Source: an uncultured Oscillospiraceae bacterium (GTDB lineage Bacteria; Bacillota; Clostridia; Oscillospirales; Oscillospiraceae). Taken from it: a stretch of 44,766 nucleotides of DNA. The notes under the pieces are model-generated. The model made no database searches, had not been told where the DNA came from, and saw only the letters and a list, made by a program, of their open reading frames with translations. The position numbers were made by a program, and so were the translations under genes. Positions within the stretch are counted from its first letter, which is position 1; every line of letters starts with the position of its first letter. The stretch lies in assembly GCA_947625945.1 (NCBI GenBank), contig CANQQI010000003.1, positions 1-44,766 on the forward strand, in the 5' to 3' direction. Positions 1 through 44,766 of the stretch are shown here, piece by piece.

Positions 1-1596
1 CTCCACGCCATGGCCGTGCAGCCCGGAGACCGGACCCGCACCATGGAGGATTTCGCCCAGAAGCTGTTCCAGGAGGAGCAGCCGGTCTGGGAGACCCCGC
101 CGAAACAGGAGGCGCCCAAACAAGAGGCCCTGAAGCAGGAGGCGCCGAAACAGGACGCTCCTAAAGCGGCGGTCCCCGATGGGGAGGGCCCGGCGAAATC
201 GCCGGCGATCCGTCAGCTCTGGCAGGAAAAGGTCATCCCTCAGATCCTGCGCGTCCCGCCAAAGAAGTGGGCCCTCACCGGCGGTATCGCCCTGGCGGTG
301 GTGGCGCTGATCATCGCCGTGGTCCTGTGGCCCCGGCAGGCGCCCCAGTCCACGATCCAGGATCTGCCGACCGGCACTACCGCCTCTCAGGCCCCCGCGC
401 GGCAGCCTACCGCGCCCAACTTGGAGGGCTCCACGCCCACCGAAACGTCTGCCCCGCCCCCTGAAACCTTTACCCAGCCCCCTGAAACCACGGAAAGCGG
501 GCGGGGCTCCGTCACGAACAGCGACGGGTTCGTGTTCCGGATCGTGGACAATCAGAACGCCTCCATCATCGGCTATACCGGCACCGAACGGATCTGCGAC
601 ATCCCCGACAGTATCAACGGCATCCCCGTCACCGCCATTGAAGACGGCGCCTTCGTCGGCGTGGAGGCGGCGGAATGGGTCCTGCTTCCGGACACACTGA
701 AGACCATCGGTGCCAATGTCTTTGCCGGGTGCCGGGGCCTGCGCATGTTGGAGGTCTTTTCCGCCGTAAGCTGCAAGAAGGACGCCTTCGCCAATTCCGA
801 TATTCATCTGGTCTGGGTCTACGACTCCACCTGCGGCACCTCCGGCTGGGACCTGCCGGACGATATCCGGCTCTACCAGCGGGGCAAGGACGACGGTTTC
901 GGAAAGTGGAAGGAGTGCGACAACCTGGAGGACGGCACCTTCTACCTCCTGACGGACCAGACCACCGCCGTGGTGGTGCTGCTCTCCGGCACCGAGGTCA
1001 ACATCGAGCTGCCTAACTCGGCGGAGTACGCCTCCACGTTTTACGAGTTCGTTTGGATCGCGGAAGGGGCCGACGCCGGCGTCCGTCCGGAGACCACTGT
1101 GGCGCTGCCGCCCAACTGCCGCTTTGATTTCAGCCTCTGCAAGAGTCAGGGAGGCGGCGTTACGGCGTTTAACTCCCTCTACGACGATACCCTCGCCGAC
1201 TTCTGGATCGTCACCTGCGCCTTCTGCGAGTCGATCAACAACGCCCGTCCCCAGGGCGCCCCGGCCATTTTGCCGGACCCGGTGCTGTGCGACGCGGCGA
1301 ACATCCTCTGCCAGGAGGAGTTCTTCAACAGTAGCGGCGAACGCTCCAATGGGCAGAGATGGGCCACCGCCATCAAGGAAGCGGGTCTACAGACCTGGAG
1401 CTTTGCCAGATTGTCCTGCGGCCACGGCACTTTTAGCAAGATGAAAGATAACGTGGTAGAGAAATTCGCCCACGCCATCGACGACTCGTCCGTATCCGAG
1501 GTCCTGGGCCAATACTTTACCTACATGGGCGTCGCCAAGTGGGAAGACTTTGACAGCGGAAGCTACTGCTGGGAGATTATTCTGTTGGTCCCCTAG
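1..1596 (+). CDS. Membrane-anchored Ser/Thr protein kinase, C-terminal part (5' end outside window): end of kinase domain, PKQEA-repeat linker, TM helix, BspA-type LRR and CAP-like ectodomain
   Basis: Frame is open from base 1 (LHAMAVQPGDRTRTMEDFAQKLF), matching the kinase C-terminus of the next ORF (LHALAVQPGNRTHSMEEFAQKLF). TM segment WALTGGIALAVVALIIAVVLW; LRR_5-like IPDSINGIPVTAIEDGAFVG...LPDTLKTIGANVFAGCRGL. Confidence 0.85.
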   Translation, partial: LHAMAVQPGDRTRTMEDFAQKLFQEEQPVWETPPKQEAPKQEALKQEAPKQDAPKAAVPDGEGPAKSPAIRQLWQEKVIPQILRVPPKKWALTGGIALAVVALIIAVVLWPRQAPQSTIQDLPTGTTASQAPARQPTAPNLEGSTPTETSAPPPETFTQPPETTESGRGSVTNSDGFVFRIVDNQNASIIGYTGTERICDIPDSINGIPVTAIEDGAFVGVEAAEWVLLPDTLKTIGANVFAGCRGLRMLEVFSAVSCKKDAFANSDIHLVWVYDSTCGTSGWDLPDDIRLYQRGKDDGFGKWKECDNLEDGTFYLLTDQTTAVVVLLSGTEVNIELPNSAEYASTFYEFVWIAEGADAGVRPETTVALPPNCRFDFSLCKSQGGGVTAFNSLYDDTLADFWIVTCAFCESINNARPQGAPAILPDPVLCDAANILCQEEFFNSSGERSNGQRWATAIKEAGLQTWSFARLSCGHGTFSKMKDNVVEKFAHAIDDSSVSEVLGQYFTYMGVAKWEDFDSGSYCWEIILLVP

Positions 1597-1701
1597 CCCA
1601 CGGGGCGCCACGGCCCGAAGGGCCCGAGAAATAAAGCGCTTTCCGCGTCTTTCCACGGGAAGGCCCCGCGTTTGTGTTTTTTTAAGAAGGAGGGTTATGA
1701 T

Positions 1702-4272
1702 ATGGAGTACTGCCCCCACTGTATGCGTCCCGCTTCCGGCTCCAGGTGTCCTTACTGCGGCGGAAACATGCACTGGACCGGTCAAGTGGGGATCGATCTG
1801 CTGGTTGGCTCCATTCTGACCAGCGGCAACGGCCTACGCACCTATCAGCTGGGCGCGGCCCTGGGCAAAGGCGGCTTCGGCATCACCTACGCCGCCCTGG
1901 AGGTCAACTCCCACCGCCGGATAGCGGTGAAGGAATATTTCCCCACCTACTGCGCCTTCCGCGCGGGAAACGGCCGGGACATGCAGGTGATGACCGGCCA
2001 GGAGCAGTTGTATCGAAAGGGCCTGAATAGCTTCCTGGAGGAGGCGAAGATGCTCCTGTCCCAGGACGATCTGCCCACGCTGGTGAAGGTGGTGGACTTT
2101 TTCCAGGCCAACGGCACCGCCTACCTGGTGATGGAGTTTCTGGACGGCGTCCCCCTGCACCAGAAAATGGTGGAGCTGGGCGGGCGCTTCCCGGCCCAGG
2201 TCCTGCTGCCCACGCTACCACCCCTGTTTTCCGATCTGGGGACGCTCCACGCCCGGGGGGTCATTCACCGGGATATCAGCCCGGATAATATCATGTGGAT
2301 GCCAGACGGCACCCTGAAGCTGATGGACTTCGGCTCCGCCCGGTCCACCAACACCGGCAAGAGCATGACCATGCAGATGAAGCAGGGCTTCTCCCCCATC
2401 GAGCAGTACACCCGCAGAGGGCAGGGCGCATGGACCGACGTGTACGCCCTGGCCGCCACCATTTACTATTGCCTCACCGGCGTCACGCCGCCCGCCTCCG
2501 CCGAGCGGCTGGAGGAGGACCCCATCCGTATGCCCAACGAGCTGGGGGCCGGGCTGACACAAGCGCAGGAGCAGGCGCTGCTCCATGCCCTGGCGGTGCA
2601 GCCCGGAAACCGGACCCACTCCATGGAGGAATTTGCCCAGAAGCTGTTCTGGGAGGAGCCGCCGAAGCAGGAGGTCTACGTTCCTGCCCCGCCGGTCCCG
2701 GAGCCGCCCCAGCCGGTCCAGCAGCCGGTCCAACCCTCAATTTCCCAGCAGCCGCCGCAGCCGCCGGTCTCCCAGCAGCCTCCGCAGCCGCAAATTTCAC
2801 CCAGCCAGCAGAGCTATCAGCAGCAGGGCCAGTCTTTTACCCAGCGGCAGACCCCCTCCCAGCCGGTTTACCAGCCCCCGAAATTGGGCTTCAAAGCGGT
2901 GAAGGAAAAAGTCCAGACCTGGTGCGCGGTCCACAACATCCCGCCGAAAAAGCTCGCTATCTTCGGCGGTATTGCCGTGGCGCTGGTGGCGCTGGTGGTG
3001 ATCATCCTGGTGCTGGCCCTGGGGTGGAACGGTTCGCCCTACACGCTCTACGCTCCCAACGATTACACCGCCTCCACCAATGCCCCCACCGGCTCCCTCG
3101 TTGCCCAGCCCACGCTCCCCAACATTCCCCCCACGACCACCCAGCCCACCGAACCGACCGAGGACACAGCGCCGGATACCATGATGGTGGGCGACTACCA
3201 GGTGCGGATCATCGACGAGAACAACGCCACCATCGTGGGCTTTGTGGGCGACGAGATCGGCGACATGCCCATCGAAGCCGACGGCGTGCCCATCACCGCC
3301 ATTGGCGACGATGCCTTCTACGCGGACGGGCGTGGGACGAAGACCCGGGAGAATATCTGTCTTCCCGCCTGTCTGAAATCGATTGGGGAGCGGGCCTTTT
3401 CAGGCTGCGATACCCTGCGCATGGTCTATTGCTTCTCCAATGTCACGGTGGGCCGGGACGCCTTCTCGGATACCGGTCTGCGCTGCGTGATCCTGACCGA
3501 CGACAACGCCAAGATCCGCAATCCCGGCGCGCTGGGTGGCCTGGTGCGGATCTTTGAGCGCAATGTCCCCTTTGAAATCGTCCCGGATTACAATGTGGAC
3601 GCCTACTATATGGTCGACGAGGTCATTTACGGCTGGGATTCCACCGAGCCCGACGCCATCGTGATGGACCTCCCCTCCGGCCTTTCCAACTTCGAGGTGC
3701 CGGAGACGATCCTCTGCATGGACGGCGAGGAGCGGGAAGTCCAATGGATCGAGAAGGATTCCATGAAAAAGGTCGCAAGGTCGGTAAGGATCGGCCTGCC
3801 TGCTTTCTGCCTCTTTGACCCGTCCCTCTATGAAAGCCATCCCAATACCTTCTACGCCTTGGAGTCCGAGACCTTGGCGGAGGACTGGATCTACCTCATG
3901 CGGGCGGTGGAGGCCATCAATGATTTTCGGGGCGGCAACGCGCCGAATATCCAGCCCGCTGTCGACCTCACCTGGGCGGCCTACGCGATGGCTTTGGTGA
4001 AATACACCGGCGACAGTGAGACCATCGAGTTCACCTGGTCCGATGTGGTCGATATTTTCCGCCCGGAGGGATATCGGTTCGGCATCTGCACCGATGGCAC
4101 CGCGTCCGTCTCCGGTCTGTTGGAGGCGCTTGCCACAGATGAATACGCCGGCCTCATTCCCGCGGAGCAAAGCGCCGACTACGCCGGGCAGGTCTACAAC
4201 AGCATCGGCCTGGCCCACTATCTGACGGAGGATGGAGAGATGTACTGGATCGTCCTTTTGGTGATCGACTAA
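1702..4272 (+). CDS. Ser/Thr protein kinase with N-terminal zinc ribbon, TM helix, BspA-type LRR and CAP-like ectodomain
   Basis: MEYCPHC...CPYCGG zinc ribbon; GKGGFGITY glycine loop, VKEYFP, HRDISPDN, DFGSAR, TDVYALAATIYYCLTG; Pro/Gln-rich linker; TM LAIFGGIAVALVALVVIILVLAL. Start set at ATG 1702 behind aagaaggagg rather than 1672. Confidence 0.92.
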   Translation: MEYCPHCMRPASGSRCPYCGGNMHWTGQVGIDLLVGSILTSGNGLRTYQLGAALGKGGFGITYAALEVNSHRRIAVKEYFPTYCAFRAGNGRDMQVMTGQEQLYRKGLNSFLEEAKMLLSQDDLPTLVKVVDFFQANGTAYLVMEFLDGVPLHQKMVELGGRFPAQVLLPTLPPLFSDLGTLHARGVIHRDISPDNIMWMPDGTLKLMDFGSARSTNTGKSMTMQMKQGFSPIEQYTRRGQGAWTDVYALAATIYYCLTGVTPPASAERLEEDPIRMPNELGAGLTQAQEQALLHALAVQPGNRTHSMEEFAQKLFWEEPPKQEVYVPAPPVPEPPQPVQQPVQPSISQQPPQPPVSQQPPQPQISPSQQSYQQQGQSFTQRQTPSQPVYQPPKLGFKAVKEKVQTWCAVHNIPPKKLAIFGGIAVALVALVVIILVLALGWNGSPYTLYAPNDYTASTNAPTGSLVAQPTLPNIPPTTTQPTEPTEDTAPDTMMVGDYQVRIIDENNATIVGFVGDEIGDMPIEADGVPITAIGDDAFYADGRGTKTRENICLPACLKSIGERAFSGCDTLRMVYCFSNVTVGRDAFSDTGLRCVILTDDNAKIRNPGALGGLVRIFERNVPFEIVPDYNVDAYYMVDEVIYGWDSTEPDAIVMDLPSGLSNFEVPETILCMDGEEREVQWIEKDSMKKVARSVRIGLPAFCLFDPSLYESHPNTFYALESETLAEDWIYLMRAVEAINDFRGGNAPNIQPAVDLTWAAYAMALVKYTGDSETIEFTWSDVVDIFRPEGYRFGICTDGTASVSGLLEALATDEYAGLIPAEQSADYAGQVYNSIGLAHYLTEDGEMYWIVLLVID

Positions 4273-4296
4273 CGCGGATATAGGAGTGATTGCCCT

Positions 4297-7200
4297 ATGG
4301 AAAAACACTATTGCCCCTATTGCATGACCCCCGTTGTCCCCGGGGAGCCATGCCCCAACTGCGGCCTCACCGGCGGCAGCTACACCTCCCAGCCCCATCA
4401 GCTGCCCGCCGGTACCATCCTTGCCGGCCGGTATCTGCTGGGCCGGGTCCTGGGAGAGGGCGGCTTCGGCATTACCTACATCGGCTGCGACACCCGGCTG
4501 GAGCTGCGGATCGCGGTCAAGGAATACTACCCGGTGAACCATGTGTCCCGGAACTGCCGGGTGTCCAACGCCGTGAACTGCTTCACCGGCGTCGCCGGGC
4601 AGGGCTTTGAAAAGGGCCGGGAGCGGTTCATCCGGGAGGCCCGGACCATGGCCCGGATGGACAAGACCCCCCAGATCGTGGCCGTCCGGGACTACTTTCA
4701 GGAGAACAACACCGCCTACATCGTCATGGAATATGTGGACGGCACCACCTTCAAGGAGCTGGTGGCCCAGAAGGGCGGGAAGATCCCCGCTTCCGAGCTG
4801 CTGCCCATGGTGGAGCCCCTGTTCAAAGCCCTGGAATCCATGCACGCCCTGGGTCTGATCCACCGGGATATCAGCCCCGACAATCTGATGCTGGAAAACG
4901 GCATGGTCCGCCTGCTGGACTTTGGGTGCGCCCGAGAGTCCGCCGCCAGGGGCAGCGAGACCATGACCATCGTCCTCAAGCAGGGCTACTCCCCGGTGGA
5001 GCAGTATCAGCACAAGGGCCAGGGGCCCTGGACGGACGTCTATTCCCTGGCCGCCACCATGTACTATTGCCTTACCGGCGTCACGCCGCCCCAGGCCCTG
5101 GACCGGATCTGTGACGATGAGCTGGTCCCGCCCAGAAAGCTGGGTGCGGACCTGACGGAGGCCCAGGAGCTGAGCCTGCTCTTCGGCATGGGCCTGCAGC
5201 CCACCCGCCGGTTCCGCTCGGTGCGGGAGTTCTACGCCTCGCTGTACCAGGGCGTGCCGGTGCCGGTAAAGCCCCAGGTGCTCTACGGGCACCGCTACGC
5301 CCAGGAGGAGACCCGTCCGGCTCCCCCTCCCGAAATTCCTTCTGTAGAGGAAAAGGACGAAGAAGCCGTTCCCATTACCGGCCAGATGGAGTCTTCTTCT
5401 GATATAGCGCCCGAAATTGCTCCGCAAGTGGAGGATGTGCCGGAACTGGAGGAACTGCCCGCTCAGGAAGCTTCGGAGGAGGCCCCGGAGGACGAGCCCT
5501 GGCACTTCCCCCCGGTCCCGGAACAGCCCGCCCCGCCGGAGGAGACGAAAAAATCCAAGAAAAAGATCTGGATCCCCGTGGCGGCCTGCGGCGCGGCGGT
5601 GATCCTGGCGGTGTCCCTTCCGCTGATGCTGCGGCAGGGCCGCACCGATCCCACGGTACCCGGGGCCAGCACCGGCGGCGCCGAGTCCACCGCGGAGTCC
5701 ACCCAGCCGGAAGGCAGCACCCTGTGGCTCAGCGGCGACTGCACAGCGTCCTTCTCCCAGGCGCTGGCGGACAGCTCGGTGGGGGAAATCGTGCTGGAGG
5801 CGGGGAGCTGGGTCGATTGCGAGGAAGGCGATCTGGTGATCAACAAGCCGGTCCTCATCGAGGAGGGCGCCAGTATCGACTGCCCCTCCATCTCCGTGAC
5901 CGTGGCCCCGGGCGTCGCCCTCACCCTCCGGGGATACCTGCGGGTGGAGGACCTGACCGTCCAGGGGTACCTGCGGGTGGAGGACCTGACTGTCCAAGGC
6001 AATGTGGAGGTCACCGACGCGGGCATTCTGGACGTGCAGCGGCAGACCGGTGTGATCGGCGGCAAGATCGATGTGATCGGCGGCGAGATCGAGGGGAGTG
6101 CCTCGATGCTATCCCAGGGGCTGCTGACGGTCTCCGGCGGCGGCCAGGTGTCCATTAAAGGCAACGGGGCCTTGAGCGCCGGCTGCTACCTGCTGGAAAG
6201 CGAGGATTCCATCGCTATTCAGGGGGGCTCCCACAATCTGGACTTTGGCTACAATGCCGCCATCGTGAACGAGGAGGCGCTGTTCGCCGACGCCGTCCAT
6301 GTAAGCGATTTCCAGGAGCTGAAAAACGCGGCGGAAGCCGGCGCCAAGGCCGTCGTGATCGACGGCAGCGTTACCGTTCCCGGCGACTTCCCGTTTGACC
6401 CCGACGCCGCGCTGACGATCTCCCCGGAGGGCGCGCTGATCTTGGAATCTTACGACACGCCCGTCAGCGTCGACCTTCTGATCAATCACGGCACCCTGGC
6501 AGGTCCGGTAGATCCCCGGCGCTTCCTCAACTACGGCAGCGCCGAGACCAGCATCTATCCGGCCCAGCTCCGGGACGGCCAGTGTCAGCTCTTTATCAAT
6601 CTGGGCGAGACCGATGTTCACGGCGTGACCTGTTCGGGGCAGATATTCAACCTGGGCGTGGTGCGGTACACCGGGGAAAGCAAACACTTCAGCAGCCCGC
6701 CGCTGGAGTCCTTCTTCTTCCAGCGCGATTTCCTCAACGCCGCGTCCGCGCGGTTGGAAGTGGACACCGGAATGGTCTTTGAACTGGGCGGTATCATGAC
6801 CAACAACGGCGCCATCGTGGTCCAGGGGGGCGGCGACTTCCGCAACTACGGCCAAATCAATCAGGTCACGGAGTCCGCGTCCATCGATCTGTCCGGCAAC
6901 ATGCTAAACGACGGGTTCATGAACGTCATCAGCGGCCACTTCCAAATGGGCGCGGACAGCTCCGTCGATGGCAACGGCATTTTCTACGTCTACTACGGCG
7001 CCGATGGCGGCGCCCTGGCCTGGGATAACCGCATCACCTGCCGCACCTACCTGGAAAGGGGCGAAGGCACGGATCAGGAGGCCACCACCCTGGAGCAGCT
7101 CCGCGCGATCCTGGCCGAGGGCGGCGCCGGCTGCGTCGTCATCCCCAAGGGGACCGTCATCCAGGTCCCGGAGGATCTTCAGGTGTATACCTCCATCATG

Positions 7201-8037
7201 GTCCAGGGCGAGCTCCGTATGGCCCCCGGCACCACGCTGTCCCTGTTCGGCGCCTTGTTGACGGTGGACGGCGGCACGCTGGAGGTGGACCGGATGGAGG
7301 CCCATGACGCCTCCCAGCTGGTGGGCCGTGTAGGTTCCAACATCCTTTTCCAGCCCGGCGGCCTGCTGCGGCTGGACGGGGGCAGCTGCGGAAGCTTTCT
7401 ATACTCCAGACGGGAGCTGAACGGCGCGTCGGTGGAGCTGGAGGGGGCGGGCACGATCCTCGTGATGGATGGCGTGGCCAACTGCGGCGACCATCTGACA
7501 CTGAGCGGCGGCGCCAGCGCCTTTATCCGCAATCTGGACGGCTTTTCCGTGGCGACGCAGGTGCAGGTAGAGAATGACTCCTCTCTAACGGTCTTTGGAG
7601 GCACCCATTTGTCCAACGGGGCCACCCTGACCCTCCGCGATTCTTTCATGCGCAACGCGGGCTCCTTCTTCATGGATGACTCCACATCCCTGGTACTGGA
7701 GGGAGAGCGCGCGTTCCTCAGCTCCTACATGGGCAACCTGAATCTGAACAGCGGTTCCAACATCGAGATCCGCGGCGGTTACCTGGAGATGTGGTCCTGG
7801 GGCGATCAGCAAAGGGAGATCTACGCCGACATCGTGAACGACGGCACCCTCCGTATCGCCACCGCCAATCTGGGCGGCCATGTGGTCAACCGGGGCGAGA
7901 TGCGGATCGCCGAGTCCTCCATCGTGACGGTTTACGGCACCCTGGAAAATGACGGCGTGATCTACACCGAGGACGATTCCTCCGCCCTGCTTGCCGACGG
8001 CGGCGAAATCACCGGCCCGGAGCCGGTCCGGCGGTAA
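4297..8037 (+). CDS. Ser/Thr protein kinase with N-terminal zinc ribbon, TM helix and large repetitive beta-solenoid-like ectodomain
   Basis: MEKHYCPYC...CPNCG; GEGGFGITY, AVKEYYP, HRDISPDN, DFGCAR; TM IWIPVAACGAAVILAVSLPLML; about 750 aa of short beta-rich repeats (e.g. TVQGYLRVEDLTVQG, GGKIDVIGGEIEG, LNSGSNIEIRGG). Confidence 0.9.
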   Translation: MEKHYCPYCMTPVVPGEPCPNCGLTGGSYTSQPHQLPAGTILAGRYLLGRVLGEGGFGITYIGCDTRLELRIAVKEYYPVNHVSRNCRVSNAVNCFTGVAGQGFEKGRERFIREARTMARMDKTPQIVAVRDYFQENNTAYIVMEYVDGTTFKELVAQKGGKIPASELLPMVEPLFKALESMHALGLIHRDISPDNLMLENGMVRLLDFGCARESAARGSETMTIVLKQGYSPVEQYQHKGQGPWTDVYSLAATMYYCLTGVTPPQALDRICDDELVPPRKLGADLTEAQELSLLFGMGLQPTRRFRSVREFYASLYQGVPVPVKPQVLYGHRYAQEETRPAPPPEIPSVEEKDEEAVPITGQMESSSDIAPEIAPQVEDVPELEELPAQEASEEAPEDEPWHFPPVPEQPAPPEETKKSKKKIWIPVAACGAAVILAVSLPLMLRQGRTDPTVPGASTGGAESTAESTQPEGSTLWLSGDCTASFSQALADSSVGEIVLEAGSWVDCEEGDLVINKPVLIEEGASIDCPSISVTVAPGVALTLRGYLRVEDLTVQGYLRVEDLTVQGNVEVTDAGILDVQRQTGVIGGKIDVIGGEIEGSASMLSQGLLTVSGGGQVSIKGNGALSAGCYLLESEDSIAIQGGSHNLDFGYNAAIVNEEALFADAVHVSDFQELKNAAEAGAKAVVIDGSVTVPGDFPFDPDAALTISPEGALILESYDTPVSVDLLINHGTLAGPVDPRRFLNYGSAETSIYPAQLRDGQCQLFINLGETDVHGVTCSGQIFNLGVVRYTGESKHFSSPPLESFFFQRDFLNAASARLEVDTGMVFELGGIMTNNGAIVVQGGGDFRNYGQINQVTESASIDLSGNMLNDGFMNVISGHFQMGADSSVDGNGIFYVYYGADGGALAWDNRITCRTYLERGEGTDQEATTLEQLRAILAEGGAGCVVIPKGTVIQVPEDLQVYTSIMVQGELRMAPGTTLSLFGALLTVDGGTLEVDRMEAHDASQLVGRVGSNILFQPGGLLRLDGGSCGSFLYSRRELNGASVELEGAGTILVMDGVANCGDHLTLSGGASAFIRNLDGFSVATQVQVENDSSLTVFGGTHLSNGATLTLRDSFMRNAGSFFMDDSTSLVLEGERAFLSSYMGNLNLNSGSNIEIRGGYLEMWSWGDQQREIYADIVNDGTLRIATANLGGHVVNRGEMRIAESSIVTVYGTLENDGVIYTEDDSSALLADGGEITGPEPVRR

Positions 8038-8054
8038 AAAGTTCTAAAAATTTA

Positions 8055-8088
8055 GGGGCCCTGCCATTCGGCAGGGCCCCAATTTTTT
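8055..8088. terminator. Bidirectional intrinsic terminator between convergent genes
   Basis: ggggccctgcc-attc-ggcagggcccc followed by aatttttt; A-rich on the other side. Confidence 0.85.
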
Positions 8089-8097
8089 GAAAACCGT

Positions 8098-9186
8098 TCA
8101 GCGGACGTCCTCGTAGAGAATGTCGATCACCTTTTCCATCCGCTCGCTCATGCTCTCGTCCCCGGTGGCGGTGAGGGCGTATAGCACCAGCCAGTCAAAG
8201 GCGTTCCGGGGGTCCAGCTCCGGCATTCCGCAGTCGCTGAGCATGGCGTTGACGCTCCACCAGTGGCCGTCCAGCCGGTCCTCGATGGTCATGTAGTCCT
8301 CGTCCAGCTCGGAATACTCCCCACCCACGGAGTTCTCCGTGATGATGTAGAGCAGGAGCAGCAACTTCCGGGGCACCTCCTGCCGCTGGGCCATGATATT
8401 TTTCAGGGAGGTGGCGTTGGGCCAGTTCCGCTTGATCAGCTTCTGGATGGGGGAATACCCCTGCCGGTCGGAGCCGGAGGGCATGTGCATAGGCAGGTAT
8501 TCGCTCATCACCCGCTCCAGGGAGTAAAATTCCTCCTGGGCGCCGTTGCTGGAGTCCGGCTGGGTGAGGCAGCGCATATACTGCTGAAAATAGTAGTACG
8601 CCCGGAGATGGTAGGAGCCGAAATAGGGCAGATTCTCCTGGTAAAACCGCCGCAGATCCGCCTCCGTCTCCGCCCGCTGGAACTGCAGCTGGACCCGGTG
8701 GGTCAATTCGGAGTCCGTCTCCTCGGCAATGGCCGGGACCGGCGGCATGGACTGGTACAGCGCCTGGGCCTGGTGATAGCCCCATCCGTTACGCAGGCAC
8801 CAGGTATAGACCAGGTCCCGGCCGTTGCGGTAGTTGATCCCGTAATCGGTACACATGCCCAAAAGCTGGCTGACCTGGTCCTCGTTCAGGTCCAGGGCGA
8901 AGGCCACCCGGTACACATCCTCCCGGGTGTTGGGCTTATAGGCGCTGGAGAGCCAGTTGTAGATCTTCCGCTTCACCGATTCCAGGGGCGTCCCGTCCTC
9001 GGCGAACAGGGCAGCCACCCGCAGGCTCAGATCCGGATAGGGATACATCTCCTGCAACACGTCCCCAAAATAGCGCAGGGGGATCTGCTGGTCCCGCAGG
9101 TACACCGCCGCCTTCGCCGGGGTCATACTCCCCGAACGGATGCGGCTGTACGCGTCCTCTGATGTTCTTGTAAATGTGCTTGCCAA
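8098..9186 (-). CDS. Uncharacterised 362-aa protein, predicted cytoplasmic, mostly helical
   Basis: Long intact ORF in an otherwise empty interval, convergent with the kinase array. No family recognised with confidence. Confidence 0.75.
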   Translation of the reverse strand: MASTFTRTSEDAYSRIRSGSMTPAKAAVYLRDQQIPLRYFGDVLQEMYPYPDLSLRVAALFAEDGTPLESVKRKIYNWLSSAYKPNTREDVYRVAFALDLNEDQVSQLLGMCTDYGINYRNGRDLVYTWCLRNGWGYHQAQALYQSMPPVPAIAEETDSELTHRVQLQFQRAETEADLRRFYQENLPYFGSYHLRAYYYFQQYMRCLTQPDSSNGAQEEFYSLERVMSEYLPMHMPSGSDRQGYSPIQKLIKRNWPNATSLKNIMAQRQEVPRKLLLLLYIITENSVGGEYSELDEDYMTIEDRLDGHWWSVNAMLSDCGMPELDPRNAFDWLVLYALTATGDESMSERMEKVIDILYEDVR

Positions 9187-9380
9187 CGATGGTCTACTCC
9201 TTCCCCCGGGATCTGCCCGCCCACGGCGGCGGGCTGGCTCGCGAATTGTTTACACATCCATTATAGAGGAATTATACGGAAAAAGCAAGATTATAGGCGA
9301 AAAAAATGGGGCGGATCAAAAATCCGCCGCATTATTATACGGTTCCGCCCGTCCTATGGCCCAGGGGCCGGGCAGCGGGA

Positions 9381-9707
9381 TCATTTCCCGCTTTGATTTT
9401 GCCGGATGGTGTCGTTAATGGTGGCGCGCAGGCCCCGGCTGACCTTGAAGACCGGCTTAAATCCCGCCGGGACCAGAGCGTCTTCCATGGTCTTGGGGTT
9501 CCGGGCCATCCGCTCGCTGACGGGACGCAGCTCGAAGGCGCCGAAGCCGGTGAAATTGACGCCCCGGCCCTGGCACCAGGTGTCCTCCAGAATGTCCAAA
9601 AACGCCATCGTTACCTCGCTGGCGTCCGCGTCGGACAGACCGGTCCTCCTGCTCAGCTCCTCCACAAACTCCCTGCGAAACATATTATCATTTTTCATTT
9701 TCATCAT
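9381..9707 (-). CDS. HU/IHF-family DNA-binding protein
   Basis: FRREFVEELSRRTGLSDADASEVTMAFLDILEDTWCQGRGVNFTGFGAFELRPVSERMARNPKT, the HU fold signature. Start chosen at 9707 behind a GAGAGG motif. Confidence 0.85.
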   Translation of the reverse strand: MMKMKNDNMFRREFVEELSRRTGLSDADASEVTMAFLDILEDTWCQGRGVNFTGFGAFELRPVSERMARNPKTMEDALVPAGFKPVFKVSRGLRATINDTIRQNQSGK

Positions 9708-10330
9708 TTTTCCTCTCTTCCGATTCGTTGAAATCCATGGGACCGCGTCGGGCAAATCCCGGGAACAGTTGATCCGCGTATAGGTTAATAATACCAATTT
9801 CCCCCGAAAATAGCAAGTATAAAATTCAAAACGGACAAAAAAAGTTGGCCTTTTCCAAGATCCGTCCGGGAGGCTTGCACAAAATCGTGAAAAGATTTCC
9901 CTGGGGAAGACAAAAAGAGGGGCCGTATTTAGCGTGTATTCTTATTCACCGTATTTTATTCGTCAGAAATCCCGGCTCGAAAAAGCGCGGCAAATAGGTA
10001 TCATTTTCAACTGTTTTTCGTTCTCGCGGCGGGCGTTTGCACAAAATGATCGTCATTTGGGTCGCCGATAAAAATTCTGTGCAAACAGCGCCCACTTCCG
10101 CAGATTGGCGGAGCGGTTTTCTCCCCTGCGGAGGGCAGATCGGCCATACCCGGGGGCGCAACCTCTATCCAATCATATTTCATATTTCCTTTTGCACAGC
10201 GGCACGAAGTTTCAGCGGGAAATCACGGAGTCGAAAAAGGTAAGTTTTCGCCACGGACGGCCATTTTTCCGCCCTTATTTTCTCCCTTTTTCGTCAATTT
10301 GCCCAAAAGGCGCCCGCCGGCGGGCAAAAA

Positions 10331-10366
10331 ACGCGGGCCCCGGCTTTTTGCCCGCCGGAGCCCGCG
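10331..10366 (-). terminator. Intrinsic terminator of the ABC transporter operon
   Basis: On the minus strand, GCGGGCTCCGGC...GCCGGGGCCCGC hairpin followed by GTTTTTTG. Confidence 0.65.
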
Positions 10367-10376
10367 CTTATTTAGG

Positions 10377-12242
10377 TCATTCCGCTGTGTAATACTGGGC
10401 CTGGGCGGACCAGAGCTGGTAATACTTCCCCTCCTCGTCCGCCACCAGCGCCTCGTGGGAACCCCGCTGGACGATCCGGCCGTCCTGGAAGACCGCGATC
10501 TCGTCGCAGAATTTGCAGGAGGACAGGCGGTGGGAGATGTAGATGGCGGTCTTGTCCCCGGCGATCTCGTCGAATTTGCTGTAAATTTCCGCCTCCGCGA
10601 TGGGGTCCAGGGCGGCGGTGGGCTCGTCCAGGATGATAAAGGGGGCGTCCTTGTACAGGGCCCGGGCAATGGCGATCTTCTGGGCCTCGCCGCCGGAGAC
10701 GTCCACCCCGTCCTCGGAGAGATTCTTGTAGAGCATGGTGTCCAGGCCCTGGGACATTGCCTCTAAGCGGTCGCCGAAGCCGGCGTCCACCAGCGCCCGG
10801 CGGGCCCGGTCCCGGTCATATTCCATGCTGCCCGCCACGTTGGCCCCCAGGGGCTGGGCGAGGAGCTGAAAGTCCTGGAACACCACGGAGAACAGCGTCA
10901 TGTAATCGTCGTACCGGTACTTGCGGATATCGATGCCGTTTAAGAGGATCTGCCCCTCCTGGGGGTCGTACAGGCGGCACAGAAGCTTGATGAAGGTGGT
11001 CTTGCCGCTGCCGTTTTCCCCCACGATGGCCAGGCGGGAGCCCACGTTGAATTTGAGGCTGGCGTGGCGCAGGGCCCAGTTTTCCGCACCGGGGTATTTG
11101 AAGGACACGTCCCGAAATTCGATCTCATACCGGCGGTCCATCCGCTTTTCCGTGGTGAGGGACCCCTGGTACATGGCGTTGGGGATGTCCAGGAAGGCGA
11201 AGGTCTTCTCCAAATAGCCGGCGTTGGTCTCCAGGGCGCCCACCATGCTCACCAAGGTGAAGAGGCTCCCCACCATGGCCGTGGCCGCGCCCACATATTG
11301 GGTGACGCTGCCCACGTCAAAGGCGCCGCCCCAGGCCTTCAGGCAGGTGAACACATAGATGGCGCCGGTGATCAACACGGTGACACAGGCCCCCAGGCTG
11401 GCGTAGACGCCCATTTTTCCCTGGGCCATCCTTCCGATGGAGCCGTCGGCGCCGAAGGAGGTGTTTGTGGACCAGTAGGCGCGGACCAGGCGCCGCTGAT
11501 CGTACATGCGGATATCCACGCCCCGCTCCCGGTCCATGCCGATGAAGCCGAAATGGCCGAACAGCCGGTTTCCGAAGGTGGCCTCCTCCGCGACGCTGCT
11601 CCAGCATTTTGTGGAGGCGGCGCCGCACATCCCCGCCAGGGCGCTGACTCCCACCATGAGGCCGGCCAGGACCAAAATGAAGATCGGGTTATTCAGGATG
11701 GTGAGTCCCCCGGCGGAGGCCGGGACCGGCGCGGTGAACAGGCTCACCGTCAGGGCCACGCCGCTGAAAATTCCCACCACGCCGCTGATAAAATCGCTGT
11801 AGATGCGCTCCACGTGCATCAGTCCCCATCCGGACCAGTTCTCATTCTGCTGGATCTGGGCCCGGAGATCGTGGGTCTCCTGCTTATCCAGCTGGGAAAA
11901 GTCCAGGGACAGCATTTTTTGGATGAACAGGATCTCTTTTCTTCTCACCAGGTCGCCGTACAGCGTCGCGTACCGGCGCAGAAGAACGGCGCTTAAAGCG
12001 GAAATGAGGCCCACGCACCCCACGCCCGCGATCACCCAGTTCCACAGGACCTCCGCCCGGCGCAAAGTGGCAAGCTCGTTCAGGACCCGGGCCGAGAAGA
12101 ACACGGTGACATAGGGGGCGACGGCGCTAAAAAGGCATTGCAGTGTCAGGACCGGGAAAAATTGGGGGCAGACCTTGTGCAGCGCCCGAATGGCCCGCAG
12201 ATGAAGGGCGGCGGCTTGGCGCAATGTACCTTTCTTTTTCAT
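10377..12242 (-). CDS. ABC transporter, fused permease/ATP-binding subunit (half 2)
   Basis: Walker A GENGSGKTT, signature VSGGEAQKIAIARAL, Walker B FIILDEPTAALD; N-terminal TM segments. ATG 12242; stop of the upstream gene is at 12245. Confidence 0.93.
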   Translation of the reverse strand: MKKKGTLRQAAALHLRAIRALHKVCPQFFPVLTLQCLFSAVAPYVTVFFSARVLNELATLRRAEVLWNWVIAGVGCVGLISALSAVLLRRYATLYGDLVRRKEILFIQKMLSLDFSQLDKQETHDLRAQIQQNENWSGWGLMHVERIYSDFISGVVGIFSGVALTVSLFTAPVPASAGGLTILNNPIFILVLAGLMVGVSALAGMCGAASTKCWSSVAEEATFGNRLFGHFGFIGMDRERGVDIRMYDQRRLVRAYWSTNTSFGADGSIGRMAQGKMGVYASLGACVTVLITGAIYVFTCLKAWGGAFDVGSVTQYVGAATAMVGSLFTLVSMVGALETNAGYLEKTFAFLDIPNAMYQGSLTTEKRMDRRYEIEFRDVSFKYPGAENWALRHASLKFNVGSRLAIVGENGSGKTTFIKLLCRLYDPQEGQILLNGIDIRKYRYDDYMTLFSVVFQDFQLLAQPLGANVAGSMEYDRDRARRALVDAGFGDRLEAMSQGLDTMLYKNLSEDGVDVSGGEAQKIAIARALYKDAPFIILDEPTAALDPIAEAEIYSKFDEIAGDKTAIYISHRLSSCKFCDEIAVFQDGRIVQRGSHEALVADEEGKYYQLWSAQAQYYTAE

Positions 12243-12244
12243 GG

Positions 12245-14053
12245 TCAAAACTCCTTCCCCTCCTGATAGTACCGGCTCTGAACCTTAAAGAGCTTGGCGT
12301 ATTCGCCGCCCAGGGCCAGCAGGCTGTCGTGGGTGCCCTCCTCCCGAATTTGGCCCCCGTCGATCAGGATGATCCGGTCGCAGAACCGGGTAGAGGCCAG
12401 CCGGTGGGAGATGAACACCGAGGTCTTTCCCTTGGTCATCTCGCTGTATTTCATGTAAATGTCATTTTCGGCGATGGGGTCCAGAGCCGCCGTGGGCTCG
12501 TCCAGCAGCAAAATGGGGCCGTCCTTATAAAGGGCCCGGGCCAGCATCAGCCGCTGGGTCTCGCCACCGGAAAACAGGGCGCCGTCCAGATAGACCTCCC
12601 GGCCCACGTGGGTCTCCAGCTCCTTGGGCAGCTTCTGGATCGCGGCGGTGAGCCCCGCCTTTTCCACACAGTCCCCGATCCGGTCGTAGTCGACGCCCTC
12701 CGTGGTCTGGGCGATCTCCTCCGCCACGGTGACGTCCAGAATGGAAAACTCCTGAAAGACGGCGCTGAACAGGTCGTAGTAGCGCCGCCGGTCAAAGGTC
12801 CGAATGTCCTGGCCATTCAGCAGGACCGTCCCCGCCGTGGGATCTAAAAGGCCGCACAGGAGCTTGACCAGGGTGGTCTTCCCCGCACCGTTCAGGCCCA
12901 CGATGGCCAGCTTCTCCCCCGGGCGGACGGTCAGATCGAGATCGTGGAGGGTGTCCTCCTGGGCCCCGGGGTAGCGGTAGGAGACCCCCTCCAATTTCAG
13001 CTCATAGCCATTTGCCTTTGGAACCGCCGCCCCGCCGTCGAACCGAAATGGCTCGGGGTAGTCCAGAAATTCCCGGACCAGGGAGATGTCCAGGCTCTCC
13101 TTATGCAGCGTCGACATCTCCCGCAGAATGCCCATGACCCAGGTGGTAAAGGTGGTCACCGCCGTAAAGTACAGCAGAAACTCGGAGACGGGCAGCCCTT
13201 CATGGAGGGTCTTGTTGATCAGCACCACATAGGCGATGCCGTTCCGGGCCATGGTCAGCGCCACCGCCGTCAGATCCGCCAGCACCTCCACCCGCTCCCG
13301 GCGGAGGATGAAATCCAGGTAAAGATCGTGGGCCTGGGTCAGCAGCTCCTCAAGCCAGTTTTGCAGGCCGAAGACCCGGATGTCCTTCGCCAGGGCCACC
13401 GATTCCGATTTGATCTGGAGGTAGTTGACCTTCTGGAAGTATTTTTCTTCCTCCTCCTTGTGGGCGTACCGCCAGCTGTTGGCGTGCCGGGAGACCAGGA
13501 ACCCGGCCACGCAGGTGGCCACGATCACCAGGAGCAGCAGCCCGTTGATCCGGGACAAAATGCCCAGGTACACCACCAGGCCGCCGATGTTGGCCAGCAG
13601 CATGGTCAGGGTCTGCCAGATGTGCTCTGTCGCCTGGCTATTGCTGTTGCAGGCGTCGTAGGCTTTTTCCCGCAGCTTAATAAAGGGCTCCTCCAGGGTG
13701 TTGGGGTAGGAGGTGACGCAGCACTTTTCGCTGATTTTCCCGATGATCCCGCTGCGCACATCCACCCGGGCGAACAGGGTGTTTTCGTCAATATACTGGT
13801 CGAGGCCCTGGATCAAAAAGAGGGCGGCGGTGAAGGCCCCGATGGTCCCCAGCAGCTCCCCTATGGGGGCCTGCCGCTCCACCCGGGCCAGAACCTGGGG
13901 GGCGATGTAGAGCTGGGTCAAATTGAGCAGGACCACCAGGATTGCTGATAACACACAGAAGAAAAGCACCCGCTTGCGGGTCTTCCAGGCAAGGCTAACC
14001 ATCCACCCCACGTTTTGAAGGACGTTGTATTTCGGTTTTTCCTTTGGCTTCAT
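12245..14053 (-). CDS. ABC transporter, fused permease/ATP-binding subunit (half 1)
   Basis: Walker A GLNGAGKTT, signature FSGGETQRLMLARAL, Walker B ILLLDEPTAALD. Confidence 0.93.
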   Translation of the reverse strand: MKPKEKPKYNVLQNVGWMVSLAWKTRKRVLFFCVLSAILVVLLNLTQLYIAPQVLARVERQAPIGELLGTIGAFTAALFLIQGLDQYIDENTLFARVDVRSGIIGKISEKCCVTSYPNTLEEPFIKLREKAYDACNSNSQATEHIWQTLTMLLANIGGLVVYLGILSRINGLLLLVIVATCVAGFLVSRHANSWRYAHKEEEEKYFQKVNYLQIKSESVALAKDIRVFGLQNWLEELLTQAHDLYLDFILRRERVEVLADLTAVALTMARNGIAYVVLINKTLHEGLPVSEFLLYFTAVTTFTTWVMGILREMSTLHKESLDISLVREFLDYPEPFRFDGGAAVPKANGYELKLEGVSYRYPGAQEDTLHDLDLTVRPGEKLAIVGLNGAGKTTLVKLLCGLLDPTAGTVLLNGQDIRTFDRRRYYDLFSAVFQEFSILDVTVAEEIAQTTEGVDYDRIGDCVEKAGLTAAIQKLPKELETHVGREVYLDGALFSGGETQRLMLARALYKDGPILLLDEPTAALDPIAENDIYMKYSEMTKGKTSVFISHRLASTRFCDRIILIDGGQIREEGTHDSLLALGGEYAKLFKVQSRYYQEGKEF

Positions 14054-14090
14054 GTTGGTTCACCTCACGGCGCCGATTGTATCACAAAAG

Positions 14091-14122
14091 GTTCGTCCCC
14101 GGGTCGATCCGGGGACGAACCG
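14091..14122 (-). terminator. Intrinsic terminator between histidine kinase gene and ABC operon
   Basis: Perfect ggttcgtccccgg-gtcgat-ccggggacgaacc; minus strand continues CTTTTGTGATACAAT, so a T-run and a TACAAT -10-like box follow. Confidence 0.65.
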
Positions 14123-14146
14123 CCGTTTTCGGGGGATGAATCGCGT

Positions 14147-14809
14147 TCAAAGCTGGGGCAGCAAAATCTCGGTGGTGAAGGCCCCATCCTCGCTGTTGCG
14201 GCTGATGTACCCGCCCAGGCGCTCCACGATGGCGTCGATCCGCACCAGACCGAAGCCGTGGCCTTCGCCCTTGGTGCTGCGGAAGATCCGCCCCTCCTTT
14301 TTGAGCTTCTTCCCGGCGGTGAAGTTGGTGAAGGAGATGTACAGCTGGGTATTTTTCATGTCCATGTATACCCGGATCACCCGCCGGTCCTCCGGCAGCT
14401 CCGCGCTGGCCTCGATGGCATTGTCAAAGAGGTTGCCGATGATGCAGCACAGGTCGATTTCCGAGGAGCGCAGCCGGACGGGGATCTGGGCGTCCGCCAC
14501 CACGGTGATCCCCTTGGCCTTGGCCAGGGAGATCTTGGAGTTGAGAATGGCGTCGGCCATGGGATTGCCGGTCTTGATCACCGTGTCCACGGTGGTCAGA
14601 TCCTCATCCAGAAGGTCCAGGTACCGCCGAATGGCATCCCAATCCCCCGCCGCGGCGTAGGCCTTCATGGTCTGGATGTGATTGCGGTAATCGTGCCGCC
14701 AGCCCCGGATCTGGCGGTACATATTGTCCACCTCCCGGTAGTGGGTCTCGATCAGCTCCCGCTGATAATCGGCGATCCGCTGATCGATCCGCTTGGAAAG
14801 CAGGCCCAT
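14147..14809 (-). CDS. GHKL-type (AgrC/VirS-like) histidine kinase lacking an N-terminal membrane domain
   Basis: H-box WRHDYRNHIQTM, N-box CIIGNLFDNAIEAS, G-box GHGFGLVRIDAIVERLGG. Confidence 0.88.
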   Translation of the reverse strand: MGLLSKRIDQRIADYQRELIETHYREVDNMYRQIRGWRHDYRNHIQTMKAYAAAGDWDAIRRYLDLLDEDLTTVDTVIKTGNPMADAILNSKISLAKAKGITVVADAQIPVRLRSSEIDLCCIIGNLFDNAIEASAELPEDRRVIRVYMDMKNTQLYISFTNFTAGKKLKKEGRIFRSTKGEGHGFGLVRIDAIVERLGGYISRNSEDGAFTTEILLPQL

Positions 14810-14813
14810 GGTC

Positions 14814-15512
14814 TCACCCCCTGTTGATGATCGCCCGGTTGACGCCGTCGTAGGCCCCCCGGGGCAGCGGGAGGACGGCGCCGTCCCCCAGGAAGATTTG
14901 GGTCCTGGTCACCCGGCTGATCTGGGTCAGGTTCACCAGGAAGGAGCGGCCCACCCGGTAAAAACGCTCGTCCAGCCGCTCCTCCAGGCCGCTGAGAGTC
15001 ATTTTCACGGTATAATCGGCCTTGGCGTGGATGGTCACATAGTTGCCGAACACCTCCGCGTACCGGATCTGGTAGACAGGCAATCGCACCATCTCGCCCC
15101 CCAGCTCCAGATTCAAAACCCGCTCGTTTTTCGCCAGCTTTTCCGCCGCCCGGTCCAAAACGGCCCGGAGCTTCTCCTCCTTCACCGGCTTCATCAGGTA
15201 GTGGAGCGCCGCCACCTCGTAGCCCTCAGAAATGTAGTCGGAATAGCCCGTGACGAAGACGATCTGGACGGTGTCGTTCGCTTGCCGCAGCCGTTTGGCC
15301 ATGGCCACCCCGTCCATCGCCCCCATTTCAATGTCCAGGAGCAGGATATCGTAGTCCTTTTCCTCCGCGTAGTGGAACAAAAAGCCCTCGGCGGAGGAAA
15401 ATTGGTCGATTTTGACCGTGTGCCCGGCGCCAGATGCCCAGTTTTCCACCAGGGCAGCCAGATACTGCCGGTCCGCGCCTAAATCGTCGCAAATCGCGAT
15501 TTTATAGTTCAT
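14814..15512 (-). CDS. LytTR-family response regulator
   Basis: Receiver MNYKIAICDDLGADRQ...DILLLDIEMGAMDG...MKPVKEEKL, then LytTR domain VRLPVYQIRYAEVFGNYVTIH...RVGRSFLVNL. Start MNYK at 15512. Confidence 0.92.
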   Translation of the reverse strand: MNYKIAICDDLGADRQYLAALVENWASGAGHTVKIDQFSSAEGFLFHYAEEKDYDILLLDIEMGAMDGVAMAKRLRQANDTVQIVFVTGYSDYISEGYEVAALHYLMKPVKEEKLRAVLDRAAEKLAKNERVLNLELGGEMVRLPVYQIRYAEVFGNYVTIHAKADYTVKMTLSGLEERLDERFYRVGRSFLVNLTQISRVTRTQIFLGDGAVLPLPRGAYDGVNRAIINRG

Positions 15513-15565
15513 GAATCTCGCCCTCTCGACGCTTTTCTCATAATAGACCATGGCTCCCGCTTCCG

Positions 15566-15889
15566 TCATCGGTTTTTCTTTTTCGGCTTTTGCGCCGGAA
15601 GTTCCTCGTACATAGCCCGGAAAAGCGCGGTCAAAAAAGCTCTGTCGTCCACGTTATCCACGAGCAGCATTTCTTTCGCCCCTTCATACGGCAACTCCAA
15701 AGGGGCGTTCGGCAGAAACGTCCTTGCCGATTTTGTCGGCTTTACAAGCAGTCGGTCGTCGTAGATCCCGCCGACAATTTTCCCATTGTAATACAAAATA
15801 TATTCGCCCATCATCCCACGGGCCGAAACGCCGGTCAGCTCCGACAGCTGCTCCAAAATGAATGCCAGATATTCCTTGCTCGACGCCAT
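15566..15889 (-). CDS. TfoX/Sxy N-terminal domain protein
   Basis: MASSKEYLAFILEQLSELTGVSARGMMGEYILYYNGKIVGGIYDDRLLVKPT is typical of the TfoX-N family. Confidence 0.85.
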   Translation of the reverse strand: MASSKEYLAFILEQLSELTGVSARGMMGEYILYYNGKIVGGIYDDRLLVKPTKSARTFLPNAPLELPYEGAKEMLLVDNVDDRAFLTALFRAMYEELPAQKPKKKNR

Positions 15890-16031
15890 AACCGTCCCTC
15901 CCCCTCGAAGCAAATCCGCTGTCATAAAACACGATTGTTTTTTGTCCCGATCCGGTATAACTCATAGTGTACAATAGAAAAAGGAAAAATACAATCCCAA
16001 TCAAAAGCGCCATTTCCCCTAAATTTTGTCA

Positions 16032-16062
16032 AAGCCGCTCTCCCGGAGGAAACCGGGGGAGC
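16032..16062 (-). terminator. Intrinsic terminator of the CsoR-like gene
   Basis: gccgctctcccgg-aggaaa-ccgggggagcggc. Confidence 0.55.
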
Positions 16063-16070
16063 GGCGGCCT

Positions 16071-16400
16071 TTATTTCATGAATTTGTCAATGGCCTGGCA
16101 CAGGTCGTCGATGGCGGTCTGGTCCCCGGCGGCCACGGCGTCCACCATGCAGTGGCGGAGATGGTCCTGGAGGATCACCTTCCCGGTGCCCTCCAGCGCG
16201 GAGCGGACGGCGGCCAGCTGGATCAGCACCTCGGAACAGTCATAGCCCTCCTCTACCATCCGCTTGACCTTCTCCAGATGGCCGATGGCCCGGGCCAGAC
16301 GGTTAACCACCGCCTTTTGGTTCTCGTGGACGTGGTTGTGGGTGTGGGCGATGCCGTGGGCGTGCATATAAGCGTGGTCGTGGTGGGGATCTTGCTCCAT
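16071..16400 (-). CDS. CsoR/FrmR-family metal-sensing transcriptional repressor with His-rich N-terminus
   Basis: NRLARAIGHLEKVKRMVEEGYDCSEVLIQLAAVRSALEGTGKVILQDHLRHC; N-terminus MEQDPHHDHAYMHAHGIAHTHNHVHENQ. Confidence 0.88.
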   Translation of the reverse strand: MEQDPHHDHAYMHAHGIAHTHNHVHENQKAVVNRLARAIGHLEKVKRMVEEGYDCSEVLIQLAAVRSALEGTGKVILQDHLRHCMVDAVAAGDQTAIDDLCQAIDKFMK

Positions 16401-16512
16401 GGCGGGGGCTCCTTTCGCCTTTTTTCTGATTATATCCTATTTCGGTCAAAAAAGCAACCCCGGCAGGGGGATGGCCCCGCCTAAATCGGGAAAAAATTAT
16501 CGAAATAATAGT

Positions 16513-16541
16513 AGACAAGATGTCAAATTCGTGATACAATG
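16513..16541 (+). promoter_or_regulatory. Sigma-A-type promoter of pckA
   Basis: tagaca-N17-tacaat in gtagacaagatgtcaaattcgtgatacaatg. Confidence 0.55.
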
Positions 16542-16642
16542 TATTTGGTGGAAGTTGGAATTTTTTCAAACTGTCCACAGCTCGTGGTCAACGCGGCAAA
16601 TCTGCCGCTGCCGATTTTTTCTCAATCTTAGGAGGATACACT

Positions 16643-18232
<1,590 letters not shown>

Positions 18233-18249
18233 TTTCTAAGCGCATTCGG

Positions 18250-18278
18250 CTCCGGGCCGGGCCCGGAGCCTTTTCCCC
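18250..18278 (+). terminator. Intrinsic terminator after pckA
   Basis: ggctccgggccgggcccggagcc followed by tttt. Confidence 0.6.
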
Positions 18279-18310
18279 CGTCAAAAAATCACATATGGAG
18301 GTTTTCCCCT

Positions 18311-19693
18311 ATGGCTCAAAAGGTACAGTTCGTGGAAACGGTGCTGCGGGACGCCAACCAGTCCCTGATCGCCACCCGTCTTCCCTATGACAAGTTCGAG
18401 CCCATGCTGCCCACCATCGACAAGGTGGGTTACTACGCCGTGGAGTGCTGGGGCGGCGCCACCTTCGACGTGTGCCTGCGCTACCTGCACGAGGATCCCT
18501 GGGAGCGGCTGCGGAAGATCCGGGCCAAAATGCCCAACACCAAGTTGCAGATGCTTCTCCGGGGCCAGAACGTCCTGGGCTACGCCCACTACCCCGATGA
18601 TTTCGTCAAGCTCTTTGTGGCCAAGGCCGTGGAGAACGGCATCGACGTGATCCGCATCTTCGACGCCCTGAACGACGTGAACAACCTGAAGGTGGCCATG
18701 GAGGCCACCATCAAGGCCGGGGCCATCGCCTCCGGCACCATCTCCTACACCACCTCCCCGGTCCACACCCAGGCCAACTATGTCAAGATGGTCAAGGAGC
18801 TCAAGGAAATGGGCGCCTCCACCATCTGCATCAAGGACATGGCCGGCATCATGGGCCCAAAGGAGGCCTACGACCTGGTCTCCGCCATCAAGGACGCGGT
18901 GGATCTGCCCATCGACCTGCACACCCACTCCACCACCGGTCTGGCCTTCATGACCTACCTGAAGGCGGTGGAGGCCGGCGTGGACATCATCGACACCGCC
19001 ATCTCCCCCTTCTCCGGCGGCACCTCCCAGCCTGCCACCGAGACCCTGGCCTACGCTCTGCGGCAGCTGGGCTACCAGGTGGATCTGGACGACAGCCTGA
19101 CCAAGAAAATGGCCGACTACTTCAAGACCGTTCGGGACGATTTCATCAAGGACGGCACCCTGATGCCCAAGTCCATGGCCACCGACACCCAGTGCCTGAC
19201 CTACCAGGTCCCCGGCGGCATGCTGTCCAACCTCCTGTCCCAGCTCAAGCAGATGAACGCCCTGGATCGGTTTGACGAGGCTCTGATCGAGACCCCCAAG
19301 GTCCGCAAGGACATGGGCTATCCGCCTCTGGTCACCCCCACCAGCCAGATGGTGGGCGTCCAGGCGGTGCGCAACGTCCTGGACGGCCAGCGGTACAAGA
19401 CCGTCTCCAAGGAGATCAAGGCCTACTGCCGGGGCGAGTACGGCCGGACGCCGGCCCCCATCGACCCGGAGATCCAGGCCAAGATCCTGGGGGACGAGAA
19501 GCCCCTCACCGGCCGGTACGCCGACACCTTGAAGCCCATCGTGGAGGAGACCCGGCAGAAGCTGGCCGGCGTCGCCCGGAGCGACGAGGATGTACTGAGC
19601 TACATTGCCTTCCCCAACCTGGCGGAAAAGTTCTTCGCCGAGCGGAAGGAAAAGGAAGAGAACACGGCGACCTACACCATCGTGGAAGCGTAA
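18311..19693 (+). CDS. oadA: Oxaloacetate decarboxylase alpha (carboxyltransferase) subunit
   Basis: VQFVETVLRDANQSLIATRLP, IKDMAGIMGPKEAYDLVSAIK, DLHTHSTTGLAFMTYLKAVEAGVDIIDTAISPFSGGTSQPATE. Confidence 0.93.
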   Translation: MAQKVQFVETVLRDANQSLIATRLPYDKFEPMLPTIDKVGYYAVECWGGATFDVCLRYLHEDPWERLRKIRAKMPNTKLQMLLRGQNVLGYAHYPDDFVKLFVAKAVENGIDVIRIFDALNDVNNLKVAMEATIKAGAIASGTISYTTSPVHTQANYVKMVKELKEMGASTICIKDMAGIMGPKEAYDLVSAIKDAVDLPIDLHTHSTTGLAFMTYLKAVEAGVDIIDTAISPFSGGTSQPATETLAYALRQLGYQVDLDDSLTKKMADYFKTVRDDFIKDGTLMPKSMATDTQCLTYQVPGGMLSNLLSQLKQMNALDRFDEALIETPKVRKDMGYPPLVTPTSQMVGVQAVRNVLDGQRYKTVSKEIKAYCRGEYGRTPAPIDPEIQAKILGDEKPLTGRYADTLKPIVEETRQKLAGVARSDEDVLSYIAFPNLAEKFFAERKEKEENTATYTIVEA

Positions 19694-19708
19694 GAGGGAG
19701 GCCGTTTT

Positions 19709-20089
19709 ATGAATCATACGCTACTCCTTTCCGCCGCTTCGGCGGAGGCCCCGGTCCTGGGCGTGGGCGGCGCGGCGGTGATTGCCCTGCTGGGCTATGC
19801 CGTGGTGTTTTTCGGACTGGTCCTGCTGATGCTGGTGGTCATGGCGATGGGCAAGATCTTCACCTCCCTGGAGAAGAAGAACGCCCCGGCCCCGGCCCCC
19901 GAGGCCGCTCCGGCGCCGCCCCCCGCCCCCGCGCCTAAGCCTGTCGCCCCCGGCTCCGCCGGGCAGCTGAAGCTCTACAACGTGGAGCCCAAGACTGCCG
20001 CCATGCTGATGGCCATCGTGGCCGATAAAATGGGCAAGCCCCTGAATGAACTGCGCTTCATTTCCATCAAGGAGGTCGAAACCAAATGA
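19709..20089 (+). CDS. OadG-like small membrane (gamma) subunit of Na+-pumping decarboxylase
   Basis: One TM helix, Ala/Pro-rich linker, C-terminal LYNVEPKTAAMLMAIVADKMGKPLNELRFISIKEV; position in operon. Confidence 0.8.
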   Translation: MNHTLLLSAASAEAPVLGVGGAAVIALLGYAVVFFGLVLLMLVVMAMGKIFTSLEKKNAPAPAPEAAPAPPPAPAPKPVAPGSAGQLKLYNVEPKTAAMLMAIVADKMGKPLNELRFISIKEVETK

Positions 20090-20487
20090 AATATAAAGTG
20101 ACCCTGAACGGCCGCACCTATGAGGTGGAGGTCGAGGCCGGGAAGGCCATGCTCCTGGACGAATACGAGGCTGTCGCCCCCGCTGCCCCCGCCCCCGCGG
20201 GTCCCGCCGCGCCTGCCCCTGCCGCCCCGGCTCCGGCCCCCGCACCGAAGGCCGCCCCCGCCGTCACCGGCGCCGGCGAGCCCGTCACCGCGCCCATGCC
20301 CGGCACCATTTTGAAGGTCAACGTCAGCGCCAACCTGGCGGTGAAGGCCGGGACCGTTCTGTGCATTCTGGAAGCGATGAAGATGGAAAACGAGATCATG
20401 GCCCCCAAGGATGGGACCGTCACCCAGGTGCTGGTGAGCAAGGGCTCCACCGTGGATACCGGCGCACCCCTGGTGGTCATCGGATAA
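20086..20487 (+). CDS. Biotin carboxyl carrier protein of the decarboxylase
   Basis: Ala/Pro linker and biotinylation motif ILEAMKMENEI. Confidence 0.93.
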   Translation: MKYKVTLNGRTYEVEVEAGKAMLLDEYEAVAPAAPAPAGPAAPAPAAPAPAPAPKAAPAVTGAGEPVTAPMPGTILKVNVSANLAVKAGTVLCILEAMKMENEIMAPKDGTVTQVLVSKGSTVDTGAPLVVIG

Positions 20488-20499
20488 GGGGGGCGTCCC

Positions 20500-21750
20500 A
20501 TGATCGACGTTGGACAGATCCTACTGAATTTGTGGAACAGCTCCGGTTTTTCCATGCTGTTCTCCGGCTTCCTGTCCCAGGACGGCTGGCAGAACCTGGT
20601 GATGATCATCATCGCCTGCGTGCTGCTGTATCTGGGCATTGTGAAGCAGTTTGAGCCCCTTCTGCTTGTGGGCATCGCCTTCGGCTGCCTGCTGACCAAC
20701 CTGCCCGGGGCTGGGCTGTATCATCAGGAGCTGTGGGACGCCTTTATGGACGCCTCCAGCCCCGCCTATCACAGCTTTGGCGCCATTCTCCGGGAGGGCG
20801 GTCTGCTGGACATCTTCTACATCGGCGTGAAAACCAGCCTGTACCCCTGCCTGATCTTTATGGGCGTGGGCGCCATGACGGATTTTGGGCCCCTGCTGTC
20901 CAATCCCAAGAGCCTGCTCCTGGGCGCCGCCGCTCAAATGGGCGTGTTCGCCGCCTTCTTCTTCGCCGCCATTTCCGGTGATGCCCTGGGCTTCCTGAAC
21001 AATCCGGCCCTGGTGTTCACCGCCCTGGAGGCTGCCGCCATTGGCATCATCGGCGGCGCCGACGGCCCCACGGCCATCTTCCTGACCTCCATTCTGGCCC
21101 CCCATCTCCTAGGACCCATTGCGGTGGCGGCCTACTCCTACATGGCCCTGATCCCGCTGATCCAGCCGCCCTTCATGCGCATGCTCACCACGGCGGAGGA
21201 GCGGAAGATCAAGATGGTTCAGACCCGGACGGTCAGCAAGCGGGAGAAGATCATCTTCCCCATTGTGGTGACGATTTTCGTGGCCCTGCTGCTGCCGGAC
21301 ACCGCGCCGCTGATCGGCTGTCTGATGCTGGGCAACCTCCTGAAGGAGACCGGCGTCACCGACCGCCTGTCCGACACGGTGCAGAACGCCCTGATGAACA
21401 TTGTGACCATCCTGCTGTCCACGGCTGTGGGCGCAACCATGGTGGGCGGCACCTTCCTCCAGCCCAAGACCCTCTTAATCGTGGTGCTGGGCGTGTGCGC
21501 CTTCATTCTCTCCACTGTGGGCGGTCTGCTGGGCGGCAAGGTGATGTGCTGGGCGACCCGGGGCAAGGTCAATCCTCTCATTGGCTCCGCCGGTGTGTCC
21601 GCCGTTCCCATGGCGGCCCGGGTGGCCAACAAGGAGGGCCAGAAAGCCAATCCCTCCAACTTCCTGCTCATGCATGCCATGGGTCCCAACGTGGCGGGCG
21701 TAATCGGCTCCGCCATCGCCGCCGGCTTCCTCCTCTCCGTCTTCGGCTAG
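20500..21750 (+). CDS. oadB: Na+-transporting decarboxylase beta subunit
   Basis: Multi-spanning protein with [43 protein letters not shown] and [20 protein letters not shown]...[18 protein letters not shown]. Confidence 0.95.
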
Positions 21751-21848
21751 TGGGCAGGGCCCACGGCCAAGACGCACCGGGATGGTGCTAGTCGTTCTAT
21801 CTGCTGGGCGTTCCCGGTATCGTTCTTGCCGAAAAGACTAGAAATCGA

Positions 21849-21877
21849 CCCCCAGCCGAAGGGCTGGGGGCCTTTCT
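21849..21877 (+). terminator. Intrinsic terminator of the oad operon
   Basis: cccccagcc-gaa-gggctggggg followed by cctttct. Confidence 0.7.
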
Positions 21878-21929
21878 AAGCATCCGGCAATGGCGTGGTT
21901 GATTTCTCTGTCACTCGGCGGTATAATAA

Positions 21930-22207
21930 AGGTGACGGGAGTCGAACCCACGCCGCTTTGCGGGGGCTCTTTTCGGCGCTTTTCCCCTTATCGTCGTCGC
22001 CTTGCGACAGCAAGGCTTCCTCCTCTGCGGGCAAAATCATCCAAAAATTGCTCCCCGCAAAGTGCTGCGCAGTTTCCGTCGAGGGGATTTTCGTTCAGGC
22101 AAGCAAAAGACCGCAGGGAATACTGGCTATGTATTTCCAAGGGCTTTTGTGAAGACTGGGCGGAAATAACCCGGCGGAAACCGACGTGGGTTCGATTCCC
22201 GTCACCT
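21930..22207. repeat. Element with 30-bp inverted terminal arms that resemble a tRNA T-arm/3' end
   Basis: Left arm aggtgacgggagtcgaacccacgccgcttt (21930-21959); reverse complement of right arm (22178-22207) aggtgacgggaatcgaacccacgtcggttt; 27/30 identical; 218-bp spacer. Confidence 0.7.
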
Positions 22208-22262
22208 AAAAAGCAAATAGGCAGCGGCTCAACAGGCCGGTTGTCTCGGGGAGGGAATCAAA

Positions 22263-22895
22263 ATGAAATTTCTCTTTCAAATCAGCGATTACGGGAACCC
22301 GGCGCTGGACGCCGAAACAGCGGAGCTACTCCGCCAGCGGTTGGAAGCCGGCAGTCGACGCGCGATGCCCAGACTGTGGAAAATGACGGACCGGATGAAC
22401 ACCTATGCCGGTGAAGGGCCGGGCCGGGAGAAGCGGCGGGGGCGATTCTTAGTTTACGGCGTGGTTTTGATCGCGCTGGGCGTCTTTGTTTTCGTTCCCG
22501 GTCTTGTGGAGCCACGGAACCCTGCCCTCCTTTTCGTCGGCGCGGCCGCGATTGTCGCTGGCTTTTTGGAGCTTTTTCTTGCCCGCAGGGAAAAAATCGC
22601 CCCGGTTCCCGCCTCCTGCAAAAAAGAGGCGGAAAAGCTGCTGGAGAGTCGGCGGGCCGTCGATTGGCATAATATCGAGGCCAGGGTTGAATTTGACGAG
22701 CAAGGGATGAACATTTCCTCCGGGGAAAAGCGGGAAACGGTCCCTTACGGTCAAATTTCGGAACTGTTTGAATCGGACCATCTCTGGCTTTTGATCTACG
22801 GCGACGAAAAGGCGCTGCTTTTGCAAAAAAAGGACCTGGTCTCCGGTGACGCCGGCCAGTTTGCCCCGTACATCCTAAAAGAAAAGGAATCCTGA
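22263..22895 (+). CDS. Membrane protein of unknown function with two TM helices and a soluble C-terminal domain (possibly YcxB-like)
   Basis: TM FLVYGVVLIALGVFVFVPGLV and PALLFVGAAAIVAGFLELFLA; RBS-like ggggaggg before ATG 22263. Confidence 0.75.
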   Translation: MKFLFQISDYGNPALDAETAELLRQRLEAGSRRAMPRLWKMTDRMNTYAGEGPGREKRRGRFLVYGVVLIALGVFVFVPGLVEPRNPALLFVGAAAIVAGFLELFLARREKIAPVPASCKKEAEKLLESRRAVDWHNIEARVEFDEQGMNISSGEKRETVPYGQISELFESDHLWLLIYGDEKALLLQKKDLVSGDAGQFAPYILKEKES

Positions 22896-22932
22896 AAAGG
22901 CCACTGACAATACGCGCCGAGATTTGAAAACG

Positions 22933-22956
22933 CCCCCAGCCCTTTCGGGCTGGGGG
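22933..22956. terminator. Hairpin terminator between convergent genes
   Basis: cccccagcccttt/cgggctggggg; minus strand continues with cgttttc. Confidence 0.6.
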
Positions 22957-23013
22957 TCAATTTCATATCTCGTCCGCAAGAACGATACCGGGCGCGCCCA
23001 GGAGGTGTAACGA

Positions 23014-25197
23014 CTATCGCCGGCTTCCGCGCGCATTGTCAGCGGCCACTGGCCGCTGGCCACGAATGGAGTTGAGGATGCACAGCATGGCCACGCCGGT
23101 GTCCGCGAACACCGCCATCCACATGGAGGCGTGGCCGAACAGGCCCAGCAACATCACCGCCAGCTTCACCGCCAGGGCGAACACCACGTTTTCCATGGCG
23201 ATTCTCCTGGTGCGGCGGGCAATGGCCAGGGACGCGGGGATGGCGTCCACGCTGCCAGTCATGTACACCACGTCCGCCGCCTCGATGGCGGCGTCGGCGC
23301 CGGTACCCATGGCCGCCCCCACGTCCGCGCCGGAGAGCACCGGGGCGTCGTTGATGCCGTCGCCTACGAACATGGTGGGCCCCACCTGCTGCCGCAGCTC
23401 CTGGAGTCGGGCCAGCTTTTCCTCCGGCAACAGCCGGGCGTGGACCTGCTCAATGCCCACTGCCTGGGCCACCTGCCCGGCGCTCTGGGCCCCGTCGCCG
23501 GTGAGCATCACCGGGGTGACGCCTCCGGCCTTCAGCCGGGCCACCGCGTCCTTGGCGTCGGGCTTCAGAGTGTCGGCGATCCGGAGCCAGCCTGCCGGCT
23601 TCCCGTCCACCGCCACCAGCACATGGGTACCCGCACCGGTGGGATGGAAGGCGGCGGGATCAATGCCGTTTTCCGCCATCAGCTTTTCGTTGCCACAGAG
23701 GACCGCCAGCCCGTTCACCCGGGCCCGGATGCCCCGGCCGGACAGCTCCTCCAGCCCCTCCGGGGCACAGATGGGCAGGCCCCGCTCCTTGGCGGCGGCG
23801 ACGATGCTTCCGGCAATAGGATGGGTGGAGAACTGCTCGCAGCTGGCGCACACTGACAGCAGATCCTCCCGCCCCTGTACCTCCTGCACCACAAATTCGC
23901 CCTTGGTCACGGTGCCGGTTTTATCCAGCGCCACCGCCCGGATGCCGGCCATGGCCTCAATAGAGGCCCCGCCCTTGAATAGAATGCCCTGCTTGCTCCC
24001 GGCGCCGATGCCGGAGAAGAAGGCCAGGGGCACGCTGAGCACCAGGGCGCAGGGGCAACTCATGACCAGGAAGGACAGCGCCGTATACACCCAGTAATTC
24101 CAATTCCCGTCCACCAGGGAGGGGATCACCGCCACGGCAATGGCCGCCGCCACCACCACGGGGGTGTAGACCTTGGCGAAGCGGGTGATGAACCGGTCGA
24201 TTTTCGGCTTGCTGGCGGCGGCGTTCTCCACCGCGTCCAGGATCCGGCTGACCATGGACTCAGACAGGGGCTTTTCCACCCGGACGGTCAGCTGCCCGGA
24301 GGTGTTGACGCAGCCGGAGGTGACGGCGTCTCCCGGTCCCACCGGCACCGGCACCGGCTCGCCGGTGATGGGCGCGGTGTCCAGGCGGCTGGTCCCGGTG
24401 AGTACTACCCCGTCCAGGGGGATCCGGTCCCCGGGCCGCACCAGCACCGTGTCGCCCACTTTCGCCTGGGCGGCGGGGATCTGGCGGACGCCGTCCCCGT
24501 CAGGCACCGTGACCACCTCGGGGCGGAGATCCACCGCCTCCATGATCCGGCTCCGGCTCCGAGCCACCGCCACATCCTCAAAATATTCCCCAATGCGGTA
24601 GAACAGCATGACGCCCACCGCCTCCGGGTACTCGCCGATAAAGAAGGCTCCCAGGGAGGCCAGGCTCATCAGAAAATTCTCGTCGAAGACCCGGCCCCGC
24701 ACCAGTCCGGTGACAGCGGTCCAGACGATTTTCGCTCCCAGCACCACATAGGCGGCGACGTAGCAGAACAGGCCCACCCATTTTAGGCTCAGCGCCTCCA
24801 AAATCAGGCCCAGGACGAACAGCCCCGCCCCCAAGAGCAGCGGCAGGGGGCTCTCCTGCTCCTCCCCATGCTCATGGCCCTCGTGGTCATGGTCATGATG
24901 ATGTTCATGGTTGTGGTCATGCCCATGCTCGTGGTGATGCTCGTGATCATCCCCGGCGCTGTGGGGCTGGCCAGACGCGTCCCGGGGACGGATCACCACC
25001 TCCGGCTCCACCGCGCGGGCGGCCTTTTGCAGCAGGGGCAGCAGGGAATCCGGGTCCTCCGCGGTGATTCGAAGCTGGCCGGTGGCATAGGTCAGCACGG
25101 CCTCCTTTACCTCCGGCAAGGTGTTCAGCTTGGCCTCCACCTGGGCGGCGCAGTTGGCGCAGTCCAGGTTCTCAATTAGGTAGACCTTCTTTTCCAT
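23014..25197 (-). CDS. P1B-type heavy-metal (Zn/Cd/Pb) translocating ATPase with HMA domain and His-rich linker
   Basis: HMA NLDCANCAAQVEAKL; His-rich DDHEHHHEHGHDHNHEHHHDHDHEGHEH; VMSCPCALVLS, DKTGTVTKG, MLTGDGAQSAG, VGDGINDAPVL, final ADTGVAMLCILNSIR as in Zn/Cd pumps. Confidence 0.95.
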   Translation of the reverse strand: MEKKVYLIENLDCANCAAQVEAKLNTLPEVKEAVLTYATGQLRITAEDPDSLLPLLQKAARAVEPEVVIRPRDASGQPHSAGDDHEHHHEHGHDHNHEHHHDHDHEGHEHGEEQESPLPLLLGAGLFVLGLILEALSLKWVGLFCYVAAYVVLGAKIVWTAVTGLVRGRVFDENFLMSLASLGAFFIGEYPEAVGVMLFYRIGEYFEDVAVARSRSRIMEAVDLRPEVVTVPDGDGVRQIPAAQAKVGDTVLVRPGDRIPLDGVVLTGTSRLDTAPITGEPVPVPVGPGDAVTSGCVNTSGQLTVRVEKPLSESMVSRILDAVENAAASKPKIDRFITRFAKVYTPVVVAAAIAVAVIPSLVDGNWNYWVYTALSFLVMSCPCALVLSVPLAFFSGIGAGSKQGILFKGGASIEAMAGIRAVALDKTGTVTKGEFVVQEVQGREDLLSVCASCEQFSTHPIAGSIVAAAKERGLPICAPEGLEELSGRGIRARVNGLAVLCGNEKLMAENGIDPAAFHPTGAGTHVLVAVDGKPAGWLRIADTLKPDAKDAVARLKAGGVTPVMLTGDGAQSAGQVAQAVGIEQVHARLLPEEKLARLQELRQQVGPTMFVGDGINDAPVLSGADVGAAMGTGADAAIEAADVVYMTGSVDAIPASLAIARRTRRIAMENVVFALAVKLAVMLLGLFGHASMWMAVFADTGVAMLCILNSIRGQRPVAADNARGSRR

Positions 25198-25212
25198 GGC
25201 GGCTTCCTCCTT

Positions 25213-25242
25213 AATATCAACATATGCTCATATGTTGATATT
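25213..25242. promoter_or_regulatory. Perfect 14-2-14 palindrome upstream of the P-type ATPase; candidate ArsR/SmtB-type operator
   Basis: aatatcaacatatg-ct-catatgttgatatt, directly upstream of ATG 25197. Confidence 0.75.
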
Positions 25243-25372
25243 ATTATATCACGCCCGTTTCTATTGTCAATAGGGAAATATAAAATTAATGACCGCTTTC
25301 CGAAGGAAAACGGTCGCGGCGGGAAGCTCTCAAAAAAGCAGCCGCCCCCCATCCGAGAAGCGGCTTTAAAAA

Positions 25373-25780
25373 TCAGGTTCCGGTGAGCAGGTCCCGGATG
25401 GTGATACTCTCAAAAAACCCGTCGATCATCCGGTCCAGCTTCTCCCACATGGGCAGGGCCGGGCAGCAGTCCGACCGGGAGCAGGCCGCCGGCCCCTCGG
25501 CGGTGCAGGACACCGGGGCCAGGCTTCCCTCCGTCAGCTTGAGGATGCTGCCCACGGTGTACCCCTCCGGCGGGCGGTTGAGCCGATAGCCCCCGCCCTT
25601 GCCGTGGACCGCCTCCACCATCCCGGCCTTGGAGAGGATGGTCATGATGGCCTCCAGATATTTCTGGGAAATCTCCTCCGCCTCCGCCACCTGCTTCAGC
25701 GGGATGTAGGCCCCCGGGGACTGCTGGGCCAGGTACACCATCACCCGCAGGGCGTAGCGGCCCTTGGTGGATACGATCAT
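25373..25780 (-). CDS. Rrf2-family transcriptional regulator (IscR-like)
   Basis: MIVSTKGRYALRVMVYLAQQ...ISQKYLEAIMTILSKAGMVEAVHGKGGGYRLNRPPEGYTVGSILKLTEG; Cys motif CSRSDCC. Confidence 0.93.
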   Translation of the reverse strand: MIVSTKGRYALRVMVYLAQQSPGAYIPLKQVAEAEEISQKYLEAIMTILSKAGMVEAVHGKGGGYRLNRPPEGYTVGSILKLTEGSLAPVSCTAEGPAACSRSDCCPALPMWEKLDRMIDGFFESITIRDLLTGT

Positions 25781-25783
25781 GGC

Positions 25784-26206
25784 CTATTCCTCGTGGCTGT
25801 GGCCTTCCGGGAAGTCCGCCTCGTCATAGGGGATGTTGTTCTTCTGGTAGTAGTCCAGCAGGGCATTTTTGATGGCCTCCTCCGCCAGAACGGAGCAGTG
25901 GAGCTTGTGGGCGGGTAGGCCGTCCAGAGCCTCGGCCACCGCCTTGTTGGTCAGGGCCATGGCCTCCTTCACCGGCTTGCCCTTGATCATTTCCGTGGCC
26001 ATGGAGGAGGAGGCAATTGCGGAGCCGCAGCCGAAGGTCTCAAATTTCACATCCACGATGATATCGTTCTCGATCTGCAAATAGATCTTCATAATATCGC
26101 CGCACTTGGCGTTGCCCACTTCTCCCACGCCGCTGGGGTTTTCCAGCACGCCCACGTTCCGGGGGTGCATAAAGTGATCCATGACTTTTTCGCTGTAAAG
26201 GGCCAT
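25784..26206 (-). CDS. iscU: Fe-S cluster assembly scaffold (NifU/IscU type)
   Basis: YSEKVMDHFMHPRNVGVLENPSGVGEVGNAKCGDIMKIYLQIEN...TFGCGSAIASSSMATEMIKGK...LHCSVLAEEAIKNALLDY. Confidence 0.95.
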   Translation of the reverse strand: MALYSEKVMDHFMHPRNVGVLENPSGVGEVGNAKCGDIMKIYLQIENDIIVDVKFETFGCGSAIASSSMATEMIKGKPVKEAMALTNKAVAEALDGLPAHKLHCSVLAEEAIKNALLDYYQKNNIPYDEADFPEGHSHEE

Positions 26207-26219
26207 TTTCCTTGCCTCC

Positions 26220-27407
26220 TTATAAAATATACTGCCGTTTACCGGTTTGCAGGTCCCGCCACACCGGGGACATATTCCGCAGATACTGTACCACCTGGGG
26301 GACTACCTCCAGAATGTGGTCAACCTCTTCCTCTGTATTATATTCGCACAGGGACAGCCGCAGGGAGCCGTGGGCCACGTCGTGGACCCGGCCGATGGCC
26401 AGCAGCACATGGCTGGGGTCCAGAGAGCCGGAGGTGCAGGCGGAGCCGGAGGAGGCGGCCACCCCCTGGGCGTCCAGCAGCAGCAGCAGGGACTCGCCCT
26501 CGATGCCCTCAAAGCAGAAGCTGACGTTGCCGGGGAGCCGGTGTTCTAGATCGCCGTTGACGGCGCTGTGGGGAATTTGGCGCAGGCCCTGGATCAGTCG
26601 GTCCCGCATGGCGGTGACCTTTCGGGCGTTGGCCTCCATATTGGCGCAGGACTCCGCCAGGGCGGCGGCCATGCCCCGGATGCCGGGCAGATTCTCCGTC
26701 CCGGCCCGCTTGCCCCGCTCCTGAGCGCCGCCCTCGATGAGATTGGTCAGGGGGAAGCCCCGGCGGACGTAGAGGGCCCCCACGCCCTTGGGGCCGTGGA
26801 ACTTGTGGGCCGAGAGGCTGAGAAGGTCGATATGCTCCTTCTTCACGTCAATGGGCAGGTGTCCCGCGGCCTGGACCGCGTCGGTGTGGAACACGACCCC
26901 CGCCTCCTGGCACACAGCGCCGATCTCCCCAATGGGCTGGATGGTTCCGATCTCGTTGTTGGCATACATAATGGTGACCAGGCAGGTGTCCGGCCGGATG
27001 GCCTCCTTCACCTGCTGGGCGGTGACCAGGCCGTTTTCATGAACGTCCAGCAATGTCACCTCAAAGCCCTCCTCCTCCAGCCGCTCCAGGGTGTGGAGCA
27101 CGGCGTGATGCTCGAAGGCGGTGGAGATGATGTGCTTTTTCCCCTTCCGGGCCCCCAGCCGGGCGGCGGAGCGGATGGCCTGATTGTCCGCCTCGCTGCC
27201 GCCGGAGGTGAAGATGATCTCCCGGGGCTCGCAGCCCAGGCATTTCGCCACGGTGGCCCGGGCGTCTTCCAGAGCCTCCTTGGCCTTCTGGCCCGGGGTG
27301 TGGAGACTGGAGGGGTTGCCGTAGACGGTGTCGAAATAGGGCAGCATGGCGTCAATGGCGGTTTTACTCATTTTGGTGGTGGCGGCATTGTCCGCGTAAA
27401 CTTGCAT
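26220..27407 (-). CDS. iscS: Cysteine desulfurase (NifS/IscS type)
   Basis: VYADNAATTKMSKTAIDAMLPYF, SGGSEADNQAI, HTDAVQAAGHLPIDVKKEHIDLLSLSAHKFHGPKGVGALYVRRG, SSGSACTSG. Confidence 0.95.
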   Translation of the reverse strand: MQVYADNAATTKMSKTAIDAMLPYFDTVYGNPSSLHTPGQKAKEALEDARATVAKCLGCEPREIIFTSGGSEADNQAIRSAARLGARKGKKHIISTAFEHHAVLHTLERLEEEGFEVTLLDVHENGLVTAQQVKEAIRPDTCLVTIMYANNEIGTIQPIGEIGAVCQEAGVVFHTDAVQAAGHLPIDVKKEHIDLLSLSAHKFHGPKGVGALYVRRGFPLTNLIEGGAQERGKRAGTENLPGIRGMAAALAESCANMEANARKVTAMRDRLIQGLRQIPHSAVNGDLEHRLPGNVSFCFEGIEGESLLLLLDAQGVAASSGSACTSGSLDPSHVLLAIGRVHDVAHGSLRLSLCEYNTEEEVDHILEVVPQVVQYLRNMSPVWRDLQTGKRQYIL

Positions 27408-27450
27408 GAACTCACGTTCCTTCCATCAGGAGTATTTACCCAGTTATCTG

Positions 27451-27485
27451 GTAGGTAATATACCACCGTTTACCTACTTTGTCAA
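27451..27485 (-). promoter_or_regulatory. Strong sigma-A promoter of the iscS-iscU-rrf2 genes with overlapping inverted repeat (candidate Rrf2 operator)
   Basis: Minus strand TTGACA-N17-TATATT; inverted repeat GTAGGTAA-N11-TTACCTAC (27451-27477) covers spacer and -10. Confidence 0.75.
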
Positions 27486-27959
27486 TAGGCAATTAGGTAG
27501 ATCCCCCAGGGCTCTCTCCAGAGCGCTGCACAGGGTTGTCAGGCCCTCCAGGTCCCTCGGGCCGAACCGGTTCAGGGTGGGGCTGTCCAGATCCAGCACC
27601 CCCCAGAGCCTTCCTCCGCAGTACAGCGGCACCACGATCTCGGAATTGGAAGCGCTGTCGCAGGCGATATGGCCGGGAAAGGCGTGGACGTCGGGCACCA
27701 GCTGGGGGCGCCCGGTCTGGGCCGCGGTGCCGCAGACCCCCCGGCCCAGGGGGATCTGGATGCAGGCGGGCTTGCCCTGGAAGGGCCCCAGCACCAGCTG
27801 TTCCCCCTCCAGAAGATAGAAGCCCGCCCAGTTGAGATCGGGCAGCTCCTGATACAGCAGGGCCGAGGCGTTGGCCAGATTGGCAATTAGATGGGGCACG
27901 TCCTCCACCAGGGCAGTCAGCCGGGCGGAGAGGGCGGCATAATCGATATCTTTTTCCAT
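27474..27959 (-). CDS. msrC: GAF-domain free methionine-(R)-sulfoxide reductase
   Basis: LNWAGFYLLEGEQLVLGPFQGKPACIQIPLGRGVCGTAAQTGRPQLVPDVHAFPGHIACDSASNSEIVVPL, characteristic fRMsr pattern with its Cys residues. Confidence 0.93.
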   Translation of the reverse strand: MEKDIDYAALSARLTALVEDVPHLIANLANASALLYQELPDLNWAGFYLLEGEQLVLGPFQGKPACIQIPLGRGVCGTAAQTGRPQLVPDVHAFPGHIACDSASNSEIVVPLYCGGRLWGVLDLDSPTLNRFGPRDLEGLTTLCSALERALGDLPNCLLTK

Positions 27960-28127
27960 AATCTGCCTCCTTTTCCACCTATCATACACGGTTTGGGCGG
28001 CGGGCGCAAGCCTTTTCCAAAAAAACCCGGAAAATCCAGGGCGTTCCTGTTTTTTCGACTTTTACTGCGTTTATCCTCGGCGCACCGGGTCATATTAAAG
28101 AGGCAGACCAAAATGGAGGGTTGGAAA

Positions 28128-29129
28128 ATGAAAAAATTGGGAAGTTTATGGATCCCTTTGCTGCTGCTGGCCCTGGTTCTGCCCCAGACGGCCAACGCGG
28201 CCTCCTTATTAATACCGGTGGGTCAGGTGGTGGGCCTGGAGCTATCCAATGATACGGTGACCGTCGCCGCCATCGACGAGACCTTGGGCCAGAGCGCCAA
28301 AGCGGCGGGCCTCCAGGCCGGAGACGTGCTGCTGTCCGTCAACGGCCAATCCGTCACCACCGCCGCCGAGGTGCGCCGGGCGGTGGCTAGCGCTCAGGGT
28401 CCGGTGGAGCTGGTGGTGCGTCGGGACGGCCGGGAGCGGCGAATCCAGGTGGAGCCGGCGCAGACCCCGGAAGGGCCCCAGCTGGGCGTCTACCTGCGCC
28501 AGGGCATCACCGGCATCGGCACCGTGACCTGGTACGATCCTGAAAGTCATCAGTTTGCCTGTTTAGGTCACGGCGTCAACGATCCGTCGGGGTCGCTGCT
28601 GGCCATGACCCGGGGCAGCGCATATCCCGCCAGCATCCAGGCGGTGAAGCGGGGCCAGTCCGGCCAGCCGGGCCAGCTCATGGGCACGGTGACGGATCGG
28701 ATGCCCCTGGGCATCCTGTCCGCCAACACTGGCTCCGGGGTTTTCGGAACCGCTCAAATGGAATTTCCCGGGGCGCCCATGCCGGTGGGCGCCGCCGCGG
28801 AAGTCCACGCGGGGAAGGCCAGCATCCTTTCCACCATTTCCGGAACGGAGGTACGGGAATATTCTGTGGAAATTCTGAAAATCTATCCAAAATCCCGGCA
28901 AAACGGGCGGAACATGCTTCTGAAAGTCACGGACCCGGCGCTGCTGGATGCCACCGGCGGCATCGTTCAGGGCATGTCCGGCAGCCCGATCCTACAGGAC
29001 GGGAAATTCATCGGGGCGGTGACCCATGTGCTGGTGAACGATCCTACCACCGGCTACGGCATTTTTATCGAAAATATGCTGGAGGCAGCGGGTTCCCCGC
29101 TGCCTCTGGCAGCCACGGCGGGGCGTTAG
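28128..29129 (+). CDS. spoIVB: SpoIVB-like S55 peptidase with PDZ domain
   Basis: Signal-like MKKLGSLWIPLLLLALVLPQTANA; PDZ SAKAAGLQAGDVLLSVNGQSV; S55 features GIGTVTWYDPESHQFACLGHGVND and GIVQGMSGSPILQDGKFIGAVTHVLVNDPTTGYGIFIENML. Start at ATG 28128 behind ggaggg. Confidence 0.93.
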   Translation: MKKLGSLWIPLLLLALVLPQTANAASLLIPVGQVVGLELSNDTVTVAAIDETLGQSAKAAGLQAGDVLLSVNGQSVTTAAEVRRAVASAQGPVELVVRRDGRERRIQVEPAQTPEGPQLGVYLRQGITGIGTVTWYDPESHQFACLGHGVNDPSGSLLAMTRGSAYPASIQAVKRGQSGQPGQLMGTVTDRMPLGILSANTGSGVFGTAQMEFPGAPMPVGAAAEVHAGKASILSTISGTEVREYSVEILKIYPKSRQNGRNMLLKVTDPALLDATGGIVQGMSGSPILQDGKFIGAVTHVLVNDPTTGYGIFIENMLEAAGSPLPLAATAGR

Positions 29130-29160
29130 CCCCGCCACCCCGCAAGGCGGGAATTTACTT
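29117..29160 (+). terminator. Hairpins at the end of spoIVB, likely terminator
   Basis: ggcggggc-gtta-gccccgcc (29117-29136) overlaps a second hairpin cccgcc...ggcggg (29131-29151), then T-rich sequence. Confidence 0.5.
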
Positions 29161-29355
29161 TTTAGGGTAAGCGGTGGCAGAAATGCTCCTGCCAACATTT
29201 TTATTTCGGTGCATTCCTTTTCGGCACTGCTCCCCCGGCAGGGGTCGGGGAGCACCCACAGTATGGGATGCACTGAAATAGGAAGGTAAAGCCCCCGCCG
29301 GGGCCGGGGCGCCTCGACGGGGGACACATTGAAATAGAAGTTAGAAGTAAGCAGG

Positions 29356-31944
29356 TCAGCTGAGCGTCAACTCGCCGTTTCGCGCGGAAACGGTCACCTC
29401 CTGGCCGGGCCGAAGCGCCCCCTCCAAAATTTTCTTGGACAGCTCCGTCTCCACGGTGTGCTGCAAGTACCGCTTCAGGGGCCGGGCGCCGTACTGGGGA
29501 TCGTAGGCCGCGTCCACAATGGCCAGCTTGGCCTCCTCCGTCAACCGGCAGGTGATCTGCTGCTCCGCCAGGCGGCGGTTCAGCTTTTCCATTTGCAGAT
29601 CGATGATCCTGGTCACGTCCTGCCGGGTCAGGGGCTTGTAAAACACGATCTCGTCCAGCCGGTTGAGAAATTCCGGCCGGAAGGAGCGGCGCAGCAGCGC
29701 CTCCACCTGGTCCCGAGCGGCGGGATCGATGGTGCCGTCGGGGCGGATGCCGCCCAGCAGGTACTCCGAGCCCAGATTGGAGGTCAGGATCAGAATGGTA
29801 TTCTTGAAATCCACCGTCCGGCCCTGGGAATCCGTCACCCGACCGTCATCCAGGACCTGGAGCAGCACGTTGAACACGTCGGGATGGGCTTTCTCCACTT
29901 CGTCAAAGAGCACCACGGAGTAGGGCTTCCGCCGCACCGCCTCGGTGAGCTGGCCGCCCTCCTCATAGCCCACATATCCCGGAGGCGCCCCGATCAGCCG
30001 GGAGACGGAGAATTTTTCCATATATTCGGACATATCGATCCGAACCATGTTGTTTTCGTCGTCGAACAGGTTCTGGGCCAGGGCCTTGGCCAGCTCCGTC
30101 TTGCCCACGCCGGTGGGTCCCAGGAACAAAAAGGAGCCAATGGGCCGGTTAGGGTCCTGGATGCCGGCCCGGCTGCGCTGGATGGCCTCGGTAACCGCCG
30201 TAACAGCCTCGTCCTGGCCCACCACCCGGCGGTGGAGGGCCTGATCCAGGTTCAGCAGCTTCTCCCGCTCCCCCTGGACCAGCCGGGACACGGGGATCCC
30301 CGTCCAGCGCTCTACGATCCGGGCAATCTCCTCCTCCGTCACCCGGTCCCGGAGCAGACTGCCCTCGCCCTGCTGGGCCCGGCGCTCCTCCTCCTGGAGC
30401 TGGCGCTGGGCCTCCGGCAGACGGCCGTATTTCAGTTCCGCCGCCTTTTCCAGATCATACTGCCGCTGAGCCTGATCGATCTGCCGGTTCAGCTCCTCGA
30501 TCCTCTCCCGGAGCTGCTGGATGCGGGAAATAGCCTGCTTCTCATTCTCCCACTGGGCCTTCTGGGCATTGAAGCGGTCCTTGGTCTCCGCCAGCTCCTT
30601 TTGCAGGGTCTTCAAGCGGCCCTGGGACAGGGGGTCCTCCTCTTTTTTAAGCGCCGCCTCCTCGATTTCCATCTGGATGATTTTGCGGCTGACCTCGTCC
30701 AGCTCCGCCGGCATGGAGTCCATCTCCGTGCGGATCTGGGCACAGGCCTCGTCCACCAGGTCGATGGCCTTGTCCGGCAGGAACCGGTCGGTGATATACC
30801 GGTGGGACAGCGACGCGGCGGCCAGGAGGGCGGAATCCGCGATCTTCACCCCGTGGAACACCTCGTAGCGCTCCTTCAGCCCCCGAAGGATGGCCACCGT
30901 GTCCTCCACCGTGGGCTCGTCCACCATTACCGGCTGGAACCGGCGCTCCAGGGCTGCGTCCTTTTCGATATACTGCCGATACTCGTCCAGGGTGGTGGCC
31001 CCGATGCAGTGCAGCTCCCCCCGGGCCAGCATGGGCTTGAGCAGGTTCCCGGCGTCCATGCTCCCCTCGGTCTTCCCCGCCCCCACGATGGTGTGCAGCT
31101 CGTCGATAAAGAGCAGAATCTTCCCCTCGGACTGCTTGACCTCGTTGAGCACGGCCTTCAGCCGTTCCTCAAACTCCCCCCGGTACTTGGCCCCGGCGAT
31201 CAGGGCCCCCATGTCCAAGGAGAAAATGGTCTTTTCCTGGAGGCTCTTGGGCACATCTTTTTTCACGATCCGCTGAGCCAGCCCCTCGGCGATGGCGGTC
31301 TTGCCCACGCCAGGCTCGCCGATGAGCACCGGGTTATTTTTGGTCTTCCGGGAGAGGATGCGGATCACGTTCCGAATTTCCTCGTCCCGGCCGATGACCG
31401 GGTCCAGCTTCTGCTCCTTCGCCCTTTTCACCAAGTCCGTTCCGTACTTTTCCAGGGCGTCATAGGTGCCCTCCGGGTTGTCTGTGGTCACCCGCTGATT
31501 GCCCCGAACGCTTTGCAGCGCCTGGAGGCAGTCCTCCTTGGTGATCCGGTAGGTTTGCAGCAGCTGCTTCACCGCCCCCTGGGCGGCATCTATCAGCCCC
31601 AGGAACAGATGCTCCACCGAGACAAAGGAATCCTTCATGGTGTCGGCCTGCTCCTCAGCAATCCGAAGGGCGGCGTCCGCCGCCGCGCTGATGTAGAACC
31701 GGTCCGCCTCTCGGCTGCCCTGGATGGCGGGGAGCTTCCGCAGCTCCGCTCGCGCGGCGGCCAGGAGGCTCTCCACGCTGACGCCCATTTTTTTCAAAAG
31801 CTGGGGCGTCAGGCCCCCATCCTGTTCCAGCAGGGCGGTGAGCAGATGGATCTGCTCCAGCTGGGGATTGCGGTTTTCCTCCGCCAACCGCTGGGCGGCC
31901 TGGACGGCTTCCAGGGACTTCTGGGTGTAGCTGTCAAATTTCAT
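29356..31944 (-). CDS. clpB: ClpB disaggregase/chaperone
   Basis: [103 protein letters not shown]. Confidence 0.97.
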
Positions 31945-31966
31945 GATACCCACTCCTTTTCGCATT

Positions 31967-31993
31967 TTAGCACTCTCAGTGTTAGAGTGCTAA
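31967..31993 (-). promoter_or_regulatory. CIRCE element (HrcA operator)
   Basis: TTAGCACTC-TCAGTGTTA-GAGTGCTAA, exact match to the TTAGCACTC-N9-GAGTGCTAA consensus, upstream of clpB. Confidence 0.95.
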
Positions 31994-32103
31994 TCCTTTT
32001 GACATTACTATACCCCAATTTTGAAAAATGTCAAGCCCCCGGAGCAAGAATTTCTTGCCAGCCGAAGCCCTATTTGGTACAATAGGGAAAAGGAGGCGGG
32101 AAG

Positions 32104-32595
32104 ATGCTGCTTTTGCGGGAATTTGATTCCCCTCTGGGGACTTTGACGGCTGCTTGCGACGGGGAGGTCATTACCGGCCTCTGGCTGCCGGGCCAGAAAT
32201 ACTTCCTTACCGGGGCGGAGGACGCCGTGCCGGGGGACGCGCCGGTATTTTGGTCGCTGGAACAGTATCTGGCGGCCTATTTTGCCGGGAAGGCCCCGAA
32301 AATGGACCTGCCCCTGGCCCCCCGGGGAAGCGCATACCGGCAGCGGGTGTGGCGGGCGCTTTTGGAGATCCCCTACGGCCAGGCTATAACCTACGGCCAG
32401 CTGGCGGAGCGGGTGGGGGGCTCTCCCCGGTCTGTGGGCGGGGCGGTGGGCCGCAACCCCATTTCCATTTTGATTCCCTGCCACCGGGTGGTGGGCGCCG
32501 GGGGCAGCCTCACCGGCTACGCCGGGGGCCTGGCCGCGAAACGGTTCCTGCTCCGTTTGGAATCGGAAGACAATGGGAAATCGGCAAAAATCTGA
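32104..32595 (+). CDS. ogt: Methylated-DNA-[protein]-cysteine S-methyltransferase
   Basis: VWRALLEIPYGQAITYGQLAERVGGSPRSVGGAVGRNPISILIPCHRVVGAGGSLTGYAGGLAAKRFLL. Confidence 0.96.
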   Translation: MLLLREFDSPLGTLTAACDGEVITGLWLPGQKYFLTGAEDAVPGDAPVFWSLEQYLAAYFAGKAPKMDLPLAPRGSAYRQRVWRALLEIPYGQAITYGQLAERVGGSPRSVGGAVGRNPISILIPCHRVVGAGGSLTGYAGGLAAKRFLLRLESEDNGKSAKI

Positions 32596-32646
32596 CATTA
32601 TTTTCCCGCCGGGGATGCCCCGGCGGGAAAAATGTATTTTGGGGAC

Positions 32647-33444
32647 TCAGTCCGGTTCCAGACCGCGCCGGGCCTGGGTGACTCTTGCCCCCCTGGCCAC
32701 GGACTTTGTCACAAAAGCGCCGCTTCCCACCACCGCGCCTTCCCCGATCACCGTGTCCCCGCCCAGAATGGTCGCCCCGGAATAGACGGTCACATGGTCT
32801 TCCAGGGTGGGGTGCCGCTTCACGCCCTTGAGGGCCCCCGCGCCCTTGGTGGAGAGGCTTCCCAGGGTGACGCCCTGATAGAGCTTTACATTGCTGCCGA
32901 TCACCGTGGTCTCCCCGATGACGATGCCCGTGCCGTGGTCCATGAAGAAGGACTCCCCAATTTGGGCCCCGGGGTGGATGTCGATGCCGGTGACGCTGTG
33001 GGCATGCTCGGTCATGATCCTGGGGATCAGGGGCACCCCCAGGGCAAGCAGCTGGTGGGCAATCCGGTAAACCGAAACGGCGTACAGTCCCGGATAGGCC
33101 AAAATCACCTCGTCCCTGCTGCCTGCCGCCGGGTCGCCAGATAGCGCCGCCCGGATATCCGTTTCCAGCACCGCTCGGATTTGGGGGAGCCGCTCCATAA
33201 AGGACTGGGTCATTTCCCGGGCACGGTCCGCCTCCTCCCCGCTCCGCCGGAGCGCCGCGGCGATCTGGTATTCCAGGCGATAAGCCACATCCTCCATGGC
33301 GTCCGCCGGGCGAAAGCGCCGACAGTCCCCGTAATAGCCGGGGTAGAGGAGCGCCAGCAGCTCCTCCAAAAACTCCTCGACGGCTTTTTTGTCCAGAGCC
33401 GTCCCCGCAATACGCTCCGCCTGGGCAGGGTCCAGTTTATCCAT
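32647..33444 (-). CDS. cysE: Serine O-acetyltransferase
   Basis: LAYPGLYAVSVYRIAHQLLALGVPLIPRIMTEHAHSVTGIDIHPGAQIGESFFMDHGTGIVIGETTVIGSNVKLYQGVTLG; left-handed beta-helix repeats. Start set at MDKLD (33444). Confidence 0.93.
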   Translation of the reverse strand: MDKLDPAQAERIAGTALDKKAVEEFLEELLALLYPGYYGDCRRFRPADAMEDVAYRLEYQIAAALRRSGEEADRAREMTQSFMERLPQIRAVLETDIRAALSGDPAAGSRDEVILAYPGLYAVSVYRIAHQLLALGVPLIPRIMTEHAHSVTGIDIHPGAQIGESFFMDHGTGIVIGETTVIGSNVKLYQGVTLGSLSTKGAGALKGVKRHPTLEDHVTVYSGATILGGDTVIGEGAVVGSGAFVTKSVARGARVTQARRGLEPD

Positions 33445-33457
33445 GTCCGTTCCCCCT

Positions 33458-34396
33458 TTAATCGTCGTAGAGGGGGGTGGAGAGATACCGGTCCCCGGAA
33501 TCGGGCAGCAGGACCACCAGGGTCTTCCCCGCGTTTTCGGGTCGATTCGCCACCCGCACCGCCGCATGCAGCGCCGCACCGGCGGAGATGCCCACCAAAA
33601 TCCCCTCGCTTTTCCCAAAGGCTCTGCCGGCAGCGAAGGCGTCCTCCCCGGTAACCCCAATCACCTCGTCATAGATTTGGGTGTTCAGCACCCGGGGGAC
33701 AAAGCCCGCGCCGATGCCCTGAATGGGATGGGGCCCGGCCTTTCCCCCGGAAAGCACCGGACTGGCGGCGGGCTCCACCGCCACGATCTGAATTTTGGGA
33801 TTTTGCGTCTTCAGGTACGCCCCCACGCCGGTGACGGTGCCGCCTGTGCCCACCCCCGCCACAAAAATATCCACCTGCCCGCCGGTCTGCTCCCAGATCT
33901 CCGGGCCTGTCGTCGCTTGGTGAATGGCGGGGTTGGCGGGGTTGTCAAACTGGCCCAGAATCACCGCGCCCTCGATCCGCGCTCGAAGCTCCTGGGCCTT
34001 TTCGATAGCGCCCTTCATGCCCTGGACGCCTTCTGTGAGGACCAGCTCCGCGCCGTAGGCTTTCAGCAGTCTTCGGCGCTCCATACTCATGGTGTCGGGC
34101 AGGGTCAGGATCGCCCGATACCCCTTGACCGCCGCCGCCATGGCCAGGCCAATGCCGGTGTTTCCGCTGGTGGGCTCGATGATCACCCCTCCGGGCTTTA
34201 AAAGGCCCTGCTTTTCCGCGTCCTCGATCATCGCCAGGGCCACCCGGTCCTTAACAGACCCGGCGGGGTTGCACCCTTCCAGCTTCACCAAAAGCGATGC
34301 GTTTTTCACCCCCGCGTTCCTTGCGTACCTTCTGGCGTCCAGCAGCGGCGTCTTTCCAATCAGCTCCAGGACGCTTGCTTTGATATCCGTCGTCAT
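33458..34396 (-). CDS. cysK: Cysteine synthase A (O-acetylserine sulfhydrylase)
   Basis: [83 protein letters not shown]. Confidence 0.95.
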
Positions 34397-34490
34397 TTCC
34401 TCCTTGCCCGGGCTAGGCGCCCCGTGGCAAACCATTCTATTCCAAAGGTCCGGAAAATTTCCTTCCCGGCGTCTCCCCGGCCCGTGACAA

Positions 34491-34526
34491 AAGCTTCGCC
34501 CCCGTCGAAAAACGGGGGCGAAGCTT
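34491..34526. terminator. Intrinsic terminator downstream of nfnB
   Basis: Long perfect hairpin aagcttcgcccccgt...acgggggcgaagctt, then tttgtc on the minus strand. Confidence 0.7.
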
Positions 34527-34539
34527 CTATGTTGCCTGT

Positions 34540-35922
34540 TTATTTGTTCAGATACTCGTCGATGGCCGCGGCGGCCTTCTTCCCGGCGCCCATGGCCAGG
34601 ATTACCGTGGCCGCGCCGGTGACGGCGTCGCCGCCGGCGAAGACGCCGGGCCTGGTGGTCATTTCCTTCTCGTCCACAATGAGGCAGCCCTTCCGGTTGG
34701 TCTCCAGGCCGGGGGTGGTGGAGCGAATCAGAGGGTTGGGGCTGGTGCCCAGGGCCATGATCACCGTGTCCACGGGAAGCTCAAACTCGCTGCCCGGGAT
34801 CTCCACGGGACGGCGGCGGCCGGAGGCGTCGGGCTCGCCCAACTCCATCCGGATGCAGCGGATGGCCTTGACGCTGCCGTTTTCGTCCCCCAGGATCTCC
34901 ACAGGGTTGCAGAGGGTCTTAAATTCGATGCCCTCCTCCTTGGCGTGGTGGCGCTCCTCCAGACGGGCGGGCATCTCCGCCTCGCCCCGGCGGTAGACGA
35001 TGTACACCTTGTCCGCGCCCAGCCGCATGGCGCAGCGGGCGGAGTCCATGGCCACGTTGCCGCCGCCCACCACCGCAACGGCCTTGGACTTGGCAATGGG
35101 GGTGTCGGCCTCCTCGGTGTAGGCCTTCATCAGATTGGTTCGGGTTAAGTATTCGTTGGCGGAGTAGACGCCCTTGAGGGACTCGCCGGGGATGTTCATG
35201 AACATGGGCAGGCCCGCCCCGGAGCCCACGAACACCGCCTGGTAGCCCATTTCAAACAGCTCGTCGATGGACAGCACCCGGCCGATGACCATGTTGGTCA
35301 TGACCTCCACGCCCTGGGCCTGGAGCTTTTCCACCTCGTTGGCCACGATGGCCTTGGGCAGACGGAACTCGGGGATGCCGTAGACCAGCACGCCGCCGGC
35401 GGTGTGCAGGGCCTCGAAAACCGACACCTGGTAGCCCTTCTTGGCCAGGTCGCTGGCGCAGGTCAGGCCGGCAGGGCCGGAACCAACTACCGCCACCTTC
35501 TTACCATTGGGCTGGGCCTTCTCCGGCATGGCGTTGACGTGCTGCCGGTACCAGTCCGCCACGAACCGCTCCAGCCGTCCGATGGCCACCGGCTCGCCCT
35601 TCACGCCCCGGACGCACTTGGCCTCGCACTGACTCTCCTGGGGGCAGACCCGGCCGGACAGGGCGGGCAGGGCGTTGGTGGAGGTGATGATCTCATAGGC
35701 CGCCTGGAAATCCCCCGCCGCCACCTTGGCGATAAACTCGGGGATCCGCACGTTGACGGGGCAGCCCTCCACACAGTGGGGATGCTTGCAGTTGAGGCAC
35801 CGCTTGGCCTCCTCCATGGCCATTTCCTCGGTGTAGCCCAGGGCCACCTCCTGGAAATTCCGGGCCCGGACCTGGGGATCCTGCTCGGGCATGGGGGTTT
35901 TGGTTAAAGTCATATTTGCCAT
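34540..35922 (-). CDS. nfnB: NfnB-type subunit (GltD-like) of ferredoxin-NADP+ oxidoreductase
   Basis: [70 protein letters not shown]; adjacent to the nfnA-like gene. Confidence 0.82.
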
Positions 35923-35935
35923 TGCTGTTACCTCC

Positions 35936-36790
35936 TCAGGGAATCAGACGCTTGCCCATTGTTTCAATGCGGCAGGCGTGATCTTTGGTGACTTGCGCTT
36001 CCCGCTCCCGGTAGACGCCGTTGCGGCTCATCAGCTCGGCGAAATCCACCTGGTGGCCGTCAAACTCGGGGCCGTCCACACAGGCGAACTTGGTCTGGCC
36101 CCCCACGGTGACCCGGCAGCCGCCGCACATCCCCGTACCGTCCACCATGATGGGGTTCAGGGACACCATGGTTTTGACGCCGAAGGGCTCAGTGGTCTTG
36201 CAGACGAACTTCATCATGGGCACAGGGCCGATGGCCAGCACCCGGTCGTACTGCTCCCCCCGCTCCAGCAGCTCCTGGAGCTTGACGGTGACGAAGCCGT
36301 GCTCCCCGTAGGAGCCGTCGTCGGTCATGAGGTACATATTGTCGGCGCAGGCCCGGAATTCGTCCTCCAGAATGACGATGTCCTTATTCCGGAAGCCCAC
36401 GATCACGTCCACCTGGGCCCCGGCCTCTTTAAACGCCTGGGCGGAGGGCAGGGCGATGGCGCAGCCCACGCCGCCGCCGACTACACAGACCCGCTTGACC
36501 CCCTCCACTTCCGTGGGGCGGCCCAGGGGGCCCACAAAGTCCCGGATGTAGTCACCCTCGTTGAGGGCGCCCAGGGCGTTGGTGGAGAAGCCCACCTTCT
36601 GGAAAATAATGGTGACGGTGCCCTTCTCCCGGTCGTACCCGGCGATGGTCAGGGGCACCCGCTCCCCCAGCTCGTCCACCCGGAAGATGATGAACTGGCC
36701 CGCCTTGGCCTTCTTGGCAATGAAGGGCGCTTCCACATCCATCAAGGTGACGGAAGAATTGAGCTCCTTTTTACGAACGATTTTGTACAT
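35936..36790 (-). CDS. nfnA: NfnA-type subunit (dihydroorotate dehydrogenase electron transfer/sulfide dehydrogenase-like FAD/NAD-binding protein)
   Basis: PLTIAGYDREKGTVTIIFQKVG, GPLGRPTEVEGVKRVCVVGGGVGCAIALP, C-terminal 2Fe-2S MCGGCRVTVGGQTKFACVDGPEFDGHQVDF. Confidence 0.85.
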   Translation of the reverse strand: MYKIVRKKELNSSVTLMDVEAPFIAKKAKAGQFIIFRVDELGERVPLTIAGYDREKGTVTIIFQKVGFSTNALGALNEGDYIRDFVGPLGRPTEVEGVKRVCVVGGGVGCAIALPSAQAFKEAGAQVDVIVGFRNKDIVILEDEFRACADNMYLMTDDGSYGEHGFVTVKLQELLERGEQYDRVLAIGPVPMMKFVCKTTEPFGVKTMVSLNPIMVDGTGMCGGCRVTVGGQTKFACVDGPEFDGHQVDFAELMSRNGVYREREAQVTKDHACRIETMGKRLIP

Positions 36791-36802
36791 GCTATTCTCT
36801 CC

Positions 36803-37282
36803 TTATTTTTCCTTCAACAGGTCACGAATTTCGGCAAGCAGCTTTTCCTCGTTGGAGGGCTCGGGCTCGGGTTCCGGTTCCGGTTCCGGTTCGGGTTCGG
36901 GCTCCCCATGGGCGGCCTTCTCCGCCATTTCCGTCAGGGTGTTCAGGCCCTTCACCAACCAGAACACCACCAGCGCCAGAATGAAGAAGTTGATCACGGC
37001 GGAAATGAAGTTGCCGTAATTCAGGGTGTTCAAAATGGCGTTCCCCGCCTCGTCCACCGGGGCCGGCCCGAAGAGCCGGGGCAGTACCAGCTTCATCTCA
37101 GAAAAGTCGATGCCGCCCAGGAAGATGGACACGATGGGCATGATCACGTCGTTGGTCAGGCTGTTGATGATACTCTGGAACGCGGCGCCGATGATAACGC
37201 CGACGGCCAGGTTCATGGCGTTGCCCTTCACGGCAAAGGCCTTGAACTCCTCCCACCAGGAGGGTTTTTTCGTTTTTTCCAT
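36803..37282 (-). CDS. mscL: Large-conductance mechanosensitive channel
   Basis: WWEEFKAFAVKGNAMNLAVGVIIGAAFQSIINSLTNDVIMPIVSIFLGGIDFSEM; Glu-Pro repeat in the C-terminal region. Confidence 0.96.
   Translation of the reverse strand: MEKTKKPSWWEEFKAFAVKGNAMNLAVGVIIGAAFQSIINSLTNDVIMPIVSIFLGGIDFSEMKLVLPRLFGPAPVDEAGNAILNTLNYGNFISAVINFFILALVVFWLVKGLNTLTEMAEKAAHGEPEPEPEPEPEPEPEPSNEEKLLAEIRDLLKEK
36858..36906. repeat. Hexanucleotide-type repeat encoding (Glu-Pro)n in mscL
   Basis: ggctcgggctcgggttccggttccggttccggttcgggttcgggctc, PEPEPEPEPEPEPEPEP on the minus strand. Confidence 0.85.
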
Positions 37283-37306
37283 AGTAGCGCTCCTTTTTAT
37301 GTGAAA

Positions 37307-38593
37307 TTAGGATTTCTTAATGATTTCCAGGCCACCCAGGTACTTGCGCAGTACCTCCGGCACCACGATGGAGCCGTCGGAGAGCTGATTCTGCTCCACC
37401 ATGGCCGGGAAGATCCGGGAGGTGGCCAGGCCGGAGCCGTTGAGGGTGTGGACGTACTCGATCTTCCCGCCCTCCCGGCGGAACCGGATGTTGCCTCGGC
37501 GGGCCTGGTAGTCCCGGGCGTTGGACACGGAGGAGACCTCCTTATAGCCGTTCATGGAGGGGATCTGGATCTCGATGTCGTAGGTCCGGGCCATGGAGGC
37601 GGAGCAGTCCCCCGCCGCCAGTTTTACGGTCCGGAAATGGAAGCCCAGGCCCTTCACCAGATCCTCTGCCTTCCGCACCAGCTCGTCAAAGGCGGCGTCG
37701 GAATCCTCGGGGCGGGTGTACTGGAACATCTCCACCTTGTTGAACTGATGGCCCCGGACCATGCCCCGCTCGTCGGCCCGGTGGGAACCGGCCTCCCGGC
37801 GGAAGCAGGGGGTGTAGGAGAAGAACTTTTTAGGCAGGTCCTTCTCCGCCAGGATCTCATCCCGGTACACGCTGGCCAGCGCCGCCTCGGCGGTGGGGAG
37901 CATATAGTGAATCCGGTCGTCGGTGGGGTTAGCGATCTTGTAGACCTCGTCGGCGAATTTGGGGAACTGGCCCGCCGTCTCGCCGCACTGGTACTCCAGC
38001 ATGTGGGGCGGCAGGATAAACTCGTACCCGTCGGCCACATGGGTGTCGATAAAGTAGTTGAGCAGCGCCCACTCCAGCCGGGCCCCCAGGTCGGTGTACA
38101 TCCAGAAGCCTGAACCGGCCAGCTTGGTGCCACGCTCATAGTCGATGAGCCCCAAGTCCAGGCACAGGTCCACATGGTGCTTTGGAGGGAAATCAAATTT
38201 GTGAGGCTCCCCAAAGTAGCGCAGGGGCTGGTTGTTTTTCTTCCCGCCGGGGACCAGGTCGGGATCCGGTAGGTTGGGCAGGCTGAGCATCCAGGTCCGG
38301 TACTCCGCCAGGACCTGGTCCAGCTTGGCGGCGTCCTCGGCCAGACCGGCTTTCAGCTCCGCCATTTCCTTGAGAATGGGGGTGACGTCCTTGCCCTGCT
38401 TCTTGAGGGCGGGGATCTCCTTGCTCACCTTGTTCTGGCGGGCCTTCCGGGCCTCCGTGTCCGCAATCAAGCGGCGGCGCTCCTCGTCCAGGGCCAGGAT
38501 CTTGTCTACGGCCTCGTCGCAGTCCACTTCCTTGGCCCGCAGCGCTGCCTTGACGCCCTCCGGATCTTCCTTAATACGTTTGATATCCAGCAT
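37307..38593 (-). CDS. serS: Seryl-tRNA synthetase
   Basis: MLDIKRIKEDPEGVKAALRAKEVD; class II motifs CFRREAGSHRADERGMVRGHQFNKVEMFQYTRPEDSD and NGSGLATSRIFPAMVEQNQ. Confidence 0.97.
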   Translation of the reverse strand: MLDIKRIKEDPEGVKAALRAKEVDCDEAVDKILALDEERRRLIADTEARKARQNKVSKEIPALKKQGKDVTPILKEMAELKAGLAEDAAKLDQVLAEYRTWMLSLPNLPDPDLVPGGKKNNQPLRYFGEPHKFDFPPKHHVDLCLDLGLIDYERGTKLAGSGFWMYTDLGARLEWALLNYFIDTHVADGYEFILPPHMLEYQCGETAGQFPKFADEVYKIANPTDDRIHYMLPTAEAALASVYRDEILAEKDLPKKFFSYTPCFRREAGSHRADERGMVRGHQFNKVEMFQYTRPEDSDAAFDELVRKAEDLVKGLGFHFRTVKLAAGDCSASMARTYDIEIQIPSMNGYKEVSSVSNARDYQARRGNIRFRREGGKIEYVHTLNGSGLATSRIFPAMVEQNQLSDGSIVVPEVLRKYLGGLEIIKKS

Positions 38594-39471
38594 TATGAAT
38601 CCTTCCTTTTCTGTTCCAGGGTCAGCAGGGCGTCCAGCAGATTTTGCAGGTCCTCCTGCCCGTAGAATTCCAATTCAAAGCGGCCCTTCCGCTTGCCGCT
38701 GACGATCTTGACCCCCCGGCCCAGGTGCTTGGACAGGGTCTTCTCGCACTCGGCCAGGTAGTCCACCCGCAGGGGCGTCTCCTTTTTTTCCTTGGGCGGC
38801 CGGGCCAGGGCCTTGCACAGCTGCTCGGTCTGCCGCACGGACAGGTCCTGGGCCACCACCTCTTCCGCGGCCTGGGCCTGCCTGTTCTCCGGCAGGGTCA
38901 CCAGCGCCCGGGCGTGGCCGGCGGAGAGTCGGCCCTTCCGGAGCAGCTCCAGGACCTCCGGGCGCAGGGAGAGGAGCCGCAGGGCGTTGGTCACGGCGGG
39001 CCGGGACTTGCCCACCTGCCGGGCCGCCTCCTCCTGGGTCAGGCCGTGGTCCCGGATCAAGGTCTGGTAGCCCAGAGCCTCTTCCACCGGATTCAGGTCC
39101 TGCCGCTGCAAATTCTCGATCAGGGCCAGCTCCTTGGCCTTCCGGTCGTCGGCCTCCACCACCAGGGCGGGCAGCTCCTCCAGCCCAGCAAGCCTTGCGG
39201 CCCGCCAGCGCCGTTCCCCGGCGATAATCTGGTAGTAGCCGTTTTCCGCCTTCCGCACGGTGATAGGCTGCACCAGGCCGTGGAGGGCGATGGAGTCCGC
39301 CAGGGCCTGCTGCTCCTCCGGATCAAAGTCCTTCCGGGGCTGGTCCGGGTTGGGTTCGATTTTGTATAGGGGCAGCACCTGATATTTTTCGCTGTCCCCC
39401 GGCTGGTCAAGGTCCCCCAGCAATGAAGCCAGGCCCTTGCCCAGGCCCTTCTGGGTCGGCAATGGGATCAT
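38593..39471 (-). CDS. parB: Chromosome partitioning protein ParB/Spo0J
   Basis: KGLGKGLASLLGD, PNPDQPRKDFDPEEQQALADSIALHGLVQPITVRKAENGYYQIIAGERRWRAARLAG, HTH LTQEEAARQVGKSRPAVTNALRLL. Confidence 0.96.
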   Translation of the reverse strand: MIPLPTQKGLGKGLASLLGDLDQPGDSEKYQVLPLYKIEPNPDQPRKDFDPEEQQALADSIALHGLVQPITVRKAENGYYQIIAGERRWRAARLAGLEELPALVVEADDRKAKELALIENLQRQDLNPVEEALGYQTLIRDHGLTQEEAARQVGKSRPAVTNALRLLSLRPEVLELLRKGRLSAGHARALVTLPENRQAQAAEEVVAQDLSVRQTEQLCKALARPPKEKKETPLRVDYLAECEKTLSKHLGRGVKIVSGKRKGRFELEFYGQEDLQNLLDALLTLEQKRKDS

Positions 39472-39482
39472 CTTCCTTTCCG

Positions 39483-40238
39483 TTATAATCTTTTCGCCAC
39501 TTCCTGGGCCAGGTCCCGGTAGGCCGCCGCGCCCCGGCTGTTCTTGTCGTAGACGGTGACGGGGAGGCCGTGGCTGGGCGCCTCCGCCAGGCGAATATTT
39601 CTCGGGATTACGGTGGCGAACACCTTCCCAGGAAAATACCTGCGGACCTCCTGTGCCACCTGGGCGGAGAAGTGGGTCCGGCCGTCGTACATGGTCAGGG
39701 CCACGCCGAAAATTTCCAGCCGGGGGTTGATCCGCTTCTTCACCAGCCGCAATGTGGACATGAGGTCGGACAGCCCCTCCAGGGCAAAGTATTCGCACTG
39801 CACCGGCACCAGGATGCTGTCCGCCGCCGCCAGGGCGTTGACGGTCAGGGTCTCCAGGGAGGGGGGACAGTCGATGAAAATGCCGTCGTAGCCCTCTTTC
39901 AGGGGGAAAAGGGCCTTCCCCAGGGCGTGCTGGGGGCCCTCCATAGCCAGCAGCTCCACCCCGGCCCCAGCCAAATCCGGCGAGGCGGGCAGCACGTCCC
40001 CATAGGGGGTGGAAACCACCGCCTCCCGGGCGGGGGTACCGTCGATCACGGCGTTGTAAACGGTCTTCGCCAGCCGCCGCTTGTCCAGGCCCAGGCCCGA
40101 GGTGGCGTTGGCCTGGGGGTCAAAATCGCACAGCAGCATCCGTTTCCCCAGGACTGTGAGGGCCGCGGTCAGGTTGACGGCGGTGGTGGTCTTCCCCACC
40201 CCGCCCTTCTGGTTCACCACGGCGATGATTTTTCCCAT
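39483..40238 (-). CDS. parA: Chromosome partitioning ATPase ParA/Soj
   Basis: MGKIIAVVNQKGGVGKTTTAVNLTAALTVLGKRMLLCDFDPQANATSGLG. Confidence 0.97.
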   Translation of the reverse strand: MGKIIAVVNQKGGVGKTTTAVNLTAALTVLGKRMLLCDFDPQANATSGLGLDKRRLAKTVYNAVIDGTPAREAVVSTPYGDVLPASPDLAGAGVELLAMEGPQHALGKALFPLKEGYDGIFIDCPPSLETLTVNALAAADSILVPVQCEYFALEGLSDLMSTLRLVKKRINPRLEIFGVALTMYDGRTHFSAQVAQEVRRYFPGKVFATVIPRNIRLAEAPSHGLPVTVYDKNSRGAAAYRDLAQEVAKRL

Positions 40239-40250
40239 ATCTCTCTCCTT

Positions 40251-40643
40251 TTAATCTGCGGAGCGGGATGTTTCACGTGAAACAATCTCCTGGGGCGCGG
40301 GGGTGGAATCGGTGATGTAGTCCCTGCCCGGGGGCAGGGTCTCCTCCGGGGTCCCCAGGTTCAGCCAGTGGAACAGGAGCAGCCCCACGCACAGGCACAG
40401 TGCCGCCGCCAGTACCGCCACCGTGATCCAAAGGCTCTGCCGCTGACGGCGCAGCCGGGCGATCTCCTCGGCGGGGGTCGCCTTCCGCTTCTCCGGGCGG
40501 CGCTCCGCCTCCCGGGCCGGCCGGACGGGCAGCACCACCGGCGTGCCGGGCTTCACCGGGTAGCGCTCCATCTCCTTTAGGCAGACCTCGCAGAAAACCT
40601 GGTTTTCCCCGGTGGGCCGGCCGCATTTCAGGCAACAATTCAT
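40251..40643 (-). CDS. Small zinc-ribbon protein with one TM helix, upstream of parA
   Basis: MNCCLKCGRPTGENQVFCEVCLKEMERYPVKPGTPVVLPVRP; TM LWITVAVLAAALCLCVGLLLF; reading frame intact across parS. Confidence 0.8.
   Translation of the reverse strand: MNCCLKCGRPTGENQVFCEVCLKEMERYPVKPGTPVVLPVRPAREAERRPEKRKATPAEEIARLRRQRQSLWITVAVLAAALCLCVGLLLFHWLNLGTPEETLPPGRDYITDSTPAPQEIVSRETSRSAD
40269..40284. promoter_or_regulatory. parS centromere site
   Basis: tgtttcacgtgaaaca, exact match to the 16-bp ParB/Spo0J parS consensus, next to parAB. Confidence 0.96.
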
Positions 40644-40776
40644 GGTTTCTCCCCTGTCCGCCCGCCGAAAAAGGCGGGTACTGTCTTTCTGGGGTCTATT
40701 CTACACCATTTCCCGCCGTTCGTAAAGCCCAAAACGAAAAATTCCGGCATTTTCTTAAAAAGTTATAAAATCCCTA

Positions 40777-40805
40777 TTGACAATCATATAACCATATGAT
40801 ATAAT
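40777..40805 (+). promoter_or_regulatory. Sigma-A promoter with palindrome in spacer, upstream of DUF1836 gene
   Basis: ttgaca-N17-tataat; spacer contains atcatat-aacc-atatgat. Confidence 0.8.
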
Positions 40806-40836
40806 CACCCCATCAATCACAAGGAGGTGTGTTCCC

Positions 40837-41424
40837 ATGGATTGGGTCGTACCGGGGACGGTGCTGCGGCTGCCCCGGGAGGAGGCGGACCGGCTGGAGA
40901 GCCGCTTTTCCGCCATGTTTCTGGCGGGGGGCATGGTCTTGAGCCAGGTGACCAGCATCACCGGCCTGGAGGGCTACACGGTCCAGAACTGGGTGAAGCG
41001 GGGGTTCCTGCCGCCCCCTGCGCGGAAGAAATACTCCCTGGACCAGGTCTGCCGGATCATCAGCATCCAGATGCTCAAGCGGGTGCTGCCCATGGAGCGG
41101 ATCTGCGGGCTCCTGTCCTACGTCAACGGCCGGCTGGATGACCCCAGCGACGACATCATCGCCGACTCGGAGCTGTACTTCCTCTTTGTCCGGCTGGCCG
41201 CCCGGATCCAGGAGCTGTCGGATCCGGAGCAGCGGACCCGGCGCTTGGACGAGGTGATGGCGGACTATCAGGCCCCCTCCCCCCAGGCCGCCCAGCGGGT
41301 CCGCGCCGCGCTGGAAATCATGCTCACCGCCTGGGCCGCCGCCAGGCTGGGGGAGCAGGCGGAGGAAATGCTGACCCGGCGGGAACAGGAATACACGGAT
41401 AAAGGAGAGAATTGCCATGTATGA
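40837..41424 (+). CDS. DUF1836-family putative DNA-binding regulator (MerR-like HTH)
   Basis: VTSITGLEGYTVQNWVKRGFLPPPARKKYSLDQVCRIISIQMLKRVLPMERICGLLSYVNG. Confidence 0.85.
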   Translation: MDWVVPGTVLRLPREEADRLESRFSAMFLAGGMVLSQVTSITGLEGYTVQNWVKRGFLPPPARKKYSLDQVCRIISIQMLKRVLPMERICGLLSYVNGRLDDPSDDIIADSELYFLFVRLAARIQELSDPEQRTRRLDEVMADYQAPSPQAAQRVRAALEIMLTAWAAARLGEQAEEMLTRREQEYTDKGENCHV

Positions 41425-42451
41425 AAACAATCAGTGGGCCAGCACCGGCCCCCAAAAGAAAAAACCAACCTTTGGCAAAATTCTGGGAATCGTGGTGGCG
41501 GTGATCGCCCTGCTGGTGATCGCGGTGGGATCGGCTACCTGCTTTTACACCGTGGATGACAAGCAGCAGGCCGTGGTCACCACCTTTGGGAAGGTGACGG
41601 AGGTCACCGGCGCCGGGGTGCATTTCAAGCTGCCCTTCGGCATCCAGCAGGTGCAGCGGGTCAACGTCAACGTCTACCAGTCCATCGAGCTGGGCTACCG
41701 CACCAACAACAAGAGTCCCGAGAACTACGACGTGGTGGATAAGGAAAGCACCATGATCACCGGGGACTACAACATCGTCAATGTGGAGTTTTTCGTGGAG
41801 TATAAAATTTCCGACCCGGTGCGCTATCTCTTCGGCTCCACCGATCCGGAGCTGATCCTGCGGAACCTGATCCAGAGCCAGGTGCGCAACGTGGTGGGCT
41901 CCTCCTCCGTGGACGCGGTGCTCACCGACGGGAAGGAAAATATCCAGATGCAGGTTCGGGAGCTGGTGGGCCAGATTTTGGAGCAGTATAACATCGGCCT
42001 GACCCTGGTGGATGTGAAGATCCAGGACTCCGAGCCCCCCACCCAGGAGGTCATCGAGGCCTTCAAGGCGGTGGAGACCGCCAAGCAGCGGGCGGAGACC
42101 GTGGTCAACGACGCCCGGGCCTATCAGAACGCCCAGCTTCCCGCCGCCCAGGCCCAGGCGGACCAGTTGACCCAGAACGCCGAGTATTTGAAGCAGGCCC
42201 GGATCAACGAGGCCGTGGAGCAGGTGGCCATGTTCCAGGCCATGTACGAGCAGTACGCTTTGAATCCGGAGATCACCCGCTCCCGGATGTACTATGAGGC
42301 CATTTCCCAGGTGCTGCCTGGGGTGCGGCTGTATATCAACACCGGTTCCGGCGGGGACGTGCAGATGCTGCTGCCCCTGGAGAATCTGGTGGGCGGCCAA
42401 ACTGAAGCCCCGGCGGCAACTCAGCCCAACCCCCAGGAAGGAGAGAATTAA
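41417..42451 (+). CDS. hflK: SPFH/band-7 protein, HflK-like
   Basis: TM near the N-terminus, then CFYTVDDKQQAVVTTFGKVTEVTGAGVHFKLPFGIQQVQRVNV; IGLTLVDVKIQDSEPPTQEVIEAFKAVETAKQRAETVVNDARAYQN. Confidence 0.88.
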   Translation: MYENNQWASTGPQKKKPTFGKILGIVVAVIALLVIAVGSATCFYTVDDKQQAVVTTFGKVTEVTGAGVHFKLPFGIQQVQRVNVNVYQSIELGYRTNNKSPENYDVVDKESTMITGDYNIVNVEFFVEYKISDPVRYLFGSTDPELILRNLIQSQVRNVVGSSSVDAVLTDGKENIQMQVRELVGQILEQYNIGLTLVDVKIQDSEPPTQEVIEAFKAVETAKQRAETVVNDARAYQNAQLPAAQAQADQLTQNAEYLKQARINEAVEQVAMFQAMYEQYALNPEITRSRMYYEAISQVLPGVRLYINTGSGGDVQMLLPLENLVGGQTEAPAATQPNPQEGEN

Positions 42452-42453
42452 AA

Positions 42454-43338
42454 ATGGTTAAGAAGACTGTTTTAGGCGTTGTTTTGGCTCTGGTAGTTCT
42501 GATCGGCGTTATTTGCCTGGCCAGCTCCATGTACACCGTCCAGGAAAACGAGTACGCCTGCACCGTCCGCTTCTCCCAGATCATCGCCACCACCGACCAG
42601 GCGGGGCTCCACTTCAAGGTCCCCTTCCTGGACAGCGTGAAGTATTTCCCCAAGGCCACCATGCTCTATGACATTCCTCCGTCCGAAGTGCTGACCCTGG
42701 ACAAGCAGAATATGACGGTAGACTGCTATATCCTCTGGCGGATCCGGGACCCGCTGCTGTTCTACCAGACCCTAGGCTCCACCAGCGTGGCGGAGCAGCG
42801 CCTGGACTCCCAGACCTACAATGCCATGAAGAATCTGATGAACACCCTGGCTCAGGCGGACATCATCAACATGGAGGACGGCGCCAAGCGAAACGAAATC
42901 TACGACAGCATCACCACCACCGTCAACGCCAGCACTGTGAACTACGGCATTGAGGTGATGGACGTAAAGATCAAGCAGTTCGACCTGCCGGAGTCCAATC
43001 TGAACGCGGTCTACACCCGGATGATTTCCGAGCGGAACCAGATGGCGGAAAAGTACACCGCCGACGGGGAGTACGAGGCCTCCATCATCCGCAACAATGT
43101 GGACAAGCAGGTGAACATCCTGGTCTCCAACGCCCGGGCGGACGCCGCCAAGCTGGAGGCCGAGGGCGAGGCCGAGTATATGCGGCTGCTGGCGGAGGCC
43201 TACGACAGCGAAGACAAGCGGGACTTCTACGAATTTACCCTGGAGCTGGACGCTTTGAAGCAGAGCCTGACCGGCGGGGAGAAAACCGTGATCCTGGACG
43301 CCGATTCGCCCCTGGCGCAGTTGCTGCTGGGCGGCTGA
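42454..43338 (+). CDS. hflC: SPFH/band-7 protein, HflC-like
   Basis: MYTVQENEYACTVRFSQIIATTDQAGLHFKVPFLDSVKYFPK; GIEVMDVKIKQFDLPESNLNAVYTRMISERNQMAEKYTADGEYEASIIRN. Confidence 0.88.
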   Translation: MVKKTVLGVVLALVVLIGVICLASSMYTVQENEYACTVRFSQIIATTDQAGLHFKVPFLDSVKYFPKATMLYDIPPSEVLTLDKQNMTVDCYILWRIRDPLLFYQTLGSTSVAEQRLDSQTYNAMKNLMNTLAQADIINMEDGAKRNEIYDSITTTVNASTVNYGIEVMDVKIKQFDLPESNLNAVYTRMISERNQMAEKYTADGEYEASIIRNNVDKQVNILVSNARADAAKLEAEGEAEYMRLLAEAYDSEDKRDFYEFTLELDALKQSLTGGEKTVILDADSPLAQLLLGG

Positions 43339-43404
43339 TGATGGGCTAAAAAACCGGCCGGGAAGGCAATTGCCTTCCCGGCTGTTCCTATGTAAAGCGG
43401 GCCG

Positions 43405-44229
43405 TTACTCGCAGGCGGGCCACTGGGCGGCGTCCCAGGTCCGCCCGTCTAGAGATTCCAGACGCTCCTCGTCAGTCATCAGCTCCGTCCAACCGTGGGC
43501 CGCGCCGGGGGTGGCGTCGATGTGCCGCCAGCAGCCCCCCATGTCCACCAGGACCCAATAGTGGGTCTCGTCCGTGGTCCAGATGAGCTGGGTGTCGTAG
43601 CCCTTGTATTCCAGCACCTCCTGGAGCACCAAGGCATGGACGTAGCAATTTCCAATGCCGTGGTTGATGCCGTACCACACCGGGTCCCCGGCGCCATAGT
43701 TGGAATTATAATTGATGTTGTCCCGGATGTAGCACTTGACGGACAGGGGATCGTCCCCACACTCCCCCGCCAGCCAGGCCACCGACCCCTCGGTGTCCTC
43801 CTGGGTGTGGTTGACCTCCACCGTCCGCTCCGCCCGGATCACGTTGCCTTGGGCGTCCGTGGCGGTGTAGGTCACCGTGTAGGTACCGGGCTGGGCAGTG
43901 TCCACCGAGCCCGCGTCATAGGAAACAGCCAGCGCCCGGCCCTCCTCATCGATTGCCTCCACACCCAGCAGGTAGTCCGGCTCCCCGCCCACAGCCACCT
44001 CCATGGTGTTCAGATTGGAAAACCGCGCTTTTGCCGGCGCCGTCGTTTCCTCCCCAGAATGCACGGTTCTCTCCACCGTAGGCGTTATTTGCTCTGTATT
44101 CTTAGGATTTTCCTCCACCCATGGGGAATTTGCCCGGACGTTGGGCACCATATCCCCCAAAATCGGCAGTAGGCACGCCGCCGCCGCGATGGCCCCCGCC
44201 AGGAGCAGTAATCGGATCCAATGACGCAT
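43405..44229 (-). CDS. Secreted/membrane-anchored transglutaminase-like protein with Ig-like domain
   Basis: N-terminal TM/signal HWIRLLLLAGAIAAAACLLPILG; Ig-like GTYTVTYTATDAQGNVIRAERTVEV; catalytic-like Cys GNCYVHALVLQEVLEYKGY, His DETHYWVLVDMGG, Asp WRHIDATPG. Confidence 0.8.
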   Translation of the reverse strand: MRHWIRLLLLAGAIAAAACLLPILGDMVPNVRANSPWVEENPKNTEQITPTVERTVHSGEETTAPAKARFSNLNTMEVAVGGEPDYLLGVEAIDEEGRALAVSYDAGSVDTAQPGTYTVTYTATDAQGNVIRAERTVEVNHTQEDTEGSVAWLAGECGDDPLSVKCYIRDNINYNSNYGAGDPVWYGINHGIGNCYVHALVLQEVLEYKGYDTQLIWTTDETHYWVLVDMGGCWRHIDATPGAAHGWTELMTDEERLESLDGRTWDAAQWPACE

Positions 44230-44335
44230 ACTCGGATCCTCCCTTCCTCTGTTTTCTCCAGCATACATCGGGAATGCATCAAAACGGCATCAAAAATTTA
44301 AAACTTTTTCGTTTTTCCCTCCGGGGAACGGGCTG

Positions 44336-44364
44336 TTGACGAAACGGAAAGTGTGGTGTACAAT
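44336..44364 (+). promoter_or_regulatory. Sigma-A promoter of glgB
   Basis: ttgacg-N17-tacaat. Confidence 0.6.
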
Positions 44365-44422
44365 AACCATAAATCCAGCGGTGTCCCAAAACCACGCCAA
44401 TTTTTGAAAGGACGGTCCATTT

Positions 44423-44766
44423 ATGGAATACGCGCTTCTGAAAATCGACAAGCAGCTCCGGCCCTACCGCCAGGACATCGAGCTTCGCATGAACAACTAC
44501 ACCCAAAAGAAGGCCGAGCTGCTCCCAAAGGGGGGCAGTCTGTCGGACTTTGCCAACGGCGCCCTCTATTTCGGATTCCACCGGGAGGCGGACTCCTGGG
44601 TTTACCGGGAGTGGGCCCCGGCGGCGGAGACGGTGTATCTCACCGGGGACTTTAACGGCTGGGACCGCCATGCCCACCGGCTGACCTTCAAGGGGAACGG
44701 CGTGTTCGAGCTGCGGCTGCCCGGCCGGGACGCCCTGAAAACCGGCCAGAAGGTCATGGCCGTGGT
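44423..44766 (+). CDS. glgB: 1,4-alpha-glucan branching enzyme, N-terminal part (continues beyond window)
   Basis: Own translation: MEYALLKIDKQLRPYRQDIELRMNNYTQKKAELLPKGGSLSDFANGALYFGFHREADSWVYREWAPAAETVYLTGDFNGWDRHAHRLTFKGNGVFEL; CBM48 motif VYREWAPAAETVYLTGDFNGWD. Missing from the ORF track because it runs off the end. Confidence 0.88.
   Translation, partial: MEYALLKIDKQLRPYRQDIELRMNNYTQKKAELLPKGGSLSDFANGALYFGFHREADSWVYREWAPAAETVYLTGDFNGWDRHAHRLTFKGNGVFELRLPGRDALKTGQKVMAV

Follow-up and report, generated by a model that had tools for sequence, protein, structure and literature searches.

Three consecutive Ser/Thr kinase genes at the edge of a contig from an Oscillospiraceae bacterium, which probably belongs to the genus Faecousia, raise two questions: do they form a modular surface-sensing system distinct from the PASTA kinases, and do their conserved kinase halves carry swapped ectodomains, as the original prediction held? 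The stretch of DNA analyzed here (the window; 44,766 nucleotides) is the entire contig C3 of a draft genome that comprises 224 contigs and 2.19 Mb and is 92% complete.

Architecture of the three kinase genes

As predicted, the genes follow one another on the forward strand, at positions 1–1596 (gene 1, receptor kinase A1), 1702–4272 (gene 2, A2) and 4297–8037 (gene 3, B). Base 1 of the window is the contig edge, where the 5′ end of gene 1 is missing. This part is found on the minus strand of contig C134 (L006:3-956), which overlaps the start of the window exactly over 77 bp and encodes the zinc ribbon and the kinase of A1. The join of the two contigs is supported because the gene order of the window recurs on one contig of G147, which apparently corresponds to L050, where the A1 gene is unbroken. 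With the C134 half included, all three proteins show the common architecture that had been proposed: a CxxC zinc ribbon, a Ser/Thr kinase, a low-complexity linker, a single strong transmembrane (TM) segment and a C-terminal half. The GxGGFG, Lys, HRD and DFG motifs are all intact in the sequences of the three kinases, and PF00069 matches gene 2 (E 2e-25) as well as gene 3 (E 1e-31).

The part of A1 within the window begins with the end of the kinase (1–78) and continues with the linker, the TM segment (about 265–345) and an ectodomain in which BspA-type leucine-rich repeats (LRR) precede a CAP-like fold, as assigned from the translation, the contig overlap and a structural model searched with Foldseek. 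In A2, the zinc ribbon (1702–1821) and the kinase (1822–2661) are followed by a P/Q-rich linker (2662–2946), the TM segment (2947–3051) and an ectodomain with LRR at about 3202–3561 and a CAP-like region at about 3847–4269. The zinc ribbon and kinase of B occupy 4297–5271; an E/P-rich linker and the TM segment (5563–5637) lead to a predicted β-solenoid ectodomain (about 5674–8034). A terminator-like hairpin on both strands at 8055–8080, recognized purely by its match to the consensus, separates the gene for B from a convergent gene. No sigma-70-like promoter was found in 1400–8400, and an attenuator between genes 1 and 2 was rejected, as the RNA folds no better there than shuffled sequences.

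Given one TM helix per protein and the types of domain present, all three ectodomains would lie outside the membrane. The model of the A1 ectodomain (mean pLDDT 86.6, pTM 0.83) matches BspA-type LRR structures in the PDB (Foldseek; 4gt6 with E 1.6e-6, 4oju with a TM-score of 0.66 by target length) and the CAP/SCP structures 4d53 and 4ifa (probability 1.00, E 0.03–0.06), while the Pfam CAP model gives no match at E up to 1. From secondary structure and sequence, we read the LRR as the front part and the CAP-like fold as the back part. A2 exceeds the Pfam cut-off for LRR_5 (28.4 versus 27.7 bits); A1 stays below it at 23.1 bits, although its model matches BspA-type structures. The B ectodomain is modeled as all-β and repetitive (pLDDT 79.9, pTM 0.76); its best PDB matches in Foldseek are Ag43-type adhesins and β-helix lyases with low TM-scores, and we read it as a probable β-solenoid. 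The claim that the three genes carry different extracellular modules thus holds for gene 3, which is unrelated in its C-terminal half, but not for genes 1 and 2, whose ectodomains are homologous at about 30% identity.

Partner genes and related kinase systems

The array was also thought to extend to the left. The cluster does continue on C134, but with partner genes, none of which encodes a kinase. Read in the direction of A1, these specify a short FHA fragment (short TM-FHA), a zinc-ribbon FHA protein, a TM-PP2C, a cytoplasmic PP2C and, last, a trypsin-like membrane protease that ends in an FHA domain (trypsin-TM-FHA, hereafter protease-FHA); A1, A2, B and the convergent gene complete the cluster in this order. 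The order FHA, TM-PP2C, PP2C, protease-FHA, kinase A, kinase B recurs on many Oscillospiraceae and some Lachnospiraceae contigs. Because this order is kept while the genes further upstream vary from locus to locus, the cluster behaves as a module, and spacing and order suggest that it is co-transcribed. Among 136 genomes of the genus, 40 of them of high quality and with draft status limiting all counts, the kinase subfamily occurs in 29 (11 of the 40 high-quality genomes). The protease-FHA protein is encoded by 22 of the 136, and 20 of these also have the kinase (hypergeometric 4e-15, kinship ignored). In a phylum-wide sample, four of 300 genomes match at E 1e-80, including that of the window.

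The convergent gene (8098–9186, minus strand; working name XRE-like) encodes 362 amino acids. Its homologues often follow the recurrent kinase A/kinase B cluster in convergent orientation and adjoin kinase B in many loci; within the genus the gene is present in 13 of 136 genomes, 12 of which also have the kinase (hypergeometric 1e-8, kinship ignored). The protein family shows a mean column identity of 66%, higher than that of the kinase ectodomains, and searches of Pfam and the PDB returned nothing convincing for it. We regard its product as a candidate output regulator, although the gene forms a separate transcription unit and is missing from several kinase-bearing genomes, which we counted against this role. 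Just past it lies a gene for an HU-type DNA-binding protein (9381–9797, minus strand; PF00216, E 1.2e-19). Further on, two neighboring proteins (10377–14053, minus strand) contain TM segments as well as ABC-transporter ATPase motifs recognized by eye, and have the look of a half-transporter pair.

Among bacterial transmembrane Ser/Thr kinases, the PASTA kinases and PpkA are the best known. The closest solved kinase to those of the window is PpkA (5hnv), with 229 bits for the profile and 166 bits for A2 alone, as compared to 131 and 73 bits for PknB; moreover, most kinases of the class share the HRDIS motif with PpkA. PpkA works with the PP2C PppA and with Fha in the threonine-phosphorylation pathway of the type VI secretion system (T6SS). 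The periplasmic domain of PpkA differs between P. aeruginosa and S. marcescens, and that of S. marcescens is bound by RtkS, a periplasmic regulator (PMC6082577). The likeness to the PpkA-PppA-Fha systems of P. aeruginosa and S. marcescens comprises a PpkA-like TM kinase with HRDIS and an extracytoplasmic domain, which in PpkA too varies by species (PMC6082577), as well as a PP2C and an FHA protein encoded together with the kinase. The operon differs from them in its several kinases, two PP2Cs, protease-FHA, zinc ribbons, and LRR-CAP and solenoid ectodomains. The PpkA-like kinases and their PP2C and FHA partners might also govern a secretory or contractile machine, in the way that PpkA-PppA-Fha controls the T6SS; given that neither T6SS VipA (PF05591) nor WXG100 was found in the window's genome, a draft at 92% completeness, and that the upstream genes vary between loci, we consider such a role quite unlikely. 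For the lack of VipA and WXG100 matches, we do not file the operon as a T6SS member; it may nevertheless work like the PpkA pathway.

The PASTA kinases (PrkC, StkP, PknB) likewise combine a cytoplasmic Ser/Thr kinase, a linker, a single TM segment and an extracellular C-terminal sensor. The three genes could encode ordinary PrkC/StkP-type kinases that sense the cell wall and have unusual ectodomains: the PASTA kinase model of NCBIfam (NF033483) matches them weakly (107 and 159 bits), and two relatives in the class (L122:14699-17731 and L119:6207-9419) do bear PASTA repeats, which indicates that PASTA sensors sit on PpkA-like kinases too. However, both scores miss the cut-off of 450 bits, Pfam detects no PASTA domain in genes 1–3, the genome has a separate PASTA kinase that is only 26–31% identical, and PpkA is the closer relative. 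The operon kinases further differ from PASTA kinases by HRDIS instead of HRDIK, by their tandem copies and by their FHA and protease partners. We therefore judge the PrkC/StkP explanation unlikely, and the predicted modular class of receptor-like kinases distinct from PASTA kinases is supported. Another membrane kinase of the same genome (L007:6735-9752, plus strand) is of a different kinase type, with fn3 domains and a Pkinase score of 50.8 bits; it adjoins a protein that starts with a zinc ribbon (L007:5267-6589, minus strand).

A role in anti-phage defense, with the kinases as sensor or effector, is suggested by the PADLOC models PD-T4-6 and mad6, which match the kinase domains with E values down to 1e-46. 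The PADLOC matches are confined, however, to kinase, trypsin and PP2C domains, which are common to non-defense proteins; the two FHA/TM-PP2C partners tested and the convergent gene remain unmatched, and no match points to the system-specific partners of PD-T4-6 and MADS. As the kinases, moreover, bear ectodomains, a defense function appears highly improbable.

Two further groups of kinases invite comparison. Six kinases with a YARHG ectodomain are noted in the excerpts of Coggill and Bateman 2012 (PMC3355149) consulted here; in these, the kinase is joined to an extracellular domain with a presumed affinity for peptidoglycan, and the array L099 also contains a YARHG member, whereas tandem arrays accompanied by FHA and PP2C do not feature in the excerpts. 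According to extracts from PMC11032199, the expanded Ser/Thr kinases of Planctomycetota and Myxobacteria are likewise membrane proteins that have been duplicated, in part tandemly, and whose periplasmic domains vary; they differ in having WD40 or TPR repeats, and no conserved FHA/PP2C/protease operon is described in these extracts. A classification of bacterial kinases into 42 families is cited in an extract of PMC12599244. The operon is mechanistically of a known kind, and our search of the open-access literature returned no published description of this arrangement.

History of the kinases and their ectodomains

The kinases of A1 and A2 are 80% identical to each other and about 45% identical to that of B; with the PASTA kinase of the same genome, A and B share 26–31%, so that the three are closer to each other than to that enzyme. 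In the kinase tree, A and B form separate clades with support of 100/100. The near-identical DNA noted at the kinase ends of genes 1 and 2 is found at 8–48 and 2588–2628, where 36 of 41 positions agree; high similarity covers ~70 nt and ends where the linker begins. These sequence comparisons support A1 and A2 as paralogues from a tandem duplication, in agreement with the original prediction, and B is an ancient paralogue, which makes the difference between the A and B ectodomains one of old paralogy. Consequently, the proposed swap of ectodomains does not hold for this locus: between genes 1 and 2 it is ruled out by the homology of the ectodomains, and between genes 2 and 3 by the kinases themselves, whose ancient split is as deep and is tracked by the ectodomain difference.

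Across the class, ectodomain types do change. On a tree of 61 kinases, the ectodomain type requires 11 changes (minimum 5), as compared to a mean of 29.6 after shuffling, which implies that ectodomains are mostly inherited with their kinase and undergo some turnover. The sister kinases L052 (TM only) and L054 (LRR-CAP) exemplify the latter. Unrelated ectodomains on near-identical kinases are found in L115 (kinases 100% identical), L098 (85%), L103 (71–81%) and L099 of Butyrivibrio sp. MB2005 (76–78%); the range of types in these loci and across the rest of the class includes LRR_4, SBP_bac_3, YARHG, C-type lectin, PASTA, BspA/DUF285 and RCC1. L103 (7098–16910), from Candidatus Egerieimonas intestinavium, comprises five tandem receptor kinases; of the four scanned with Pfam, two carry LRR_4 and one SBP_bac_3. 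The tandem pair at L115:8097-12190 has identical DNA over 255 codons and unrelated C-terminal halves, and reflects either a recent event, whether conversion or duplication, or a fault in the assembly.

Copy number and ectodomain both vary among the relatives of the window's locus. The set A1-A2-B is present in G000, G147 and L078 as well as in G145, where a contig break falls within A1; the closest species (G145, G147, L078) thus retain all three genes, which is not true of every relative. G023 has A2-B, and G149, apparently the same as L078, has an extra A-type kinase on a separate contig, with no overlap between its two contigs that would place a fourth kinase in the array. In G001, G005, G040, G041 and G141, an LRR-CAP kinase A adjoins the protease-FHA gene and B was not found there. 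G009 and G042 have B together with a kinase A that retains the TM segment without an ectodomain, and the kinase A of G007 is without a detected TM segment. As some relatives have no ectodomain, not every member of kinase A is a receptor. A lineage expansion is seen in the congener G133, with 13 class kinase matches across many contigs.

The similarity of the A1 and A2 kinases might reflect concerted evolution, that is, gene conversion that repeatedly homogenizes the kinase segments of tandem receptors while the ectodomains diverge, so that the receptors stay coupled to one pathway; this would add to a shared-output reading of the operon rather than replace it. Within one genome, dS between A1 and A2 is 0.29–0.31 in the kinase, 0.8–0.9 in the zinc ribbon and 0.6–1.6 in most parts of the ectodomain, and the kinase value resembles that between G000 and L078 orthologues (0.21–0.31). 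At identical residues, fourfold-degenerate sites differ in 18 of 88 cases in the kinase and in 28 of 56 in zinc ribbon plus ectodomain (p 4e-4), although part of the residue identity in the diverged segments has arisen by chance, so that silent differences are overstated there. The contrast is similar in G147 and L078 and is not seen between orthologues; in addition, A1 of L078 has an A2-like linker. Contrasts are stronger in L073 (9/97 versus 59/137) and in L115, where 100% identical kinase DNA meets unrelated ectodomains, albeit in a metagenome assembly in which misassembly is possible. Conversely, of three genomes subjected to a permutation run test for conversion, one gave a significant result (p 0.011, as compared to 0.46 and 0.49), and the tree continues to sort the kinases by paralogue. 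The number of kinase sites that group by species (12 versus 38) was not taken as proof of conversion, since silent-site homoplasy could produce it. On balance, the odds that such repeated homogenization operates appear even; partial homogenization of the A1 and A2 kinase segments themselves is likely, though not proven.

Probable convergence of the receptors on a shared output

We estimate at roughly two in three the probability that A1, A2 and B constitute the receptor end of a phosphosignaling operon in which several surface receptors feed one shared FHA/PP2C output. This explanation draws on the shared architecture, the FHA/PP2C/protease-FHA cluster, its recurrent order, the co-occurrence of kinase and protease-FHA, the kinship to PpkA and the ectodomain models. 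The receptor-kinase operon is real and self-contained, with its architecture, intact catalytic motifs, gene clustering, A1/A2 duplication, old A/B split, and variation in copy number and ectodomain legible in the DNA; its role in the cell would be as follows. The LRR-CAP or β-solenoid ectodomains, presumably outside the membrane, may sense something at the cell surface, whereupon a ligand or clustering would bring about dimerization and autophosphorylation of the kinases, as proposed for PpkA. The substrates of the kinases would then be the FHA partners themselves, or shared targets to which the FHA domains bind, and the two PP2Cs would reset the signal. Through the protease-FHA protein, phosphorylation might be linked with an extracellular proteolytic step, in either direction. 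As all three receptors have a single set of FHA and PP2C partners in common, they probably converge on one output, which the product of the convergent gene might regulate. Cross-talk among A1, A2 and B is plausible, since the kinases of B. subtilis cross-phosphorylate widely (PMC4166321).

In a bolder and rather doubtful generalization, gut Clostridia would harbor widespread, hardly described multi-receptor kinase operons: exchangeable sensors (LRR, CAP, β-solenoid, solute-binding, lectin, YARHG, PASTA) would be mounted on kinase halves whose likeness gene conversion and selection maintain, and would feed one FHA/PP2C circuit with a dedicated convergent regulator. As for the locus itself, the operon of these gut bacteria combines a PpkA-like kinase module with variable sensors and several receptors per circuit, in a genome where the T6SS marker VipA was not found. 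Should the receptors indeed share a single FHA/PP2C output, the operon would provide a compact natural system for studying the integration of multiple surface signals via Ser/Thr phosphorylation, and would equally lend itself to asking how duplicated kinases stay interchangeable.
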